Part shown: positions 1 through 64,000 of the stretch, in pieces
How positions within the stretch are numbered: the first letter of the stretch is position 1
Layout: the number at the start of each line of letters is the position of its first letter
Assembly (NCBI RefSeq): GCF_022834715.1
Contig: NZ_BQKC01000001.1
Span: forward strand, 1,710,501-1,774,500
Length of the DNA stretch: 64,000 bases
DNA from: Granulimonas faecalis
GTDB lineage: Bacteria > Actinomycetota > Coriobacteriia > Coriobacteriales > Atopobiaceae
Direction: 5' to 3'
Program-made: the position numbers and the translations under genes
Notes under the pieces: model-generated
The model's database searches: none
Seen by the model: the letters and a program-made list of their open reading frames with translations, nothing else
Told to the model about the DNA's origin: nothing

Positions 1-1739
1 TTGTAGGCCACGGAGCGCAGCAGCCCCGGCACGATGCTGCGGCGCATCTCGCCCTGGTCGGCCGTCAGCGGGTTGAGGATGCGCACGGCCTGGCCGCGGC
101 CGTCCTCGACCATACCAAGGCGCTCGAGGTCGCCCGACTCGGCGAAGTTGTAGGTGAGGGTCTCGCAGAGGCCGCCGGCCCTGAGCGCCTCGCCCACGGC
201 CTTGTCCAGGCGCTGGCGACGGGTGAGGCCGCCCGAGTGGTTGACGGCGCCGGGGATGGTGGGCTCGACCTCGCCCATGCCCCAGAGGCGGAGCACCTCC
301 TCCACGAAATCGATCTCGCGCTCGAGGTCCGGGCGGGAGGTGGGGGGCACGACGTCCAGGTAGGCGCCCAGGCGCGACGGCACCACCACGCAGCCCAGGC
401 GGGCGAGGCTCTCCACCATGAAGTCGGTGGGGATGTCCGCGCCGCAGAGCTCGCGCACGCGGGCCGGACGCAGGGCGACGGTGTCGGCCTTCACGGGGTC
501 CGGGTACACGTCCACGGCGCCGCGGGCCACCTCGGCGCCGCAGCAGGCCTCGAAGAGCGCGCACGCGATGGCGGCGGCCTCGTCGCAGCCGGCGGCGTCG
601 ACCTTGCGCTCGTAGCGGATGGAGGCCTCGCTCATGAGGCCGAGGTCGCGGCTCGTGCGGCTGGTGTGGCCGGGCGAGAAGCACGCGCTCTCGAGGAGGA
701 CGTCGCAGGTGGACTCCTCCACCTCGGAGTTCTCCCCTCCCATGACGCCGGCGAGCGCGATGGCCTCCCCGTTGCCGTCGGAGATCACGGTCATGTCGGG
801 CGTGAGCTCGCGGTCCTGGCCGTCGAGGGTCACGATGTGCTCGCCGTCGCGGGCCGGGCGCACCACCACGGCGTGCCTGCCGTCCACCACGGGGACCTTG
901 GCCAGGTCGAAGGCGTGGAGCGGCTGGCCGGTGAGGTACATGACGTAGTTGGTGACGTCCACCACGTTGTTGATGGGGCGGCTGCCGGCGGCCGTCACGC
1001 GACGGGCCAGCCACTCGGGCGACGGGCCCACCTTGACGCCGCGAAGCACACGGGCGCAGTAGCGGCTGCAGCGACCCGGGTCCTCGATGGCCACCGACAC
1101 GGAGTCCTTGGTGGCGGGGCCGGCCTCGTGGCGAACGGCGGGCAGCTCGATGTGGGTGTCCTCGCCCAGGGTGGCGCCCACCTCCACGGCGAAGCCCGTC
1201 ATGGACAGGCAGTCGGGGCGGTTGGGCGTGATCTCGCAGTCGAGTACCACGTCGGAGACGCCCAGGTACTCGCCGGCGGGCACGCCCACGGGGGCGTCGT
1301 CGGGCAGCACCATGATGCCCTCGTGGTCGCCGGAGAGGCCGAGCTCGCGGGCCGAGCAGTTCATGCCCCACGACTCCACGCCGCGGAGCTTGCTCTTCTT
1401 GATCTTGACGTCGCCGGGCAGGACGGCGCCCACCATGGCCACCACCACATGCTCGCCGGCCGCCACGTTGGGCGCGCCGCACACGATCTGCAACGGCGCG
1501 GGGTCGCCGTTCCCGTCGACGTTGCGCATGCCCACGTCCACCATGGTCACGTGCATGTGGTCGGAGTCGGGGTGCGGCTCGCAGGACAGGATGCGGCCGG
1601 TGACCACGTGGTCGAGGTCCGCGCCCACCGGCTCCACCGCCTCGACCTCGGTGCCGGTGCGGACAAGCTCGGCGACCAGGTCCGACACATCGTCGGGCAG
1701 GTCGACCATGGTCTTCAGCCACTCGTAGGAAACTCGCAT
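1..1739 (-). CDS. pheT: Phenylalanine-tRNA ligase beta subunit, C-terminal part off the window
   Basis: Beta chain of the cytoplasmic (alpha-beta)2 phenylalanyl-tRNA synthetase, which charges tRNA-Phe and edits mischarged tyrosine. The visible 579 codons begin MRVSYEWLKTMVDLPDD. They run through the tRNA-binding (EMAP-like) domain at about residues 40-150, into the B3/B4 editing region (INNVVDVTNYVMYLTGQPLH) and the B5 region (SRPDLEREIDFVEEVLRLWG). A full-length PheT is about 800 residues, so roughly 220 are missing past base 1. The start lies 49 bp after the pheS stop, so the two form one operon under the T-box leader upstream of pheS. Confidence 0.96.
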   Translation of the reverse strand, partial: MRVSYEWLKTMVDLPDDVSDLVAELVRTGTEVEAVEPVGADLDHVVTGRILSCEPHPDSDHMHVTMVDVGMRNVDGNGDPAPLQIVCGAPNVAAGEHVVVAMVGAVLPGDVKIKKSKLRGVESWGMNCSARELGLSGDHEGIMVLPDDAPVGVPAGEYLGVSDVVLDCEITPNRPDCLSMTGFAVEVGATLGEDTHIELPAVRHEAGPATKDSVSVAIEDPGRCSRYCARVLRGVKVGPSPEWLARRVTAAGSRPINNVVDVTNYVMYLTGQPLHAFDLAKVPVVDGRHAVVVRPARDGEHIVTLDGQDRELTPDMTVISDGNGEAIALAGVMGGENSEVEESTCDVLLESACFSPGHTSRTSRDLGLMSEASIRYERKVDAAGCDEAAAIACALFEACCGAEVARGAVDVYPDPVKADTVALRPARVRELCGADIPTDFMVESLARLGCVVVPSRLGAYLDVVPPTSRPDLEREIDFVEEVLRLWGMGEVEPTIPGAVNHSGGLTRRQRLDKAVGEALRAGGLCETLTYNFAESGDLERLGMVEDGRGQAVRILNPLTADQGEMRRSIVPGLLRSVAY

Positions 1740-1788
1740 GGATACTGCCTTTCTCGCAGCTCGCTCATTGCATAAGGGGTCCAGGGGC

Positions 1789-2847
1789 TCAGAACTGCCG
1801 GAGGAAGCGCATGTCGCCGGTCATGAGCATGCGCAGGTCGGGGAGGTCGTAGCGCAGGGCCGCGATGCGCTCGGCGCCCATGCCGAAGGCGAAGCCGCTG
1901 TAGCGCTCCGGGTCGATGCCCGCGTAGCCGAAGACGTTGGGGTCGACCATGCCGCAACCCAGGATCTCGATCCAGCCTGTGTGGTTGCAGAACCGGCAGC
2001 CCTTGCCGCCGCAGACGCCGCAGGAGACGTCGAGCTCGCAGCTGGGCTCGGTGAACGGGAAGAAGTGCGGGCGGTAGCGGGTGGCGCGGTCGGGGCCGAA
2101 GAGCTCGCGGGTCATGTGGTCGAGCGTGCCCTTGAGGTCGCCGAAGGTGATGCCCTCGTCCACCACCAGGCCCTCGATCTGGGTGAACTGCGGCAGGTGG
2201 TTGGCGTCGGCCGTGTCCGGGCGGAACACGCGGCCCGGGCTGATCATGTAGATGGGCGGCTCCTCGGCCTCCATGGTGCGCATCTGCACCGGGGAGGTCT
2301 GGGTGCGGAGCAGCACGTCGGACACCGGCGAACCCGCGGACGGGTTCGTGGGGTCCTCCACGTAGAAGGTGTCGCGCGGCGAGCGGCTGGGATGGTCGGC
2401 CGGGGCGTTGAGCGACGTGAAGTTGTAGTACTCGATCTCCACGTAGGGTCCCGAGGCCACGGTGTAGCCGAGGGCGATGAAGATGTCCTCGACCTCGTCG
2501 ACGATCTGGCTGATGAGGTGCTCGGTGCCCACGTGGGGACGGCGCCCCGGCAGGGTCACGTCCACGGCGTCGGCCTCGATGCGGGCGGCGAGCTCGTCGG
2601 CCGCCAGCTGCTCGCGGCGCTCGGCGAGGGCGCCCTCGACCTCCTGGCGCACCTCGTTGGCTCGCTTGCCCACGAGGGGCCGCTCCTCGGGGGGCACGGT
2701 GCCCATGGAGCGGAGCACCGCCGTGAGGCTGCCCTTCTTGCCCGTCACGGCGACGCGCACGGCGTCCAGCGCCTCGAGGTCGACCGCCTGGGCGACCTTC
2801 TCCCGGGCCTCGGCCGCAATGCGGTCGAGCTCGTCGATCATCGACAT
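1789..2847 (-). CDS. pheS: Phenylalanine-tRNA ligase alpha subunit
   Basis: Catalytic alpha chain of phenylalanyl-tRNA synthetase, 352 aa, the normal length. It has the N-terminal coiled-coil tRNA-binding arm (about 1-90), then the class II catalytic core with the C-rich GKGCRFCNHTGW segment and motif 3 GFAFGMGAERIAAL near the C-terminus. The ATG at 2847 (MSMIDEL) is preferred because GGGAGG lies seven bases upstream. The open frame continues to 3657, but that part crosses the T-box leader and is not protein. It is first in the pheS-pheT operon. Confidence 0.97.
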   Translation of the reverse strand: MSMIDELDRIAAEAREKVAQAVDLEALDAVRVAVTGKKGSLTAVLRSMGTVPPEERPLVGKRANEVRQEVEGALAERREQLAADELAARIEADAVDVTLPGRRPHVGTEHLISQIVDEVEDIFIALGYTVASGPYVEIEYYNFTSLNAPADHPSRSPRDTFYVEDPTNPSAGSPVSDVLLRTQTSPVQMRTMEAEEPPIYMISPGRVFRPDTADANHLPQFTQIEGLVVDEGITFGDLKGTLDHMTRELFGPDRATRYRPHFFPFTEPSCELDVSCGVCGGKGCRFCNHTGWIEILGCGMVDPNVFGYAGIDPERYSGFAFGMGAERIAALRYDLPDLRMLMTGDMRFLRQF

Positions 2848-2869
2848 GTCTCTCCCTCCCGGCCGGTCC

Positions 2870-3165
2870 CCCGGCCCAAACAAAAACCGCCCCTGGCTGA
2901 CTGGGCCAAGGACGGACGGAATCCGCGGTACCACCTTGATTGACGCTTGAGTTTTCTCTCCCGAGCGACCACTCGTTTGGGCCCGTGCCGTGGGCCTGAC
3001 GGCTCCCCTACCGGGCGCGTCGGCGCCGTTCAGGTCGCGGCTGGTGGAGTGAACGTGGGGCCTCGTCGCGCGTGGGAACCTCTCAACCTGGGGCTCCTTC
3101 TCTGTCCGCACGACACGCGGGGCCGCACCCTCTCCGTCATCGCCTTCGCAGCAGGATAGCACAGG
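2870..3165 (-). promoter_or_regulatory. T-box riboswitch leader of pheST
   Basis: Untranslated leader read toward pheS. The T-box core AAGGTGGTACCGCG is at 2937-2923. The Stem I region carries an AGAGAAGGAG stretch and a GGAG/CTCC-closed specifier loop with TTC (Phe codon) at 3053-3051, followed by A and CTCC. The leader ends in an intrinsic terminator (2880-2915) that competes with the antiterminator. Uncharged tRNA-Phe should pair with UUC and with the T-box and allow read-through. The specifier assignment is by eye; a second TTC in GAGAGGTTCC is less well placed. Confidence 0.9.
2880..2915 (-). terminator. Intrinsic terminator of the pheST T-box
   Basis: Eleven-pair stem between 2905-2915 and 2887-2897, with two G-U pairs and a seven-base loop, followed on the minus strand by TTTTTG. 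It sits between the T-box core and the pheS ribosome site, as expected for a transcriptional T-box. Confidence 0.9.
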
Positions 3166-3185
3166 AGGGAGGTGGCCGGCGCCTG

Positions 3186-3944
3186 TCAGTCGGAGCGGGG
3201 CACCCGCACGAGCTCCACGCCGGCGGCCTCGATGGCGGCCGCCACGGCGTCGTCCACGCCGTCGTCGGTGACCACGCAGTCCACCTTGTCGCCCAGGTGC
3301 ATGGGCACCACGCCGCGGCGGGAGAACTTGTCGGACTCCGTGAGCACCACGACGCGCTCGGCCTGGGCCGCCATGTCCACGACGGCCTGAGCGCGCATCT
3401 GGTCGCTGTTGGTGAAGCCCTGGCCGGGCACGTAGCCGTCCACGCCTATGAACAGGCGCTCCACGCAGTAGTTCTGGGCGCACTGGGCCACCATGGGCCC
3501 CACGTTCACCTGGGAGTCGTTCTGGTAGGCGCCGCCGAGCAGCACGGTCTTGGCCGCGGGCTCCCGACGCACGTAGCTGGCGATGAAGGCGGAGTTGGTG
3601 ACGACGGAGACACCGCGGGCCGCCTGGGCGAGCCCCAGGGCGAGCAGGGCGCAGCACGAGCCCGACTCCACCATGACCGTCTCACCGTCCACCACGAGAT
3701 CGGCCGCGGCCCGGGCGATGGCGCCCTTGGTCTGGTAGTGGTAGGCCAGGCGGCCGTTGATGTCGTTGGGGCTGCCGAGCAGGGCGTAGCCGTGCTCTCG
3801 CTTGATGACGTCGCGGGCCTCGAGCTCGTCGAGGTCCTTGCGCATGGTGACCGACGACACGCCGAGCTCCCGGGCGAGCTCGGCCACCTCCACGCGCTTG
3901 CGCTCCGTGAGCACCTCGAGGATGCGGGCGTCGCGCTTTCCCAT
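3186..3944 (-). CDS. DeoR/GlpR-family transcriptional regulator
   Basis: Sugar-phosphate-responsive repressor, 252 aa. N-terminal winged helix-turn-helix at residues 3-57 (ILEVLTERKRVEVAELAREL, then VSSVTMRKDLDELE). The DeoR C-terminal sensor domain at about 75-235 resembles ribose-5-phosphate isomerase folds (VMVESGSCCALLAL, VVTNSAFIA, FIGVDGY). It is divergent from the GntR gene at 4110 with a 165-bp gap and lies just upstream of the pheST leader. No sugar operon directly follows it, so its target is not evident. The promoter region holds GAACG repeats and a CcpA-like TGAAAACGTTTCTA at 3988-4001 that matches the cre consensus only partly. Confidence 0.9.
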   Translation of the reverse strand: MGKRDARILEVLTERKRVEVAELARELGVSSVTMRKDLDELEARDVIKREHGYALLGSPNDINGRLAYHYQTKGAIARAAADLVVDGETVMVESGSCCALLALGLAQAARGVSVVTNSAFIASYVRREPAAKTVLLGGAYQNDSQVNVGPMVAQCAQNYCVERLFIGVDGYVPGQGFTNSDQMRAQAVVDMAAQAERVVVLTESDKFSRRGVVPMHLGDKVDCVVTDDGVDDAVAAAIEAAGVELVRVPRSD

Positions 3945-4074
3945 GGGCTCCTCCTTGGGTTGTGAACGTCGGTTTTGAACGCTCTTCTGAAAACGTTTCT
4001 ATGTTATCAGGGTTTCGAACGAAGCCCAACTGGAAGCCAGGGCGAGGCGGCCCCTGGCATTCATTGAAATAATA

Positions 4075-4109
4075 CTGACACGGGATGCCGTTTCAGATAA
4101 AATTGTGTC
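4075..4109 (+). promoter_or_regulatory. Promoter of the GntR gene at 4110, apparently leaderless
   Basis: CTGACA (-35) at 4075-4080, a 17-bp spacer, and TAAAAT (-10) at 4098-4103. Only six bases separate the -10 from the ATG at 4110, so transcription should start at or next to the A of the start codon. No Shine-Dalgarno sequence is present, which fits a leaderless mRNA. Confidence 0.7.
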
Positions 4110-4901
4110 ATGGATACCTTGGATCGCATCGCCGCCCACATCGACAAGACCGGTGGCCCCTCCCTCGACATGCAGCTGGCCACGGCCGTTTCAAAGGTCA
4201 TACGTGACGGCATCCTGGGGCCGGGTGATGCCCTGCCCGACGAGCGCGAGCTGTGCGACGCCCTCTCCCTGCCGCGCTCCATCGTCCGCCAGGCCCTCGA
4301 GACCCTGCGCACCTCCGGGGAGATCTACCGCATGTCGGGGGTGGGCACCTTCGTGTCCCCCCAATACATGCGTCGCCAGCTGGGCAGCGTCTACAACTTC
4401 ACCGACGCCGTGAGGGCCGAGGGCATGAAGCCGCGCTCCGAGGTCCTGTCCTTCGAGCGCACCTACCCGGCGGGCTTCTCGTCCCGGACCCTCGACCTCC
4501 CCACGGACCACCCGTCGATCTTCCGCATCGAGCGGCTGCGCCGTGCCGACGGCCTGGCCGTCTCCCTCGAGATCGAGCACATCCCCTGCTGGCGCTTCGA
4601 GGGCCTGGAGAAGGCCGACCTCACCGGGTCGCTCTACCGGGTCCTCGAGGAGGGCTGGGGCGTCGAGGTGGGGGACGCCGACGAGTACTACCAGGCGGTG
4701 CTGCTCACCAAGAAGGTGGCCGCCAAGCTCGGGCGCCAGCACCGCAGCGCGGCCTTCCGCATCGTGCGGGTCGTGCGCGACACCGAGGGGGAGGTCTTCG
4801 ACATCACCGAGGCCTTCGTGCCCGCCGACAGCACGCGCCTGGGCGTGCACCTCGTGGGCAAGGGGTCCCCGGACGACTACCGCCTCCCCAACAGGCCCTA
4901 G
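4110..4901 (+). CDS. GntR-family (HutC/UTRA) transcriptional regulator
   Basis: 263 aa. The N-terminal GntR winged helix (about 18-85; GDALPDERELCDALSLPRS, VRQALETLR) is followed by a UTRA ligand-binding domain (about 95-250). It is a paralogue of the regulator at 8201; both start MDTL and share the RIERLR and DLTGSLY-type segments. It converges on the glycyl radical enzyme gene at 4952, so the two copies bracket the glycyl radical enzyme-nanE pair and probably control it. The ligand is likely a phosphorylated sugar by family analogy; not shown here. Confidence 0.92.
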   Translation: MDTLDRIAAHIDKTGGPSLDMQLATAVSKVIRDGILGPGDALPDERELCDALSLPRSIVRQALETLRTSGEIYRMSGVGTFVSPQYMRRQLGSVYNFTDAVRAEGMKPRSEVLSFERTYPAGFSSRTLDLPTDHPSIFRIERLRRADGLAVSLEIEHIPCWRFEGLEKADLTGSLYRVLEEGWGVEVGDADEYYQAVLLTKKVAAKLGRQHRSAAFRIVRVVRDTEGEVFDITEAFVPADSTRLGVHLVGKGSPDDYRLPNRP

Positions 4902-4951
4902 GCGACAGGCCCCAGGCGCGGCCGGCCGCCGGCGCCCCCGGGCACGCACCG

Positions 4952-7258
4952 TCAATCCCACAGCATGCGGCTCATGACCTCGTCCTGCACCTCGCGGGGC
5001 AGGTCCACGAACACCGCCGAGTAGCCCGCCACGCGCACGAGCAGGTCGGGGTAGAGCTCGGGGCGGCGCTGGGCGTCCTCGAGCTGGCCGCGGTCCACCA
5101 CGGTGACCATGAGCTGGCAGCCTCCGAGGGCGAAGTAGGTGTCGAACAGCGCGCGCACCTTGCCCGGGTGGTTGGAGAAGGCCTGGGGCGTGAGCTTGAT
5201 GTTCTGCACGGAGCCCGCATGGAGCGCCGGGTCGAACCTGACCAGCGACTTGAGCATGGCCGTGGGGCCGCTCCTCGCCGCCCCGGCCTGGGGGTTGTTG
5301 GCCGGGTTCATGTAGAGGCCGGCCGGGCGGCCGTCGGGGCTCGCGGCGGTCTGGAGGCCCCAGTCGGTGTTGGTCTGGTTGTTGGAGATGACGATGAGCA
5401 GGTAGCCCATGCCGGCGGCGCGCCCGCGGTCGCGCACGCCCCGGGCCACGTGCTCGTAGAGGCGGTCCGCCATGGCATCGGGCCCCTCGAGGTCGTTGCC
5501 GTACTTGTCGGCGGCCTTGAGGTCGGCCTGGATGCGGGCCAGGCGCGCGGCCTCGGCTGGGTCGGCGGACGTGAAGTCCGCGTCGCAGGCGGCCACAACC
5601 TCCTCCAGCGTGTAGCGGCCCTCGTCGAACACCAGGGTCTTGAGGGCCCAGAGGGAGTCGGAGGCGTTGATGTTGCCGTAGGTCTCGCAGGTGCCGCCCA
5701 GGATCTCCACGCCGCCGTCGAGCAGGGCCCGGCCGCGGCCGAGGCAGTCGTCGGTGAGCATGGAGGCGAACAGGAAGCCCACCTCGCGGTTCATCACCCG
5801 GTAGCTGGCCGTCTGACAGCTCTCGGCGAGGTCGAGGTAGTGGTCGAGGAGGGCCGTGTAGTTGTCCCAGACGTCCTCGAAGGTGCGGAGCTCCGCCAGG
5901 GGGCGCACGGCCACGGGGCCGGCCTTCTGCACGCCGTCCTGGGGGTCCACGCCGCCGTGGAGGCTCATCTGCAGGATCTTGAGCAGGTTGACGAGGGTGT
6001 TGGGCGTGCCCACCGACTTGCCCTGGATCACGAACTCCGTGCAGCCGAAAGGCACGTACTGCTCGGCCACGGCGCGGGGCACGCCCATGGCGGCCCCCAC
6101 GGCCGGCACCTCGACGTCGTCGTTGTAGAGCGTGGGGTAGGTGGCGCCCTCGGCGATGCAGGTGTAGGCGGCGTCCATGATGTCGGCAGGGGTCTCGCGG
6201 CAGAAGCGCAGGGTGAACTGGGGCTCCACGTAGCGGCAGTCGCGGCACACGCGCAGGGCGATGCGGCAGAGACGGTCCGCCGCGTCGGGGTTGGGCCGGC
6301 CGTAGCCGCCCACGACGATGCGACCGTTCACGGTGGTGCGGCGGTTCTCGATCATGGTCCAGAGGCCGCGGAGCCACCGGTAGGCGTCGTCCTCGGTGAT
6401 GCGGCCGGACCGGATGTCGGCCTCGAGGTAGTCGCCGAGCAGGACGTCCAGGCGGCCGTAGTTGATGCAGCCCGACACGAGGGCGTAGAGCCAGAAGAGC
6501 TGGAGCGCCTGGTGGAAGGTGCAGGGCGGCCCGTGGCGCACGGCGCGGAGGTCGTCGACCATGAGGCGGAGCTCGGCGGCGCGGCCCTGCTCGCGACTCC
6601 CGCAGCGGGCCAGGGCCTCCCCCACGAGCTCCACCTGGCGGTCGATGCAGGCGCCGAAGAGGTCGAGAGCGCGGCCGCAGGCGTCGCGGAAGTCTCCCCG
6701 CTCCCCCGAGGCCACGAGGTCGGCCATGCCGTCCACGCCCAGGCGCAGCAGCTTGCCGTAGTCGAGCATCATGCCCGAGAGGCGCGCCGTGGCCATGAAG
6801 GGGTAGCTGCAGTCGATGAAGCGGCCCACGCAGGCGTCGTCGAGCACCTCGTCGCAGTAGAGGGCCTTGACGTCGTGGTCGCGCCAGTAGTCGAGCAGGG
6901 CGTCCACGCGGGCGCGTTCCCCCGGGGTCCCGAGCCGCTCCTTGAAGGCGCGGAGCTTGTGGAAGACGCAGTAGTGCCCCACGCCGCCGAGCGACGTCAC
7001 GCAGCCGAAGCCCAGCGGCAGGAAGTCAAGGCGGCCGGCGATGGTGTCGTCGTCGCCGATGGAGCGGAAGAGCACCGGGTAGATCACCTCGAGGCAGGCG
7101 ACCTCGCGCTCGAGGCGCGAGAGGCCGCGCTTCGTGGCGTCGCGGTGGACGGCCGTGTAGCGCTCCATGACCGCCAGCTGCTCGGCGGGGGTCTTCTCGC
7201 AGGGGATGGGGCGCGAGACCTCGACGTTCTGGGCGCCCTCGACATCGGTGCGGGCCAT
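4952..7258 (-). CDS. Glycyl radical enzyme, PflD-like (768 aa)
   Basis: Oxygen-sensitive radical enzyme of the pyruvate-formate-lyase/dehydratase superfamily. The C-terminal glycyl radical motif VRVAGYSAVF puts the radical at Gly745. The active-site loop FGCTEF gives thiyl Cys406 and Glu408. A single Cys with Cys-x-Glu is the dehydratase/lyase pattern, not the Cys-Cys of true pyruvate formate-lyase. Its 768 residues match E. coli PflD (765). ATG at 7258 has GGAGGAG upstream. nanE lies 54 bp upstream in the same direction, and an activase is encoded at 9269-10237. My recollection is that PflD/YbiW-type enzymes have been linked to anhydrohexitol phosphates; the substrate here is open. Confidence 0.9.
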   Translation of the reverse strand: MARTDVEGAQNVEVSRPIPCEKTPAEQLAVMERYTAVHRDATKRGLSRLEREVACLEVIYPVLFRSIGDDDTIAGRLDFLPLGFGCVTSLGGVGHYCVFHKLRAFKERLGTPGERARVDALLDYWRDHDVKALYCDEVLDDACVGRFIDCSYPFMATARLSGMMLDYGKLLRLGVDGMADLVASGERGDFRDACGRALDLFGACIDRQVELVGEALARCGSREQGRAAELRLMVDDLRAVRHGPPCTFHQALQLFWLYALVSGCINYGRLDVLLGDYLEADIRSGRITEDDAYRWLRGLWTMIENRRTTVNGRIVVGGYGRPNPDAADRLCRIALRVCRDCRYVEPQFTLRFCRETPADIMDAAYTCIAEGATYPTLYNDDVEVPAVGAAMGVPRAVAEQYVPFGCTEFVIQGKSVGTPNTLVNLLKILQMSLHGGVDPQDGVQKAGPVAVRPLAELRTFEDVWDNYTALLDHYLDLAESCQTASYRVMNREVGFLFASMLTDDCLGRGRALLDGGVEILGGTCETYGNINASDSLWALKTLVFDEGRYTLEEVVAACDADFTSADPAEAARLARIQADLKAADKYGNDLEGPDAMADRLYEHVARGVRDRGRAAGMGYLLIVISNNQTNTDWGLQTAASPDGRPAGLYMNPANNPQAGAARSGPTAMLKSLVRFDPALHAGSVQNIKLTPQAFSNHPGKVRALFDTYFALGGCQLMVTVVDRGQLEDAQRRPELYPDLLVRVAGYSAVFVDLPREVQDEVMSRMLWD

Positions 7259-7312
7259 GGTGCTCCTCCTCGGAAGCGGCGGGCGGGGTACGGGCCGCGG
7301 GTGGGCGGCGGG

Positions 7313-8065
7313 TCAGTGGCTGGCGCGCTCGGCGTCCCTCCAGTTGTCGCGGTAGCCGTCGAGCAGGTCCACGAAGCGCTTTGCCGTGAGGTGCGGCCGG
7401 GTGATGGCGCTACCCACCACCACGGCATGGGCGCCGAGGAACACGCACTTCATGGCGTCCTCGGGGGTGTAGAGGTGCCCCTCCATCATCACGTAGGCCT
7501 TGTCGCCCAGGTCGCGGCAGAACCCGGCGAACATACGGTAGTCGGCACCCTCGATGTGGGCCGTCTCGGCCGTGTAGCCGTAGAGGGTGGGTGCCACGAT
7601 GTCGGCCCCGTTGACGACGGCCAGGCGGGCCTCCTCGGCGTTGGAGACGTCGGCGAAGACGGGGGTCTCCGGGTGGCGCTCGCGCACCCGGGGCAGCAGG
7701 TCAGCAGCGCTGGTGCCCTCGTGGGTGGTCTGGAACGTGCAGTCGAGGGCCACGATGTCGGCGCCGGCCTCCACGATGGCGTCCACCTCGGCCATGGTGG
7801 GCGTGATGAAGACGTCGGTGTCGGGGTGCCAGACCTTCCAGAGGCCGATCACCGGCAGGTCGACGGCTTCCTTGATGGCGCGGATCTGCTCGGGGCTGTT
7901 GGCGCGGATGCCCACGGCGCCGGCCCACGCGGCGGCCTCGGCCATCTTGACCACCATGTCGGGCGTGTAGATGGGGTCGTCGTGCTGGACCTGGCAGCTC
8001 ACGATCAGGCCGCCCGCCATGGGGTCGACGAGGTCGCGGACGTTGGGGCGCGGGCTGTGGAACAT
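7313..8065 (-). CDS. nanE: N-acetylmannosamine-6-phosphate 2-epimerase
   Basis: Converts ManNAc-6-phosphate to GlcNAc-6-phosphate in sialic acid and ManNAc catabolism. 250 aa TIM barrel with the family segments GLIVSCQVQHDDP (N-terminus), GVRAN-like VGIRANS, VFITPTMAEVDA, ALDCTF and VVGSAITRP (phosphate-binding C-terminus). ATG at 8065 is preceded by GGAGGAGCC. It lies 54 bp upstream of the PflD-like gene on the same strand, so the two are probably one transcript. No sialic acid lyase or ManNAc kinase is visible in the window. nagA copies at 12.8 and 56.1 kb could take its product onward. Confidence 0.93.
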   Translation of the reverse strand: MFHSPRPNVRDLVDPMAGGLIVSCQVQHDDPIYTPDMVVKMAEAAAWAGAVGIRANSPEQIRAIKEAVDLPVIGLWKVWHPDTDVFITPTMAEVDAIVEAGADIVALDCTFQTTHEGTSAADLLPRVRERHPETPVFADVSNAEEARLAVVNGADIVAPTLYGYTAETAHIEGADYRMFAGFCRDLGDKAYVMMEGHLYTPEDAMKCVFLGAHAVVVGSAITRPHLTAKRFVDLLDGYRDNWRDAERASH

Positions 8066-8200
8066 GGCTCCTCCAAGGGCTCGTCTCTGCACCCCCGGGC
8101 CGGAACCCGGGGCGCCGTCTCCCCCTAGGGCCATCATGGCAAATGTTTGGTACATTTTCAACGGGGGTTTTGGAGGGACGAGGTGATATACCATGGGGCC

Positions 8201-8977
8201 ATGGATACCTTGGAAGCCCTGGTCGCCGCCGTCGACCCCACCGCCGCCCAACCCCTCTACAAGCAGATCGCCCAGGCCCTGCGTGCCCTCGTCACGGAGG
8301 GGGTGCTGGCGCCGGACGACCCGCTGCCCACCGAGAAGGAGATCTGCCGGGCCCTGGGCGTGGGCCGCTCCACGGTGCGCGCGGCGCTCTCCTCCCTGGT
8401 GGACGAGGGCATGGTCACGCGGAGGGCCGGCAAGGGCACCTTCGTGGCGCCGGCCACCATGCGCCGCACGCTCAACAGCCTGTACGACTTCTCGGGCGTG
8501 GTGCGTGCCGCCGGCATGGAGCCGGCCAACCAGGTGCTCTCGTTCTCCACGGAGCGGCCCGACCAGCCCGTGGCCGACGCCCTGGGGCTGCCGGCCGGCG
8601 AGGACGTGTTCAGGGTGGAGCGCCTGCGCATGGCCGACGACGTGGTGATGTCCCTGGAGACGAGCTACCTGCCCTGCCGGCTCTTCCCCGGCCTGGCCGA
8701 GGCCGACGTGACCGGGTCCCTCTACGCGGCACTGGCCGGCGGCTGGGGCGTGGAGGCGGCCCAGGCCACCGAGATCTACGAGAGCGTGCTCTTGGGCAGG
8801 CGGGAGGCCGAGCTCCTCGGCAGGGCGTACCGCAGCGCCGCGTTCAGGATCACGCGCACGGCCGCCGACGGCCGGGGCAGGCCGTTCGAGATGAGCCACG
8901 TGGTGGCCCCGGGCGACCACACGCGCTTCTCCGTGCACCTCAAGCGCGACGGCGTGAGCTGGGGCCCGGCGGAGTAG
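8201..8977 (+). CDS. GntR-family (HutC/UTRA) transcriptional regulator
   Basis: 258 aa from ATG 8201 (MDTLEALVAAV). GntR winged helix at about 18-80 (DDPLPTEKEICRALGVGRS, VRAALSSLVDEG), then a UTRA domain to the C-terminus. It is divergent from nanE (135-bp gap) and paralogous to the regulator at 4110. An alternative GTG start at 8183, six codons earlier, has a better-spaced GGAGGG (8172-8177). The ATG is chosen by similarity to the paralogue's MDTL start. Probably controls the divergent nanE-glycyl radical enzyme transcript. Confidence 0.9.
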   Translation: MDTLEALVAAVDPTAAQPLYKQIAQALRALVTEGVLAPDDPLPTEKEICRALGVGRSTVRAALSSLVDEGMVTRRAGKGTFVAPATMRRTLNSLYDFSGVVRAAGMEPANQVLSFSTERPDQPVADALGLPAGEDVFRVERLRMADDVVMSLETSYLPCRLFPGLAEADVTGSLYAALAGGWGVEAAQATEIYESVLLGRREAELLGRAYRSAAFRITRTAADGRGRPFEMSHVVAPGDHTRFSVHLKRDGVSWGPAE

Positions 8978-9005
8978 GGCCCGGCGACCGGGCCGGCGGA
9001 GCGGC

Positions 9006-9034
9006 TGGAATAAAATCATTAGACAGGGTATACT
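9006..9034 (+). promoter_or_regulatory. Putative promoter of the 40-residue membrane peptide
   Basis: TGGAAT at 9006-9011, a 17-bp spacer, and TATACT at 9029-9034. It predicts a short leader of about 30 bases that includes a strong GAGGAGG ribosome site before the ATG at 9073. Confidence 0.55.
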
Positions 9035-9072
9035 TTGAACGGTAGCAAACCCCTCGTGCCGAGGAGGGCTCC

Positions 9073-9195
9073 ATGAACGGCTTCTCCCTGCTCGTGGTCT
9101 TGGTATGCATCGGCGCCATCGCCCTCGTGGCCTGGGCGCTCTACTGGGCCGTCGCCTTCGCCATCGCGCTCTACCAGCACTTGCGCTCGCGGTAG
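9073..9195 (+). CDS. Small single-span membrane peptide (40 aa)
   Basis: Not recognised. The 40-residue product starts MNGFSLLVVLVCIGAIAL, is almost wholly hydrophobic through about residue 34, and ends in a short basic tail QHLRSR, so it should be a single transmembrane helix with a positive C-terminus. GAGGAGG at 9061-9067 sits five bases before the ATG, and a plausible promoter lies just upstream, so it is unlikely to be a chance frame. It lies between a GntR gene and the convergent glycyl radical activase. Possible roles are a regulatory membrane peptide or a toxin-like peptide; there is no direct evidence for either. Confidence 0.6.
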   Translation: MNGFSLLVVLVCIGAIALVAWALYWAVAFAIALYQHLRSR

Positions 9196-9268
9196 CGGCG
9201 GGGTACGGCGCGATTCATCAGCTCCGGGCTGTATGGACGGCGAGTCGGGCGAGCGGCCCGCCCCCGCG

Positions 9269-10237
9269 CTACACGAACGCGTCCACGCCCCGCTCGCGGA
9301 GGGCCCTCGCCAACGGCTCCACGTCCTCGGGGCGCAGCTGGGCCACCCCCTCCAGGCCGTAGTCGCGGCCCAGCAGCGCGTACTTGTTCTCACCAAACTG
9401 GTGGAAGGGCAGCGGCTGCAGCCGGGGGCGCCCGTCGCCCCCGCGGCCGGCGTCGCGCCAGGCCGAGAGGACCCACCCGGCCAGACCGTCGGCCGTCTCG
9501 GCCACCGCGTCGTCGGACAGGGACGCGTCGATGTTGAAGCCCGGGATCACCGGCGTGCGGCAGAGCACGTCGGCGCCCGAGGAGAAGGCGCGCCTCAGGT
9601 TGGCGCCGATCCTCTCCAGGCCCACGCCGGTCCCCTCGCGGTGGCACGCGTCGTCCCAGTGCTTGACGTCGAAGAGCACGAGGTCGAGCGCCCCCGCCAC
9701 GCGGCCGAAGACCTCCGGCTCGCCGTGACCCGTGGTCTCCATGGCGCACGGCACCCCCTCGTCGTGGAGACGGCCCGCCGCCTCCACGACGAAGTCGGGC
9801 CAGAGCAGCGCCTCCCCTCCCGAGAAGGTCACGCCGCCGCCGGACTCCTCGTAGAAGGGCTTGTCCTTGAGGCACTCCCCTACCACCTCGTCCACGGCGC
9901 GGTCCGCGCCCACGGGCGTCATGGCGCCCCACCGGCAGGCGTCGGCCACGGCCCCCTGGCCGCCCTCGGCGGCCAGGCGCCGGTGGTCCACCGTCACGCG
10001 GGGCGAGCCGTCCCCGTCAAAGGCCAGCGTCACGGCCTCGCTCGCGGCCGCGCACGCGCCGCACCCGCGGCAGGAGCGCGCGTCCCACTCGAGCTGCGTG
10101 TAGGCCGCCTGGCTCTCGGGGTTGGCGCACCAGGCGCAGCGCAGGGGGCAGCCCTTGAGGAAGACCACCGTACGGATGCCGGGCCCATCGTCGAGGCTGA
10201 ACTTCTGGATGTTGAAGACCGGTGCCGTCATCCCCAT
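9269..10237 (-). CDS. Glycyl radical enzyme activating enzyme (radical SAM)
   Basis: Uses a [4Fe-4S] cluster and S-adenosylmethionine to abstract hydrogen from the glycine of a glycyl radical enzyme. 322 aa. The N-terminus has DDGPGIRTVVFLKGCP followed by Cys30-x3-Cys34-x2-Cys37. An insert CRGCGAC plus a further Cys suggests an auxiliary iron-sulfur cluster, as in dehydratase activases. GGGVTFSGGEALL is the S-adenosylmethionine-binding GGE motif. It is divergent from the YbiW-like gene at 10356 with a shared promoter region. It is the only activase seen in the window, so it probably serves both glycyl radical enzymes. Confidence 0.93.
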   Translation of the reverse strand: MGMTAPVFNIQKFSLDDGPGIRTVVFLKGCPLRCAWCANPESQAAYTQLEWDARSCRGCGACAAASEAVTLAFDGDGSPRVTVDHRRLAAEGGQGAVADACRWGAMTPVGADRAVDEVVGECLKDKPFYEESGGGVTFSGGEALLWPDFVVEAAGRLHDEGVPCAMETTGHGEPEVFGRVAGALDLVLFDVKHWDDACHREGTGVGLERIGANLRRAFSSGADVLCRTPVIPGFNIDASLSDDAVAETADGLAGWVLSAWRDAGRGGDGRPRLQPLPFHQFGENKYALLGRDYGLEGVAQLRPEDVEPLARALRERGVDAFV

Positions 10238-10259
10238 GGGCGCTCCACAATCTCTTTCG

Positions 10260-10302
10260 TTCGTAAGTAATTCTTGTTTCGTAAGCGATACTAGGCTATG
10301 CT
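10260..10302 (+). promoter_or_regulatory. Promoter and direct-repeat operator of the YbiW-like gene
   Basis: TTGTTT (-35) at 10274-10279, a 17-bp spacer, and TATGCT (-10) at 10297-10302. Direct repeats TTCGTAAG at 10260-10267 and 10278-10285, spaced 18 bp start to start, flank and overlap the -35, which is a likely regulator site between the divergent activase and glycyl radical enzyme genes. Confidence 0.6.
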
Positions 10303-10355
10303 CTCAATGGTAGCAAGCATCAAGCGACTTTCAGGCGCACCCCCAGGAGGAACCC

Positions 10356-12791
10356 ATGACGTCCCAACGGCAGTCCCTGCTCGACCACTTCGGAGAGCTC
10401 ACGCCCCGCATGCGGCGCTTCCGCGAGGCTGTGCTCGACGAGCGCCCCTACGTCGACGGCGAGCGCGCCGTCCTCTGCACGGAGTCCTACGAGCAGACCA
10501 GGGCCCAGCCGCCCGCGATGCGCCGCGCCCTCATGCTCTCCCACATCCTCGACGCCATGACCGTCTACATCGAGCCCGAGACCCTCATCTGCGGCAACCA
10601 GGCCACCAAGAACTGCAACGCCCCGGTCTTCCCCGAGTACACCCTCGGCTTCGTCCTCGACGAGCTCGACCTCTTCGAGAAGCGCGACGGCGACGTCTTC
10701 CACATCACCGAGGAGACCAAGGAGCAGATCCGCTCCATCGCCCCGTTCTGGGAGGGCAACAACCTGCGCGCCCGGGGCGAGGCCCTGCTCCCCGAGGAGG
10801 TCTCCGTCTTCATGGAGACCGGGCTCTTTGGCATGGAGGGCAAGCTCAACGCCGGCGACGCCCACCTGGCCGTGAACCACCGCCGCGTACTGGCCGAGGG
10901 CCTGCGCGGCTACGAGGAGCGCGCCCGCAGGCTGAGCGCGGGGCTCGACCTCACCGACCCGGCCTCCATCGACAAGCGCGTCTTCTACAACGCCGTCCTC
11001 GAGGTCGTCGCCGCCGTGCGCCGCTTCGCCGGCCGCTACGCCGAGCTCGCCCGCGCCCAGGCCGCCGAGGCCGACCCCGCCCGCGCTGCCGAGCTCCTCG
11101 CCATGGCCGAGGCCTGCGAGCGCGTGCCCTACGAGCCCGCCCGCACCTTCCGCGAGGCCGTCCAGGCCGTGTGGTTCCTCCAGGTGATCCTGCAGATCGA
11201 GTCCAACGGCCACTCCCTGTCCTACGGCCGCCTGGACCAGTACCTGCTCCCCTTCTACGAGGCCGACCTCGCCGCCGGGCGCATCACCGAGGACGAGGCC
11301 CTCGAGCTCCTCACCAACCTCTGGATCAAGAGCCTCACCGTCAACAAGGTGCGCAGCCAGGCCCACACGCTCTCCTCGGCCGGCTCCCCCATGTACCAGA
11401 ACGTCACCATCGGCGGCCAGCGTCTGGTGGACGGCATGCCGCAAGACGCCGTGAACCCGCTCTCCTGGCTGGTGCTCCGCTCCGTGGCCCAGACCCGCCT
11501 CACCCAGCCCAACCTCACCGTGCGCTACCACGCGTCCATCGACCCGGCCTTCCTCGACGAGTGCGTGGAGGTCATGCGCCTGGGCTTTGGCATGCCGGCC
11601 ATGAACAACGACGAGGTCATCATCCCCAGCTTCATCGACTGGGGCGTGGCCCGGGAGGACGCCTACGATTACTCCGCCATCGGCTGCGTGGAGACCGCCG
11701 TGCCCGGCAAGTGGGGCTACCGTTGCACCGGCATGAGCTACCTCAACTTCCCGCGCCTGCTCCTGTGCTGCATGAACGGCGGCGTGGACCTCACCACGGG
11801 CCGCCGATTCACCGAGGACCACGGCCGCTTCACCGAGATGACCAGCTACGACGAGCTCCTCGACGCCTGGGACAAGACCATCCGCGAGATGTGCCGCTAC
11901 TCCGTGATCATGGAGAACGCCATCGACCTGGCCAGCGAGCGCGACGTCCCCGACGTGCTGTGCAGCGCCCTCACCGACGACTGCATCGGCCGCGGCAAGA
12001 CCATCAAGGAGGGCGGCGCCGTCTACGACTTCATCAGCGGCCTGCAGGTGGGTATCGCCAACATGGCCGACTCCCTGGCGGCCGTGAAAAAGTTGGTCTT
12101 CGAGGAGGGGCGGATCACCCCGCAGCAGCTGTGGGACGCCATCCTCGACGACTTCCAGAGCCCCGAGAACCAGCGCATCCAGCGCATGCTGCAGCAGGAC
12201 GCCCCCAAGTACGGCAACGACGACGACTACGTGGACCGTCTGGTGGTGGAGGCCTACGACTCCTACATCGACGAGGTGGCCAAGTACCCGAGCACCCGCC
12301 ACGGCCGCGGGCCCGTGGGCGGCATCCGCTACGCCGGCACAAGCTCGATCAGCGCCAACGTGGGCCAGGGCATGGGCACCATGGCCACGCCCGACGGACG
12401 CAACGCCCGGGAGCCCCTCGCCGAGGGCTGCAGCCCGGCCCACAACCGCGACCTCCACGGCCCCACCGCCGTGTTCAAGTCGGTCACCAAGCTGCCCACC
12501 GAGAAGATCACCGGCGGCGTGCTGCTCAACCAGAAGGTGAACCCGTCAACGCTGGAGAGGCCCGAGAACAAGATCAAGCTCGAGTCCATGCTCAGGGCCT
12601 ACTTCAACCGACTCCACGGCTACCACGTGCAGTTCAACGTGGTGTCCCGCGAGACCCTGCTGGACGCCCAGGAGCACCCCGAGAACCACCGCGACCTCAT
12701 CGTGCGCGTGGCCGGCTACTCCGCGTTCTTCAACGTGCTGTCCCGGGCCACCCAGGACGACATCATCGCCCGCACCGAGCAGACGCTCTAG
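10356..12791 (+). CDS. Glycyl radical enzyme, YbiW/PflF-like (811 aa)
   Basis: Second glycyl radical enzyme. Radical motif VRVAGYSAFF puts the radical at Gly787, and the active-site loop AIGCVETAVPGKWGYR gives Cys444 and Glu446. Its 811 residues match E. coli YbiW/PflF (810), and the single Cys with Cys-x-Glu indicates a dehydratase or C-X lyase rather than pyruvate formate-lyase. AGGAGGAACCC precedes the ATG. It is divergent from the activase. Nearby nanE, nagA and agaS point to a phosphorylated sugar, amino-sugar or sugar-alcohol substrate, but this is inference from context. A strong hairpin (12798-12826) follows the stop. Confidence 0.92.
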   Translation: MTSQRQSLLDHFGELTPRMRRFREAVLDERPYVDGERAVLCTESYEQTRAQPPAMRRALMLSHILDAMTVYIEPETLICGNQATKNCNAPVFPEYTLGFVLDELDLFEKRDGDVFHITEETKEQIRSIAPFWEGNNLRARGEALLPEEVSVFMETGLFGMEGKLNAGDAHLAVNHRRVLAEGLRGYEERARRLSAGLDLTDPASIDKRVFYNAVLEVVAAVRRFAGRYAELARAQAAEADPARAAELLAMAEACERVPYEPARTFREAVQAVWFLQVILQIESNGHSLSYGRLDQYLLPFYEADLAAGRITEDEALELLTNLWIKSLTVNKVRSQAHTLSSAGSPMYQNVTIGGQRLVDGMPQDAVNPLSWLVLRSVAQTRLTQPNLTVRYHASIDPAFLDECVEVMRLGFGMPAMNNDEVIIPSFIDWGVAREDAYDYSAIGCVETAVPGKWGYRCTGMSYLNFPRLLLCCMNGGVDLTTGRRFTEDHGRFTEMTSYDELLDAWDKTIREMCRYSVIMENAIDLASERDVPDVLCSALTDDCIGRGKTIKEGGAVYDFISGLQVGIANMADSLAAVKKLVFEEGRITPQQLWDAILDDFQSPENQRIQRMLQQDAPKYGNDDDYVDRLVVEAYDSYIDEVAKYPSTRHGRGPVGGIRYAGTSSISANVGQGMGTMATPDGRNAREPLAEGCSPAHNRDLHGPTAVFKSVTKLPTEKITGGVLLNQKVNPSTLERPENKIKLESMLRAYFNRLHGYHVQFNVVSRETLLDAQEHPENHRDLIVRVAGYSAFFNVLSRATQDDIIARTEQTL

Positions 12792-12797
12792 ACGGCA

Positions 12798-12826
12798 GAC
12801 GGGGCACCCCGGCGGGGTGCCCCGTC
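12798..12826. terminator. Bidirectional hairpin between convergent genes
   Basis: Perfect 13-bp stem (12798-12810 with 12814-12826) and a 3-base loop between the YbiW-like gene and the convergent nagA. There is no long T-run on either side, so it may act as a barrier or RNA-end stabiliser as much as an intrinsic terminator. Confidence 0.7.
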
Positions 12827-12844
12827 CCGTCCCAAGGAGGCCGA

Positions 12845-14026
12845 TCAGGCCTCCTGTCCCGAGATATAGGTGGCCGTCACATGGAGGCCGTCGTCCAGGG
12901 CGACGAAGTCGGCGTCTCGGCCCGGGGCGATGCGGCCGCAGATACCGCCGATGCCGTTGGCGTCGGCAGGGGTCTGGGTGGCCATGCGCACGGCCTCCTC
13001 GTCGGTGGCCGCGCCCCAGTCCCGGACGTTTCGTACGGCACGGTCGAGGGTAAGCACCGAGCCCGCCAGGCTGTGGCTGCCCTCGGCCAGACGCGCGGCA
13101 CCGTCCGAGACCACCACGGGAAGCTCCCCGAGCAGGTACTCGCCGTCGGGCATGCCGCCGGCCTGCATGCAGTCGGTCACAAGCGCCACACCGTCGGCGC
13201 CCCGCGCCCGCACGAGGATGCGCGCGGCCGCGGGATCCACATGGCGGCCGTCGCAGATGACCTCGGCGCAGACGCCGTGGAGCCCCAGGGCCGCCCCGAC
13301 CATGCCCGGATCGCGGTGGCTGAAGCCCCTCATGCCGTTGAACGTGTGGACGAACCCGGACGCCCCGGCGTTCACGCATGCGCAGGCCTCGTCGAGGCTC
13401 GCGTCGGAGTGTCCGAGGAACACGCTCACGCCGAGGGCCCGGGCAGCGGCGCAGAACTCCGGCGCACCCTCAGCCTCAGCGGCCACGGCCACCTTGGTCA
13501 CGAGGCCGCCGGAGGCCTCCTGCCAGGCCTCGAGCAGGCCGATGCTGGGGGCCAGGAGGTAGCCGGGGTTCTGGGCGCCCTTGTGGGCCTCGGTGAAGAA
13601 CGGTCCCTCGAGGAAGACACCCCGGATGTGCGCCCCACCGGCCGCTCCCCCGGTCGACCCGTCCGCCGCGGCCTCGGCCACCGAACGGCAGGCGGCCGCG
13701 ACCTGATCCGGTGGGGCGGTCAGTGTGGTAGGGGTCCAGCTCGTCACACCGTGGCGGGCGAGGCCCCGGGAGATCTCGCCCACACCGGCGGCGTCGGCGT
13801 CCATGACGTCGTGGCCGAGGAACCCGTGGATGTGGGTGTCCACATAGCCGGGGGCCACACGGGCACGGCCCAGGTCGAGCACCGCCATGCCGGAGGGCAC
13901 CTCGGCCCGGTACAGGCCGAACCTGCCGCCCTCCACGGTCACGCAGCCGCCCTCGACGTAGCCGCCGGGCAGGAAGAACCCCTTGGCGACGACGGCGTAG
14001 GCGCCCCGCGGCGCACCGACGCCCAC
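12845..14026 (-). CDS. nagA: N-acetylglucosamine-6-phosphate deacetylase
   Basis: Removes acetate from GlcNAc-6-phosphate or GalNAc-6-phosphate in the cytoplasm. 393 aa amidohydrolase with metal motif VDTHIHGFLGHDVMD, GVFLEGPFF, the LGHSDAS histidine and catalytic LVTDCMQAGG aspartate. A GTG start at 14026 is proposed because GGAG lies seven bases upstream and the gene then overlaps the agaS stop by a few bases; the longer ATG at 14044 lacks a ribosome site. It is last in the GH35-PTS-GntR-agaS-nagA series. In GalNAc pathways NagA/AgaA deacetylation precedes AgaS, and the pairing here fits that. Confidence 0.92.
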   Translation of the reverse strand: MGVGAPRGAYAVVAKGFFLPGGYVEGGCVTVEGGRFGLYRAEVPSGMAVLDLGRARVAPGYVDTHIHGFLGHDVMDADAAGVGEISRGLARHGVTSWTPTTLTAPPDQVAAACRSVAEAAADGSTGGAAGGAHIRGVFLEGPFFTEAHKGAQNPGYLLAPSIGLLEAWQEASGGLVTKVAVAAEAEGAPEFCAAARALGVSVFLGHSDASLDEACACVNAGASGFVHTFNGMRGFSHRDPGMVGAALGLHGVCAEVICDGRHVDPAAARILVRARGADGVALVTDCMQAGGMPDGEYLLGELPVVVSDGAARLAEGSHSLAGSVLTLDRAVRNVRDWGAATDEEAVRMATQTPADANGIGGICGRIAPGRDADFVALDDGLHVTATYISGQEA

Positions 14027-14027
14027 G

Positions 14028-15194
14028 TCAGAGCTCCAGCTCATGGATGGTGACGCCCTTGACCACGCGGTTCACCGTGCCCGAGGGGCTCGGGGTGTCG
14101 GGGGTGTTGCCCAGGCGCACCGAGTTGAGCAGGGCAACCGTCTGGGCCACCATGGCGAACGGCAGGGCGAGGTAGGCGCCGGGGAGCGGTCCGGTCCCGG
14201 CGAAGGTGAAGGCGTCGCCCTCGAAGATCGGGCCCGTGGCCTGCTGCACGGCCACGGTACGGGCGGCGATGCCGTCGCCGGCCACCTCGGCCAGGATGTC
14301 GAGGTCGTAGCGGCGGGTGTAGGGCTGCTCGGAGACGAAGGTCACGAGCACCGTGCCTTCGTCCACGAAGGACTTGGGCCCGTGCCGGTAACCCATGGAG
14401 CTGTCGAACGAGGTGGCGGTCCTGCCGGCGGCGAGCTCGAGGATCTTGAGCTGCGCCTCGCGGGCCAGGCCGGAGAGGGGGCCGCTGCCCAAGTAGGTGA
14501 GGCGCGAGGGACCCTCGCCGAGCAGGGCGGCGACCTCGTCCTCGCGGGCCGTCACCTCGCGGCCCATGGCGGCCGCGGCGCGCACCCAGGCATCCTTCTC
14601 GCCGTCCGACGCACGGTCGAACACAAGGGCGGCCAGGAGCGTCATGCAGGTGTAGCTGCCGGTCATGGCGAAGCCGCGGTCGTTGGCGCGGGGGATGAGC
14701 AGGTTCAGGGCCTGCGGGTCGTCCTCGGCGGCACGGGCCAGGGCGCCGTCGGGGGCGCAGGTGATGTTGAGGAGGCGCAGGTCGGAGACCGCCTGGCGGG
14801 CACGCTCCATGGCGGCCACGCTCTCGGGGCTGTTGCCGCTGCGGGCGAAGGAGACGAGCAGGCACGGCTCGTCGGGGACCAGGTAGTCCAGGGGGGCGCT
14901 CACGATGTCGGTGGTGGGCACCGAGCAGAAGCGGTAGGCGCCGGTGTCGCCGGTGCGGGTGAGGTACGGGGCCACGGTGTCGCCGACGTAGGCAGAGGTC
15001 CCGGCGCCGGTGAAAATCACCCGCAGGGGGCCGCCGGCCATGGCGCGCGCCTCGGCGAGGAAGGCGTCCACGGCGCGGCGGGCACCCGACCAGATCCTGT
15101 AGGTGTCCTCCCAGAGGTCAGGCTGCTGGGCGATCTCGCGGGTGGTGTCGTAGGCGCCGAGGGCCTTGAGCTCCTCGTCGGTCTTTTCGAACAT
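14028..15194 (-). CDS. agaS: SIS-domain amino-sugar-6-phosphate deaminase/isomerase, AgaS-type
   Basis: 388 aa with two SIS domains, the usual AgaS length. Both sugar-phosphate loops are intact: IFTGAGTSAYVGD near residue 60 and SFARSGNSPESV near 117. The catalytic-region GYRHGPKSF is present near 265. The family converts galactosamine-6-phosphate (or related keto/aldo sugar phosphates) to tagatose-6-phosphate. It sits between a GntR regulator and nagA, downstream of a mannose-family PTS and beta-galactosidase, matching the Streptococcus pneumoniae bgaC-PTS-agaS arrangement. It would link GalNAc to the tagatose branch encoded at 39-48 kb. Confidence 0.92.
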   Translation of the reverse strand: MFEKTDEELKALGAYDTTREIAQQPDLWEDTYRIWSGARRAVDAFLAEARAMAGGPLRVIFTGAGTSAYVGDTVAPYLTRTGDTGAYRFCSVPTTDIVSAPLDYLVPDEPCLLVSFARSGNSPESVAAMERARQAVSDLRLLNITCAPDGALARAAEDDPQALNLLIPRANDRGFAMTGSYTCMTLLAALVFDRASDGEKDAWVRAAAAMGREVTAREDEVAALLGEGPSRLTYLGSGPLSGLAREAQLKILELAAGRTATSFDSSMGYRHGPKSFVDEGTVLVTFVSEQPYTRRYDLDILAEVAGDGIAARTVAVQQATGPIFEGDAFTFAGTGPLPGAYLALPFAMVAQTVALLNSVRLGNTPDTPSPSGTVNRVVKGVTIHELEL

Positions 15195-15226
15195 AGGGGT
15201 ATCTCCTGTCCCGTCCCACCGCGCCG

Positions 15227-15952
15227 TCAGGAGCGCCAGTGGGACACCTTGTATCTGAACCTATCGGCCCGGGCGACGCTGAGCGTGTACTCGATCGCCT
15301 CGTTGGCCGTGCTGTAGGTGACGCGGGTGAGGTCGAGCACCGGCGAGCCCACGGGCACGCCCAGGAGCTCCGCATCCGCGGGCCGCGCCAGGCTGGCGCA
15401 GAACTCCTCCTCGGCCACCCGGATGGTCTGGCCGAACTCCCCCTCCATCAGCTCGTAGAGCGGCTTGGCCTCGAGCAGCTCGAGGGAGAGCGAGAGGAAC
15501 GGCACCACCGGGAGGTAGGTGCGCTCCACCATCATGGGCACGGCGTCCGCGGACCGCAGGCGCTGCAGCTCGAAGGTCGGGTCGCCCAGCCTGAGACCGA
15601 GCATCCGCGCGACCTCGGCCGTGGCCTCCACGCGCCCGAAGAAGAGCACATCCGTGCGGGGCACGCGCCCGGCCTCGCGCATCTGCTGGGTGAAGCTGTA
15701 GGACTGCATGAGGTTGGTGGCATCGGCGGAGCGGTCGGCCACGAACGTGCCCTTGCCGTGGCGGCGCACCACGAGGCCGCGGCGCTCCAGCTCGGCCATG
15801 GCCTGGCGCACCGTGGTGCGCGAGATGCCGTAGCGCCCGCACATCTCGCGCTCCGAGGGAAGCAGGTCCCCGGGGGCCAGCTCGACGCCCATCCTGTCGG
15901 AGAGGGTGTCGGCCAGCTGCTCGTAGAGGGGTTGCTTCTTGACCGTGGCCAT
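15227..15952 (-). CDS. GntR-family (HutC/UTRA) regulator of the GH35-PTS operon
   Basis: 241 aa from the ATG at 15952, chosen because GGAAGG lies eight bases upstream; the open frame runs 16 codons further without a ribosome site. GntR winged helix at about 5-75 (LLPSEREMCGRYGISRTTV) and a UTRA domain (about 90-235). It is embedded in the operon, 117 bp after PTS IID and 32 bp before agaS. The position suggests autoregulation and control by an imported amino-sugar phosphate, like AgaR2/BgaR-type regulators. Confidence 0.9.
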   Translation of the reverse strand: MATVKKQPLYEQLADTLSDRMGVELAPGDLLPSEREMCGRYGISRTTVRQAMAELERRGLVVRRHGKGTFVADRSADATNLMQSYSFTQQMREAGRVPRTDVLFFGRVEATAEVARMLGLRLGDPTFELQRLRSADAVPMMVERTYLPVVPFLSLSLELLEAKPLYELMEGEFGQTIRVAEEEFCASLARPADAELLGVPVGSPVLDLTRVTYSTANEAIEYTLSVARADRFRYKVSHWRS

Positions 15953-16069
15953 GGGTGCCGCCTTCCGTCGCAGTCCGAGGGCCCGGGCGCGGGCCGACAC
16001 CGATGATAGGCCGGCCGGGCCCGGGCCGCCCCGCCGGCCCGTGAGGCCGGGCGGGGCGTGGGCCGCGCG

Positions 16070-16924
16070 CTACTTGACGAGGACGCCGCAGGCCGAGAGG
16101 GCCACGGAGACGACGAGCACGATGAAGATGGCACGGGTGCTCGTCATGCGCTCCTTGCCGAGCAGGGCGTAGACGCCGAACACGATGAGAGCGGGGATCA
16201 ACTTGGGAAGGATCATGTCGAGGGAGTTCTGCACCGACAGGGCCACGTCCCCGATCTGGGGGGCGATGCCCACGTGCACGTTGATGACCGTGGCCACGAG
16301 GGCGCCCACCATGAACACGCCGAGGACGATGGCGGCGTCGGTGAGGGCGGAGAGCCTGCCCTGCATGGTGGTGATGAGCTTGGCCCCCTCGCGGTAGGCG
16401 AAGCCCAGCTGCTTCCAGCGGAAGGCCATGACGGCAATCTGGACGGCGATCCAGATGAAGATGCCCGTGGGGTTGCCCTGCAGCGCCATGTTGGCCGCGA
16501 TGGCGCCGAAGATCGTAGGGATCAGGGCGGCGAAGATGGAGTCGCCGATGGCCGCGAACGAGCCCATGAGACCGGTCTTGAGGCCGTTCACGGTCTCGAG
16601 GGAGCCCACGCCCTCCTTCTCCTCCACCGCGAGGTCGATGCCGGTGATGATGGTGTTGAAGAAGTTGGATGTGTTGAAGAACTGCGCCTGCGCCTGCATG
16701 GCCCGCTTGAGCTCGGGCGTGCCGTCGCCGTACATCTTGCGCAGCTGCGGCAGGACCAGGTAGAGGTAGCCGGAGCCCTGCATACGCTCGTAGTTCCAGC
16801 CCAGCTGGAAGGCGAGGAGCGAGCGGCGGTTGATCTGGGCGAGGTCCTTCTCGGTGATCCGGTACTGCCCTGGGTTGCCCGGCGCGGTGGGGGTCTGCAC
16901 CCCGTTGGTGTTAGAGCTCGTCAT
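16070..16924 (-). CDS. PTS mannose/N-acetylgalactosamine family IID component
   Basis: Membrane component of a mannose-family PTS permease, 284 aa. Typical IID hallmarks are AFQLGWNYERMQGSGYLY near the N-terminus, the SLETVNGLKTGLMGSFAAIGD loop in the middle, and C-terminal helices. Its ATG overlaps the IIC stop by 14 bases, so the two are translationally coupled. With IIC and IIB it forms most of a permease. No IIA gene is present in this operon. Confidence 0.95.
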   Translation of the reverse strand: MTSSNTNGVQTPTAPGNPGQYRITEKDLAQINRRSLLAFQLGWNYERMQGSGYLYLVLPQLRKMYGDGTPELKRAMQAQAQFFNTSNFFNTIITGIDLAVEEKEGVGSLETVNGLKTGLMGSFAAIGDSIFAALIPTIFGAIAANMALQGNPTGIFIWIAVQIAVMAFRWKQLGFAYREGAKLITTMQGRLSALTDAAIVLGVFMVGALVATVINVHVGIAPQIGDVALSVQNSLDMILPKLIPALIVFGVYALLGKERMTSTRAIFIVLVVSVALSACGVLVK

Positions 16925-17816
16925 CCCAGATCTCTCCTTCCTCGACGATGGTCTCCCCCGCGGGGGCGGGGGCGGTGGGTGCGGGGGCCGCCACGGACGG
17001 CGCGCCCTCAGAGCGCTGGTAGGCCATGGCCGCGAAGCCGAAGCCGATGAGGGCGATGGCGAGCATGGGCAGGCTGTTGTAGACGCCGCCGGAGGGCGAG
17101 ATGGCGTCGAGGCCGGCACCGATGATCTGCACGTTGCCGAAGAGCGTGGTGAACAGGGCGGTGATGGTGAAGCCCAGGACCAGGTAGGCGATGTTCTTCT
17201 TCACCGGCAGGTAGCGGAGCAGGATGGCGAGACCCACGGCGGGCATCACGGAGCCGGCCACGGAGAGGCCGTTGCCGAGCCAGAGGAGCGGGCCGTTGAG
17301 GACCTCCACCACCTGACTCACCACGCCTCCGCCGAAGGCCAGCGCGAGGCCCACGGGGATCATGCGGGAGAGCGACCAGGGCAGGGCGCCCATGAGGAAG
17401 TTGCGCTCGATGCCCTTGTAGTCGAAGCGCTCGATGGCGGCGTCGATGCGGTGGGCGAAGAACGTGTTGGCGAAGCGGGCCAGCACGTCGAGCTGGATGA
17501 GGATCGCGGCCACGGGCACGGCGATGGCGGCGATGGCCTGCTGGGGGTCCATGCCCAGGGCGACGGAGAAGGCCGTGGCCAGGATGGTGCCCGAGTTGGC
17601 GTCGATCTTGGAGGCGCCGCCGAAGGTGCCGACGCCCAGGACCATGAGCTGCATGGAGCCGCCCACGAACAGGCCCGTGGCGACGTCGCCCATGACGAGG
17701 CCGGCGAACAGGCCGGCGAACACCGGCGTGCTCATGGAGGAGTAGATCTGCAGCTCGTCGAGGATCTGATAACCGGCGTAGAGCGTGAGGAGCACGATCT
17801 GCCAAACCTGGATCAT
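16911..17816 (-). CDS. PTS mannose/N-acetylgalactosamine family IIC component
   Basis: Sugar-translocating membrane subunit, 301 aa with multiple hydrophobic spans. The family segment GLFAGLVMGDVATGLFVGGS lies near residues 36-55, followed by MQLMVLGVGTFGGAS. It overlaps both neighbours by a few bases (IIB stop/IIC start and IIC stop/IID start). The C-terminus carries an Ala/Pro-rich linker ending EEGEIWDDEL. Homologous to AgaC/ManY proteins for amino sugars and galacto-disaccharides. Confidence 0.95.
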   Translation of the reverse strand: MIQVWQIVLLTLYAGYQILDELQIYSSMSTPVFAGLFAGLVMGDVATGLFVGGSMQLMVLGVGTFGGASKIDANSGTILATAFSVALGMDPQQAIAAIAVPVAAILIQLDVLARFANTFFAHRIDAAIERFDYKGIERNFLMGALPWSLSRMIPVGLALAFGGGVVSQVVEVLNGPLLWLGNGLSVAGSVMPAVGLAILLRYLPVKKNIAYLVLGFTITALFTTLFGNVQIIGAGLDAISPSGGVYNSLPMLAIALIGFGFAAMAYQRSEGAPSVAAPAPTAPAPAGETIVEEGEIWDDEL

Positions 17817-18304
17817 CGGTTCACCTTCCCTTCGAGGAGCTCCATGAACTCCTCACCCTTCTTCTGGGGCACCATCTGGGCGACCAGATGGACGCCTGCG
17901 GCGTCGAGCTCGTCGAAGGCGGCCACGTCGGCCTCCTCGACGTTGATGGAGTTGGTGACCTGCGTGGTGGTGGGCGTCTGGCTCATGTTGCCCACGTTGA
18001 GCTCCTCAAGCGGGAACCCCGCCTTGACGAGGTCCACGTAGACGCCGGGCCTCTTGGCCACGAGGAGGACGCGCTGGGACGCGTAGCGGTCGGCTTTGAG
18101 CTGGCGGGCCGCGCGCTCCACGTCGAGGACGCTGAGACGCACCTTGCTGGGGGTGGCCATGCGAATGCCGCTTTTCTCGATGTCGCTGACCGCCACCTTG
18201 TCGTCGATGACGATCACGCGGTCGACGCTGAGCATGGGGATCCACAGGTTGGCGACCTGTCCGTGGACGAGTCGCCCGTCGATCCTCGCTCCTACGATGT
18301 TCAT
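17813..18304 (-). CDS. PTS mannose family IIB component
   Basis: Cytoplasmic phosphotransfer subunit, 163 aa. The phospho-acceptor is His14 in IDGRLVHGQVANLW. The chain includes VDRVIVIDDKVA and the LNVGNMSQTP loop typical of the family. It is first of the three PTS genes, 98 bp downstream of the GH35 gene. It needs a IIA partner; the only mannose-type IIA in the window is at 29203, so a shared or distant IIA is implied. Confidence 0.95.
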   Translation of the reverse strand: MNIVGARIDGRLVHGQVANLWIPMLSVDRVIVIDDKVAVSDIEKSGIRMATPSKVRLSVLDVERAARQLKADRYASQRVLLVAKRPGVYVDLVKAGFPLEELNVGNMSQTPTTTQVTNSINVEEADVAAFDELDAAGVHLVAQMVPQKKGEEFMELLEGKVNR

Positions 18305-18402
18305 GGGCCGCTCTCCTTTCCTTGTCTGGGTTGACTGCCTGCTTACTATCGGGTCGCCGCCTCCCGGGACCCAGGGCCCCGTCCGCGGCGATCGTGCCGG
18401 TG

Positions 18403-20187
18403 CTACGCCCCTGTCTCGATCTCGACGGGGCCGTCCGCGAGAACGAGCTCCCCTGCGCCCGGGCCGTCGGTCTCGAAGACGACGAGCTCGTTGACGCCGG
18501 GCCTGAGCAGCCCGCCCGGTACGTAGAGGGTGGTGAGGGGGCCCTTCTCCCAGAAGCGGCCCACGTTGAAACCGTTGACGAAGACGCAGCCCTTGTGCCA
18601 GCCGGCCATGTCCACGAAGGTGTCGGCGGGCTCGTCGACGGCAAGATGGAAGCGATGGAACGCGGGGGCAGCAAGGTGCGGCCCCTCGGCCGAGAACTCG
18701 AGGGCCGAGATGTCGTCCAAGGGCAGGGGGTACTCCTCCCATCCCTGGAGGAAGTGGAGGTCGGCCATGACGCCCTGACGGATGCCCTTGGACTGGGAGG
18801 GTGCGCACAGCTTGGGACCGTAGTTGACGCGGCCCATGTTCTCCACGAGCACGTCCAGGGTCGATCCGTCCGGCCGCGGGGAGACGAAGATGTCGTCGCC
18901 GATCTCCTCCTGGTACTGCACGGCTGCGAGCTCACCGTCGCAAAAGACCTGCACGCGGTCGGAGGCGTCGATGACGCGGAGGCGCACCTCGTCGGCGTAG
19001 GCGGGCAGGGTCGTGCGGTAGAGCACGTAGCCGGTGTTCTGACCCAGCAGCTCCATGGGCTGGGTGTCGAGGGACTCCCGGCGCTCGGAGAGGGCGTCCA
19101 AGGAGGCGAGGAGACCGGCCACGCCGTCGCGCACGAGGACGCACGGGGCCAGCGTGGGCTTGTAGGCGGGCGTGCCCAGGGGGACGTCGGGGAAGCGCTC
19201 GGCCATCATGGCGCGGAGGGCGTCGTAGCGCCCGGTGGGGTTGCCGCGCTCATCGAGCGGCGCGCCGTAGTCGTACGACGTGATCTGGTGCAGGTCGTGT
19301 TGCTTGCGGGCGGAGCACCCGTTCATGAACCCGAAGTTGGTGCCTCCGTGGAACATGTAGAGGTTGACCGACCCGATCTCGAGGGCGCGGCCCACGCAGT
19401 CGGCCAGCTCGCCGCCATCGCGGCGGGTGGGCGCCTCCCCCCAGCGGCTGAACCAGCCGTCCCAGAACTCCATGCACATGAGGGGCTGGGTGCGGCCGTG
19501 CCCCTCCTGGAAGCGCCTGAGGGCGGCGAAGTTCTCCTCGGGCCGCGAGCCGAAGTTGCCCGTGGCAAGAACGCCGTCGTCGATGAGGGAGCCGGCCGAG
19601 AGACACGCCTCCCAGGGACCGTCGGAGGTGAAGAAGGGCATGGTGAGGCCGCGCTCCGACATGAGGGTCGAGATCGTGCGGAGGTACCCCTTGTCCTGGG
19701 CGTACGAGCCGTACTCGTTCTCCACCTGGAACATGAGCACGTTGCCGCCGCGGTCCAGCTGGTGGGGCGCGAGGCGCGGGATGAGCTCGTCGTAGTAGGC
19801 CGCGACGGCCCCGAGGAAGCGCGGGTCGCGGCTGCGCGGGCGGCCGTGGCCGTACATGAGCCACGCGGGCAGGCCTCCCCACTCCCACTCGGCGCAGATG
19901 AACGGCGACGGGCGAACGATGGCGTAGAGCCCCTCGCGGGCCGCCGCGTCGAGGAAGGCCTCGACGTCGCACAGGCCGTCGAAGCGGAAGGTGCCCTCAT
20001 GGGGCTCGTGGAGGTTCCACGGCACGTAGGTCTCGACGGCGTTGAAGCCCAGGGCCTTGAGGTTGTGCAGCGAGTGCGCCCAATCTGCCGGGTGCACACG
20101 GAAGTAGTGGATGGCGCCGGAGCGGATCTGGAACGGCTCGCCGTCGAGCAGGAAGCTGCTCCCCCTTGCGGAGAAGGTGTGGCTCAT
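18403..20187 (-). CDS. GH35 beta-galactosidase (BgaC-like)
   Basis: Hydrolyses terminal beta-galactose, by analogy with streptococcal BgaC beta-1,3-linked galactose on GlcNAc/GalNAc. 594 aa from the ATG at 20187 (MSHTF), preceded by TAGGGA; the next upstream ATG lacks a ribosome site. The GH35 barrel starts IRSGAIHYFRVHPADW. The acid/base Glu lies in FQVENEYGSY (about 158) and the nucleophile in MCMEFWDGWF (about 225). There is no signal peptide, so it acts inside the cell on imported sugar. It heads the operon with PTS IIB-IIC-IID, GntR, agaS and nagA. Confidence 0.94.
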   Translation of the reverse strand: MSHTFSARGSSFLLDGEPFQIRSGAIHYFRVHPADWAHSLHNLKALGFNAVETYVPWNLHEPHEGTFRFDGLCDVEAFLDAAAREGLYAIVRPSPFICAEWEWGGLPAWLMYGHGRPRSRDPRFLGAVAAYYDELIPRLAPHQLDRGGNVLMFQVENEYGSYAQDKGYLRTISTLMSERGLTMPFFTSDGPWEACLSAGSLIDDGVLATGNFGSRPEENFAALRRFQEGHGRTQPLMCMEFWDGWFSRWGEAPTRRDGGELADCVGRALEIGSVNLYMFHGGTNFGFMNGCSARKQHDLHQITSYDYGAPLDERGNPTGRYDALRAMMAERFPDVPLGTPAYKPTLAPCVLVRDGVAGLLASLDALSERRESLDTQPMELLGQNTGYVLYRTTLPAYADEVRLRVIDASDRVQVFCDGELAAVQYQEEIGDDIFVSPRPDGSTLDVLVENMGRVNYGPKLCAPSQSKGIRQGVMADLHFLQGWEEYPLPLDDISALEFSAEGPHLAAPAFHRFHLAVDEPADTFVDMAGWHKGCVFVNGFNVGRFWEKGPLTTLYVPGGLLRPGVNELVVFETDGPGAGELVLADGPVEIETGA

Positions 20188-20495
20188 GATGGTCCCTACG
20201 GTTCTCATAACTGGTTACTACCAGATGATGTATTTCGAAGTCGGTCGTAGTATATGCAATTGAGAAACTCATTACTGTCTGATGCATAAGACAAGCCGCC
20301 CACGGCAGAAAACAGACCGCTTACGGTAAAAGTAATCTGATTACCAGCTATTTTCTTTGGTGCATCCTTCTTATTTGTAAGGATTGCCAACGTTTTATCT
20401 GCATGTTAATTGCTGAGTACAGCAATTATATAAACCATTTTCCAAGCTGTTATTCAGTTACTGGTATCTGTTTTTCGGACCGATAAGAGCCGGGG
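20188..20495. promoter_or_regulatory. A+T-rich control region upstream of the GH35 operon
   Basis: A non-coding stretch visibly richer in A+T than its surroundings. The palindrome CTGGTTACTACCAG is at 20211-20224 just upstream of the GH35 start. Related half-sites GATTACCAGC (about 20338) and GTTACTGGTA (about 20457) recur. These are candidate GntR operators for the operon. No gene or clear terminator was seen. Confidence 0.45.
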
Positions 20496-20521
20496 GCGTT
20501 GCACGTTAGCGTTGCACGTTA
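20496..20521 (+). repeat. Perfect tandem 13-bp repeat
   Basis: GCGTTGCACGTTA occurs twice head to tail (20496-20508 and 20509-20521) at the border between the A+T-rich region and repeat array A. Function unknown. Confidence 0.8.
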
Positions 20522-20659
20522 TAGACAGCGGGAGACGGGCATGACGGCCGCGGGCGGAAAGGGGCTCGGCGAAGGGGCGCCGACGCACGGCCTGGCGCAG
20601 AGAGCCGGGAGGCCAGGCGGGGGCGGGGCTGCGGGGGGGGGCTGTGGGGCTGCGGCGAA

Positions 20660-21000
20660 CGGCCCCCGGTGCGCGGGTGCCCGGCGAAGGCGTCCGAATG
20701 CGCGGGAAATACTCGTCGAACCCTTCCCAATGCGCGAAAAGAACCGGAAATCGCTCACCCGTTGCCCTTGGCTGCACTTGGGTCGCGCATCGACGCCTCT
20801 TGGCCGCAGGATCGCGCACTCGGGGCCTTTCGCTGCGATTTTGTCGCGCACCCAGGCCCCTTCGCCGGGGAACCGCCTGGAACCCGCGCATTGGACGGCC
20901 TTCTCCGCAGAGGCCACACGCCGGACGCCCTTCTCCGCGCGACGCCCCGTGCCCCCAGGGCCTTCTCCGCAGGGAGCCCCAAGACCCCGCAACGACCCCT
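20660..21000. repeat. Array A of a degenerate ~31-bp repeat
   Basis: Units carrying GCGGCGAAGG-like and TGCGCGA-like cores spaced about 30 bp. The first units read forward (TGCGCGG, TGCGCGA) and later units in reverse (TCGCGCA followed by GGCCTTCTCCGC). The region has no convincing gene; the frames through it are shadows of the repeat. Related arrays lie at 22225, 49650 and 62060. Confidence 0.75.
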
Positions 21001-21181
21001 CCCCATCGGTTGCCACCGTCCGTCGAATCCCAACAACACGCAGTAGAATTCTGACTGATAACTGACCGCAACTCGACATATTACTGACCGTATATGTCAG
21101 ATACTTAACTTAAATTACCGGATTGTAACGACGTCGGCCCCCTCCGCCCCAAAGGCCCGGGACCCTTGATAGGCTCCGGCC

Positions 21182-22213
21182 ATGGCGTTGGTTCTGGCTG
21201 GCATAAGTGCGCGCAACGTGTACCTTTCGCACGCGACCCTCACCCCGGTGCACTCGGAGGAGGAGTGTGCGCAGATCCTCTCCGCCTCCCTCCCCACCCT
21301 CCGGGCGGTCCGTGCCCTGGAGAGCAAGCCGCGCTACCGGGACTGCCTTGCCGTGACGTCGGCGCTCCTCGGCGTACCCGAGCAAGACGTCCCCGTGGAG
21401 GTGCTGGTCCCATCCGCGGCAGCGCGGCGCCGGCGGCCTGGGCTGCACTGCCCGGTGTGGTCGGGTCCGCTGTTCCCCGGGGCCATCTGCCGCGTGCGCA
21501 CCGGACCCGGCGAGGAGCCCATCCACGTGGTCTCCCCCGCCCTCCACTTCCTGCTGCGCTGCCGCGAGCTCGACGCAACCCAGGCGCTGCTCCTGGCCTT
21601 CCAGCTCTGCGGCACCTACGAGCTGCGCGCCGACCTCGACTGCGGCTTTGGGACAAGGACCCCACAGGCCCACGGCGACGCCCTCCGGCAGGCGGCCCAC
21701 AGCCTCGCCCCGGGGGCGCCTGGGACGGATGTCGCACGCAGCGCCGCCGACCGGGTCATCGACGGGTCGGCGTCGCCCCGGGAGTCGGGGTTCGCCACCT
21801 TTGCCGTGACGCCGCGGCGCTCCGGGGGTGCCGGACTCCCCAGCCCGCTGCTCAACCACCGCGTGGAGCTCACGCCCCGCGCCCGGGTCCACCTCCCCGA
21901 GAACCAGGCCATCCGCTACGACTTCTACTGGCCGGAGAAACACCTCGCCTGCGAGTACGACTCGAGCTGGTGGCACGACGACCCCCGGCGCCGAGGAAGC
22001 GACGACCGGCGACGCCTGGCCGCGCGGGCCCTGGGAGACGACCTCGTCGGCATGGCCAGGGAGACCCTTTCCATCCCCTCCATGACCGACGTGCTCGTCG
22101 ACGACCTCGCCCTCGTCCTGCGCGGTCGGAGGCCCGACCCGCTCTCGCCGTCGTCGGCCCGACGCCGCGGCTCCCTCCATGGGACCTGCTTCGGCCGTCA
22201 CCGATGGTGGTAA
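21182..22213 (+). CDS. PD-(D/E)XK-like (DUF559/Vsr-type) endonuclease-domain protein
   Basis: 343 aa. The C-terminal third resembles DUF559/Vsr-like nuclease folds: SPRESGFA (Glu201), LNHRVELTPRARVHLP, then YDFYWPEKHLACEYDSSWWH with Asp247, Glu258 and Asp260 as likely metal ligands, and a DDRRRLAARALG helix. The N-terminal half resembles proteins annotated as AbiEi-like antitoxin domains. I recall this architecture as a multi-copy family in Coriobacteriia. There is no clear ribosome site; TAGGCT at 21171-21176 five bases before the ATG would allow leaderless expression. The gene lies alone between repeat arrays A and B. Function unknown. Confidence 0.7.
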   Translation: MALVLAGISARNVYLSHATLTPVHSEEECAQILSASLPTLRAVRALESKPRYRDCLAVTSALLGVPEQDVPVEVLVPSAAARRRRPGLHCPVWSGPLFPGAICRVRTGPGEEPIHVVSPALHFLLRCRELDATQALLLAFQLCGTYELRADLDCGFGTRTPQAHGDALRQAAHSLAPGAPGTDVARSAADRVIDGSASPRESGFATFAVTPRRSGGAGLPSPLLNHRVELTPRARVHLPENQAIRYDFYWPEKHLACEYDSSWWHDDPRRRGSDDRRRLAARALGDDLVGMARETLSIPSMTDVLVDDLALVLRGRRPDPLSPSSARRRGSLHGTCFGRHRWW

Positions 22214-22224
22214 TCGCGGGGGAG

Positions 22225-22540
22225 GGAGGGTGCGCGGCGCCCCGGCAAGGGGCATCCGGTGTGCGGCTCCCTGCGGAGAAGGGCCTTGGGTGCGCGAGTC
22301 CCTGCGGCGAAGGGTGTCCAGTGCGCGACGCCCCGGCGAAAGGCGTCCAGTGCGCGGCCGGGCCGCGGCAAACGGCCTCGAGTGGGCGATTTGGGCCTGA
22401 TTCCGCTCATCCGCGCCCGTTCGCTGCGATCTTGTCGCACATTGGGCGGCATTCGCCGGCCCGTCGCACATCGAATGGCTTTTGGCGTGATTATCCCGCG
22501 CACTCGAGCGCCTTTGCCGCACATTCGTGCGCTGAGAGCC
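22225..22540. repeat. Array B of the degenerate ~31-bp repeat
   Basis: Best-preserved copy of the family. Four to five forward units (for example TCCCTGCGGAGAAGG followed by GGTGCGCGAG, and TCCCTGCGGCGAAGG followed by CAGTGCGCGAC) are followed by reverse units (TCGCACATTGGGC, TCGCACATCGAATGG, CGCGCACTCGAGCG). It occupies the whole gap between the endonuclease-like gene and the convergent TSUP gene. No constant spacer-repeat pattern, so not a CRISPR array. Confidence 0.78.
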
Positions 22541-22575
22541 GCCCGCCGGCGCCAACCGCACACCGCCGCCGGCCC

Positions 22576-23370
22576 CTACATCGCCGCAAAGCCGAGGAAG
22601 TTGGCCACCGTGATGGCCATGATCGCCACGAGAAGCCCTATGAAGAGCCGGTCCACCGTGGCGTTGGACAGGCGCCTGTTGATGGTGCGTCCGCCGGCCG
22701 CGCCCGCTATGCCAAAGGCCACCATGCCCACCAGCAGCACCGGGTCGATGCCGGAGAGGTCCTGGGTGGCGAGGGCCATGACCGTGGCGGCGGTCTGGGA
22801 GTACAGGATGATGTAGAGCGAGGCCTGGACGGCGTCCTTGCTCGCCATGGCAAAGAAGAACGTCATGGCAACGATGTTCAGCGGGCCGCCGCCGATGCCG
22901 AGGAAGGCCGAGACAGCACCCAGCCCCACGCCCACCGCGCACCCCGGGAGCCATCCCGAGAGCCTGCGGCCGTGGATCTCGCGGCGGTCTTTGACGACGG
23001 TGTAGGCGATGGTGAACAGGCACACGGCAAAGAGCGCCGCCGCCTGGCTGCAGCCCACGATGCGCGGGTAGGGAAAGGCCGCCGAAAGGGCCGAGAAGAG
23101 CTGCTTGCCCGCGAGGCCGCCCACCACGGCGCCGACGGCCACCGAGGTGTCCACCTTGGCCTCGGCCGAGAGCGTCCCCTTGGCCCGGGCCCGGAGCACC
23201 GAGTAGAGGGCCATGGCCAGCACCGTGCACCCCGACAGGAAGCTCACCTGGGCCACGTCCATGGACCCGAACAGGTCGAGGGCCGGCTTGATGATGACAC
23301 CGCCCCCCAGGCCGCAGATGGAGCCTATGAGACAGGCGGCGAGGCAGACGGGCCAGATGATCCAATACAT
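22576..23370 (-). CDS. TSUP (TauE/SafE) family anion transporter, copy 1
   Basis: 264 aa integral membrane protein with about eight hydrophobic spans and the duplicated TauE/SafE signature: GSICGLGGGVIIKPALD at the start of the first half and SAFLGIGGGPLNIVAM in the second. The family exports sulfite, sulfate, sulfoacetate or similar anions. It is last in the PTS-sulfatase-maturase-TSUP2-TSUP1 series, 39 bp after TSUP2, so it probably removes sulfate or sulfite released by the sulfatase. It is homologous to copy 2 next door. Confidence 0.93.
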   Translation of the reverse strand: MYWIIWPVCLAACLIGSICGLGGGVIIKPALDLFGSMDVAQVSFLSGCTVLAMALYSVLRARAKGTLSAEAKVDTSVAVGAVVGGLAGKQLFSALSAAFPYPRIVGCSQAAALFAVCLFTIAYTVVKDRREIHGRRLSGWLPGCAVGVGLGAVSAFLGIGGGPLNIVAMTFFFAMASKDAVQASLYIILYSQTAATVMALATQDLSGIDPVLLVGMVAFGIAGAAGGRTINRRLSNATVDRLFIGLLVAIMAITVANFLGFAAM

Positions 23371-23409
23371 GGGGCGCTTTCGGTTGGAGGGGACAGGGCC
23401 TCTCGGCTT

Positions 23410-24219
23410 CTACCCACGCACCGCCCCGAAGGCCGCCAGGTTGTACACGTTTATGAAGATGATGACCACCATGAGCGCCACGAACAGCCGGTCCACAAAG
23501 CGGGCGTCAACCCGGGCGTTCAGTCGGCGTCCCAAGGCGCCCCCCGCGATGCCGCAGGCGGCCATGAGCGCCAGCACCGCCGGGTTCACGGCCGACAGGT
23601 CCTGGGTGAGAAGGGACGCCGCGGTGCTCACCGTCTGGGAGAACAGAATGATGTAGAGGGAGCTCGCCGCGGCACGCTTGGTGTCCATGGAGAAGAAGTA
23701 GAACAGCACCACCAGGTTGATGGGCCCTCCCCCTATGCCGAGGAACGACGAGCAGGTGCCCAGGGCGAGGCCGATGGCGACGCAGGCGCCACGGCTCTCC
23801 ACATGGCGCGTGGCCACGCGGTCCTTGGCGAGGGTGTAGGCGAGCGCCCCCGCCGTGACCGCGCACAGCACGGCCGCCTGCACGGCCCCGGCCCTGTCGG
23901 GATTCCCAAAAAGGCCGCTCACGGCCGAGAAGAGCTGCTTGCCCGCGAGGCCCCCGAAGGCGGCCCCCACGGCCAGGGGCGTGTCCCGGGAGAGGTCCAT
24001 GGACCCCGACCCCGCATGGATCGACCGGGCCACGGAGTAGGCGGTCATGGACAGCACCGTGGCCCCCGACAGAAAGTTGACCGTGGCCACGTCGATCGAC
24101 GACACGGCGTCGAGCACGGGCTTGATGAGGATCCCGCCGCCCACGCCGCAGACGGCCCCCACCGTGGAGGCCACGAGGCTCACAAGGGCCACGAGGCCGT
24201 CGGCAGGGTTCAGGCCCAT
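23410..24219 (-). CDS. TSUP (TauE/SafE) family anion transporter, copy 2
   Basis: 269 aa membrane protein with GAVCGVGGGILIKPVLD and SSFLGIGGGPINLVVLFYF, the paired TauE/SafE loops. It is clearly paralogous to the downstream copy (shared FLSGATVLSM and GLAGKQLFSA segments). The ATG at 24219 overlaps the end of the sulfatase-maturase gene by 10 bases, so it is translationally coupled to it. Two adjacent paralogues suggest either a heteromeric transporter or two different anions. Confidence 0.93.
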   Translation of the reverse strand: MGLNPADGLVALVSLVASTVGAVCGVGGGILIKPVLDAVSSIDVATVNFLSGATVLSMTAYSVARSIHAGSGSMDLSRDTPLAVGAAFGGLAGKQLFSAVSGLFGNPDRAGAVQAAVLCAVTAGALAYTLAKDRVATRHVESRGACVAIGLALGTCSSFLGIGGGPINLVVLFYFFSMDTKRAAASSLYIILFSQTVSTAASLLTQDLSAVNPAVLALMAACGIAGGALGRRLNARVDARFVDRLFVALMVVIIFINVYNLAAFGAVRG

Positions 24220-25346
24220 GGCATCCTCCCCACGCGCTCCCGGGCCCGCCGGGCCAGCCGCCCGTAGCCGTACTCCAGAAACTCCCGGTAGCCGCAGCGC
24301 CCGTCGGCCGCGAAGGCCGTGGAGAGACGGGGGCACCCCCCGTGGCAGATGCCCTCGAAGCCGCAGTCGGTGCACGGGGCGTCGCCGTCGGCCCGGCGGG
24401 GGGGGGACAAGAAGCCCTCCACCACGGCGCCCGCGGCCATGGCCTCGATGGTGTCGGAGCACACGTTGCCCATGCACCACCGGTCGGAGGCGTAGAAGTC
24501 GCACGGGTAGACCGACCCGTCGGACTCCACCACGAACTGCGGGGCGCAGGCCCCCAGGGCGCCGCAGGTCCTGGGCCTGCGCCCCAGGGAGAGGCCCATG
24601 ACGTCGTCGAAGAGCCCCACCGCCATGGGGCCGTCCTCGGCCTGACCCCTCTCCCAGGCGTCGAGGAAGCCCCGGTAGAAGTGGACGAACCGCCCGGGGG
24701 TCAGAGCGTGGGACGCCATCTCGGCCGACCGCGGGGAGCCGTCCCCACCCTCGGCGGGCCCCAGACACGGGATGAACTGGACGTGGCGGGCCCCCAGGGA
24801 GGCAAGCCCCCTGTAGACCTGCTGGGGGTGGCGGGCCAGCTCCGAGGAGAGCACGCACAGCACCGCGGGCTCCACCCCGTGCCTTCGCAGGCGCCCCAGC
24901 GACGCGGCCACCCGCGACCACGTGGCCCCGCCGTCGGCGGCCGGGCGCAGGCGGTCGTGGAGGCTGCGGGTCCCGTCCAGCGAGACCCCCACCAGAAACC
25001 GGTTGCGCCCGAGGAACTCGCACCAGCGCTCGTCGAGGGCGAGGCCGTTGGTCTGGATGGCGTAGGAGACCCGGCAGCCGCCGCGGCGGCGCTCCACCTC
25101 CGCGACGAAGGCCTCGAAGAAGTCGAGACCGGCCAGGGTGGGCTCTCCCCCCTGGAAGTCGAAGGCCACCGTCCCGTCGGGCACCGCCTCGAAGGCCCGC
25201 GAGACCACGGCCTCCATGACGGGGCGGTCCATGACCGGGCGGCACCCCCGTTCCCTGCCCTGGGCGAGGTCGCGGTAGAAGCAGTAGGAGCACGCCATGT
25301 CGCACGCCGCCGAGGCGGGCTTCACCAGCATGCTGAGGTACCTCAT
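24210..25346 (-). CDS. Anaerobic sulfatase-maturating enzyme (radical SAM/SPASM)
   Basis: Oxidises the active-site Cys of a sulfatase to formylglycine without oxygen. 378 aa. Radical-SAM motif CDMACSYCFYRD near residue 14, GGEPTLAG downstream, and a SPASM domain with CGALGACAPQFVVESDG, YPCDFYASDRWCMGN and CTDCGFEGICHGGCPR for two auxiliary clusters. Its ATG overlaps the sulfatase stop as ATGA, so enzyme and maturase are made together. The sulfatase has a Cys-type motif, the expected substrate. Confidence 0.95.
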   Translation of the reverse strand: MRYLSMLVKPASAACDMACSYCFYRDLAQGRERGCRPVMDRPVMEAVVSRAFEAVPDGTVAFDFQGGEPTLAGLDFFEAFVAEVERRRGGCRVSYAIQTNGLALDERWCEFLGRNRFLVGVSLDGTRSLHDRLRPAADGGATWSRVAASLGRLRRHGVEPAVLCVLSSELARHPQQVYRGLASLGARHVQFIPCLGPAEGGDGSPRSAEMASHALTPGRFVHFYRGFLDAWERGQAEDGPMAVGLFDDVMGLSLGRRPRTCGALGACAPQFVVESDGSVYPCDFYASDRWCMGNVCSDTIEAMAAGAVVEGFLSPPRRADGDAPCTDCGFEGICHGGCPRLSTAFAADGRCGYREFLEYGYGRLARRARERVGRMPWA

Positions 25347-26863
25347 GCCGCCCCGCCCAGGCCGAGGCGCTCGTACTGCTCCGCCGGCGCGTCGCACTCG
25401 TCCATGGCCCGCAGCAGCAGGCCCACCATGCGCCCCTCGGCCTCCTTGGCGGCGGGGTCGTCGTGGGAGGTGAGGTCGTCGAGCTGGGCGTAGTCCACGG
25501 CCAGGTCGAAGAGCCTGGTGTCCGACACCTCCTTGAGGGCGTCGTCGGACTGGTCGATGATGCCGGGCCTGTCCACGGGCACCTTGAACACGGGCCAGTC
25601 GGTCCGCGCCAGGAAGCGTCCGCACTCGATGTCGGCGGGCCTGTCGGCACCGAGGTAGCGGCGGATGGTGGTGGGGATGGCGGCATACTCGAAGCAGGGC
25701 TCGTTGGACGGCACGGGGGCCCGCATGTAGGTGTAGCGCCCGTCGGTGATGTTGACGTCCATGGCGTGGTAGCCGAAGAGGGCATAGTCGCGGGTGGGCG
25801 CCGACGGGTCCGTGGCGAGCGACATCAGGGAGACGCCCTGCACCTCCTCGGGCACCGGGATTCCCGCCAGGTCGAGCACCGTGGGCATGACGTCGATGTT
25901 CTGGGTGATCTGGGAGGCTCGCTCGCCGGCCCGGGCGCCGCCGGGGTAGTGCACCAGCAGGGGCAGATGGGCGAGCTCGTTGTAGAGGGGCATGTAGTTC
26001 TTTCCGAGGAAGTCGCGCTCCCCCAGGAAGTAGCCGTGGTCGGTGGTGAGCATGACGAGGGTGTCGTCGAAGATGCCGCGCTCGCGGAGCTTGTCCATCA
26101 AGGTCCCGAACCAGTGGTCGCAGCAGGTGACGAGGGCGTCGTAGCGGCGCTGGACGTAGTCCACCGCCTCGGCGGGGACCTCGGCCTCGCTCACCCGCTT
26201 GTACTGGGGTATCTCGAAGTAGTCGCGGTCGAGCCCCTCCCCGCCCCCGTAGAGGTCCATGTAGCGCTCGGGCACGTCGAAGGGCTCGTGGGGGTCGAAG
26301 GCCTCCACCATGAGGAAGAAGTCGTCGGCGTCGGCGTTGTCGTCGAGCCACTCGCAGGCGCTCTGGAACGTCTGGGGGCTCGGCATGTCCTCCTCGCGGG
26401 GCCAGCGGCCGCGGTTGAGCTGGTACTGGCGACGCACGCGGCCGTAGAAGGTCCCCGGCATGTTGGCGGGGTCGTCGATGCGGCTCACCCAGGGGTCGCC
26501 CTCCTGGCCGCGGTGGTAGTCCCAAGTGTTGAAGAGCTGCAGGTACCCCTCGCCGCCGGTGCGCATGTAGTGGCAGTGGTCGGTGGTGATGTGGGTGTAG
26601 ACGCCGTGGTCGCGCAGGAGCGCGGGCAGGGTCACGTCGAAGGGCTCGATGGGGCCCCACCCGCGCTCCAGGAAGTTCAGCCGTCCGCACATGATGTCGC
26701 GCCGCGCCGGCATGCAGGGGGCCGACCCGATCCAGTGCTCGTCGAAGGTGCAGGACTCGGCGGCGAAGGCATCGATGTTGGGGGTCTGCACGCGGGTCTC
26801 GGGGTTGTAGCAGCGCAGGTTGTTGCGGCGCAGGGTGTCGAGCAGAACGAGGACGCAGCGCAT
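25343..26863 (-). CDS. Cytoplasmic Cys-type sulfatase
   Basis: Hydrolyses sulfate esters after formylglycine formation. 506 aa. The modification motif CMPARRDIMCGR places the formylglycine precursor at Cys50. Metal-binding LLDTLR is at the N-terminus, and TTDHGYFLGERDFLGKN lies in the second half. It starts MRCVLVLLD with no signal peptide, so it must act on sugar already inside the cell. It follows PTS IID by 35 bp and overlaps its maturase. Target sugar unknown; a 6-O-sulfated N-acetylhexosamine or a sulfated disaccharide is the best guess from the PTS family. Confidence 0.94.
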   Translation of the reverse strand: MRCVLVLLDTLRRNNLRCYNPETRVQTPNIDAFAAESCTFDEHWIGSAPCMPARRDIMCGRLNFLERGWGPIEPFDVTLPALLRDHGVYTHITTDHCHYMRTGGEGYLQLFNTWDYHRGQEGDPWVSRIDDPANMPGTFYGRVRRQYQLNRGRWPREEDMPSPQTFQSACEWLDDNADADDFFLMVEAFDPHEPFDVPERYMDLYGGGEGLDRDYFEIPQYKRVSEAEVPAEAVDYVQRRYDALVTCCDHWFGTLMDKLRERGIFDDTLVMLTTDHGYFLGERDFLGKNYMPLYNELAHLPLLVHYPGGARAGERASQITQNIDVMPTVLDLAGIPVPEEVQGVSLMSLATDPSAPTRDYALFGYHAMDVNITDGRYTYMRAPVPSNEPCFEYAAIPTTIRRYLGADRPADIECGRFLARTDWPVFKVPVDRPGIIDQSDDALKEVSDTRLFDLAVDYAQLDDLTSHDDPAAKEAEGRMVGLLLRAMDECDAPAEQYERLGLGGAA

Positions 26864-26898
26864 GGGGGGCTCCTTGACGGACGGGGTGTGACGGTGGC

Positions 26899-27780
26899 CT
26901 AGCCGAAGATGGCGAGGCCGGGCACGTAGTAGCCGAGGGCGGCGAAGGCGAGGGCGAACACGATGCAGCCGATGATGATCTGGGCGGAGTTCTTGCCCTG
27001 GCCGCGCTTGAGCAGGCGGTAGCAGATGAAGGTGAGCAGGATGGGCAGGGCGCAGGGGAGCACCTTGTCGAGCTGGTCCTGGATCACCAGGGGGTCGCCC
27101 TCGCCGAGGGGCACCTGGATGGCGCAGGCGAGCTTGACGGTGGTGGGGATCAGGCCGCCCACCACCATGACGCCGAGCACGTTGGCGAGGTTGCCGAGGC
27201 GCTCGAAGACCGCCACGCCGAACCGCTCCACCATCTCCATGCCCTTGGCGTAGCCGCCGTAGAGCCCGAAGATGCGCAGGGGCCAGTACAGGGCGTTGAT
27301 GAGCAGGAACATCACGATGGGGCCGAGGATGGACCCGTTGGCCAGGCACATGGAGGCGCCGATGGAGCCGGCGATGGGGGTCCAGGTGAGGTTGAGCAGG
27401 GAGTCGCCGAGGCCTGCGAAGGGGCCCATGAGCGAGGTCTTGATGGCGACCACTGTCTCCTTCTGGTCCTCGTCGCACGTCTCCTCCAGGGCGGCCGAGA
27501 TGCCCAGGATGAACGGGATGGCCAGCGGGTGGGTGTTGAAGTACTCGAGATGGCGCTGCATGGCGGCGACGCGCTCCTCCTTGGGGCGGTCGCGGTAGAG
27601 GTCCTCGAGCACCGGCGCGAAGCAGTAGACCAGCGAGAGGCTCTGCATGCGCTCGTAGTTGTGGGCGAACTGGCAGCCCAGGGTGCGCACGAAGGTGCGG
27701 TTGAGGGCGTGGCGGGTGATGGCGCGGCCTTGGGAGACGACGGGCGACTCGGCGGCGCGGGTGCAGGTGTTGTCAGCCAT
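26899..27780 (-). CDS. PTS mannose family IID component (sulfatase locus)
   Basis: 293 aa membrane subunit. IID hallmarks are TLGCQFAHNYERMQSLSLVY, LGISAALEE and the VVAIKTSLMGPFAGLGDSLL loop. The ATG at 27780 overlaps the IIC stop as TAATG. With the three genes upstream it makes a complete IIA-IIB-IIC-IID permease, directly followed by the sulfatase gene, which implies that the transported sugar is sulfated. Confidence 0.95.
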   Translation of the reverse strand: MADNTCTRAAESPVVSQGRAITRHALNRTFVRTLGCQFAHNYERMQSLSLVYCFAPVLEDLYRDRPKEERVAAMQRHLEYFNTHPLAIPFILGISAALEETCDEDQKETVVAIKTSLMGPFAGLGDSLLNLTWTPIAGSIGASMCLANGSILGPIVMFLLINALYWPLRIFGLYGGYAKGMEMVERFGVAVFERLGNLANVLGVMVVGGLIPTTVKLACAIQVPLGEGDPLVIQDQLDKVLPCALPILLTFICYRLLKRGQGKNSAQIIIGCIVFALAFAALGYYVPGLAIFG

Positions 27781-28622
27781 TAGAGGTCGTACTCCTCTTC
27801 TTCCTCGATGTCCTGATCGGTCACGACCGGGCCCGTGGACAGGACGCCCTTGGTGACGGCCTGCTTGTCCTCGACCCGCTTGAAGCCCTCGCTCACGAAG
27901 TCGTAGAAGCCGGCCACGGCCACGGCCACAAGGGCGATGCCCATGGTGGGGACCCCCAGGTAGGCGGCGAGCACGAAGCCCCCGACGAGGAAGATCCACA
28001 TCTCCTTCTTGAGCATCATGGTGAGCAGCATCGCCAGGCCCACGGCCGGCATCATGCCGCCGGCGATGGAGAAGCCGGTGAGCACCCAGGGCACCTGGGT
28101 CTGCAGGAAGGCCATGATGTCCTCGATGACGAAGGAGCCCACGCCGCAGGCGATGAAGACGGGGATGGCACGGGTGAGGAAGAACGAGGCGGCGCCGGCC
28201 CAGAACCACTTGTTCACGGCGCCGAACTCACCGGACAGGGCGGCCTTGTCGGCCTTGTGGAGCCAGGTGATGTTGGTGGTCATGACCAGGATGTTGAGCT
28301 GCTGGACGAGGGTGGCGCAGGGGATGCCGATGGCCACGGCGAGGGCGGTGTCGGAGGCCACGTCGCCGCCGGACATGATGCCCAGGGCGCAGCCCACGAT
28401 GGTGCCCGAGATGACGTCGGGCGGCACATAGGCGCCGATGTTGTTGACGCCCAGCCACATGAGCTCCATGGTGGCGCCGATGATGATGGCGGTGGGCAGG
28501 TCGCCCAGGATGATGCCCACGCCCACCGAGGCGAGCAGGGGCTTGCGGAATCCCAGGTGGGGACCGTACTGGTCCCAGGTGCACAGGCCCGCCCACACGG
28601 CGAGCAGCAGGGCTTGAATCAT
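27780..28622 (-). CDS. PTS mannose family IIC component (sulfatase locus)
   Basis: 280 aa sugar channel with several membrane spans. Family segments GVGIILGDLPTAIIIGATME and LMWLGVNNIGAYVPPDV lie in the first third. The C-terminus is acidic (DQDIEEEEEYDL). It is coupled to IID by a one-base overlap and lies 51 bp after IIB. The closest families are the N-acetylgalactosamine, hyaluronate and chondroitin disaccharide permeases. Confidence 0.94.
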   Translation of the reverse strand: MIQALLLAVWAGLCTWDQYGPHLGFRKPLLASVGVGIILGDLPTAIIIGATMELMWLGVNNIGAYVPPDVISGTIVGCALGIMSGGDVASDTALAVAIGIPCATLVQQLNILVMTTNITWLHKADKAALSGEFGAVNKWFWAGAASFFLTRAIPVFIACGVGSFVIEDIMAFLQTQVPWVLTGFSIAGGMMPAVGLAMLLTMMLKKEMWIFLVGGFVLAAYLGVPTMGIALVAVAVAGFYDFVSEGFKRVEDKQAVTKGVLSTGPVVTDQDIEEEEEYDL

Positions 28623-28673
28623 GGAACGCTCCTTACTCTACGGACGGGCCTGACGGGGCACGCCCATTGCTGA

Positions 28674-29156
28674 TCAGGCGGGGTGGGCGGCCAGGAGCTC
28701 GGAGACGAGCACCTTGGGGTCGCGGCATGTGGGCTGCATCCACACCTCCACACCGGCCTCGATGAGGCGCTCCAGGGCGGCGCGCTCCTCGGAGGTGATG
28801 GACATGTTCTTGTGGAGCTGGGTGCGGCTCGGGTTGAAGCGCATGCCCGAGACGTTGAGGTAGTCGAAGTCCATGCCGCCCTCCCGCAGGCGCTCCGCGT
28901 CCACGGGGTTGGTGAACAGCACGAGGGTGTCGCGCTTGATCTGGGTCTTCTTGAGCACGTCGATGAACTTGTCCACACCGAAGACGCTCACCTTGATCTG
29001 GGGTACCGCAAGACCGGCCACGGACTTCTGCACAGGGTCGGAGGCCACCTTGTCGTCCACGATGATGACCTGCTCGATACCGTACTCAGGAATCCATGTG
29101 GTGGCGATCTGCCCATGGATCAGGCGGTCGTCGATGTCCACGAGCTTGATGGGCAT
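28674..29156 (-). CDS. PTS mannose family IIB component (sulfatase locus)
   Basis: 160 aa phosphotransfer subunit. Phospho-acceptor His14 in IDDRLIHGQIATTW. VIIVDDKVASD and YLNVSGMRFNPSRTQLHKN follow the family pattern. ATG at 29156 has GAAGGGAGGG upstream. It lies between IIA (46-bp gap) and IIC (51-bp gap). Confidence 0.95.
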   Translation of the reverse strand: MPIKLVDIDDRLIHGQIATTWIPEYGIEQVIIVDDKVASDPVQKSVAGLAVPQIKVSVFGVDKFIDVLKKTQIKRDTLVLFTNPVDAERLREGGMDFDYLNVSGMRFNPSRTQLHKNMSITSEERAALERLIEAGVEVWMQPTCRDPKVLVSELLAAHPA

Positions 29157-29202
29157 GGAGCCCTCCCTTCTTCGGGCGGCTGGCGCCGCCGGTTCGGTGA
29201 AC

Positions 29203-29634
29203 CTACAGGTCGCCCTCGTCGGCCTCGTCGGTGCCGGGCACCTCGATGGCCTGGAACGCGCGGGAAGCGGCGGCCTCGACGGCCCGGGACAGCTCCTCGG
29301 GGTCTGCCCACTGGTCGCGGCAGAGGAGGAGCTCGATGACCACGGGCAGGGACAGGCCGGCATAGGCGGTGAGGGGGAGGCCCGCCGCCTTGGCCCGGGC
29401 CACCACGTTGAACGGGGTGCCGCCGAGGATGTCGCAGAGGACCACGACGTGGTCGCAGGAAGACGACAGGGACCCCCATGCCTCGCGGAAGGCCGCCTCG
29501 AAGTCCTCGAGGGACGTGGTGGCGCCCAGGGCCAGGGCCTGGACGTCGGGCTGCGGGCCCGCGATCATCTCGACGCTGCCCAAGGCCGCCCGGGCGAACT
29601 CCCCATGGCTGGCGAGGATGACTCCTACCTTCAT
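29203..29634 (-). CDS. PTS mannose family IIA component (sulfatase locus)
   Basis: 143 aa. It receives phosphate from HPr at His10 (GVILASHGEFA) and passes it to IIB. CDILGGTPFNVV is the typical central loop. First gene of the sulfated-sugar operon. It is the only mannose-type IIA in the window and could also serve the GH35-linked IIB-IIC-IID permease, which lacks one. Confidence 0.95.
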   Translation of the reverse strand: MKVGVILASHGEFARAALGSVEMIAGPQPDVQALALGATTSLEDFEAAFREAWGSLSSSCDHVVVLCDILGGTPFNVVARAKAAGLPLTAYAGLSLPVVIELLLCRDQWADPEELSRAVEAAASRAFQAIEVPGTDEADEGDL

Positions 29635-29982
29635 CGGATCCCCTTCTCGTTGGTTGCGATGTCTCCCAATTGTGATGTGTTGTTTGGATTAGATAGCTTT
29701 TGTTTGAATCTGTGCCTATTATGCCCCCCGCAAAAAACCATGGGGCGCCATGACCCTCTGGAGAGGCCGACGGTCGTTTTTCGTCGGTAAGTGGTATATC
29801 TGAAAGAAAACCCTAGGTAGATAATGTATTTGGATACCTAACAACTTGTTTGGGACCCCGGTCCCACCGGTCCTCCCATTGTGCGAATCTTTGCTGACGG
29901 GACCCATCGCCGCTCCGCACCATGTTCTATATTGTTATGGAAGAGACCCCGCGGGGACCCAGGGCCGACCATCGGAGGAGCC
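29635..29982. promoter_or_regulatory. Divergent control region between the sulfatase operon and its DeoR gene
   Basis: About 350 bp without a gene, richer in A+T than the flanks. TTGTTTG occurs at 29680-29686, 29700-29706 and 29846-29852, the first two exactly 20 bp apart (two helical turns), as expected for DeoR-family half-sites. TTGTTATGG and CTATATTG near 29930 may belong to the deoR promoter. Confidence 0.5.
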
Positions 29983-30747
29983 ATGCTCAAATCGGAGCGC
30001 CAAGACGCCCTCGTGCGCCTCACCGACGAACACCGCAACCTCTCCGTGCGCGCGGCCGCCCGGCTCCTGGACATATCGGAGATGACGGTGCGCCGCGACC
30101 TCGACGAGCTCGCCGAGGCGGGGCGGCTCGTGCGGGTGCGGGGAGGGGCCACCTCCGCGGCGCCGGCCCACGGCCTCACCCTGTCCCGGGAGCGCACGCG
30201 CACCGAGCGCCAGCTGCTGCACCGGGAGGCCAAGCGCGAGATCGGCGCCCGGGCCGCGACCCTGGTGGACGAGGGCGACACCGTCTTCCTCGGGTCGGGG
30301 ACCACGGTGGAGGCCATGGCCGCGAACCTGCCCGACCTCACCCTGCGCGTGGTCACCAACAGCCTCCCCATCTTCGCCGTCCTCGAGGAGCGCTCGGGGA
30401 TGGAGCTGTTCCTGCTCGGCGGCCTCTACCGCCCGGGCACGGGGGCCCTGGTGGGACCCCTGGCCGAGGAGACCCTCTCCCGCATGGGCGTCACCAAGGC
30501 CTTCGTGGGCGTCAACGGCATCCACGAGGACAAGGCCTACGCCAGCAACATGGACGCCTGCGCCCTCCAGCGCGTGGCCCTGGACGCCGCCGACGAGCGC
30601 TACCTGCTCGCCGATGCCAGCAAGTTCGACCGGCGCGACTTCTACAGCTTCTACTCCCTCGACGGCCTCACGGCCGTCGTGAGCGAGGGCGGCCTGCCCG
30701 AGGCCGTGCGCACGGCCACCGAGCAGTACACCGCGGTCCTCACCTGA
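29983..30747 (+). CDS. DeoR-family regulator, LacR-like (sulfatase operon)
   Basis: 254 aa starting MLKSERQDALVRL, almost identical at the N-terminus to the regulator at 40732. DeoR winged helix at 5-57 (LLDISEMTVRRDLDELAEAG), then the sugar-phosphate sensor domain (VFLGSGTTVEAMA, VVTNSLPIF, ELFLLGGLYR, ADASKFDRRDFYSFY). GGAGGAG precedes the ATG. It is divergent from the IIA gene across the TTGTTTG sites and is therefore the likely repressor of the sulfatase-PTS operon. Confidence 0.92.
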   Translation: MLKSERQDALVRLTDEHRNLSVRAAARLLDISEMTVRRDLDELAEAGRLVRVRGGATSAAPAHGLTLSRERTRTERQLLHREAKREIGARAATLVDEGDTVFLGSGTTVEAMAANLPDLTLRVVTNSLPIFAVLEERSGMELFLLGGLYRPGTGALVGPLAEETLSRMGVTKAFVGVNGIHEDKAYASNMDACALQRVALDAADERYLLADASKFDRRDFYSFYSLDGLTAVVSEGGLPEAVRTATEQYTAVLT

Positions 30748-30804
30748 GACCCGCCCCCGTCGCGTCGGCGGGACACCCCGCTGCCATATCATCGACCCGA
30801 CGAC

Positions 30805-30840
30805 AGGGGACGCGACCGATGGGCCGGACCCCGGTGTCAC
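30805..30840 (-). repeat. Dispersed GTGACACCGG element, copy 1
   Basis: On the minus strand it reads GTGACACCGG then GGCCCATC, closely matching the element at 39685-39716. It lies between two convergent genes, the deoR and galT ends. Function unknown. Confidence 0.55.
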
Positions 30841-30853
30841 ACGCGCAGAACGA

Positions 30854-30891
30854 GAGGGGGCGCCCGCATCCTGCGACACGGGCGCCCCCTC
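30854..30891. terminator. Bidirectional hairpin between deoR and galT
   Basis: Perfect 13-bp G+C-rich stem (30854-30866 with 30879-30891) and a 12-base loop between convergent genes. There is little T-tract on either side. Confidence 0.7.
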
Positions 30892-30922
30892 GGTGTCTCC
30901 TCTCGTCTGCCATGGGGCGGCC

Positions 30923-32473
30923 CTAGGCCAGCGCCTCCAGGAAGCGGCGCTGGGCCGCGCGGCCGGCCTCGTCCCACTTGAAGACGCCGGCGTCCTCGAG
31001 CACGTGGGCAAAGACGTCGCCCGCCTCGCCGCGCACCACGGACTCCGCCTCCCCGGGCGTCAGGCCCGGGTACCTCCCGGCCAGCCCGCGGGCCCACTCG
31101 CCGTGGGGCGCCGCCTCCGGGTCGTCCATGGGGTCGGTCCCGGCCACGAGACAGCGTGCCACGGCGGCGAGCTCGGGCACGAGCCGCGGCGGCAGGATGG
31201 CGAGACCCATGACCTCGATGAGGCCGATGTTCTCCTTCTTGATGTGATGCCACTCCTCGTGGGGGTGGAACACGCCGAGCGGGTGCTCGTCGGAGGTCAC
31301 GTTGCAGCGCAGCGCGAGGTCGGCCCGGTAGCGGTCGCCCACCCGGTAGACGATGGGCGTGACGGTGTTGTGGGGCACGGCGCCCGTCCGGGAGAGGACG
31401 CCCACGGCGGGGTCGTCGTAGGTGCGCCAGCGGTCGAGCACGCGGCAGGCGGCGTCGAGGAGGGCGTCGCGGTCGTCGGACTCCAGGCGGATCACCGACA
31501 GGGGCCAGCGCACCACGGCGCAGTCCACACCCGGGCACCCCTCCATGGAGAAGGCCTCCTCGACCGGCGCCTCCATCATGGGGAACACGTGGCGGCCGCC
31601 CTGGAAGTGGTCGTGGGACAGGATGGAGCCGCCCACCACAGGCAGGTCGGCGTTGGAGCCGAAGAAGTAGCGGGGGAACCGGTCCAGCAGGTCGAGGAGG
31701 CACGCCATGGAGGTGCGGTCCACGTGCATGGGACGGTGCTCCCGGCTCATGACGATGCAGTGCTCGCCGAAGTATGCATAGGGGCTGTATTGGAGGCCCC
31801 ACGGCTCGCCCTGCAGCGTCACGGGGACGATGCGCAGGTTCTGGCGGGCCGGGTGGTCGCCGAAGGGCGAGGAGGCCGGACGGCCGGGATAGCCCTCGTT
31901 CTCCACGCAGAGCTGGCAGGCCGGGTACACGTCGCCGTCGGCGGGGGCGGCCCCTGCCGAGGCGATGTCGCGGGGGTCCTTCTCGGGCTTGGAAAGGTTG
32001 ATGGTGATCTGGAGGTCGCCCCAGCGGGTGGGCGACACCCAGGCCACGTTGCGGGCGATGGCCGCGCGGCGCACGTAGCCGGCGTCGCAGCAGAGGCGGT
32101 AGAACCAGTCGGTGGCGGCCCGCGGCCCCTCGGAGGCCTCGACGGCGCGGAAGGCGGCGTCCACGACGGAGGGGCGCGGGACGAGCCGGCCCATCACGGC
32201 CATGGCGGCGCGGTCGCGGCCGCCGGCGGTGTCCTCGTAGAGGCCGTTGGCCACGGCGACGTCGGCCAGGCGGCCGAGGACCGCCTCGAGGTCGAGGTCG
32301 CCCTCGGGCAGGTCGCTCTCGGGCAGGTCGGACCAGCCATGGGCACAGCCGTCGGCACCCACGGCCTCGAGCAGGGAGTTGCGCGCCCAGGCCCCGTCCG
32401 CCGGGTCCACGAGGCCGCAGCCCGAGGCGTAGTCGACCAGGGCGCGGATATCGGCGGAAAGGCTCACAGCCAT
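30923..32473 (-). CDS. galT: UDP-glucose-hexose-1-phosphate uridylyltransferase, GalT2 type
   Basis: Swaps UMP between UDP-glucose and galactose-1-phosphate. 516 aa, the long Firmicutes/Actinobacteria type. ITINLSKPEKDPRDIA and CQLCVENEGY are family landmarks. The nucleophilic histidine region is GGSILSHDHFQGGRH. ATG at 32473 overlaps the galK stop by 10 bases. Last gene of the galM-galK-galT run. Confidence 0.96.
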   Translation of the reverse strand: MAVSLSADIRALVDYASGCGLVDPADGAWARNSLLEAVGADGCAHGWSDLPESDLPEGDLDLEAVLGRLADVAVANGLYEDTAGGRDRAAMAVMGRLVPRPSVVDAAFRAVEASEGPRAATDWFYRLCCDAGYVRRAAIARNVAWVSPTRWGDLQITINLSKPEKDPRDIASAGAAPADGDVYPACQLCVENEGYPGRPASSPFGDHPARQNLRIVPVTLQGEPWGLQYSPYAYFGEHCIVMSREHRPMHVDRTSMACLLDLLDRFPRYFFGSNADLPVVGGSILSHDHFQGGRHVFPMMEAPVEEAFSMEGCPGVDCAVVRWPLSVIRLESDDRDALLDAACRVLDRWRTYDDPAVGVLSRTGAVPHNTVTPIVYRVGDRYRADLALRCNVTSDEHPLGVFHPHEEWHHIKKENIGLIEVMGLAILPPRLVPELAAVARCLVAGTDPMDDPEAAPHGEWARGLAGRYPGLTPGEAESVVRGEAGDVFAHVLEDAGVFKWDEAGRAAQRRFLEALA

Positions 32474-33657
32474 GAGGCCCTCGCCCCCTCCTCGGAGATG
32501 CCGTAGACCTGGCAGGCGCCGTCGCCGAGCCAGCCGTCCATGGCGGAGCGGAATCCGTCGACGGCGTCCAGGGGCACGAAGGCCTGGATGGACCCGCCGA
32601 AGCCGCCGCCATGGATGCGGCAGGCGCCGCGGCCGGCCAGCAGGCGCTCGGCCAGGGCCAGGGCCACCATGGCCGGCTGGTAGGCGCCGGGGGCGGAGAC
32701 GTTCTGCAGGAACATGGCACTCGAGGCGCCGGACTCGCGGGTGAGCTCGAGGAACCGGTCCATGTCGCCGTCGGTCAGGGCCTCCCAGCGCGCGGCCACG
32801 AGGGAGTCCTCGCGCCAGTAGTGCAGGGCGCGCAGCACGGCTCGGTCGCCGAGGCGCTCGCGGAGGGCGGGGACGGCGGCGTCGAAGTCGTCGGCGCCCA
32901 CCTCGTCGAGACGGGCCTCCCCGAAGGCGGCAGCCACGGCCTGCATCTCCTGGGGCACGGCGGCGTACTCGTCGGTGAAGGCCGCGTGGTCGCAGCCCAC
33001 CTCCACGAGGCAGAGGGCGTAGCCGTGGTCGGCGAAGTCGAAGGCGAGGCTCCGGCAACCGGGCTCCCCCTCGTCGGCGAAGTCCAGGTTGGCGAGACCG
33101 CCCACGGCGATGGAGAGCTGGTCCATGAGGCCGCAGGGCTTGCCGAAGTAGCGGTTCTCGGCCGCCTGGCCCATGCGCGCCAGCTCCACGGCGCCCACCT
33201 CGCGGCCCTCCCAGAGCAGCTCCATGGCCCGCCCGAGGGCGAGCTCGAGGGCCGCCGACGACGACAGGCCGCCGCCGGCGGGGATGTCGCTGTCCATGAC
33301 GATGTCGAAGCCGGCCGGCTCGCGACCGGTGGCGGCCATGCACGCCGCCATGCCTCGCACGATGCCGGCGGTGGTGACGCGCTCGTCGGCCCGGGGCTCG
33401 AGGGAGTCGAGCGAGACCTCCACGGGGTCGAACCCCGCGCTCGTCACGCGGATGACGTCGAGGCCGTTCGCGGCCGCCACGCCCACGATGGCGCGGTCGA
33501 GGGCGCCGGCGATCACCTCTCCCCCCTCGTGGTCGGTATGGTTGCCGGCGATCTCGGAGCGGGCCGGGGCCACCGCGAGGACGCGGGGCGCGTCTGAGGA
33601 GCCGTAGGCGGCGTCAAAGACCTCCTGGAGACGCTCGATGCGGCGCGGGTCGATCAT
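32464..33657 (-). CDS. galK: Galactokinase
   Basis: Phosphorylates galactose at C1. 397 aa GHMP kinase. The galactokinase signature ARSEIAGNHTDHEGG lies near residue 37, the ATP-binding GGLSSSAALELAL near 125, and the C-terminal GGGFGGSIQAF motif near 345. ATG at 33657 (MIDPRR) is chosen because AGGAG sits four bases upstream; the ATG four codons earlier has none. It overlaps galT and follows galM by 13 bp. Confidence 0.96.
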   Translation of the reverse strand: MIDPRRIERLQEVFDAAYGSSDAPRVLAVAPARSEIAGNHTDHEGGEVIAGALDRAIVGVAAANGLDVIRVTSAGFDPVEVSLDSLEPRADERVTTAGIVRGMAACMAATGREPAGFDIVMDSDIPAGGGLSSSAALELALGRAMELLWEGREVGAVELARMGQAAENRYFGKPCGLMDQLSIAVGGLANLDFADEGEPGCRSLAFDFADHGYALCLVEVGCDHAAFTDEYAAVPQEMQAVAAAFGEARLDEVGADDFDAAVPALRERLGDRAVLRALHYWREDSLVAARWEALTDGDMDRFLELTRESGASSAMFLQNVSAPGAYQPAMVALALAERLLAGRGACRIHGGGFGGSIQAFVPLDAVDGFRSAMDGWLGDGACQVYGISEEGARASWL

Positions 33658-33670
33658 GGTTCTCCTCATC

Positions 33671-34723
33671 TCAGGGTCGGGTGACCGAGAAGGCGTAGAC
33701 GGCCCCCTCGTCGTAGGGCTGCCCCTCGTCGCAGACGGGGACGGGAAACGCCGGGTGGTGCGGCGTGTCGGGGAAGTACTGCGGCTCCAGGGCCACGCCG
33801 CTGCGCGGGCCGTAGGACGCGCCGTCCTTGGCGCCCGCGACGTCGAGCCAGTTGCCCGTGTAGAGCTGCACGCCGGGCAGTGTGGTCGAGAGCTCGAGCA
33901 CCCGCCCCGACTCCCCCTCGAGCCGGGCCACGGGACGCAGCCGGCCGTCGGGGGCCCAGCCGCCCACCGCGAGGTTGCGGTCGAACCCGCGGCCCCACGC
34001 CACCTGGTCGCAGGGGTCGTCCACCCCGACGCCCAGGGCCTTCCCCCCGGTGAAGTCGAAGGGCGTCCCCTCCACGGGCACCACCTCTCCCGTGGGGAGG
34101 CTCTGGGCGTCGGCCGGCGTGAACGCGGGGCAGGCGAGGGTGAGCCGGTGGCCGAGCACGCTGCCGGCCCCGTGACCGTCCAGGTTGAGGTAGGCGTGGT
34201 TCGTGAGGTTGCAGAAGGTGGGGCGGTCGGTCTCCACTCGCCAGCGCACGGAGAGGGCGCCCGGGCCCGCGATGGAGTAGGCCACCGAGAAGGTGCGCCT
34301 ACCGGGCAGGCCCCATTCGCCGTCCTCCGCCACAGTGGAGAAGGTCACGGAGTCCGGGCCCTCCTCCGCATCCCAGACGCGCTTCCACAGGGCCGACGCC
34401 GAGGTGTCGGTGTGGTTGCAGTTGGGCCCCTCGTTGGCAGCGAGGCGACAGGTGCGGCCCGCCACCTCGAGCACGGCGCCGGCCACGCGGTTGGCGATGG
34501 GGCCCACGGTGGCGCCCATGAGCACGCCGTCGTCCGCGTAGCCGGCCGCCGAACCGTAGCCCAGGGCCACGTCGGCCCAGACGCCGTGGGCGTCGGGCAC
34601 CCACACCGACTGCACGGCGGCGCCGAGGTCAACGACCCCCACGGTGATGCCAGGGCCGGCGAGGACGTAACGGGTGGCCTCGCGGCCGTCGGGGAGACGG
34701 CCGAACGGCTCCTTGTTCACCAT
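33671..34723 (-). CDS. galM: Aldose 1-epimerase (mutarotase)
   Basis: Interconverts alpha- and beta-galactose so that GalK can use sugar freed by beta-galactosidase. 350 aa. Substrate-binding segments GPIANRVAGA, NCNHTDTSASALW, FCNLTNHAYLNLDG (catalytic His) and GVALEPQYFPDTPHHP (catalytic Glu region) match the family. ATG at 34723 with GAAGGGAGGG upstream. It lies 33 bp after lacG on the same strand, so the lac and gal genes may be co-transcribed. Confidence 0.95.
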   Translation of the reverse strand: MVNKEPFGRLPDGREATRYVLAGPGITVGVVDLGAAVQSVWVPDAHGVWADVALGYGSAAGYADDGVLMGATVGPIANRVAGAVLEVAGRTCRLAANEGPNCNHTDTSASALWKRVWDAEEGPDSVTFSTVAEDGEWGLPGRRTFSVAYSIAGPGALSVRWRVETDRPTFCNLTNHAYLNLDGHGAGSVLGHRLTLACPAFTPADAQSLPTGEVVPVEGTPFDFTGGKALGVGVDDPCDQVAWGRGFDRNLAVGGWAPDGRLRPVARLEGESGRVLELSTTLPGVQLYTGNWLDVAGAKDGASYGPRSGVALEPQYFPDTPHHPAFPVPVCDEGQPYDEGAVYAFSVTRP

Positions 34724-34756
34724 GGGACCCTCCCTTCTCAGGGGTGCGGACGGGAA

Positions 34757-36166
34757 TCAGACGTCGAGCTGGCCTCGGGCGGAGATCCCCGCAAACCAGT
34801 AGGCGCTCGCCTTCGGGATGCGCTCGCCGGTCTCGAAGTCCACGTAGAACAAACCATAACGCTTATTGTAACCGTTATTCCAGCTGAACATGTCCATGAG
34901 CGACCACACGAAGTAACCGAGCACGTTGGCACCGGCCTCCTGGGCCCGCAGGTTCCAGTCGAGGTGTTCGCGGATGTAATCGATGCGCGGGCCGTCCATG
35001 ACCACGCCGTCCCGCAGCTCGTCCTTGTAACCCATGCCGTTCTCGGTGATGTAGATCGCCTTGTAGTTGGGCCACTGCATGGTGATGCGCATGATGAGGT
35101 CGTACATGCCCTTGGGGTAGATGAGCCAGTCCCAGTCGGTGCGCGGCACATCGTCGGGCTCCACGCGCTCGCCCACACCGGCGAGGCAGAAGCGGGACGT
35201 GCCCTTCTCGCCCGTGCCGTTGAAGTGCAGCACGTCGGGGCCGTCGTAGGCGCGGATCCAGCGGCTCTGGTAGTAGTTCATGCCCAGGTAGTCGTTGCGC
35301 TCGGCAGCGCATGCGAGCTCGTCCATGTCGCCGGGCTCGATGACGAGGGAGCCCCCGCTCACGGCGCAGAGGCGCTCGGCCACAGAGAGGGACTCGGCGG
35401 AGTAGGCACCGTCGAAGGTGGCGTCGAGCAGGAACTGGTTCTGCAGCACGTCCTCGTTCTTCGCCGCCGCGATATCGGCAAAGCTATCGGGGTCGACCGG
35501 GTACTTGTACTCCAGGGAGTGGACGATGCCGATCTTGCCACCGTATCCCATCTCCTTGTAGAGGTTCACGGCGCGGGCGTGGGCCACCATCATGTTGTGC
35601 TCGCATTGGAAGGCGAGGTCGAGACGGGCCTGGTGGCCGCGGGGCCACACGCCCTCGATGTACTGGTTTGTGGCCACGGCCCAGATCTCGTTGAAGGTGA
35701 ACCAGTAGGTGACGTCGTCGGCATACTCGGCGAAGCAGAAGCGGGCGTACTCCACGAACGCATCCACCGTGGCGCGGTTGAGGAAGTCGCCGTCGTCGTA
35801 GAGGGCGGCCGGGGTGTCGAAGTGGTGCAGGGTGACGAAGGGCTCCACGCCGCGACGGCGGCACTCGGCGAAGACGTTGTGGTAGAACTCCACGCCCTCG
35901 GGATTCACGGCCCCGGCACCCTCGGGGAAGATGCGGCTCCAGGCTATGGACACGCGGATGCCGTTGATGCCGAACCGCTCGCAGAGCTCGAGGTCCTCGC
36001 CGTAGCGGTTGTAGAAGTCGCTCGCCGGGTCACCGAGGAAGCGCCCCTTCTCGGCGAGGAAGTCGTCCCAAGCGACCTTCCCCTTGCCATGGGTGAGGGT
36101 CTCGCCCTCGCACTGGTAGGCGGCGGTGGCGCCGCCGTAGATGAAACCTTCGGGGAATCGCTTCAT
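34757..36166 (-). CDS. lacG: 6-phospho-beta-galactosidase (GH1)
   Basis: Splits lactose-6-phosphate into galactose-6-phosphate and glucose. 469 aa, the LacG length. Acid/base Glu160 in FTFNEIW and the nucleophile in YITENGMGYKDE near 374. SWNNGYNKRYGLFYVDFET is the LacG-type phosphate-binding region, rather than the plain 6-phospho-beta-glucosidase form. It directly abuts lacE (one-base overlap of start and stop), and the lacAB genes lie nearby, which supports the lactose assignment. Confidence 0.93.
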   Translation of the reverse strand: MKRFPEGFIYGGATAAYQCEGETLTHGKGKVAWDDFLAEKGRFLGDPASDFYNRYGEDLELCERFGINGIRVSIAWSRIFPEGAGAVNPEGVEFYHNVFAECRRRGVEPFVTLHHFDTPAALYDDGDFLNRATVDAFVEYARFCFAEYADDVTYWFTFNEIWAVATNQYIEGVWPRGHQARLDLAFQCEHNMMVAHARAVNLYKEMGYGGKIGIVHSLEYKYPVDPDSFADIAAAKNEDVLQNQFLLDATFDGAYSAESLSVAERLCAVSGGSLVIEPGDMDELACAAERNDYLGMNYYQSRWIRAYDGPDVLHFNGTGEKGTSRFCLAGVGERVEPDDVPRTDWDWLIYPKGMYDLIMRITMQWPNYKAIYITENGMGYKDELRDGVVMDGPRIDYIREHLDWNLRAQEAGANVLGYFVWSLMDMFSWNNGYNKRYGLFYVDFETGERIPKASAYWFAGISARGQLDV

Positions 36167-37959
36167 TAGTCGCCCTCCTTGGAGAAGAGGATGTCGTAGA
36201 CGAACCGGAGGGACTTCTCGCCGTCCCGCGTGAGGTCGATGTACTGCTTGCCGGCACAGGCGACGCTCTTGATGCCCAGCCGGTCGGTGTCGGCCTTGAG
36301 CTCGGCGGCATTGACGGCCACCTGCGGCGCGAGGACCACGAGGTCGAAGTCCGGCATCATGTCGGTATGGGCGCCATAGGACCCCGCGGCGGTCTCGAGG
36401 TCGATGCCCCGCTCGGTCGCGGCCTTGGCCAAGGCGTTGGCCAAGAGACCGGAGGTGCCTCCACCGGCGCAGAGCACCAGCACCTTCTTGCCGTTGAGGG
36501 CGTCGAACGGGGAGCTGTCGCCTTCGGCGGCGGCCTCAAGGGCGGCCTGGTCCTTCGGGGTCACGGCGGCCTGCGCCACGGAGTCGGCGGACGCCTCGCC
36601 CTGGAAGGCCCTGCCCATGGCGTCGCCCTTGGCGGCGGCGCGCTCCTCGAGCTCCTCGGCCCCGATCTTGGCCTCCTCCTCGCACTTCACCTTGTCGTAC
36701 ATGCGGAAGAAGGGATAGTACACAAAGAAGTCGAGGGCGAGCACAGCCACCATGAAGACGAAGGCCAAGGGGGCGAGACCGCAGCCGAGCACGATGCCCA
36801 GCGGGCCGGGACAGGTCCACGGGAGGGTGTAGAGGAAACCGTTCATGCCGAGCAGGTCGACGAAGATCTTGAGCAGCCACACATTGAGGACCGGGGCGAG
36901 CACGAAGGGCACGAAGAACACGGGGTTGAGCACCATGGGGGCGCCGAAGAGGAAGGGCTCGTTGACGTTGAAGAGCACGGGGATGGAGCTGGCGCGGCCC
37001 ACGGCCTGAAGCTCCTTGGACTTTGCGAGGAAGGCGAACATGAGACAGACCACGAGGGTGGCGCCCGTGCCGCCGAGGCAGACGACGAAGTACTGGGCGC
37101 CCAGGGTCAGGACGCTGGCGGCGTGCTCACCGGCCTGATAGGCGGCGAGGTTGGAGCTCATGCCGGCGAGGAGGGCGGCGGAGATGGCCGGCTCGACGAT
37201 GGAGGGGCCATGGACGCCCACGAACCAGAAGAGCGACATGGCGCCGTAGATGAGGGCAAGGCCCAGGTAGCCGTCGGCGGCGGTGAAGACGGGCTGGAAG
37301 ACCTCGATGACGGCACCGGCGAAGTTCACGCCGAAAGCGGCGCGGAAGGCCATGTCGAAGACCCAGAAGAACACGACGGCAGCGCTAAAAGGAATGATGT
37401 CCTTGAAGGTCTGGGAGATGTTCGGGGGAACCTGCTCGGGCATCTTGATGGTGATGTTGCGACCCACGCAGAACTTGTAGATGCCGCCGACCACGAAGGC
37501 GGAGACGAAGGCCGTGAGCAGGCCCTTGGCTGCGAGAAAGGCCCCGTTGAAACCAGCGACCGCCATGCCGTCCTCGAGGACGATGGAGATGCTGTCGGAG
37601 GCAAGCAGCAGGAAGCCGACGATGGAGGCGATCATGGTGCTCACGAAGTTGATCTGGTTGTTCTTGGGCAGCGAGCGGTTCTGCGCCTCGGTGAAGGATT
37701 TGGCCGTCGTCGCCGCCACGACCAGGGCGAAGATGCCCATGGAATACGTGTACGGCTTCATGATGGCCGCGTAGATCTCCTCCGGCCAATGGAAGCCCCA
37801 GATGGCGGGCACGTCGGCAACGAGCAGGAAGATGGACGAGAAGATGATGATCGGCATGGCCGAGATGAAGCCGTCACGGATAGACTTCAGGTACTTGTTG
37901 CGGGCGAGGGCGCTGAAGAAGGGCGTGCCTTTCTCGACCAGCGCGATGATCTTTTCCAT
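36166..37959 (-). CDS. lacE: PTS lactose-specific IICB component
   Basis: Lactose permease and phosphotransferase, 597 aa. The N-terminal IIC domain (about 1-430; multiple spans, GVHGPSIVEPAI, FNVNEPFLFGAPMVLNP) is joined through a charged Ala-rich linker to a IIB domain with phospho-Cys497 in KKVLVLCAGGGTSG. ATG at 37959 (MEKIIALVEKG). It is followed without a gap by lacG and preceded by lacF 35 bp upstream. Confidence 0.95.
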   Translation of the reverse strand: MEKIIALVEKGTPFFSALARNKYLKSIRDGFISAMPIIIFSSIFLLVADVPAIWGFHWPEEIYAAIMKPYTYSMGIFALVVAATTAKSFTEAQNRSLPKNNQINFVSTMIASIVGFLLLASDSISIVLEDGMAVAGFNGAFLAAKGLLTAFVSAFVVGGIYKFCVGRNITIKMPEQVPPNISQTFKDIIPFSAAVVFFWVFDMAFRAAFGVNFAGAVIEVFQPVFTAADGYLGLALIYGAMSLFWFVGVHGPSIVEPAISAALLAGMSSNLAAYQAGEHAASVLTLGAQYFVVCLGGTGATLVVCLMFAFLAKSKELQAVGRASSIPVLFNVNEPFLFGAPMVLNPVFFVPFVLAPVLNVWLLKIFVDLLGMNGFLYTLPWTCPGPLGIVLGCGLAPLAFVFMVAVLALDFFVYYPFFRMYDKVKCEEEAKIGAEELEERAAAKGDAMGRAFQGEASADSVAQAAVTPKDQAALEAAAEGDSSPFDALNGKKVLVLCAGGGTSGLLANALAKAATERGIDLETAAGSYGAHTDMMPDFDLVVLAPQVAVNAAELKADTDRLGIKSVACAGKQYIDLTRDGEKSLRFVYDILFSKEGD

Positions 37960-37994
37960 GGGTCCCCCTCTGGACGGATGTCCTTTGACGGGCT

Positions 37995-38300
37995 TTAGCG
38001 GTAGATGTCGACGAGACTTTCCACGATGTCGCGGAGCAGCATGGTGGTCATGAGGTGGTCCTGCGCATGGACCATGATGAGACCGAGGTCGGCATGGTCG
38101 CCTGCGGCCTCGGCCGAGAGCATCGCCGTCTGGGCGTTGTGGGCGTCGTTGAGGCACTCCTGGGCCTCGACGACGAGGGCGCGGCTGCCCTCGAAATCCC
38201 CGGCCTTGGCGCACTTGACGGCCTCGAGCAGCTTGGTGCGGGCGTCACCGGAGTAGGCGACGATCTCGAACCCGATGGCGGTGACCTCTTCACGGTTCAT
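37995..38300 (-). CDS. lacF: PTS lactose-specific IIA component
   Basis: 101 aa helical phosphotransfer protein. The phospho-acceptor is His78 in IMVHAQDHLMT, the same position as in Lactococcus LacF, with the acidic Asp81 nearby. First gene of the lacF-lacE-lacG(-galM-galK-galT) transcript, directly behind two LacI-type operators. Confidence 0.95.
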   Translation of the reverse strand: MNREEVTAIGFEIVAYSGDARTKLLEAVKCAKAGDFEGSRALVVEAQECLNDAHNAQTAMLSAEAAGDHADLGLIMVHAQDHLMTTMLLRDIVESLVDIYR

Positions 38301-38348
38301 GGTTGCTCCCCTTTCCCGAAGGCCCGCAGGCCTCGGCTCTCAACAGAC

Positions 38349-38366
38349 AATGTTATCGCTAACATT
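38349..38366. promoter_or_regulatory. LacI-family operator O1 of the lac operon
   Basis: Perfect inverted repeat AATGTTA-TCGC-TAACATT, 48 bp upstream of lacF. It has the centre-CG palindrome form bound by LacI-family proteins. The likely ligand-responsive repressor is the divergent gene at 38563. Confidence 0.85.
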
Positions 38367-38426
38367 TTTGCGACCAACCCAACCTAGCAGGCATCGCCAC
38401 GACCTCTCGGGGCGGTCTACCCTGGC

Positions 38427-38444
38427 AATGTGAGCGTTAACATT
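38427..38444. promoter_or_regulatory. LacI-family operator O2
   Basis: AATGTGAGCGTTAACATT, the same palindrome with one mismatch in the left arm. It lies 78 bp centre-to-centre from O1, so paired binding or looping over the divergent promoters is possible. Confidence 0.8.
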
Positions 38445-38562
38445 TCGTCGGTAAACGGTAGCTGAAGGGAATGTCCCGCATGGTGACCCACGGCTGCTAC
38501 ACTTGCCGTTGCGTCGTCAGTCCCCTGCCGGCACCCGTCCCCACATGCGCTTGGAGGTTCCC

Positions 38563-39576
38563 ATGGCACGGCCCCGCCCCGCGAGCCTCGCCGACATCGC
38601 CCGGGCGGCAGGCGTCTCCGCCCAGACCGTCTCCCGCGTGGCAAACGGGTCGGACTCCGTGCGGCCCGAGACGGCCGCAAAGGTGCGTGAGGCCATGAGG
38701 ACCCTCGGGTACCGTCCGAGCTTCGCGGGCCGGTCCTTGAAGCAGGGGCGCTACCGTACGGTCGGCCTGGCCATGTTCAACAACATCACCGCCACAGGCA
38801 ACATATTCCGCCTCGACGGCATCACGCGGGCCGCCACCGAGGCGGGCTGCGCCCTCACCCTTATCGAGATGGACTGCACTGACCACGCCACGCTCACCTC
38901 TGCGGCGGAGCGCCTCTCCGCGCTCCCGGTGGACGGCATGATCTTCAACCTCACGCGGCCGGCGGAGAACTTCCTGGACTTCAAGCCCCTCGCGGGCCTT
39001 CCCATGGTCATCATCACCAACCTCGAGCACCCCCTCTGCCCCACCGTGGACAACGACCAGCTCGGGTGCTCCCACACCATCGTGGACCACCTCCTCGACC
39101 TCGGGCACCGCACGGTCTTCCATGTGGCCGGCAAGGAGGAGTCGATCGCGTCGCGCCTTCGCGAGCAGGGGTGGCGCGAGGCCCTCGTCGCCCGGGGCGT
39201 CGAGCCGCCTCCCCTGCTCCGGGGTGACTGGAGCGGCATGAGCGGCTACGAGGCGGGGGCTCACCTCGCGGCGATCCCCGAGTGCACGGCCATCTACGCC
39301 TCCAACGACGCCATGGCCCTGGGCGTCGTGGATGCTCTCAACGACGCTGGGAGGCGCGTGCCCGAAGACGTCTCGGTGGTGGGGGTCGACGACTCCCTGG
39401 CGACGGTCCTGCCCCACGACCGCATCACGTCGCTGCGCTTCGACAACCGCGCCGTGGGCCGCTGGGCCTTCGAGCACGCCATGGCCGAGGCGGCACCGCA
39501 GGGCGACACGCCGGCCCACTGCCTCATGCCGGGCACCCTCATCCAGAGGGAGAGCGTCGCGCCGCCGGCGCGCTAA
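38563..39576 (+). CDS. LacI-family transcriptional regulator of the lac operon
   Basis: 337 aa from the ATG at 38563 (MARPRPASLADIARAAGVSA), with GGAGG five bases upstream. LacI helix-turn-helix at 8-30, hinge helix (YRPSFAGRSLKQGRY) and periplasmic-binding-protein-like sensor domain ending VSVVGVDDS and LPHDRITSLRFDN. It is divergent from lacF across two palindromic operators, which makes it the probable repressor. Lactose operons in Firmicutes more often use the DeoR-type LacR; here both types are present nearby. Confidence 0.93.
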   Translation: MARPRPASLADIARAAGVSAQTVSRVANGSDSVRPETAAKVREAMRTLGYRPSFAGRSLKQGRYRTVGLAMFNNITATGNIFRLDGITRAATEAGCALTLIEMDCTDHATLTSAAERLSALPVDGMIFNLTRPAENFLDFKPLAGLPMVIITNLEHPLCPTVDNDQLGCSHTIVDHLLDLGHRTVFHVAGKEESIASRLREQGWREALVARGVEPPPLLRGDWSGMSGYEAGAHLAAIPECTAIYASNDAMALGVVDALNDAGRRVPEDVSVVGVDDSLATVLPHDRITSLRFDNRAVGRWAFEHAMAEAAPQGDTPAHCLMPGTLIQRESVAPPAR

Positions 39577-39622
39577 GGTCCGGGCCGTCCCGCCACCCGG
39601 ACACATCCGTCCCACGCATGGC

Positions 39623-39657
39623 AGCGGCTGCCGGGAGTCCCCCTCCCGACAGCCGCT
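39623..39657 (+). terminator. Intrinsic terminator of the LacI-type gene
   Basis: A long stem pairs AGCGGCTG and CGGGAG with CTCCCG and CAGCCGCT, followed by TTTCTTC, 47 bp after the stop codon. Confidence 0.75.
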
Positions 39658-39684
39658 TTCTTCAATCATAAAATTGGAGAAGTG

Positions 39685-39716
39685 ACAGATGGGCCAGGCA
39701 CCGGTGTCACGCGACG
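39685..39716 (-). repeat. Dispersed GTGACACCGG element, copy 2
   Basis: Immediately 3' of lacB on the minus strand: GTGACACCGGTGCC then GGCCCATCTGTCAC, whose ends can pair (GTGACA/TGTCAC). It matches copy 1 near 30820 at most positions. Confidence 0.55.
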
Positions 39717-40235
39717 TCAGTCGTGGTAGTGGCCCTCGTCCCACTTGACGATGAACTCGTCGAAGAAGTCGGGGGCCGCCTGGGCCTCGGCGTCGCCCTG
39801 CCAGACGCCGTCGATCTTGGCCACGAGGGCGTCGTTCTCGGGGGTGGCGTGGTACTCGGCGCCGAGGAACGCGTCCACGATGTCGGCGATGAGGAACTCG
39901 CCGCAGATCTTGCCGCCAAAACCCACCACGTTGGCGGCGAGGTTCTCGCGGGCGTAGACGGCCGGGGCCATGTCGCGCACCAGGCAGCAGCGGGCGCCGG
40001 GCACCTTGTTCACGGCGTTGGTGATGCCCACGCCGGTGCCGCACATGACGACCCCGGCATCGGCCTCGCCGGAGGCCACGAGCTCGCCCACCCTCTTGCC
40101 GTAGATGGGGTAATGGGTGCGAGAGTGGTCGTAGGTGCCGCAGTCGACGACGGTGTGGCCCGCGGCCTTGAGGTGGTCGGCGATGGCCATCTTCTCGTCG
40201 GTGACGATGTGGTCGCATCCGATGGCGATGATCAT
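39717..40235 (-). CDS. lacB: Galactose-6-phosphate isomerase subunit B
   Basis: With LacA converts galactose-6-phosphate to tagatose-6-phosphate. 172 aa (LacB is normally 171) of the RpiB/LacAB fold. [26 protein letters not shown] and [17 protein letters not shown] with the active-site Cys of the large subunit are typical. It lies 27 bp downstream of lacA. The longer C-terminal tail distinguishes it from RpiB. Confidence 0.95.
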
Positions 40236-40262
40236 GGGTGTCTCCTTAAGGGTCGGGGTGGC

Positions 40263-40691
40263 CTAGGCCATCTTGTCGAGCATGTCCACGCGGATCTGGT
40301 GGCGGCCGCCGGCGTAGGGCTCGCTCAGGAACTCGTCGACGATGCCGCGGGCCACGTCGGGGCCGGTGATGCCGGCGCCCATGCAGATGAGGCGGGCGTT
40401 GTTGTGCTGACGGGTCATGAAGGCGCTGCGCTCGTCGGAGCACTCGCAGGCCACGAGGCCCTTCATGTTGCAGGCGGCCATGTAGCTGCCGGCGCCGTAG
40501 CGGTCGAAGGCAAAGCCCAGGCTCTCGGGGTGCTCGAGGAGGTCGCGGCCCACGGCCACCGTGGAGTCCACCAGGTCGGCCGAGGGCTCCTCGGAGTGGT
40601 CCACCACCTCGTGGCCCGACTCCAGGAGGTGGGCCTTGACGATCTCCTTGAGGGCCATGCCCTCGGCGTCCGAACCGATGACGATACGCAT
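40263..40691 (-). CDS. lacA: Galactose-6-phosphate isomerase subunit A
   Basis: 142 aa RpiB-fold subunit (LacA is normally 141-142). IVIGSDAEGMALKEIVKAHL and FDRYGAGSYMAACNMKGLVA are LacA-specific landmarks; ARLICMGAGITGPDVA replaces the catalytic Cys loop of LacB. Second gene of lacR-lacA-lacB, 40 bp after the regulator stop. Confidence 0.95.
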   Translation of the reverse strand: MRIVIGSDAEGMALKEIVKAHLLESGHEVVDHSEEPSADLVDSTVAVGRDLLEHPESLGFAFDRYGAGSYMAACNMKGLVACECSDERSAFMTRQHNNARLICMGAGITGPDVARGIVDEFLSEPYAGGRHQIRVDMLDKMA

Positions 40692-40731
40692 TGGTGCATC
40701 CTTTCTCTGAGGGGACCGGCCCCTGGAACGA

Positions 40732-41496
40732 CTAGTTGAGAACCTCCGTGTACGCGGAGAGGTCCTCGACCTCCCCGGCGGCGAGGAGGCGGTCGGTCAC
40801 GAGGGCGTCCACGTCGGCGAGGGAGTAGAAGGCGTAGAAGTCACGGCGCCCCACCTTGGAGGAGTCGCAGACCACGTAGCGGCGGTCCGAGCGCTCGAGC
40901 ACCTCGTTCTGGAAGCGCCCCTCCTCCATGTTGGAGGTGGACACGGCGCCGTCCACGACGCCGTTGCAGCCGATGAACGCGGCATCGATGCCCAGGGGCT
41001 CCAGGGACTTCTCGGCCATGGGACCCACGAAGGCGTCGGTGGCCGTGCGGTAGATGCCGCCCACGAGGCAGAGCTCGGTGTCCGGGCGGTCGCGGAGCAG
41101 GTCGAAGACCGAGAGGCTGTTGGTGACCACCCGGAGGCGACCCGCCGGCAGGACCTGGGCGAGCCGCTCCATGGTGGTGCCGGCGCCGAGGAAGACCGTC
41201 TCGCCTGGCTCCACGAGCACGGCGGCGCGGGCGGCCACGGCGCGCTTCTCCTCCACGTGCAGGGCGCGCTTCTCCCGGTGGGTGTACTCCCGCGGGACGG
41301 CGGCACCCCGCTCCCCGGTGACGCGGCGGGCCCCCCCGTGGACGCGCACCACGCGGTCCTGGCCGGACATCTCCTCGAGGTCGCGGCGGACGGTCATGTC
41401 GGAGACCTGGAGCTCCTCCGCTATCTGGCGCACGGTGACCGTTCCCAGGGCCTCGCACAGGCGCTGGATGGCATCCTGGCGCTCGGACTTGAGCAT
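40732..41496 (-). CDS. lacR: DeoR-family repressor, LacR-like
   Basis: 254 aa from the ATG at 41496 (MLKSERQDAIQRL), with GGAGGAGG upstream. DeoR winged helix (VSDMTVRRDLEEM) and sensor domain (VFLGAGTTMERLA, VVTNSLSVFDL, CDSSKVGRRDFYAFY). It leads lacA-lacB, as LacR does in streptococcal lactose operons where tagatose-6-phosphate is the inducer. Three TGTTC boxes at 10-bp spacing lie upstream (41518-41542). Assignment as lacR is by context and similarity. Confidence 0.88.
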   Translation of the reverse strand: MLKSERQDAIQRLCEALGTVTVRQIAEELQVSDMTVRRDLEEMSGQDRVVRVHGGARRVTGERGAAVPREYTHREKRALHVEEKRAVAARAAVLVEPGETVFLGAGTTMERLAQVLPAGRLRVVTNSLSVFDLLRDRPDTELCLVGGIYRTATDAFVGPMAEKSLEPLGIDAAFIGCNGVVDGAVSTSNMEEGRFQNEVLERSDRRYVVCDSSKVGRRDFYAFYSLADVDALVTDRLLAAGEVEDLSAYTEVLN

Positions 41497-41517
41497 GGGG
41501 GACCTCCTCCCGTCGAA

Positions 41518-41542
41518 TGTTCGCATCTGTTCTGCTCTGTTC
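41518..41542. promoter_or_regulatory. Three helically phased TGTTC boxes upstream of lacR
   Basis: TGTTC at 41518-41522, 41528-41532 and 41538-41542, exactly one per 10 bp and so on one face of the helix. Just beyond lies CAAAATCAAACA, which resembles the TGTTTGATTTTG site known for LacR. Candidate operator for lacR-lacA-lacB. Confidence 0.6.
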
Positions 41543-41663
41543 GGTCAACCACTATCGCACAAAATCAAACACATGCATGGGACGTCGCCCACCTATGGCG
41601 AAGCCGTGGAGGGCGGTGACAGGAACACCCGGCCACCTGTCTCCCCGCCCATTCGACCGGCGG

Positions 41664-41693
41664 TGGGACAAAAGTGTCCGGGTGATGGGACAG
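41664..41693 (-). repeat. Dispersed GGACACTTTTGTCC 3' element, copy 1
   Basis: On the plus strand it reads GTGGGACAAAAGTGTCC, then GGGTGATGGGACA. It lies 39 bp past the stop of the galactitol-type IIC gene and is transcribed with it. The GGACA/TGTCC arms can form two alternative hairpins. Same element at 44831 and 51759. Confidence 0.7.
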
Positions 41694-41731
41694 CCGAGGG
41701 GAACGGGAAGGGCACGCGGGCCGATCGCGAA

Positions 41732-43252
41732 TCACGCGTCGGCGTCGCCTTGGCCCTCGGCGGCCTTCTCGGCGGCCGCCTTGAGCCCCTCGGTGTACTT
41801 GCCGGTGAGCAGCGTCTCGGGCTGGCACTTCCCCTGCTTGGCGTACTCGTAGTTACGCTTGATCATCTCGTGGCGGTACCAGATGAAAAGCAGCGTGTAG
41901 GCGACCAGGCCCACCACGGATCCCAGGACGAACGTGATGTCGCCGGACGTGGCGTTGCCGATGAGGTAGGCGAGGAACTTCTCAACAGGCCCCTCCATGG
42001 TGGTCTGGCTGATCATGCCCGTCACGCCGTCGGGGAAGGCCCCGACCTGTTGGGCGATCTGGGTCACGAAGGGGGCCACCAGGGTCCCAGCCCAGAGGAA
42101 GAGCGGCATGACGAGGGCGCCGATGATGACCATGCGCAGCATCTTGCCGCGGGTCACCACCAGCAGGGACGGCGTGATGCCCATGGCGATGATGCCTCCC
42201 AGGGGCAGCAGCCCGTTGCCGGGAAGAACGAGCGACTCGAGGAGCATGATCGGGGCGAGCACGTTAGCGGCCGCCCAGATCTCGGCGCGACCGGCGATGA
42301 AGGGCCAGTCGAGGCCGACGTTGAGGGTGCGTCCCTGGAGGTGCTTGTTGTTGGTGGCGAAGTTGGCGATGCCCTGGGAGAGGGGCTCGATGGCCTCGAT
42401 GAACCAGGCGCCCACCATGGAGAAGAGCTCGAGGCACACGCCGCCCGTGAAGGCGAGGGTGCATATCTGCTTAGCGTCCTGATGCCCCAGCAGACCCACG
42501 AACACGCCGAGGTAGATGCCGATGGCGAACTTGGAACCCCAGAAGCCAATCTTGGAGTTGAGCTTGGCGGCGTCGAAGTCGTACTTGTCGAGCCACGGCA
42601 GGAAGCGGTCGAAGAACTTGTCGAACACCATGTTCACCGGGTTCATCATGTAGTTCATGTGCGTGGTGGTCATGGGGTTGGTGTCGGGCACGTCGAGCAA
42701 GTCGTTGAAGGTGGGCTTCATGAGGTCGGAGTTGACGATCTTGAGGGCGCCGATGAAAAGCACGAGGACCGTGGAGACCACGAGCATGAGGGGCCCGGAG
42801 ACACCGGCCGCCTGCCCGAAGAACATGCAGGCGAGGCCCACAAAGGCCAGGTGCCAGATGTCGAAAACGTCCACGTCGATGGTGTTGGTCCGGTTGAACA
42901 CGATCATCACCACATCGAGCAGGACCACGACGAGCAGGTAATAGAGCGTGTAAGGGCTCGCCCATGTGATCGTGGCGAGCGGGGCCCAGCCCACATCGGT
43001 GATGGTGAGCTGCAGACCCGTGGACTGCACGAAGGCGTTCATCGGCCCGGCGAACGATGTGGTGAGAATATTGATAATTGCACCGATACCGGTGATGGCG
43101 ACACCCAACTTGATTCCGCCCATGAGGGCGTCGGCGAACCTCACCTTGAAGCAGAGGGCGATGATGGTGAGGACGATGGTCATGACCGGGGCGGCACCCA
43201 GGTCGATGACGGGCGTGAAGACGGCGTTGGCGAAACCGATGATGGCATCCAC
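41732..43252 (-). CDS. PTS galactitol-family IIC component
   Basis: 506 aa polytopic membrane protein of the GatC/SgcC family, somewhat long because of its charged C-terminal tail (QPETLLTGKYTEGLKAAAEKA). VRFADALMGGIKLGVAITG is the typical N-terminal segment, and LGLDWP-like NVGLDWPFIAGRAEIW lies in the second half. It is last of the IIA-IIB-IIC genes. The substrate could be galactitol or a related galacto-sugar feeding the tagatose-6-phosphate pathway; the sequence alone does not say which. Confidence 0.9.
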   Translation of the reverse strand: MDAIIGFANAVFTPVIDLGAAPVMTIVLTIIALCFKVRFADALMGGIKLGVAITGIGAIINILTTSFAGPMNAFVQSTGLQLTITDVGWAPLATITWASPYTLYYLLVVVLLDVVMIVFNRTNTIDVDVFDIWHLAFVGLACMFFGQAAGVSGPLMLVVSTVLVLFIGALKIVNSDLMKPTFNDLLDVPDTNPMTTTHMNYMMNPVNMVFDKFFDRFLPWLDKYDFDAAKLNSKIGFWGSKFAIGIYLGVFVGLLGHQDAKQICTLAFTGGVCLELFSMVGAWFIEAIEPLSQGIANFATNNKHLQGRTLNVGLDWPFIAGRAEIWAAANVLAPIMLLESLVLPGNGLLPLGGIIAMGITPSLLVVTRGKMLRMVIIGALVMPLFLWAGTLVAPFVTQIAQQVGAFPDGVTGMISQTTMEGPVEKFLAYLIGNATSGDITFVLGSVVGLVAYTLLFIWYRHEMIKRNYEYAKQGKCQPETLLTGKYTEGLKAAAEKAAEGQGDADA

Positions 43253-43292
43253 GGGCCGAACTCCTCTCTTCCGAGCTGGCGGGCGTCCTTAC

Positions 43293-43604
43293 CTACTTGA
43301 GGCCCTTCTCCTTGATGACGGCCTCGATGGAGGCGTAGACGGGCGCCGCCATGGCCGGCATGCGGTAGAGGACGGGGCCGGCGTCGACGACAGGGATGGT
43401 CACGGGGAAGCCGAAGTCCGTCTTGGCGATCTGGGCGAAGATGTCGTAGTTATCGAGCATGGACGCCGTGATGTCCTTGATCATCACGGCGTCGCAGGAG
43501 ACGTCGTAGCCACGCTTCCCGAGCTCGGACTCAAGGGCGCCCTTGATCTGGTGGCTGGAGTTCACCCCGGCGCCGCAGGCGGCAAGAATCTTGATCATGG
43601 TCAT
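43293..43604 (-). CDS. PTS galactitol-family IIB component
   Basis: 103 aa. The phospho-Cys is Cys10 in KILAACGAGVNSSHQIKGAL, the GatB P-loop. GGAAAT precedes the ATG at 43604; an internal ATG two codons later is possible. It lies 40 bp upstream of IIC and 122 bp downstream of IIA. Confidence 0.92.
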   Translation of the reverse strand: MTMIKILAACGAGVNSSHQIKGALESELGKRGYDVSCDAVMIKDITASMLDNYDIFAQIAKTDFGFPVTIPVVDAGPVLYRMPAMAAPVYASIEAVIKEKGLK

Positions 43605-43726
43605 ATTTCCTTTCTTCGGGGCCGCATGCTGCGGCCCGTTTTGCTGGCAAACGAGGAGACCGCCGAACAGGAATCCGTCACCGCAGGTGGTGCGGCTTGC
43701 GGGTGGTGCGGCGATGCAGCAGGGGA

Positions 43727-44227
43727 TCACCCGGCCGACGGTGGGAACCTCTCGGTCAGGAAGGCGTTGATCTCTGCCGGGTCGCTCAGGGAGAAGAAGT
43801 CTCTCAGCCCTTGGGGGCCGAGACCGTTGACGAAATCCATCACGCGGGCGAGGATGCCTGTCTGCGCCTCCATGTCCTTGTTGAGGATCATGAAGAGGAA
43901 CGACACCTCGACCTCGTGGGAAGGGTCGAGCATATCCCCCCACGGCACGGGCCTTGCCAGGCGCACCGGCACAAGGCGCGTCTCGCGCACGAACTCGCAC
44001 TCGGTATGGGGCGCCGCGAAGTTGGGGAGGCCCGGGTCAACAACGGAGAGGTCCATGCCCGTGGGGTAGGCGCGCTCACGCTCAAGGAGGTTGGGAAGGA
44101 AGCCCTCGGTGACGAGGCCCTTGGAGAGCAGGTCGGCGGAAACCTCCTTGAGGACGCCCTCGCGGGTACCCGAGGCAGGCAGGTAGACGGTGTCTGGGGA
44201 GAAGAGGTCGCACTGCCCTGCACTCAT
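43727..44227 (-). CDS. PTS galactitol/fructose-type IIA component
   Basis: 166 aa EIIA of the fructose/mannitol/galactitol fold with phospho-His74 in PNFAAPHTECEFV. ATG at 44227 has AGGAGG four bases upstream; the frame extends seven codons further but without a ribosome site. First gene of the operon, with T-rich phased repeats (44260-44300) upstream as candidate DeoR sites. Confidence 0.92.
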   Translation of the reverse strand: MSAGQCDLFSPDTVYLPASGTREGVLKEVSADLLSKGLVTEGFLPNLLERERAYPTGMDLSVVDPGLPNFAAPHTECEFVRETRLVPVRLARPVPWGDMLDPSHEVEVSFLFMILNKDMEAQTGILARVMDFVNGLGPQGLRDFFSLSDPAEINAFLTERFPPSAG

Positions 44228-44590
44228 AGGTCCTCCTTGCGGCGTCATGGGTCGGCTCGACGGGCGTTTGTTTTCGTTCGATTTTGTTTGTCTTTACCGA
44301 GGAGTCTAGGTTCGCCGACCTCGGCCGTCCAGTATCTGGAGTCAATGTTTATTGGGGACATTTTTCTAACACGCAATCAGATTAATAGAACAGCTCTATA
44401 TACAGGTAGTATATTATTAACATTAAATTCAGTGTTCGTTTTCGATGCCCGACGAACAAAGCGGCGCCCGTTCGCCGTCCAAAACCTACCGTCTGTCCGT
44501 TGAAGAGAGACTGGGTCGCGCAACAGGGGCGCCCGGCCCGCCCATCCGGCCGGCAATGGTAGGCGGCGCCCCAGGCCCGCACGCCAAGGC
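44228..44590. promoter_or_regulatory. Control region of the galactitol-type PTS operon
   Basis: No gene seen. Near 44260-44300 the plus strand reads TTTGTTTTCG, TTCGATTTTG and TTTGTCTTTA in successive 10-bp steps, like DeoR half-sites on one helical face. From about 44340 to 44450 the DNA is strongly A+T-rich (ATATACAGG, TATATTATTAACATTAAATT) and may hold the promoter or mark an older insertion. Confidence 0.45.
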
Positions 44591-44601
44591 CGCTCAGTAA
44601 G

Positions 44602-44713
44602 CCTCTCTCGACGCAAGGCGCCCTTGCTGTGCGGCAGGCCGTTCGATAAGGGGTCCTTGTTCCCCGAAAACCGTTCGCCAAGGGCCTCTTGCGTCGAGAG
44701 GGGCTTGGCGAAC
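44602..44713. repeat. Inverted repeat pair downstream of the DeoR gene at 44866
   Basis: The arm at 44602-44626 (CTCTCGACGCAAGG core) and the arm at 44679-44702 (TTGCGTCGAGAG core) are near-perfect inverted copies about 50 bp apart. The second arm is itself flanked by GTTCGCCAAG (44674-44683) and its complement CTTGGCGAAC (44704-44713), so two alternative folds are possible. The AAGGGCCTC core recalls the ~31-bp repeat family. Confidence 0.6.
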
Positions 44714-44830
44714 GCACAGTAAGACCCCCTTGCGGCTCGTCCCCCCCCACTGTGCGGCTTTGCTGTGCGAACGACACCGCGCAGACACCCGAAGTGCCCG
44801 ACCAGGGCGACGAAGGTTGTCGGGTTTATG

Positions 44831-44860
44831 GTGGGACAAAAGTGTCCGAGTGATGGGACA
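44831..44860 (-). repeat. Dispersed GGACACTTTTGTCC 3' element, copy 2
   Basis: GTGGGACAAAAGTGTCC then GAGTGATGGGACA on the plus strand, five bases beyond the stop codon of the minus-strand DeoR gene at 44866. Nearly identical to copy 1 at 41664. Confidence 0.75.
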
Positions 44861-44865
44861 GGGGG

Positions 44866-45675
44866 TCAGACCTCGCCGGTGAGGACCAGCCGCGCGCCCG
44901 GGGCCTGCTCCGCGAGGTCGGCCGCCACCAACCCGTCGGGGTCGCGGTCCATGACGACGGCGTCCACCCCGACCAGCGTGTCCACCAGCAGGAGGCCTGG
45001 GGCGTCCACCTTGGTGGCATCCATGAGCACCACGGTCTGCGCGGCGCACGCCATCATGGCCCGCTTGATCTGGGCCATGGGCGCGTAGTTGGTCATGAGG
45101 CCGCGACCGGGCACATAGCTCGTGGGGCACACGAACGATATCTGAGGGTGGAGCGACGCCAGGGCCTGCTCGGTCATGGGCCCGTAGGTGTAGCGGTGAC
45201 CCTTGCGGAGCTCGCCGCCCAGGAGGATGGCGTCGACGGAAGGCATGGAGCGGTCGATGAGGTCTGCCACGGTGAAGTCGCAGGTCACCACCGTAACGTC
45301 GCTGTGGCCGCCCAGGGCGCGCACGAGCTCGAGGGCCGTGGTGCCCGAGTCCACCAGCACGGAGTCGCCGTCGGCCACCATGTCGGCGGCGGCGCGGCCC
45401 ACGGCGCGCTTGGCCTCCACGTTCACGTTGACCCTGCGGTCCTGGATGGAGACCGTGAGCGCCCGGGACAGCGAGACGGCGCCGCCGTGGGTGCGGCGCA
45501 GCCGGCCGGCCGCCTCGAGCTCGTCGAGGTCGGAGCGCACGGTCACCCGCGACACGCCGAAGAGCGCGGCGAGGTCGGCCACCTGGACCGAGGCCTCGCG
45601 GTCGAGCAGCTCCATGATGGCGGCACGGCGCTCCTCTCCGAACGAACGGCCGTGCTGCGACTCCTGGTGGGCCAT
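44866..45675 (-). CDS. DeoR-family regulator near lacC-aldolase
   Basis: 269 aa. Winged helix at about 14-70 (MELLDREASVQVADLAALFG, VSRVTVRSDLDELEAAG) and DeoR sensor domain (VLVDSGTTALELVRALG, VVTCDFTVADL, AILLGGELRKGH, VVLMDATKVDA). It is divergent from lacC with a 258-bp gap containing TTGC/GCAA inverted repeats, so it probably controls lacC and the aldolase. It differs clearly from the two MLKSERQDA-type regulators. Confidence 0.9.
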   Translation of the reverse strand: MAHQESQHGRSFGEERRAAIMELLDREASVQVADLAALFGVSRVTVRSDLDELEAAGRLRRTHGGAVSLSRALTVSIQDRRVNVNVEAKRAVGRAAADMVADGDSVLVDSGTTALELVRALGGHSDVTVVTCDFTVADLIDRSMPSVDAILLGGELRKGHRYTYGPMTEQALASLHPQISFVCPTSYVPGRGLMTNYAPMAQIKRAMMACAAQTVVLMDATKVDAPGLLLVDTLVGVDAVVMDRDPDGLVAADLAEQAPGARLVLTGEV

Positions 45676-45709
45676 GGTTCTTTCCTTTGCGCAGGTTCTG
45701 TGGACGTTT

Positions 45710-45775
45710 TCCTTTCCTTGCCTTGCATTTTAGCAAGAAATCGACTTGCTTTTTGCTTCCTAAGCAAGCAGACGA
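45710..45775. promoter_or_regulatory. GCAAG/CTTGC repeats between the DeoR gene and lacC
   Basis: Repeated CTTGC and GCAAG half-sites (TTAGCAAGAAA, GACTTGCTTTTTGC, CCTAAGCAAGC) in a T-rich stretch between divergent genes. Plausible operator; no exact consensus could be fixed by eye. Confidence 0.4.
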
Positions 45776-45933
45776 CCGCACCCACCCAAGCTTTGCTGGC
45801 CCTGAAACCCCGGTGCATTTCGTTTGGTTGCGACGCGGCCCCCGCGCGCCGCCGGCTCCCCCGCCCAGGGCCGCGGTACATTCCAGCCGACAAGCACAGA
45901 GGCCGTGGCCCCCAAGGCACCGGGAGGAAGCCC

Positions 45934-46875
45934 ATGATCGTCACCGTCACACCCAACGCGTCCATCGACAAGGCCTACCGCATCGCGGCGCCCGTGGCCG
46001 TGGGCGAGGTCCAGCGCGTGACCGAGGTCATCGACGTGGCCGGCGGCAAGGGGCTCAACGCCGCCCGCGCCGTCGCCGCCTGCGGCTCGTCCGTCGTGGC
46101 CAGCGGGTTCGCCGGCGGTCACGCGGGCGCCCTGCTGCGCGACCTCCTCGACCGCGACGGCGTGCCCCACGACTTCGTGGAGGTGGCCGGCGAGACCCGC
46201 TCCTGCATCAACGCCCTCGACCCGAGCGGCACCTCCACCGAGTTCCTGGAGCCCGGCCGCCCCGTCACCGAGACGGAGTTCGAGGAGCTTCTCGTGAGGG
46301 TGCGCCGCCTCGCCCGCAAGGCGGCCGTGGTCACCGTCGACGGCTCGGTGCCGGCCGGGCTCGGCGCCAATGCCTGCGCCCGCATCGTCTCGGCCGTGAA
46401 GGCCGAGGACAGGCCCGTCATCCTCGACACCTCGGGCCTCCTCCTCGAGGAGGGCGTCCGCGCGCTGCCCACCATGGTCAAGCCCAACGCCGACGAGCTC
46501 GCCCAGCTCACGGGCCGTCCCTGCGACGACCTGTCCCAGGTGGTGGCCGCCGCCCGCGCCCTCCACGGCACCGGCATCGAGTTCGTCGTGGTGAGCCTGG
46601 GCGCCGACGGCGCCGTCATGGCCTGTCCCGAGGGCACCTTCCGCGGCATCGCGCCCAGCATCGACGTCGTGAACCCCGTCGGCTCCGGCGACACCCTCGT
46701 GGGCGCCTTCGCCGTGGCCATGGAGCGCTCCATGGGGGCGGCCCAGGCCCTCGAGTTCGCCATGGCCGCCGCCACGGCCAACTGCCTCTCCCCCGCCACC
46801 GGCAACTTCGACCCCGCCGTGGCCGAGGAGCTCCGCGGCCGGACCGTCGTCGAACGGATCGCCGACGGCGAGTGA
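45934..46875 (+). CDS. lacC: Tagatose-6-phosphate kinase (PfkB family)
   Basis: Phosphorylates tagatose-6-phosphate to tagatose-1,6-bisphosphate. 313 aa ribokinase fold. MIVTVTPNASIDKAYRI, VAGGKGLNAARAVAA and the catalytic NPVGSGDTLVGAFAVAM loop define the LacC/FruK group. GGGAGGAAG precedes the ATG. It is followed after 62 bp by a class II aldolase. FruK (1-phosphofructokinase) is the alternative reading; the lacAB and aldolase context favours LacC. Confidence 0.88.
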   Translation: MIVTVTPNASIDKAYRIAAPVAVGEVQRVTEVIDVAGGKGLNAARAVAACGSSVVASGFAGGHAGALLRDLLDRDGVPHDFVEVAGETRSCINALDPSGTSTEFLEPGRPVTETEFEELLVRVRRLARKAAVVTVDGSVPAGLGANACARIVSAVKAEDRPVILDTSGLLLEEGVRALPTMVKPNADELAQLTGRPCDDLSQVVAAARALHGTGIEFVVVSLGADGAVMACPEGTFRGIAPSIDVVNPVGSGDTLVGAFAVAMERSMGAAQALEFAMAAATANCLSPATGNFDPAVAEELRGRTVVERIADGE

Positions 46876-46937
46876 CAGAACGACGGCGGGCCACCCGCCG
46901 AGACAAGACAGACACCCTGCACCGGAAAGGAACCGCC

Positions 46938-47789
46938 ATGCTCGTCACCACCCGTGAGATGCTGCTCGACGCCCAGGAGAACCACTACGCCGTGGGCGCC
47001 TTCAACGTGGAGAGCCTCGAGTTCGTCATGGCCGTGATCAAGGCCGCCGAGGAGCAGAACTCCCCCGTGATCATGCAGACCACCCCCAGCACCGTAAAGT
47101 ACGCCGGCCTCGACTACTTCGTGGGCCTCGTCTACGCCGCCGCCGAGAACGCCGACGTGCCCGTGGCCCTGCACCTGGACCACGGCAGCGACTTCGACCT
47201 CTGCATGAACGCCATGCACGCCGGCTACACCTCCGTCATGATCGACGGCAGCCACGACACCTTCGAGGACAACATCCGCAAGACCGAGGCCGTGGCCCGC
47301 GTGGGCGCCTCCATCGGCATCCCCGTGGAGGCCGAGCTCGGCAAGGTGGGCGGCAAGGAGGACGACGGCCCCGACGCCGGCCAGGGCAACCCCTTCACCG
47401 ACCCCGACGAGGCCGAGGAGTTCGTGCGCCACACCGGCTGCACCTCCCTGGCCGTGGGCGTGGGCACGGCCCACGGCGTCTACCACGGCACGCCCCACAT
47501 CGAGCAGGACATCCTCAAGGCCATCCGCGAGCGCGTGGACGTGCCGCTGGTGCTCCACGGCACCTCCGGCGTGCCCGACGACCAGGTTGCCGAGGCCATC
47601 CGCAACGGCGTGTGCAAGGTGAACTACGCCACCGAGCTGCGCCAGGTGTACATGAAGGGCTTCATGGACTACATGGGCAAGAACCCCGACGTCTTCGACC
47701 CCAAGAAGCCGGCCGTGGACGGCATGGCCAACATCTGCGCCATCGTGAAGTCCCACATGGACAACCTCGGCTCCACCGGCCGCGCCTAA
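46938..47789 (+). CDS. Class II tagatose/fructose-bisphosphate aldolase (GatY/KbaY-like)
   Basis: Zinc aldolase cleaving tagatose-1,6-bisphosphate to dihydroxyacetone phosphate and glyceraldehyde-3-phosphate. 283 aa, close to GatY/KbaY (284-286). Zinc histidines occur in VALHLDHGSDFD, GVGTAHGVYHG and LVLHGTSGVPD; YTSVMIDGSH is the phosphate-side loop. It is coupled to lacC. Lactose pathways in lactococci use the class I LacD, so a class II enzyme here is a substitution. Sugar specificity cannot be read from sequence. Confidence 0.9.
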   Translation: MLVTTREMLLDAQENHYAVGAFNVESLEFVMAVIKAAEEQNSPVIMQTTPSTVKYAGLDYFVGLVYAAAENADVPVALHLDHGSDFDLCMNAMHAGYTSVMIDGSHDTFEDNIRKTEAVARVGASIGIPVEAELGKVGGKEDDGPDAGQGNPFTDPDEAEEFVRHTGCTSLAVGVGTAHGVYHGTPHIEQDILKAIRERVDVPLVLHGTSGVPDDQVAEAIRNGVCKVNYATELRQVYMKGFMDYMGKNPDVFDPKKPAVDGMANICAIVKSHMDNLGSTGRA

Positions 47790-47815
47790 GACGGGCGGGA
47801 AAAGTCGCCGAGAAA

Positions 47816-47851
47816 GGTGGCCCGGTCGCGACGGTTCGCGACCGGGCCACC
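47816..47851. terminator. Bidirectional hairpin between the aldolase and lipoprotein genes
   Basis: Perfect 16-bp stem (47816-47831 with 47836-47851) and a 4-base loop between convergent genes. No strong T-run. Confidence 0.75.
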
Positions 47852-47866
47852 GGTGTCTTCAGGCGC

Positions 47867-48724
47867 TCACTGCTCCAGGCGGCGCACCGACAGGCTCACG
47901 GTCTCGAGGGACTGGGAGCTGATGAGGTCGTAGACCTCGCCGTTGGTGGCCGTGGTGGGCTCCATGGTGAACTGCGTGTTGGGCGCCACGTCCTGGGAGA
48001 CCACCACGTACTGGGCGAGCGACTCCTTTACCGAGGCGTCGATGTAGGAGCCGTCGTCGCTCGCGGGCACAAGCGTGACGTAGCCGGGGCCGTAGGCGTC
48101 GGTCAGCTTGCCCGCCAGTGACTCGTAGCCGCATTCGGCCAGGTTGCGGCCCACATAATCGCGCACGAAGGCGGTGTACTCGTCGGGGGCGGGGTCGATG
48201 GGCGTCATGTTCACCGGCTGGGGGTCGGGCTCCCCCACCTTCTTGACGGCGAGCACCACCTGCTCATGGGTCTGCCAGTCGACCACGTGCTCGTATTCCC
48301 TGCCTTCCTCGTCGGTCTCGAAGACGATGTCCACCTGGGTGTTCTGCGGCAGGTTCTGGTCGAACACCACATACTCCTTGAGCTGGTCCTCGTTCTCCGG
48401 GTCGACGAAGACACCCGTCGGGTCCACATAGACGAGGCGGATGTAGGCGCCGCCCAGCGTGTCCATGCGAAAGGTGTTGAGCGCGGTGTAGCCCACGGAC
48501 GCCGCGTTCTTGCCCTTGTAGTTCTTGATGTACTGCACATGGGGGTCCGAGGAGGTCTTGGGCTCCTCCTCGGCAGGGGCCGAGGTCGCAGGCTGCCCAC
48601 CACCGGAGGCGTCGCCGCCTGCCGGGGAGCCGCCGCGCCCGCACCCTGCGATACCCAGGGCCGAGAGACACAGGGCCCCCAGGAAAGCCCGACGCCCCAC
48701 CGGTGTCTCAACGTTTCTTCTCAT
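47867..48724 (-). CDS. Lipoprotein with two PASTA-like repeats
   Basis: 285 aa. The N-terminal signal (MRRNVETPVGRRAFLGAL, a twin-Arg-like start) ends in lipobox LGIAGC, followed by a Gly/Ser/Pro linker to about residue 60. Two repeats of about 95 residues follow: YIKNYKGKNAASVGYTAL near 65 and FVRDYVGRNLAECGYESL near 180, each ending in a beta-rich segment. They resemble PASTA domains (GxNxxxxGY) and should be extracellular. The ATG overlaps the end of the MerR gene. Its partner ligand may be cell-wall peptide or glycan; function unknown. Confidence 0.75.
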   Translation of the reverse strand: MRRNVETPVGRRAFLGALCLSALGIAGCGRGGSPAGGDASGGGQPATSAPAEEEPKTSSDPHVQYIKNYKGKNAASVGYTALNTFRMDTLGGAYIRLVYVDPTGVFVDPENEDQLKEYVVFDQNLPQNTQVDIVFETDEEGREYEHVVDWQTHEQVVLAVKKVGEPDPQPVNMTPIDPAPDEYTAFVRDYVGRNLAECGYESLAGKLTDAYGPGYVTLVPASDDGSYIDASVKESLAQYVVVSQDVAPNTQFTMEPTTATNGEVYDLISSQSLETVSLSVRRLEQ

Positions 48725-49349
48725 CGCTCTCTCCAATCGTCTCTTCTCTCGTAGCGGCGGCCTCCGCCGCCTTTCGCACCGCCTCCGACGAACCCGGCCC
48801 AAGCCAGAGGTCCACAGCCAACGCCATGCCCGGCCCGTCCACGAGCCCCGGCGCGGCGAGGAGGACCGCCAACGGCGACGGCACACGGCCACCGTCGTCG
48901 CCGGAGGGCAGGTCCGGGTCCAGGGCCTCCTGCACGCGCACGTGGCGGGCCACGATGCCCTCCACCGCCCCGACATCCCCGCCCACCGCGGCGAGGAGGG
49001 CCTCGGCCTGGAGCAACCGCCCCGCGACCTCCTCGGCCTGCTCGCGCAGACGCGCCACCTGCACGGCGAGCATGTCCTCCACCGTGCGGCCGGCGGCGCG
49101 GCTGTCCTCGAACTCCGCCTTGACCTCCGGGAGGCTGAGCCCCCGACGGCGCAGCTGCCCCACGAGAAAGAGCTGCGCGAGGTCGTGCCCGTCGTAGGTG
49201 CGCCTGCCCCAGGCGGTGTCGGTGGGGTCGAGGATGGCCACGCCGCCGCGGCCCCCGTAGCAGGCCCGCTGGATGTCGCGGCGACCGAGGCCGAGCAGCC
49301 GCTCGACCTCCGAGATCCTCCATCCTCCCCGCACCGTGCCCTGGTCCAT
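48708..49349 (-). CDS. MerR-family transcriptional regulator
   Basis: 213 aa from the ATG at 49349 (MDQGTVRGGWRISEVERLLG), with GGGAGG seven bases upstream. MerR winged helix (about 9-80: ISEVERLLGLGRRDIQ, WGRRTYDGHDLAQLFL, RRRGLSLPEVKAEF), then a coiled-coil dimerisation helix (VQVARLREQAEEVAGRLLQ) and a C-terminal region of unknown role. It overlaps the lipoprotein gene by 17 bases, so the two are coupled. Confidence 0.85.
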   Translation of the reverse strand: MDQGTVRGGWRISEVERLLGLGRRDIQRACYGGRGGVAILDPTDTAWGRRTYDGHDLAQLFLVGQLRRRGLSLPEVKAEFEDSRAAGRTVEDMLAVQVARLREQAEEVAGRLLQAEALLAAVGGDVGAVEGIVARHVRVQEALDPDLPSGDDGGRVPSPLAVLLAAPGLVDGPGMALAVDLWLGPGSSEAVRKAAEAAATREETIGESDEKKR

Positions 49350-49649
49350 GCCAACGCCTCCCAGGTCCCAGCCAAGCTGTTCAATCCGTGAACAGCAAGC
49401 CGGGTCCATGGGGGTGGGGCGCCCCCTCCTTCCGTTGGAAGCCATGTCGGCCCCTTCCTTCTCGGCGGGGGCCCGGTGCCCCCTTCATTAGGGGCTGTGT
49501 AAAAACTGCGGACCGTTTTCGCAGGTAGATGCGGCTATGAGCAGGGGCTTGGGGGGCGTTGGGGGGCGCGGCTCCCCAGCCGTCGCGACGCCGCCACCGG
49601 GTTCCGGAGCGAGGAGACACGGCCGAGAGGATCCCGGTGCGCCGCCCTG

Positions 49650-49915
49650 TCCATCGCGGGCCCGCACCGGTCCGGCGGGGCGCGGCGAAGGGCCTCCGAT
49701 GCGCGACGACTCCGCGAAACATGTCGGATGCGCGGTCCGGACACCCCGAAAAGGACCCAGTGCGCGATTTCCGGCGTTTTTCGCGCATCGGGGCCCCATC
49801 GACGAGAAACCGTCACGCATCGGAGCCGCCTCACCGAGCCATCGCGCATCGGGCCCCTTTCGACGCAGGGCCATCGCGCATCGGCGCTGCCTCGCCGCAC
49901 GGGATCGGCCGGGGC
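49650..49915. repeat. Array C of the degenerate ~31-bp repeat
   Basis: Three forward units (GCGGCGAAGGGCCTCC then GATGCGCGAC; GTCGGATGCGCGG; CCAGTGCGCGATTT) meet four reverse units (TCGCGCATCGGGGCCCC, TCACGCATCGGAG, TCGCGCATCGGGCCCC, TCGCGCATCGGCG) around a centre near 49775. It lies between the MerR gene and the LexA-boxed helicase gene. Confidence 0.75.
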
Positions 49916-49955
49916 GCCAAGGCCCCGCCACGGGGCGCCCACCTCGCGGTCGTTA

Positions 49956-49984
49956 GAACACCTGTTCCGTTTTGGCGCTATGAT
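49956..49984 (+). promoter_or_regulatory. LexA (SOS) box and promoter of the Pif1-type helicase
   Basis: GAACACCTGTTC (49956-49967) fits the Gram-positive LexA/DinR consensus GAACNNNNGTTC. TATGAT at 49979-49984 is a candidate -10 just downstream, 33 bases before the ATG at 50018, so LexA would block polymerase there. Confidence 0.75.
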
Positions 49985-50017
49985 GGAACGGCCGTGCCCA
50001 GGGGAGACGGAGGAACC

Positions 50018-51418
50018 ATGGCGCCAGAGCCCGATAACACCCGCGACGAACCGGAGACGGACGCGGCCGACCCGTGCCAGCGGGCCGCCATCGAGGCCAT
50101 CGTGGCCGGCGAGAACGTCTTTCTCACCGGCGGCGCCGGCTGCGGCAAGTCATTCGTGATCCAGGAGGCCCGACGCCGCCTCAAGGAGCTCCGCCGCAAC
50201 GTCGTGGTGTGCGCCCCCACCGGCATCGCCGCCGTCAACGTCGGCGGCACCACCGTGCACCGGGCCTTCCACCTGGGCATCGGGGTCCTCGGCAGGGACA
50301 GCCGCCTCAGGGTGCGCGAGCCCGTCTCGGAGGCGGACGTCGTCGTCATCGACGAGGTCTCCATGCTGCGGTGCGACGTCTTCGACGCCGTCACGGCGAT
50401 TCTCCGCAAGGTGCGGCCCCGGCCCCAGCTCGTGGTGGTGGGCGACTTCTCGCAGCTCCCGCCCGTCACCGCCGGCAACGACCTCGACGCCCTGCGCGAC
50501 GAGTACGGCCTCCTCTGGCGCGGGCCCTTCGCCTTCCAGGGGCGCACCTGGGCCTCCTGGGACTTCCACCCCTTCGTGCTCACCCAGTGCCACCGCCAGC
50601 AGGACGCCGCCTTCCTCGACGCCCTCACCAACCTGCGCAAGGGCGACCGCGCCACGTGCCGCTGGATCTGGGAGCAGGCGCGCCACGACCCCATCCCCGG
50701 CGCGCCCTTCGTGGCCGCCACCAACCGCGTGGTGGACCGCGTGAACCAAGAGCGCCTCGCCGCCCTCACCGGCCAGGAGCACGTGTACCGCTCCGAGCGC
50801 AGCGGCGAGTTCGGGTGCGGCAACCCCGTGGACGAGACCGTGGTCCTCAAGCGCGGCGCCCGCGTGGTGTGCTGCAAGAACGACCCGCAGGACCGCTTCG
50901 TCAACGGGTCGTGCGGCGAGGTGGTGGGCTTCTCGGGATCCAAAACGGTGCGGGTGCGCCTGGACTCCGGAGCCACCGTGGCCGTGGAGCCCGTCACCTG
51001 GAGCGCCGTGGACTACGAGTACGACGAGGACGAGGGCGAGCTCCGCGAGGTGGAGCGCGGCACCTTCACCCAGATGCCCCTGCGGCTGGCCTGGGCCATG
51101 ACCATCCACAAGACCCAGGGCCTCACGCTGGACGCCATGAACCTGGACCCGGTGTGCTTTGAGAACGGCCAGCTCTACGTGGCCCTCTCACGGGTGCGGT
51201 CCGTGGGCGACCTCGCGCTCACGCAGCCGGTGGACCCCCTCTGGCTCAAGGTCGACCCCGAGGTGCGCGCCTTCCACCGGCAGGTCTGGGAGACCTCCCA
51301 GGCATGGGACCCCTCGGAGCACACGGTCAAGACCGAGTGGCGCCCCAAGGGCCGGCGCCGGGTATGCGCCCGGGTGCGTCCCAAGCCCAAGCCGCGGCGC
51401 GGGCCGTTCCCGGGCTGA
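50018..51418 (+). CDS. Pif1/RecD2-like superfamily 1 DNA helicase
   Basis: 466 aa ATPase. Walker A GGAGCGKSF near residue 45, then CAPTGIAAVNVGG, Walker B VVIDEVSML, GDFSQLPPVTAGND, and motifs TIHKTQGLTLDAMNL and LYVALSRVRS near the C-terminus, which are the Pif1/RRM3 signature set. Basic C-terminal tail (RPKGRRRVCARVRPKPKPRR). GGAGGAACC precedes the ATG. The open frame runs 150 codons further upstream but only through repeat array C. Probably helps replication or repair of structured DNA under SOS control. Confidence 0.92.
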   Translation: MAPEPDNTRDEPETDAADPCQRAAIEAIVAGENVFLTGGAGCGKSFVIQEARRRLKELRRNVVVCAPTGIAAVNVGGTTVHRAFHLGIGVLGRDSRLRVREPVSEADVVVIDEVSMLRCDVFDAVTAILRKVRPRPQLVVVGDFSQLPPVTAGNDLDALRDEYGLLWRGPFAFQGRTWASWDFHPFVLTQCHRQQDAAFLDALTNLRKGDRATCRWIWEQARHDPIPGAPFVAATNRVVDRVNQERLAALTGQEHVYRSERSGEFGCGNPVDETVVLKRGARVVCCKNDPQDRFVNGSCGEVVGFSGSKTVRVRLDSGATVAVEPVTWSAVDYEYDEDEGELREVERGTFTQMPLRLAWAMTIHKTQGLTLDAMNLDPVCFENGQLYVALSRVRSVGDLALTQPVDPLWLKVDPEVRAFHRQVWETSQAWDPSEHTVKTEWRPKGRRRVCARVRPKPKPRRGPFPG

Positions 51419-51542
51419 GCGGCGCCCCGCGGCATCATGCGTCCGACAGGGCCCGGAGCATAGGGCGGCCCCACAGTCGAGGGAGGCAACGGCGCACCCC
51501 CCCCCGGTCACCGCCCGCGCTCCGCTCGCGGCTCCGTTGCAT

Positions 51543-51581
51543 CCGGGCGCCCGCTGCCTGGCGGATGCAGCGGGCGCCCGG
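51543..51581. terminator. Hairpin downstream of the helicase gene
   Basis: Perfect 15-bp stem (51543-51557 with 51567-51581) with a 9-base loop, 125 bp after the stop. It is followed by a T-containing stretch from 51599. Confidence 0.65.
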
Positions 51582-51630
51582 GCACCGGGACCCTCGGTCG
51601 TTTGGTACTTTTTGGTGCATAAGTTGATTT

Positions 51631-51695
51631 AAACCACCAAACAGCACGCCGTTTGGTGGTTTTTGCCGTTTGAGGAGGAGAGAAACCACCAAACG
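51631..51695. repeat. AAACCACCAAAC inverted and direct repeats
   Basis: AAACCACCAAAC (51631-51642) pairs with GTTTGGTGGTTT (51651-51662) followed by TT, a possible plus-strand terminator. A third copy, AAACCACCAAACG, lies at 51683-51695. The 400-bp gap around it holds no gene. Confidence 0.6.
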
Positions 51696-51758
51696 ATTGA
51701 CGCGCGTTTGGCAGCAGCACCCCGCGGTACCGCCCGAAACCCCTCCAGAACCCGGGCA

Positions 51759-51811
51759 GTGGGACAAAAGTGCCCGACCATTGGGACAAAAGTGTCCGAG
51801 TGGTTTGTCGG
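51759..51811 (-). repeat. Dispersed GGACACTTTTGTCC 3' element, tandem copies 3a and 3b
   Basis: GTGGGACAAAAGTGCCC (51759-51775) and TGGGACAAAAGTGTCC (51782-51797) in tandem, immediately 3' of the minus-strand methyltransferase stop at 51816. Same element as at 41664 and 44831. Confidence 0.72.
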
Positions 51812-51815
51812 TCTG

Positions 51816-52625
51816 TCAGCGGGCCAGCACCGTGTAGCGGTTGAGCTCGCCCGACCGACCGTCCGCCGAGAAGCGCCCCGCCTCGCGCACGCCGGGGGCC
51901 GCGGCCGTGGCGGCGGCGACCAGGCGGTCCAGCTCGGCCTCGTCCACGGCGTGGCAGAACCGGAACACGCCCTCCTCGCCCTGCCATCCGAGGAACGCGT
52001 CGCCCGGGCCCAGCCGCCCCGCGAGCCCCGGCCACCGGGCCAGCGCGTCGGCCGTGGCCCCCCGGGCCTTCTCCGCCAGGCGCCGGTCGTCGAGGAACCT
52101 CCAGCACGACGCCGCAGCGACGCCGCCCGGTGCCAGCGCCCGGGCCAGGCCCTCCATCACGGCACGGCGCCCGCGGAAGCCGGTGAGATGGTGCAGCAGC
52201 CCGAAGGCCACCGCCATGTCGAAGGCCCCCTCGAGCGCCGCCGGCAGCCCCCATCCGTCGCCGAACTCGGCCGCCACGACCTCCGCCGAGAGACCCGCGG
52301 CCGGCCCATCCGACCCGGCACCCGCCCCGTCGCCGGCAGCGCCCGCCGCCAGCCCCGGCTCGCGGTCCAGGCCCACGGTCTCCACGGCCGCGCAGGGCAG
52401 CAGGCCCTCCAACCAGCGCTCGAAGCGCAGGTTGCCGCAGCCGAGGTCGAGCACCCGGAGCGCCCGGCCCTCGTCGGCCGCCCGACGCGCCACGGCACGC
52501 AGCGGCCCCTCCAGCCGCGACCACCCCGGCCAGCCGCCCGTGCGCGTCGTCGAGAAGCTCTCGCCGTACCGGGCGTAGAACCCGGCCGTGAGCCGGTCCG
52601 CCAGCCGTGCCGCCCTCTCGTCCAC
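51816..52625 (-). CDS. Trm9/ALKBH8-like class I methyltransferase
   Basis: 269 aa. The N-terminus FYARYGESFSTTRTGGWPGW carries the FS-x-TR-x-x-x-WP pattern that, to my knowledge, marks Trm9/ALKBH8 methyltransferases. Motif I follows as VLDLGCGN (residues 58-65), then FGLLHHL and LAPGGVAAASCW. The C-terminal RFCHAVDEAELDRLV and NRYTVLAR segments align with the Trm9 Y/F-x-H-x-F-x-E-x-E-L region. Trm9 methylates cm5U34 in tRNA made by Elongator. It is divergent from elp3, 165 bp away. A generic methyltransferase remains possible. Confidence 0.72.
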   Translation of the reverse strand: MDERAARLADRLTAGFYARYGESFSTTRTGGWPGWSRLEGPLRAVARRAADEGRALRVLDLGCGNLRFERWLEGLLPCAAVETVGLDREPGLAAGAAGDGAGAGSDGPAAGLSAEVVAAEFGDGWGLPAALEGAFDMAVAFGLLHHLTGFRGRRAVMEGLARALAPGGVAAASCWRFLDDRRLAEKARGATADALARWPGLAGRLGPGDAFLGWQGEEGVFRFCHAVDEAELDRLVAAATAAAPGVREAGRFSADGRSGELNRYTVLAR

Positions 52626-52790
52626 CGCGCCTCCCGCCGTCGCCGCCCCATGGCCCGCTCCATGGCCCGCTCCCGGGCCCCGTTGCTATACACTGCTCTG
52701 CGCACCACCGTACCAGCACCGGGACCCGGCACGCTGCCGCGGCGCCCGGTCCGGCGCCACCCCGCCCCCACCTGAGAGGAGCCGTCCGCC

Positions 52791-54605
52791 TTGGACCGAA
52801 GACACCCGGACGCCCCCTCCCCCGAGGCCGCCATCCTCGACCTTGCCGCCGAGCTCCGGGGCCGCGACGACCTGCCCGACGAGCGCTGGCTCCTGCGCTT
52901 CATCCGCTCCCGCAACGCCGGCGTGACCGACACCTCGCGCCACCTGAGCAAACGTCGGCTCCTCCCCTACCTCCTAGCCCGGGAGGAGGCCGACCCCGGC
53001 CACTGGGAGCGCCTGGGCGTGGACGACGTCTGCCGGGAGCGCCTGGTGAGGCTGCTGCGGGCAAAGCCCCGCCGCACGGCATCGGGTGTGGCAACGGTCA
53101 CGGTGATCTGCAAGCCGTGGCCCTGCGCCGGCCGCTGCCGCTACTGCCCCTGCGACATGCGCATGCCCAAGAGCTACCTTGCCAACGAGCCGGCCTGCCA
53201 GCGGGCCGAACAGGCATTTTTCGACCCCTACCTGCAGGTTTCCGGCCGCATCGCCACGCTGCACTCCATGGGGCACCCCGTGGACAAAGTGGAGCTCATC
53301 GTGTTGGGCGGCACGTGGGACGACTACCCGCTGCCCTGGCGCCGCTGGTTTGTCGCGCGGCTTTTCGAGGCCCTGAACGATGGCTGCGGCGCGGCGGCCC
53401 AGTCCGAGCGCCAGCGACTGCGCGACCTCTACCGGGAGCGGGGCTTCTCGGCCGTCGGGGAGCGCCGGGCCGAGGAGTGCGCAGGCGTGCAGGCTCCTGT
53501 CGCTGCCGGCGAGCTCTCCTACAACGCCGCATGGAAGCGCCTCTACGGCACCGATTCGCGCTGGCGCGCCTTGGCCGAGGAGCACCGGGCCGGCTGGGAC
53601 CGCGTGGAGGCGGCCCATCGAGCCAACGAGGACGCCGCCTGCCGCTGCGTGGGGCTCTCGCTGGAAACGCGGCCCGACGCGGTGAGCGAGCAGAGCCTCT
53701 ATGCCATGCGCTGGCTGGGCGCCACAAAGGTGCAGCTGGGCGTGCAGAGCCTGGACGGCGACCGGCTCTTTGCCAGCGACCGCTCCGCCGACGCCGACTG
53801 CGTGGCCCGCGCCTTCTCCCTGACCCGGCGCCACGGGTTCAAGGTCCACGCCCACATGATGGCCAACCTACCCGGCGCCACGCCCGAGGCGGACAAGGCC
53901 GACTTCGCCCGCCTGATGGGCGACCGGCGCTTCCGTCCCGACGAGGTGAAGCTCTACCCCTGCACCCTCATCGCCGGCACCGCCCTGGAGCGCGACTGGC
54001 GGGCCGGGCTCTGGCGCCCCTACACCCGCGACGAGCTCATCGACGTCATGGCCGCCGACGTCGCCTCCTGCCCTCCCTACCTGCGCATCTCCCGCATGAT
54101 CCGCGACTTCTCCGCCAAGGACATCGTGGCCGGCAGCCGCGAGGCCAACCTCCGCCAGGCCGTGGAGGACCGCCTCGCCGCCGAGGGGCGCCCCGTAGCC
54201 GAGATCCGCCAGCGCGAGATCGCAGGCGCCGAGCAGGACCCAGACTCGCTCTCGCTGGCCACCTTCCCCTACGCCACGGCCGACACCGAGGAGCGCTTCC
54301 TCTCGTGGCAGGCGCCGGACGGGCGCATCGCCGGGTTCTGCCGCCTGTCGCTGCCCCATGGCGGCGGGGTTGCCATGATCCGCGAGCTCCACGTATACGG
54401 CCGGGTCTCGGAGCTGGGCCAGGTGCAGCCGGGCGCCCAGCACCGCGGCCTGGGGCGTGCCCTTGTCGAGGAGGCCTGCGCCCAGGCGGCACGAGAGGGG
54501 TACGGGGCCGTGGACGTCATCAGCGCCGTGGGGACACGCCCCTACTACCGGAGGATCGGCTTCTCGGACCACGGCCTCTACCAACGGCGGCGGCTGCGGG
54601 GATAG
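52791..54605 (+). CDS. elp3: Elp3-type radical SAM/acetyltransferase (tRNA U34 modification)
   Basis: 604 aa. Radical-SAM domain with CAGRCRYCP (Cys112, Cys116, Cys119) and KVELIVLGGTWDDYP, LSLETRPD, LGVQSLDGDRLF and VHAHMMANLPGATPE in order. The C-terminal GNAT/KAT domain (about 500-604) has QHRGLGRALVEEACAQA and PYYRRIGF. Elp3 uses acetyl-CoA and radical chemistry to make cm5U at tRNA position 34. TTG start at 52791 with AGAGGAG upstream. There is an extra segment of about 60 residues (about 205-265) before LSLETRPD. Probably cytoplasmic. Confidence 0.93.
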   Translation: MDRRHPDAPSPEAAILDLAAELRGRDDLPDERWLLRFIRSRNAGVTDTSRHLSKRRLLPYLLAREEADPGHWERLGVDDVCRERLVRLLRAKPRRTASGVATVTVICKPWPCAGRCRYCPCDMRMPKSYLANEPACQRAEQAFFDPYLQVSGRIATLHSMGHPVDKVELIVLGGTWDDYPLPWRRWFVARLFEALNDGCGAAAQSERQRLRDLYRERGFSAVGERRAEECAGVQAPVAAGELSYNAAWKRLYGTDSRWRALAEEHRAGWDRVEAAHRANEDAACRCVGLSLETRPDAVSEQSLYAMRWLGATKVQLGVQSLDGDRLFASDRSADADCVARAFSLTRRHGFKVHAHMMANLPGATPEADKADFARLMGDRRFRPDEVKLYPCTLIAGTALERDWRAGLWRPYTRDELIDVMAADVASCPPYLRISRMIRDFSAKDIVAGSREANLRQAVEDRLAAEGRPVAEIRQREIAGAEQDPDSLSLATFPYATADTEERFLSWQAPDGRIAGFCRLSLPHGGGVAMIRELHVYGRVSELGQVQPGAQHRGLGRALVEEACAQAAREGYGAVDVISAVGTRPYYRRIGFSDHGLYQRRRLRG

Positions 54606-54637
54606 GCCTCCCGCTGCAGGCAGGCCCCGTCTCTCCC

Positions 54638-55504
54638 CTACGACGCCTCGAGGTCGTCCACCACCGCTGCCACGAACTCCGCCGGCGACCGGAAGGTCGA
54701 CCCCTCCTCGTCCATCAGCTCGAGGTCCCGGCCGGCCCGGTCGGTGCAGTCGTCATGGTCGATGCGCCCCTGGGCCGTCATCACCCCGTGGCGCCCGTGG
54801 GCCGTGGCCCCGAGGGGCACGAGGCCGTCGTTCTCGCCGTCGAGGTGGCGCACCACGGCCGCCACGTGGTTCCTGGGGTAGCGGCGCTGGCGGCTGCGGA
54901 ACCCGAAGGAGCGGAAGGGCACGGCCTCGAGGAGGGCGCGGCGCCCCTCGTCGAGCTCGAGGTCGGCCAAGGCCCGGGCACCCTCCACGGTGAGGTCGCG
55001 CAGGGCCTGGATGGAGTCGGGGGCGCGGTCGCCCCGCAGGCGGCTCCAGCCGTTGACGAGATGCGACACCACATGGGGCAGCAAGAAGCGCGACCGGTTG
55101 AGAAGGCTGCAGAAGCGCATGCCCCGGTGGGGGCTCGAGAGCGTCGCCACCCCGCGCACCTTGGCGGCCATGCCGGGCTCGAGTAGGGCCGAGCGAACGT
55201 CGAGGCCGCCCTTGGAGTGGGCGACGAGGACCACCTGAGGGGCACCGGTCTCAGCCAGGACCTCCTCGACGGTGCGGACCAGCCTCCTGCCGTTGGAGCG
55301 CACGGAGCCCCAGGCGTCCGTGTCACCGAAGAACACCGCGTACCCGTGCTCGCGCAAGGCGTCGGGCACGCGGCCCCACAGGGGCGAGCGGTGGATGCCG
55401 CGGTCGTGGGCGGCGATGCCGTGGACGAGGACCACCGGGCAGTCGTGCCGCCCCTGCCCCACCGGGGGCCGCTCCCCCGCCGTCCGTCCGTGCTCCCGTT
55501 CCAT
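54638..55504 (-). CDS. Alpha/beta hydrolase, lipase-like
   Basis: 288 aa from the ATG at 55504 (MEREHGRTAGER), preceded by GAGGGAG. Oxyanion-hole segment CPVVLVHGIAAHDRG and nucleophile elbow LVAHSKGGLD (AHSxGG, catalytic Ser). Later NGWSRLRGDRAPDS and a likely catalytic His in the C-terminal DHDDC. It resembles triacylglycerol lipase/acetyltransferase-type hydrolases with no signal peptide. It converges on elp3 (32-bp gap). Substrate unknown. Confidence 0.82.
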   Translation of the reverse strand: MEREHGRTAGERPPVGQGRHDCPVVLVHGIAAHDRGIHRSPLWGRVPDALREHGYAVFFGDTDAWGSVRSNGRRLVRTVEEVLAETGAPQVVLVAHSKGGLDVRSALLEPGMAAKVRGVATLSSPHRGMRFCSLLNRSRFLLPHVVSHLVNGWSRLRGDRAPDSIQALRDLTVEGARALADLELDEGRRALLEAVPFRSFGFRSRQRRYPRNHVAAVVRHLDGENDGLVPLGATAHGRHGVMTAQGRIDHDDCTDRAGRDLELMDEEGSTFRSPAEFVAAVVDDLEAS

Positions 55505-55608
55505 CGCGGTCATCTCCCTCGCAACCATGGCCCACGGGGTTCGTAGCCCTGTCGGGGGCGGCGTTGCACGGCGCACAGAACCGTCAAGTGGCACCCTCGC
55601 CGCCCATG

Positions 55609-55640
55609 AAAAAGGCGCCGGGCCCTGGGGGTCCGGCGCC
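55609..55640 (-). terminator. Intrinsic terminator of the 11-mer repeat peptide gene
   Basis: GGCGCCGG (55614-55621) pairs with CCGGCGCC (55633-55640); read on the minus strand it is followed by TTTTT (55613-55609). Confidence 0.8.
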
Positions 55641-55671
55641 GCATGCCCATGATGAGGTCGGGGCACGGGGG

Positions 55672-55896
55672 TTAGTGCTTGAGCTTGTCGCCCAGGCCCT
55701 TGGCCACGTCGCCGGCCTTGTCGGCGAGGTCCTTGGCGACGTCGGCGGCCTTGTCGGCACCCTCCTTGGCGCCGTCGGCGGCCTTGCCGGCCACGTCCTT
55801 GGCGCCCTCGCCCAAGTCCTTGGCGGCGTCGGCGGCCTTCTCGGCCAGGTCCTTGGCGCCGTCGGCCACCTTGTCGGCCATCTCCTTGAAGTCCAT
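55672..55896 (-). CDS. LEA-like 11-mer repeat peptide (74 aa)
   Basis: 74 aa built of Ala/Lys/Asp-rich repeats (KDLAEKAADAA, KDVAGKAADGA, KDLADKAGDVA), forming one long amphipathic helix like LEA or apolipoprotein-type stress proteins. AAAGGA six bases before the ATG at 55896. It has its own terminator, so it is a monocistronic gene. No cysteine, no signal peptide. Likely a cytoplasmic stress or membrane-surface peptide, by analogy only. Confidence 0.8.
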   Translation of the reverse strand: MDFKEMADKVADGAKDLAEKAADAAKDLGEGAKDVAGKAADGAKEGADKAADVAKDLADKAGDVAKGLGDKLKH

Positions 55897-56013
55897 GACA
55901 GGTCCTTTCGGTCGGAGCCCTCGGGGCTCGTGGTGGTCCGCCTGCGGCGGTCCCGGTTCTGCCTTTGGTACCCGCCGAGAAGGGCGTCTTTCGCCCCAAG
56001 GGCCCATCCATCA

Positions 56014-56050
56014 AAGAAGAAAAGCGCCCCGGCCGGGAAGGTCGGGGCGC
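56014..56050 (-). terminator. Intrinsic terminator of nagA copy 2
   Basis: An 11-pair stem (56040-56050 with 56024-56034) followed on the minus strand by TTTTCTTCTT, 28 bp past the stop of the nagA gene at 56079. Confidence 0.8.
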
Positions 56051-56078
56051 CACGGTGGAACGGGGGTCCGGACGGCGC

Positions 56079-57227
56079 CTAGGCCTCCCAGGCCACCTCG
56101 CCGTCCACGTAGGTGGCCTCCAGATCCATGGAGGAGGTGAAGCACGCCATGTCGGCCGCGCGGCCCGGCTTGATGGAGCCGCAGACGTCGTCCACGCCCG
56201 CGCTCCTAGCCGGGTTGACGGTGGCCATGGCCACGGCCTCGGCCGGGGTGGCGAGCCCCCAGTCCACCACGTTCCTCACGCACTGGCAGAGGCCCACGAT
56301 GGAACCAGCGAGGTTGCCGCCGTCCTTGAGGCGCGCCTGGCCGTCCTTGACGGTGATGGGCAGGCCCTCCATCACGTAGTCGCCCTCGGGCATGCCGCCG
56401 GCGGCCAGGCAGTCGGTGATGAGGCACACCTGGTCCTTGCCGCGGGCGCGCATGACCACGTTCACCGACACCGGGTTCACGTGGTTGCCGTCGCAGATGA
56501 TCTCGTCGTAGACGCCGGGGCAGGTGAGGGCGGCGCCCACCATGCCGGGCTCGCGGTGGTGCAGCGGGCTCATGGCGTTGTAGGTGTGCACGAACACCGT
56601 GGCGCCGGCGTCCACGGCGCGACGGGCCTCCTCGTAGGTGGCGTTAGAGTGACCCAGGGCGACCACGGCGCCCATGGCCGTGGCCTTGGCCACGAACTCG
56701 GCGGCGCCGTCGTTCTCGGGGGCGAGGGCGATCTTGAAGGCCAAGCCGTCGGCGCAGTCCATCCAGTGCTCGAGCACGTGGAGGTCGGGGTTGCCCATGT
56801 AGGCGGGGTTCTGGGCGCCCTTGTACGTCTCGGAGAACCACGGTCCCTCGAGGTAGATGCCCTGGACCTTGGCACACCCGGGCTTGTTCACGTGGGCAGC
56901 GGCGATGGAACAGGCCTCGGCGATGCGCTCCGTGGGCGCCGTGAGGGTGGTGGGGAAGAAGCTCGTGCAGCCGTTGCGCACGAGGCCGGCCGCCATGGCG
57001 TCGAGACCGTCGGCGGAGAGGTCCATGACGTCGTGACCGTCGAAACCGTGGATGTGCGTGTCCACGAGGCCGGGGGCCACGAGGTCGCGCTCGTCGATGC
57101 GCTCCACGCCCGAGGGGGCGTCGGTGGAGAAGGCGCCGAAGACGCCGTCGGTGACGGTGAGGTAGCCGGGGCCGGTGGGGCCGCCGGGCAGGAAGAACGA
57201 GTTGGCGTGGATGGCGTAGGTTACCAT
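56079..57227 (-). CDS. nagA: N-acetylglucosamine-6-phosphate deacetylase, second copy
   Basis: 382 aa amidohydrolase. VDTHIHGFDGHDVMD, GIYLEGPWFSE, LGHSNATYEEA and LITDCLAAGGMPEGDY carry the metal and catalytic residues, so it should be active. AAGGAGACCCC before the ATG at 57227. It is about as similar to the copy at 12845 as paralogues usually are, with many shared blocks. It follows a degenerate agaS-like gene by 61 bp, repeating the agaS-nagA order of the first locus. Confidence 0.94.
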   Translation of the reverse strand: MVTYAIHANSFFLPGGPTGPGYLTVTDGVFGAFSTDAPSGVERIDERDLVAPGLVDTHIHGFDGHDVMDLSADGLDAMAAGLVRNGCTSFFPTTLTAPTERIAEACSIAAAHVNKPGCAKVQGIYLEGPWFSETYKGAQNPAYMGNPDLHVLEHWMDCADGLAFKIALAPENDGAAEFVAKATAMGAVVALGHSNATYEEARRAVDAGATVFVHTYNAMSPLHHREPGMVGAALTCPGVYDEIICDGNHVNPVSVNVVMRARGKDQVCLITDCLAAGGMPEGDYVMEGLPITVKDGQARLKDGGNLAGSIVGLCQCVRNVVDWGLATPAEAVAMATVNPARSAGVDDVCGSIKPGRAADMACFTSSMDLEATYVDGEVAWEA

Positions 57228-57288
57228 GGGGTCTCCTTGGGTCTGGGATGCCGGACGCTGAGCGGGGCGCTGGGCCCCGCACCCCACG

Positions 57289-58446
57289 TTACTTCACCGA
57301 GGCCATGAGGAGCAGCACCTGGGCCGCCATGAGGTACGGCAGCGCAAGGTAGGCGGCGGGGATGGCCGCGAAGCCGTCGAAGGAGAAGGCGCGGCCGGGG
57401 TAGACGGGGGCCACGTCCTGCTGCACGGCCACGGGGGTGCAGCCGTTCTCGGCACCGTCGAGCGACTTGAGGGAGGCCACCTGGGACGCCTTCTCGTCGT
57501 CGGAGCCGCCGATGAAGGCCACGGCCAGGGCGTCGTGGGTGACGTCGCCGTCGCCGGCGGCGCTCACGAGGTCGCCGCGGGACACCTGGGGCGAGACGCC
57601 GCCGCGGCCGAGGCCGGCGAAGTTGGCGGCCTGCACCACGGCCTCGCGGGCGACGCCCTGGAAGTGGGTGCCACTGGCGAGGAAGACCAGGGAGTCGAAG
57701 GGCTCCAGCACGAGGGAGGAGAGGGCGGTCTCGCGCATGACCACCATCTCGCCCATGCGCACGGCGATCCGGGTCCAGTTGTCCTTGGCGCGCAGGTCGT
57801 CGGCGCCCAGGCAGAGATTGGCCATGAGGGTGAGGCAGGTGAAGCCGGCGAGGTCCGCAGGCTCCAGGGAGGCCTCGGCGGTGGCCCTCCCGTCGGCGGC
57901 GGAGGCGACGTCGGGGAGGGCGATCACGAGGCCGTCCTCGTCGGGTACCACGGCGCTGGCGATGCCGTCGGCCGGGTCGCAGGTGAGGCCCAGCACGAAG
58001 AGGCCCTTGACGTTGGCGCGCACCGCTGCCACGGCCTGCCCGAGCGCGGCGTCGTCGCCGCAGGAGAGGGCCACGAGCAGCACATGCTCGGCATCGCGCA
58101 GGGTGTCCTTGGGAGCGCGGGCGAGGTCCTCGGCGGCGGCGCAGAGGTAGTCGCAGCCGCCCACGCCGCTCACGGACAGGCCCTCGGCGGCCGACACAGC
58201 GGCGTCCAGGGCCGAGCCGCTGCCCGTGAGGACGACGGTCAGGGTGCCGTCCACGCCGTCCTCGGGGGTGTCTCCCCCGAGGACGCCCGCGGCGGCGCGG
58301 GCGCGGCCCACGAGGGCGTTGACGTCGGGCTCCACCTCGCGGTAGAGGTCGAGCACCTTCTCCCAGAGCTTGGGCTGGCGGCGGATCTGGGAAGCGACGG
58401 TGGGCGCGTTCTCGCGCACGAGCTGGGCGATGTCGTTCTCGAGCAT
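57289..58446 (-). CDS. SIS-domain protein, degenerate AgaS-like paralogue
   Basis: 385 aa, same length and position relative to nagA as the AgaS gene at 14028. The sugar-phosphate loops are eroded: VLTGSGSALDAAVSAA instead of GAGTSAYVGD, ALSCGDDAALGQAV instead of SRSGNSPES, and no GYRHGP motif (SPQVSRGDLVSAAGDG there). It may be a regulatory or structural SIS protein, or act on another substrate. The frame is intact, which argues against simple decay. Confidence 0.8.
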   Translation of the reverse strand: MLENDIAQLVRENAPTVASQIRRQPKLWEKVLDLYREVEPDVNALVGRARAAAGVLGGDTPEDGVDGTLTVVLTGSGSALDAAVSAAEGLSVSGVGGCDYLCAAAEDLARAPKDTLRDAEHVLLVALSCGDDAALGQAVAAVRANVKGLFVLGLTCDPADGIASAVVPDEDGLVIALPDVASAADGRATAEASLEPADLAGFTCLTLMANLCLGADDLRAKDNWTRIAVRMGEMVVMRETALSSLVLEPFDSLVFLASGTHFQGVAREAVVQAANFAGLGRGGVSPQVSRGDLVSAAGDGDVTHDALAVAFIGGSDDEKASQVASLKSLDGAENGCTPVAVQQDVAPVYPGRAFSFDGFAAIPAAYLALPYLMAAQVLLLMASVK

Positions 58447-58535
58447 GGGGTTCCTCCTCTGGGCACGGTTGACTGCAGGGCAGATACCCGGACCGCGCGG
58501 GCCCTTGTCACGGCCCACGGACACGACAGAGGCCC

Positions 58536-59414
58536 CTACCCTTGGAACACGTTGAGGCCCAGCTCCTCCCCCAGCGCCGCCACGGCCTCCTGGCCGCGCA
58601 CGGAGTTGCCCGCCGCGTCCAGGGGCGGGGCGAAGGCTCCGATGCCCATGACGCCGGGCACCACGGCGAGGATGCCGCCGCCCACGCCGGACTTGGCCGG
58701 GATGCCGGTGCGGTAGAGCCAGTCGCCCGTGGACTGGTAGAAGCCCACGGTGCAGATGAGCGACGTGAGCTTGCGGGCGAGGTCCGCCGAGAGGACCTCC
58801 TTGCCTCCTGTCGGCGACACGCCGCCGTTGGCGATGGTGGCGGCCGCATGGGCCAGCTGCTCGGCCGTCACGGCGAGGGAGCACTGACGTGTGTAGAGGT
58901 CGAGCGAGAGGTCCACGTCGTCGTAGATGCGGCCGTAGTCCCTGAGCAGCCAGGCGATGGAGCGGTTGTCAAAGTTGGTGGCGCTCTCCGAGCGGTAGAG
59001 CTCGTCGATGAGAGAGACGGGCGACCCGCAGAGATCTTCGAAGTTCTGCAGGATGGCCGCCCATTTGGCATCGAAGTTGCCGGTCGGCTCGACGAGGGAG
59101 CAGGCCGAGATGGCCCCGGCGTTCACCAGCGGCGTTGAGGGGCTGTGGTTTTCCAGGATGATGGCCATGATGGAGTTGAAAGGAAGGCCCGTGGCATCAG
59201 CACCGATCTTCTCGCGCACGGCCTCGGGCCCCAGCTGCTTGAGGATGAGGGCGGCCGTGAAGACCTTGGATATGGACTCGACGCCAAAGGGATGGGCCGC
59301 ATCGCCAAGGGAGAAGCAGGTGCCGTCGACCAGGCACACCGAGAGGCCGAACAGGGACGAGTCGATGTTGGCGAGATAGGGGATGTAGTCCCTCCCCTCG
59401 TCCGGTCCCTTCAA
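58536..59414 (-). CDS. glsA: Glutaminase, N-terminus missing
   Basis: Hydrolyses glutamine to glutamate and ammonia. Beta-lactamase-like glutaminase with the Ser-x-x-Lys pair in GVESISKVF, FNSIMAIILEN, NAGAISACSL, TVGFYQSTGDW and AKSGVGGGILAVVPGVMG, all intact to the end. It begins at DYIPYLANIDSSLFGL, the point that lies about 20-25 residues into a normal 305-310-residue protein. The only near start is TTG at 59414, with no ribosome site. The truncation coincides with the truncated methyltransferase at 59419. It is probably inactive or poorly expressed unless the junction is an assembly error. Confidence 0.85.
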   Translation of the reverse strand: MKGPDEGRDYIPYLANIDSSLFGLSVCLVDGTCFSLGDAAHPFGVESISKVFTAALILKQLGPEAVREKIGADATGLPFNSIMAIILENHSPSTPLVNAGAISACSLVEPTGNFDAKWAAILQNFEDLCGSPVSLIDELYRSESATNFDNRSIAWLLRDYGRIYDDVDLSLDLYTRQCSLAVTAEQLAHAAATIANGGVSPTGGKEVLSADLARKLTSLICTVGFYQSTGDWLYRTGIPAKSGVGGGILAVVPGVMGIGAFAPPLDAAGNSVRGQEAVAALGEELGLNVFQG

Positions 59415-59418
59415 GACC

Positions 59419-60555
59419 GTGTGGGCAAACCAATGGGAGCCACCGGGAACGGAGCGGAAGCAATTTGCCTGGCGTTGCTACGAGGAGCGGTTCGGTACGG
59501 GCAGCTGCGTCAACCGGGACATCGAGCAGGTACTCAACGACCTTGAGGAAGGAAAAACCGAGATTCCCGACTTCGACATGCTTGTCGGTGGGTTTCCCTG
59601 CCAGGACTACTCCGTTGCCCGCCCAAAGAACCAAGCCTCGGGAATAGAGGGCAAGAAGGGCGTGCTCTGGTGGTCCATTTACCGGCTTCTGCATCTCAGG
59701 AAGCCCCGGTACCTCCTCCTCGAGAACGTCGACCGCCTCCTCAAAAGCCCGGGCAACCAACGTGGCCGCGATTTTGCCATCATGCTCTCGTGCCTTGCCG
59801 AAGAGGGGTACTCCGTTGAATGGCGGGTGATTAACGCCGCAGACTACGGAATGCCCCAGAAGCGCCGCCGCGTCTACATCTTTGGAGAGCTCGCCGACAG
59901 GACCTGGGACCTCCCTGACCGCGTCATGGACAGCGGTCTCTTTGCCAAAGCCTTCCCGGTTCTCCCCGCAGTGGGCGGTCGCGGGTCGTTCTCAGTGGAC
60001 AAGGATCCCTATGAGGTGAGCAAGACCTTTGGAAGGGGCCTCACCGTCTCGCCATTCATGAACGCCGGGGCCATGCAGAACGGCACGGTGTTCACCGCCA
60101 AAACGTTCGCTACCTATGAGGGCAATCGAATGACCCTTGGTGACCTTCTCGTTCCTGACGCCGAGGTCCCGGCAGAGTTTTTTATCGAGGAGGACAAGAT
60201 CCCCGCATGGGAAGCCGGGCGCGCTGCCAAGCGTATCGACCGTGTGTCCAAGAGCGGCCACCCCTACGTCTATACCGAGGGCTCCATGCCCTGGCCCGAC
60301 CCGACGGACAAGCCCGCCCGCACCATTCTCACAAGCGAAGGTGGCAAGGGGGCCAGTCGCATGAAGCACGCTGTGCGAGGCGACTCCGGCCGCATCCGCA
60401 GGCTGGTGCCGGACGAACTCGACCAAATTCAAATGTTTCCCAAGGGTTGGACCAACACCGGGATGACAGACGGGCATCGAGCCTTCTGCATGGGGAATGC
60501 GCTCGTGGTGGGTATCCCGCACCGTCTGGGCGAGGAGCTGGCAAAGCGGCTGTAG
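59419..60555 (+). pseudogene. C5-cytosine DNA methyltransferase, N-terminus missing
   Basis: Dcm-type methyltransferase. Motif IV GGFPCQDYS (catalytic Cys), motif VI LLENVDRLL, motif VIII MPQKRRRVYIFGE and C-terminal motifs LDQIQMFPKGWT and GNALVVGIP are intact. It begins inside the region FKTVWANQWEPPG; motif I (FxGxG, AdoMet binding), normally about 25 residues upstream, is absent, and the frame is closed by TAG at 59386. GTG at 59419 is only a nominal start. It should be unable to bind AdoMet. Codon use looks less G+C-biased than its neighbours, suggesting an acquired restriction-modification remnant. Confidence 0.85.
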
Positions 60556-60557
60556 CC

Positions 60558-61055
60558 CTACTCCCTCTCCAACGCCAGCAGCGCCGCTTTGCGCTCGATG
60601 CCTCCTGCATAGCCCGTGAGCTCTCCCCCAACGCCCACCACACGATGGCACGGCATCATGAGTGAGACAGGGTTGTGTCCCACGGCGGCACCGACCGCCT
60701 GGGCGCTCATCCGCTCGATACCGCGCTCCTCGGCCAGCTGTCGCGCAATCTGCCCATAGGTCACGGTCTGTCCATAGGGAATGGTTTGCAGGATTTCCCA
60801 CACGCGCCGACGGAAGGGCGTACCCTCCAGCCTGAGTTTAGGCACAGGGCCCGGCTCTTCCCCGGTAAAATAAGCATCGAGCCAGCTGTCTGCCTGAGCA
60901 AAGACGGGCAGGGTCTCCTCCTCCCTCGCCGCCTCATCTGCCCCCTTGGCCGCAGCTTCCTCTTGGTCCGCAAACCACAGGCCGCACAGCGCCTCGCCGT
61001 CGCTCTCCATGCATACGGTTCCCAGCGGAGACTCGTACCTGTGCCCATAAATCAT
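60558..61055 (-). CDS. ogt: Methylated-DNA-protein-cysteine methyltransferase
   Basis: Suicide repair of O6-methylguanine. 165 aa. The acceptor Cys136 lies in MPCHRVVGVGGELTGYAGG, and PYGQTVTYGQIARQLA forms the DNA-binding helix. The start overlaps the alkA stop as ATGA, so the two alkylation-repair genes form an operon behind the LexA-boxed promoter at 61751. It converges on the methyltransferase remnant. Confidence 0.95.
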   Translation of the reverse strand: MIYGHRYESPLGTVCMESDGEALCGLWFADQEEAAAKGADEAAREEETLPVFAQADSWLDAYFTGEEPGPVPKLRLEGTPFRRRVWEILQTIPYGQTVTYGQIARQLAEERGIERMSAQAVGAAVGHNPVSLMMPCHRVVGVGGELTGYAGGIERKAALLALERE

Positions 61056-61724
61056 GATGCACCCCTTTCTGCACGCCCGCTCTTGACTGCCGCCGACACG
61101 GCCGGATCGGACAGCCCTGGCACTTCCCCTCCGGCCACAGCCCAGAGATACAAGCTGGCCACGCTCCCGTAGGGGCTGAAGCGACGCCTATACCGCTCGA
61201 ACCTCTCCGGTCCCACCTCACGATGCCGATACACCATGCAAATGCCCCGATGAATGGCCAGGTCTCCGTAGCTGAACACATCTGGACGCTGCAGGCAGAA
61301 CAGCAAGATCATCTCGGCCGTCCACACCCCTACGCCCTTGAGGGAGCTAAGGGCCGCCACGGCATCGCCGTCTTCCATGGCGCTCACTGCATCGATGTCA
61401 AACGACCCATCACGCACACGGCGGGCGAAGTCCGTGATATAAGACACCTTGCGCCCGGAGAGGCCAAGCCCCCGCAAGCGCTCTTCGCCCGCACCGAGAA
61501 CGGTTGCCGCGCTCACGACGCCGAGGTTCTCGCGCACCCGCCGCCACACCGTTGCCTGCGCCTTGGTGGAAATCTGCTGGCCCACAATATGGTGAACCAC
61601 TGCAGCGAAAAAGGTCTGGATCGACCTCCCGACGCACAATCCCCACCTGGTCTATGACGCGGCCAAGCCGCTTGTCCCGTTTGCGAAGGTAGTTTATCTC
61701 CTGCTCACCATAGGCAAAGCACAT
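61052..61724 (-). pseudogene. AlkA-like DNA-3-methyladenine glycosylase, frameshifted
   Basis: Base-excision glycosylase of the HhH-GPD family. The N-terminus (MCFAYGEQEINYLRKRDKRL to VDPDLF) is in one frame from 61724; the rest (AAVVHHIVGQQISTKAQATV to the stop at 61052) is in another. The switch falls on an A5 run at 61608-61612 (T5 on the coding strand), where one base fewer restores DLFAAVVHH. The C-terminal part keeps the hairpin GVGVWTAEM and catalytic Asp in SYGDLAIHRG. AAGGAGGGAG precedes the ATG. Real frameshift, slippage site or sequencing error cannot be told apart here. Confidence 0.85.
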
Positions 61725-61750
61725 GACTCCCTCCTTTTGTGGTTAGTATA

Positions 61751-61772
61751 GAACATCTGTTCTGTATATACT
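61751..61772. promoter_or_regulatory. LexA (SOS) box between divergent repair and small-protein genes
   Basis: GAACATCTGTTC (61751-61762) is a full GAACNNNNGTTC LexA site, extended to a longer palindrome (AGAACATCTGTTCT). TATACT lies on both strands beside it (plus strand 61767-61772, minus strand about 61751-61746), so one box could repress both alkA-ogt and the small gene at 61813. Confidence 0.85.
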
Positions 61773-61812
61773 AGGGGGGTTTCGGAGCAGGCGAGGAGAG
61801 GAGGTGGTCACC

Positions 61813-62133
61813 ATGACAAGGAAGAAGCGCAAGCCCATCCCTGTGGGCACCATCAGTGCCCTGGACGTCACGCGGGCCCACATGCCCAAGCACAACGGCT
61901 GGGTGTGCCGCGGCGGCCCCCATGGGGACACGGCGTACAACCGCCGCAAGGAGAAGGCAAAGCTCAAACGCATCCTTAACGAGGAGGGCGGCCACGGTCG
62001 CCCTCCTTTTTTGACGCTTCCAAGCAATGGGGCTCCTTGCGACAAGCGGAAAGCCGCCGCAAGGAGCCCCAAATGCGCGATGGCGGGTAGCGTTGGCACG
62101 AAGGCCCTCGGATGCGCGACCGTTGAGGCGTGA
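61813..62133 (+). CDS. Small basic protein with an in-frame terminator; ribosome-rescue candidate
   Basis: Not recognised. From the ATG at 61813 (MTRKKRKPIPVGTISALDVT) the product is strongly basic, with a KHNGWVCRGGPHGDTAYNR centre and a RRKEKAKLKRILNEE helix to about residue 58. AGGAGG lies eight bases upstream (a GTG at 61804 is possible). The frame has no stop before 62133, but a strong terminator (61982-62012) falls at codons 57-67, so most transcripts should end without a stop codon. Such non-stop mRNAs are the hallmark of the ribosome-rescue genes arfA (E. coli) and brfA (B. subtilis). It lies under a LexA box. Residues after about 66 are probably never made. Confidence 0.6.
   Translation: MTRKKRKPIPVGTISALDVTRAHMPKHNGWVCRGGPHGDTAYNRRKEKAKLKRILNEEGGHGRPPFLTLPSNGAPCDKRKAAARSPKCAMAGSVGTKALGCATVEA
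61982..62012 (+). terminator. Intrinsic terminator inside the coding frame of the small basic protein
   Basis: AGGAGGGCG (61982-61990) pairs perfectly with CGCCCTCCT (61999-62007) around an 8-base loop and is followed by TTTTTT (62007-62012). It has the T-run only on the plus strand, so it ends transcripts of the gene at 61813 before any stop codon. Confidence 0.85.
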
Positions 62134-62440
62134 AGGGGTCTCGATGCGCGGTTTTGGCCCCTTGTCGACAAGAAGTCGCGCATCGGGGGCGGTTCGCGGC
62201 GTGGCCATCGCGCATTGGAGGCCGTTAGCGCAAAGGGCGACGGATGCGCGGCCAAACCTGGCGCAAAGGGCCTCCAATGCACGATTTGGGGGCCTTCTCG
62301 CGCATTGGAGGCCTTTAGTGCCAGGAAAGTCGCGCATCGGGGGCGGTTCGCGCCAAGGGGCGGCCGGATCACGCACCCAGCGCGTTTCAGGTCGAGAGAA
62401 TCGCACACTCGACGCCCTTCGCGCCACACCGCGCCTCTCC
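62060..62440. repeat. Array D of the degenerate ~31-bp repeat
   Basis: The longest array, with alternating orientation: forward (GGATGCGCGACC, CGATGCGCGG), reverse (TCGCGCATCGGGGGCGG, TCGCGCATTGGAGGCC), forward again (GGATGCGCGGCC, CAATGCACGA), and reverse (TCGCGCATTGGAGGCC, TCGCGCATCGGGGGCGG). It fills the gap between the small basic protein and the 62642 gene. The last part of the 61813 open frame runs into it. Confidence 0.75.
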
Positions 62441-62454
62441 CGCCCGCCCCTTTC

Positions 62455-62496
62455 CGCCTGAAAGCGATTGAGGGCGCCCTCAATCGCTTTCAGGCG
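62455..62496. repeat. Perfect 42-bp palindrome
   Basis: A 21-bp inverted repeat with no spacer, centred between 62475 and 62476. Left arm begins CGCCTGAAAGCGATTG and the right arm is its exact complement ending CTTTCAGGCG. It lies at the edge of array D. It could form a cruciform or a very stable RNA hairpin. Confidence 0.9.
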
Positions 62497-62585
62497 CAGA
62501 GAGGGGTCACGCTGGGACCGCAGGTGGGGAGAGGCCCGCAGCCGGCCTATCGCCCGCAGCCGGCCCGTCGCCCGCCGCCGCATGC

Positions 62586-62615
62586 AAAAGGGGAGGCAGC
62601 CGCAGCCGCCTCCCC
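62586..62615 (-). terminator. Intrinsic terminator of the gene at 62642
   Basis: GGGGAGGC (minus strand, 62615-62608) pairs with GCCTCCCC (62597-62590), followed by TTTT (62589-62586). Confidence 0.75.
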
Positions 62616-62641
62616 TGCACAACCGCACGACCCGCGAGCCC

Positions 62642-63124
62642 TCAGGCCTCGTAGGCGATGGAGTCTCCCGCCCACTCGTCGAGCTTTCCGATGGCGTTGC
62701 AAATCACGTCGAAAGGCTCGTCGCTGGCGCACGACGCCCGCGCAACGTCAACCTCCTCCTGCGGAACCTCCCCGGTAAAGCAGCGCTCCGCGTAGAAGCC
62801 GCAGCGCATGATGGTCTTGACGGCCCCGGAAACGTCGTTTCGCATGGAAAGAGGCAGCCCTTTCTGCTCCACCAAGTGCTCCGCGATAAAGTCGCACGAC
62901 GCGGTGTAGCTCTCGTCCCAGTTGAGGTTGCCGTTTTCCCGGGCCTCGGTGCGCAAGAGCTCCACCTGGCGCAGAAGCTCGCCCTGCAGGGCGCTGGAGC
63001 GGCCCCTCTCGGGCACGTACTCCTTCCAAATCCTGTCGCAGGAGTCCAGATAGGGAAACTTGACCCCGGTCGGCTCCGGCTCATCGGGATGAATCAGCTC
63101 CCAGATAGTGTCTATGAGGCTCAC
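62642..63124 (-). CDS. Uncharacterised cytoplasmic protein (160 aa)
   Basis: Not recognised. GTG start at 63124 (MSLIDTIWELIHPDEPEPTG), chosen because AGAGGAG lies seven bases upstream. Acidic, mostly helical, no membrane span or signal. Features: FPYLDSCDRIWKEYVPERGR near 25-45, a long helix RQVELLRTEARENGNLNWDE, and four to five Cys scattered through the second half. It follows the oligopeptide-binding protein gene and ends in its own terminator. Possible immunity or adaptor protein; no real evidence. Confidence 0.75.
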   Translation of the reverse strand: MSLIDTIWELIHPDEPEPTGVKFPYLDSCDRIWKEYVPERGRSSALQGELLRQVELLRTEARENGNLNWDESYTASCDFIAEHLVEQKGLPLSMRNDVSGAVKTIMRCGFYAERCFTGEVPQEEVDVARASCASDEPFDVICNAIGKLDEWAGDSIAYEA

Positions 63125-63151
63125 GAAGGAACTCCTCTCAAGCAAAGCCCC

Positions 63152-63186
63152 CGCGCGGGGCGCCCAGCTGCCGGGCGCCCCGCGCG
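63152..63186 (-). terminator. Hairpin between the solute-binding protein gene and the 62642 gene
   Basis: Perfect 14-bp stem (63152-63165 with 63173-63186) and a 7-base loop, six bases past the stop of the minus-strand gene at 63193. Confidence 0.75.
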
Positions 63187-63192
63187 AGCCGG

Positions 63193-64000
63193 TCAGTTCT
63201 CCTTCTGCCAGCCGATGTTCTGCGGCAGCAGCGTTTGGAGCAGGCAAGGGCCGTAGTTGGCGAGCCCCTTCTTCACCACCACGCCATCCGGGCCGTTCTG
63301 GTTGGGGACGATGGCGTAGAGCTCGAGGGCCTTCTTCTCGGCCTCGTTGCACAGCTCGACCTGCTTCTTGTTGTCGGACTCGCCGAGGACCTGGTTGAAC
63401 AGCTTGTCCGCCTCGGGGCTGCCAGCATGGGTGAAGTTGGACGGTGAGTCGGAGCCGTACAGCTGGTAGCCAAAATCGTAGCCCGTGGGAGAGCCGCCCC
63501 AGCGGATGCCGATCATGTCAAAGTCGCCGCTGTTCACCACCTTGGAGAAATCAGAGGCCGGGTGGGTCTTGATGTCGATCTTGATGCCGGCATCCTTGGC
63601 CATCTTCTGCACGGCGGCATCCAGGCTCTTGCCCGTGGCGGAGTCGCCAAAGGAGTCCAAGGAGAAGGCCGCCTGCACACCGTCCTTGGCGTAGTAGTCG
63701 CCGTCCAAGGCGTAGCCGGCGTCCTCGAGGGTCTTGCGCGCGGCCTTGGCACGGTCCTCGGAAGAGGCGCCGTCGAGCTTCTTGACGTCGTCGGGCAGGT
63801 TGTTCTCGTAGCCGGCCTGCCACGGGTACATGACGATGGAGCCGAGCCTGTCCTCATCCCAGCTCACGCCCTTGTAGGAGATGGAGAGGTCGATCTTGGG
63901 GTCGAAGCACTGGCAGAAGGCCTTGCGCACGACGATGTCCTGCAGGGCGCCGCGGGTAGTGTTCAGCTCGTAGCAGGCCAAAGAGTCAGCGAAGGCACGG
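63193..64000 (-). CDS. ABC oligopeptide-binding protein (family 5), N-terminal part off the window
   Basis: Extracellular solute-binding lipoprotein of a peptide/nickel ABC importer. The visible C-terminal 268 residues include VRKAFCQCFDPKIDLSISY, AARKTLEDAGYALDGDYY, MIGIRWGGSPTGYDFGYQLY, LFNQVLGESDNKKQVELCNE and AIVPNQNGPDGVVVK, the standard SBP_bac_5 domain order. The reading frame is open to base 64000, so about half of a 500-550-residue protein is missing. Its permease genes are not in view. Confidence 0.93.
   Translation of the reverse strand, partial: RAFADSLACYELNTTRGALQDIVVRKAFCQCFDPKIDLSISYKGVSWDEDRLGSIVMYPWQAGYENNLPDDVKKLDGASSEDRAKAARKTLEDAGYALDGDYYAKDGVQAAFSLDSFGDSATGKSLDAAVQKMAKDAGIKIDIKTHPASDFSKVVNSGDFDMIGIRWGGSPTGYDFGYQLYGSDSPSNFTHAGSPEADKLFNQVLGESDNKKQVELCNEAEKKALELYAIVPNQNGPDGVVVKKGLANYGPCLLQTLLPQNIGWQKEN

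Follow-up and report, generated by a model that had tools for sequence, protein, structure and literature searches.

The divergent gene pair at positions 51,816–54,605 of the window, as we call the whole 64,000-nt stretch of Granulimonas faecalis DNA analysed here, raises the question of whether a bacterium can make mcm5U-type wobble uridines with two proteins only. In eukaryotes, Elongator/Elp3 makes cm5U34, and Trm9, which requires Trm112, then methylates it to mcm5U34. MnmE–MnmG, which makes cmnm5U34, acts at the same tRNA position and in the same role as the pathway considered here. Side chains of the cmnm5 and mnm5 type have been assigned to Bacteria and those of the mcm5 type to Eukarya (PMC5400242; PMC2584109). 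The initial annotation of the locus proposed that a full Elp3 and a Trm9-like methyltransferase could make mcm5U-type uridines here, in place of or besides MnmE/MnmG, and that an insert in Elp3 might stand in for the missing Elongator subunits. The evidence presented below sustains the two-protein route with respect to the Trm9 match, the linkage and the lack of MnmE and MnmG matches over cut-off; the product is still a prediction, and the role given to the insert is not supported.

Both open reading frames lie where they had been placed by the initial annotation, and their arrangement is indeed divergent. The methyltransferase gene occupies 51,816–52,625 on the minus strand (269 aa, GTG start), and elp3 occupies 52,791–54,605 on the plus strand (604 aa, TTG start), preceded by a clear ribosome-binding site, GAGAGGA, at 52,774–52,780. 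The 165-bp region that separates them (52,626–52,790) harbors an AT-rich TTGCTATACACT patch near 52,683–52,694, which could possibly be a promoter region common to both genes; scanning the same intergenic region for the sigma-70 consensus gave no match. Plasmid-borne copies of the pair were also searched for, and none were found.

Sequence and structural model together confirm that the plus-strand gene encodes a full Elp3, radical SAM plus KAT, as annotated, for which formation of cm5U34 is predicted. The protein scores 394.2 bits against the NCBIfam ELP3 model TIGR01211 (cut-off 350), domain searches recover both the rSAM C-terminal and the GNAT domains, and solved Elp3s align to it at E-values of 1e-70 to 1e-81. 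The radical SAM motif CxxxCxxC (C112, C116 and C119; 53,124–53,147, plus strand) is invariant in 21 aligned homologues, as is K387-L388-Y389 (53,949–53,957, plus strand), which is equivalent to the K316/Y318 pair of the human rSAM site, whose roles have been described (PMC13315578). All 21 homologues also keep the GNAT-domain motifs QHxGLG and GTRxYYR, and KLYP is present in all 44 Elp3s of the order to which the window belongs. The AlphaFold model (pLDDT 87) matches archaeal, bacterial and eukaryotic Elp3 structures with Z scores of 34–42, the next radical SAM family reaching about 14; the top match is the Elp3 of M. infernus (Z 41.8, 401 residues, rmsd 2.2). On the ELP3 model, the Elp3s of the order score about 200 bits below those of other lineages of the phylum.

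A peculiar feature of this Elp3 is the insert, which had been put at about 60 residues. Its existence is borne out by how far apart the rSAM-domain motifs GGTW and ETRP lie: the median spacing is 114 residues in the 44 Elp3s of the order versus 45–50 elsewhere; about 65 extra residues are thus present in 44 of 44 proteins. The insert covers approximately residues 199–271 (53,385–53,603, plus strand) and is predicted with high confidence to be helical, with helices at residues 201–216, 223–238, 244–252 and 256–262 (pLDDT ~87–97 in the AlphaFold model). The Elp3 of Dehalococcoides mccartyi (5L7J/6IA6), which is likewise a stand-alone bacterial protein with the same rSAM/KAT architecture (Z ~38–40), lacks the insert when aligned with the window protein. 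Likewise, no insert is seen in the Elp3s that are paired with a Trm9-like methyltransferase, whether these come from Patescibacteria or from three further families of the phylum. Since pairing occurs without it, replacement of Elongator subunits does not require the insert, and we reject that explanation as unsupported. The insert is a lineage feature, perhaps one that is used in tRNA binding.

The methyltransferase belongs to class I of the SAM-dependent enzymes, and NCBIfam and Pfam assign only generic domains (Methyltransf_12, 23, 25 and 11) and no specific name to it. A family profile was needed for its identification, because a search of the PDB with the single sequence placed Trm9 first but at an E-value of only 0.014. 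When a profile of 27 family members (31–50% identical to the window protein) was compared with 177,635 PDB sequences, Trm9 of Yarrowia lipolytica (5cm2_Z) came first at 6.1e-10, followed by the next match at 1.3e-5, and the relationship to Trm9 suspected earlier therefore holds in a profile comparison. The AF2 model (pLDDT 90) is less discriminating. The Trm9 chain 5cm2_Z ranked second in Foldseek, and VIA-align gave Z scores above 16 to many methyltransferases, METTL6 and NTMT1 being above Trm9; absence of a protein from the VIA-align list is no evidence either way. Judged from this model, structural alignment alone does not set Trm9 apart among class I methyltransferases.

The two motifs on which the annotation had relied are both present, FS-x-TR-x-x-x-WP as F-S-T-T-R-T-G-G-W-P at residues 24–33 (52,527–52,556, minus strand) and the C-terminal H-x-V-x-E-x-E-L as H-A-V-D-E-A-E-L at residues 225–232. 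The important residues in them are not there by chance, since they are conserved among the 27 family members. For comparison with the yeast enzyme, we used what we take to be its sequence, in which the five published residues stand at the published positions. Mutation of these residues (R29, H115, R241, Y243 and N271) impairs tRNA binding and kcat (PMC5372719). In the alignment, R28 within FSTTRTGGWP corresponds to R29, H145 of the HH motif (residues 145–146; 52,188–52,193, minus strand) to H115, R222 of RFCH (residues 222–225; 51,951–51,962, minus strand) to R241, and N262 (51,840–51,842, minus strand) to N271. The equivalents of these four residues, which are assigned to the binding of tRNA and cm5U, are kept in every alignable protein of the order and, with few exceptions, in 80 homologues from outside; the position of R28 in particular is occupied by Arg in 44/44 relatives of the order and in 6/6 and 80/80 other Trm9-like proteins. 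None of six E. coli methyltransferases used as outgroups has the full set. At the position of Y243, where yeast Trm9 requires Tyr, the window protein has C224, and Cys is found in all 42 alignable proteins of the order. The position varies (Y, V, I, F or C) in other bacterial Trm9-like proteins that are linked to Elp3.

In a phylogenetic tree, a 94/95 branch separates the Trm9-like proteins of Patescibacteria, archaea, yeast and the window from the six E. coli enzymes, a small and long-branched outgroup; the methyltransferases of the order form a long branch that is joined by a Chloroflexi MAG sequence. The archaeal structure 6F5Z was dropped as a Trm9 reference, as it represents a different Trm112 partner, Hvo_0019. 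In view of the long branch and of Cys standing in for Y243, we use the name 'Trm9-like' and do not speak of a strict Trm9 orthologue. With that wording, the assignment of 51,816–52,625 (minus strand) to a Trm9-like methyltransferase is supported by sequence comparison, and conversion of cm5U34 to mcm5U34 is its predicted activity.

The two genes are inherited together to a striking extent. Among 61 genomes of the family, the methyltransferase is present in 33, Elp3 in 33 and both in 32, and across 296 genomes of the phylum both occur in the same 23 and no genome has one alone (Fisher p ~5e-15 and ~1e-34, respectively, not corrected for relatedness). The two single-gene genomes of the family (G001 and G015) both have the gene on fragmented contigs, and a sensitive HMM recheck of the fragmentary contig did not find the missing partner. 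Where both genes could be mapped in family genomes, they are divergent throughout, most of them less than 200 bp and a few 2.5–4.4 kb apart. Six of the 23 carriers in the phylum belong to three other families; these encode an Elp3 of the canonical kind, scoring 600 bits, and a methyltransferase that is shorter and closer to Trm9, again divergent where both are on one contig. Beyond the phylum, 80 loci were returned when GTDB genomes were scanned using a mixed alignment; they come mainly from Patescibacteria, with a few from Ignavibacteriales, Chloroflexi and archaea. Elp3 is encoded in the flank of 61 of these loci, divergently in 60 of the 61, the median gap being 44 nt. Conserved linkage, on which the initial proposal depended, is thus evident as near-perfect co-occurrence and adjacency in the family, the phylum and the outside loci. 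That distant phyla repeat this arrangement strongly indicates a function common to both genes.

Some loci depart from the usual pattern. In one genus (L083/L115 in G231 and L081/L112 in G316) elp3 lies upstream of the methyltransferase gene and has the same orientation, and the linkage is therefore independent of a shared divergent promoter. One relative, G346, carries two Trm9-like methyltransferases (L070 and L091), of which only L070 adjoins Elp3; the substrate of the second copy could differ. A locus titled Lysobacteraceae (L175) comes from a 0.7-Mb genome, probably a mislabelled MAG, and its Trm9-like methyltransferase sits on a deep branch.

If the pair modifies wobble uridines, the distribution of the other genes acting at this position becomes of interest. 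In the suggested check for mnmE and mnmG, none of the 61 genomes of the family had MnmG over cut-off, and none of 21 relatives had MnmE over cut-off; weak MnmE matches in the latter span the GTPase domain only. At an E-value of 1e-60, MnmG occurs in 53 of the 296 phylum genomes but in none of the 23 pair carriers (chance of no overlap 0.009), and at 1e-30 it is missing from 26 of the 27 outside genomes with a Trm9-like methyltransferase. The remaining one, an Ignavibacteriales MAG (L146 in G366), has a full MnmG along with the Elp3–Trm9-like pair, possibly through contamination. The window's genome encodes MnmA, so that the 2-thio group can be added. CmoB was not found at 1e-5 in this genome, nor over cut-off in any of 21 genomes, and consequently no cmo5U is expected by the known route. 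A search of the window's genome for Trm112 (PF03966, a model of 40 positions) gave nothing over cut-off, the best match, of 19.4 bits, falling within an open frame of 870 residues. In approximately 27 of the 61 family genomes, Elp3 and the Trm9-like methyltransferase are both missing and MnmG does not pass the cut-off either; wobble uridines in these may be unmodified at C5 or modified via some other route.

Taken as a whole, it is probable that the two proteins constitute a pathway leading through cm5U to mcm5(s2)U34 in place of MnmE/MnmG, without Elongator subunits or an identifiable Trm112. Elp3 alone would use SAM and acetyl-CoA to place a carboxymethyl group onto C5 of U34, yielding cm5U34, presumably in the tRNAs for split-box codons that end in A or G; formation of cm5U34 from acetyl-CoA and SAM has been reconstituted with an archaeal Elp3 alone (PMC13315578). 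The Trm9-like enzyme would then methyl-esterify the carboxylate of cm5U34 with a second SAM, giving mcm5U34, and would presumably do so independently of Trm112; with the 2-thio group added by MnmA, the result would be mcm5s2U34 in the Lys, Glu and Gln tRNAs. Since the pair is inherited as a unit and MnmE/MnmG is mostly absent, bacteria that carry the pair probably make mcm5U.

The proposed pathway shares with the eukaryotic one, consisting of Elongator (Elp1–6) and Trm9/ALKBH8–Trm112, a homologous Elp3 and carboxyl methyltransferase, the conserved catalytic residues and the same predicted chemistry. It differs in being encoded by two genes, with no Elongator scaffold and no Trm112 above cut-off, and in having the additional helical insert in Elp3 and Cys in the position of Trm9 Y243. 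In bacteria, Elp3 is the only conserved part of Elongator (PMC13315578). A closer parallel is found in archaea, where Elp3 and a predicted Trm9 are present in H. volcanii and S. solfataricus, with the genes clustered in the latter (PMC2584109); there, as here, a stand-alone Elp3 is accompanied by a Trm9 homologue, and in our survey a Thermoproteota locus (L194) also has a Trm9-like gene with an Elp3 neighbour. In contrast to the archaeal system, the bacterial pair is usually divergent, extends over Patescibacteria as well as parts of the window's phylum, and would be combined with thiolation by MnmA instead of Tuc1/Ncs6. MnmE–MnmG, in turn, has unrelated chemistry and proteins and gives no match over cut-offs here or in relatives.

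Could the two proteins nevertheless do something else? One might envisage that the methyltransferase acts on another wobble or tRNA substrate, for instance on cmo5U34 in the manner of CmoM, while Elp3 independently makes cm5U or ncm5U. CmoM is indeed also a class I methyltransferase esterifying a U34 carboxyl, and enzymes of the CmoA/UbiG type have the same fold. However, the CmoB pathway is absent from this genome and its relatives, the tree with the six E. coli outgroups leaves CmoM of E. coli outside the Trm9-like group, and none of the phylum genomes has the methyltransferase without Elp3, which makes such a role quite improbable. The generic fold, with its high Z scores to many methyltransferases, would also suit a small-molecule or protein methyltransferase lying next to elp3 by genomic accident. 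That the adjacency is accidental is very hard to reconcile with identical phylogenetic profiles over 296 genomes, with a divergent order repeated in unrelated phyla and with the conservation of the Trm9 residues, and we regard it as highly improbable.

Another explanation is that both proteins modify U34 but that the end product in the order differs, for example by amidation of the ester to ncm5U, the Cys and the insert being signs of altered chemistry or tRNA choice. The invariant Cys (42/42 alignable proteins) and the helical insert (44/44 Elp3s) do co-occur and are specific to the order, whose Elp3s also have the lower scores on the ELP3 model. Still, in other Trm9-like proteins linked to Elp3 the residue at the position of Y243 varies freely, and the remaining catalytic residues are unchanged, so that a different product appears unlikely. 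Going further than the locus itself, and with somewhat less confidence than we place in the two-protein mcm5(s2)U34 pathway, we favour the view that mcm5U/mcm5s2U34 is the normal wobble modification of the order and of many Patescibacteria, made by a compact Elp3–Trm9 pair, shared horizontally or since ancient times, that has neither Elongator scaffold nor Trm112 and replaces MnmE/MnmG, and that the eukaryotic pathway is an elaboration of this module.

Both protein families and their chemistry are already known, and the pathway has been predicted in archaea (PMC2584109). In our literature search we found no paper describing an Elp3–Trm9 pathway in bacteria, although others may exist, and according to a 2017 review the methyltransferases that partner with Trm112 have no bacterial homologues (PMC5372719). 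If the proposed pathway is real, a conserved bacterial Elp3–Trm9-like pair would break the division of side chains between Bacteria and Eukarya and would explain how split boxes are decoded in bacteria without MnmE/MnmG. In addition, Elp3 chemistry and Trm9 would become open to study in a system of two proteins, without all of the Elongator/Trm112 machinery.

Other features of the window were recorded as well. At 49,781–49,897, there are two direct copies of 56 nt (77% identical, spacing 61) together with further, inverted TCGCGCATCGG-type repeats, situated towards the 5′ end of the open frame for a PIF1-like helicase (49,559–51,418). A C-5 cytosine DNA methylase gene (PF00145) lies a few kb downstream of the pair, at 59,419–60,555. 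Finally, a 111-residue protein composed of AKDLAEKAADAAKD-type repeats is encoded by the open frame at 55,672–56,007 (minus strand); it has no Pfam match and resembles small LEA-like or stress proteins.
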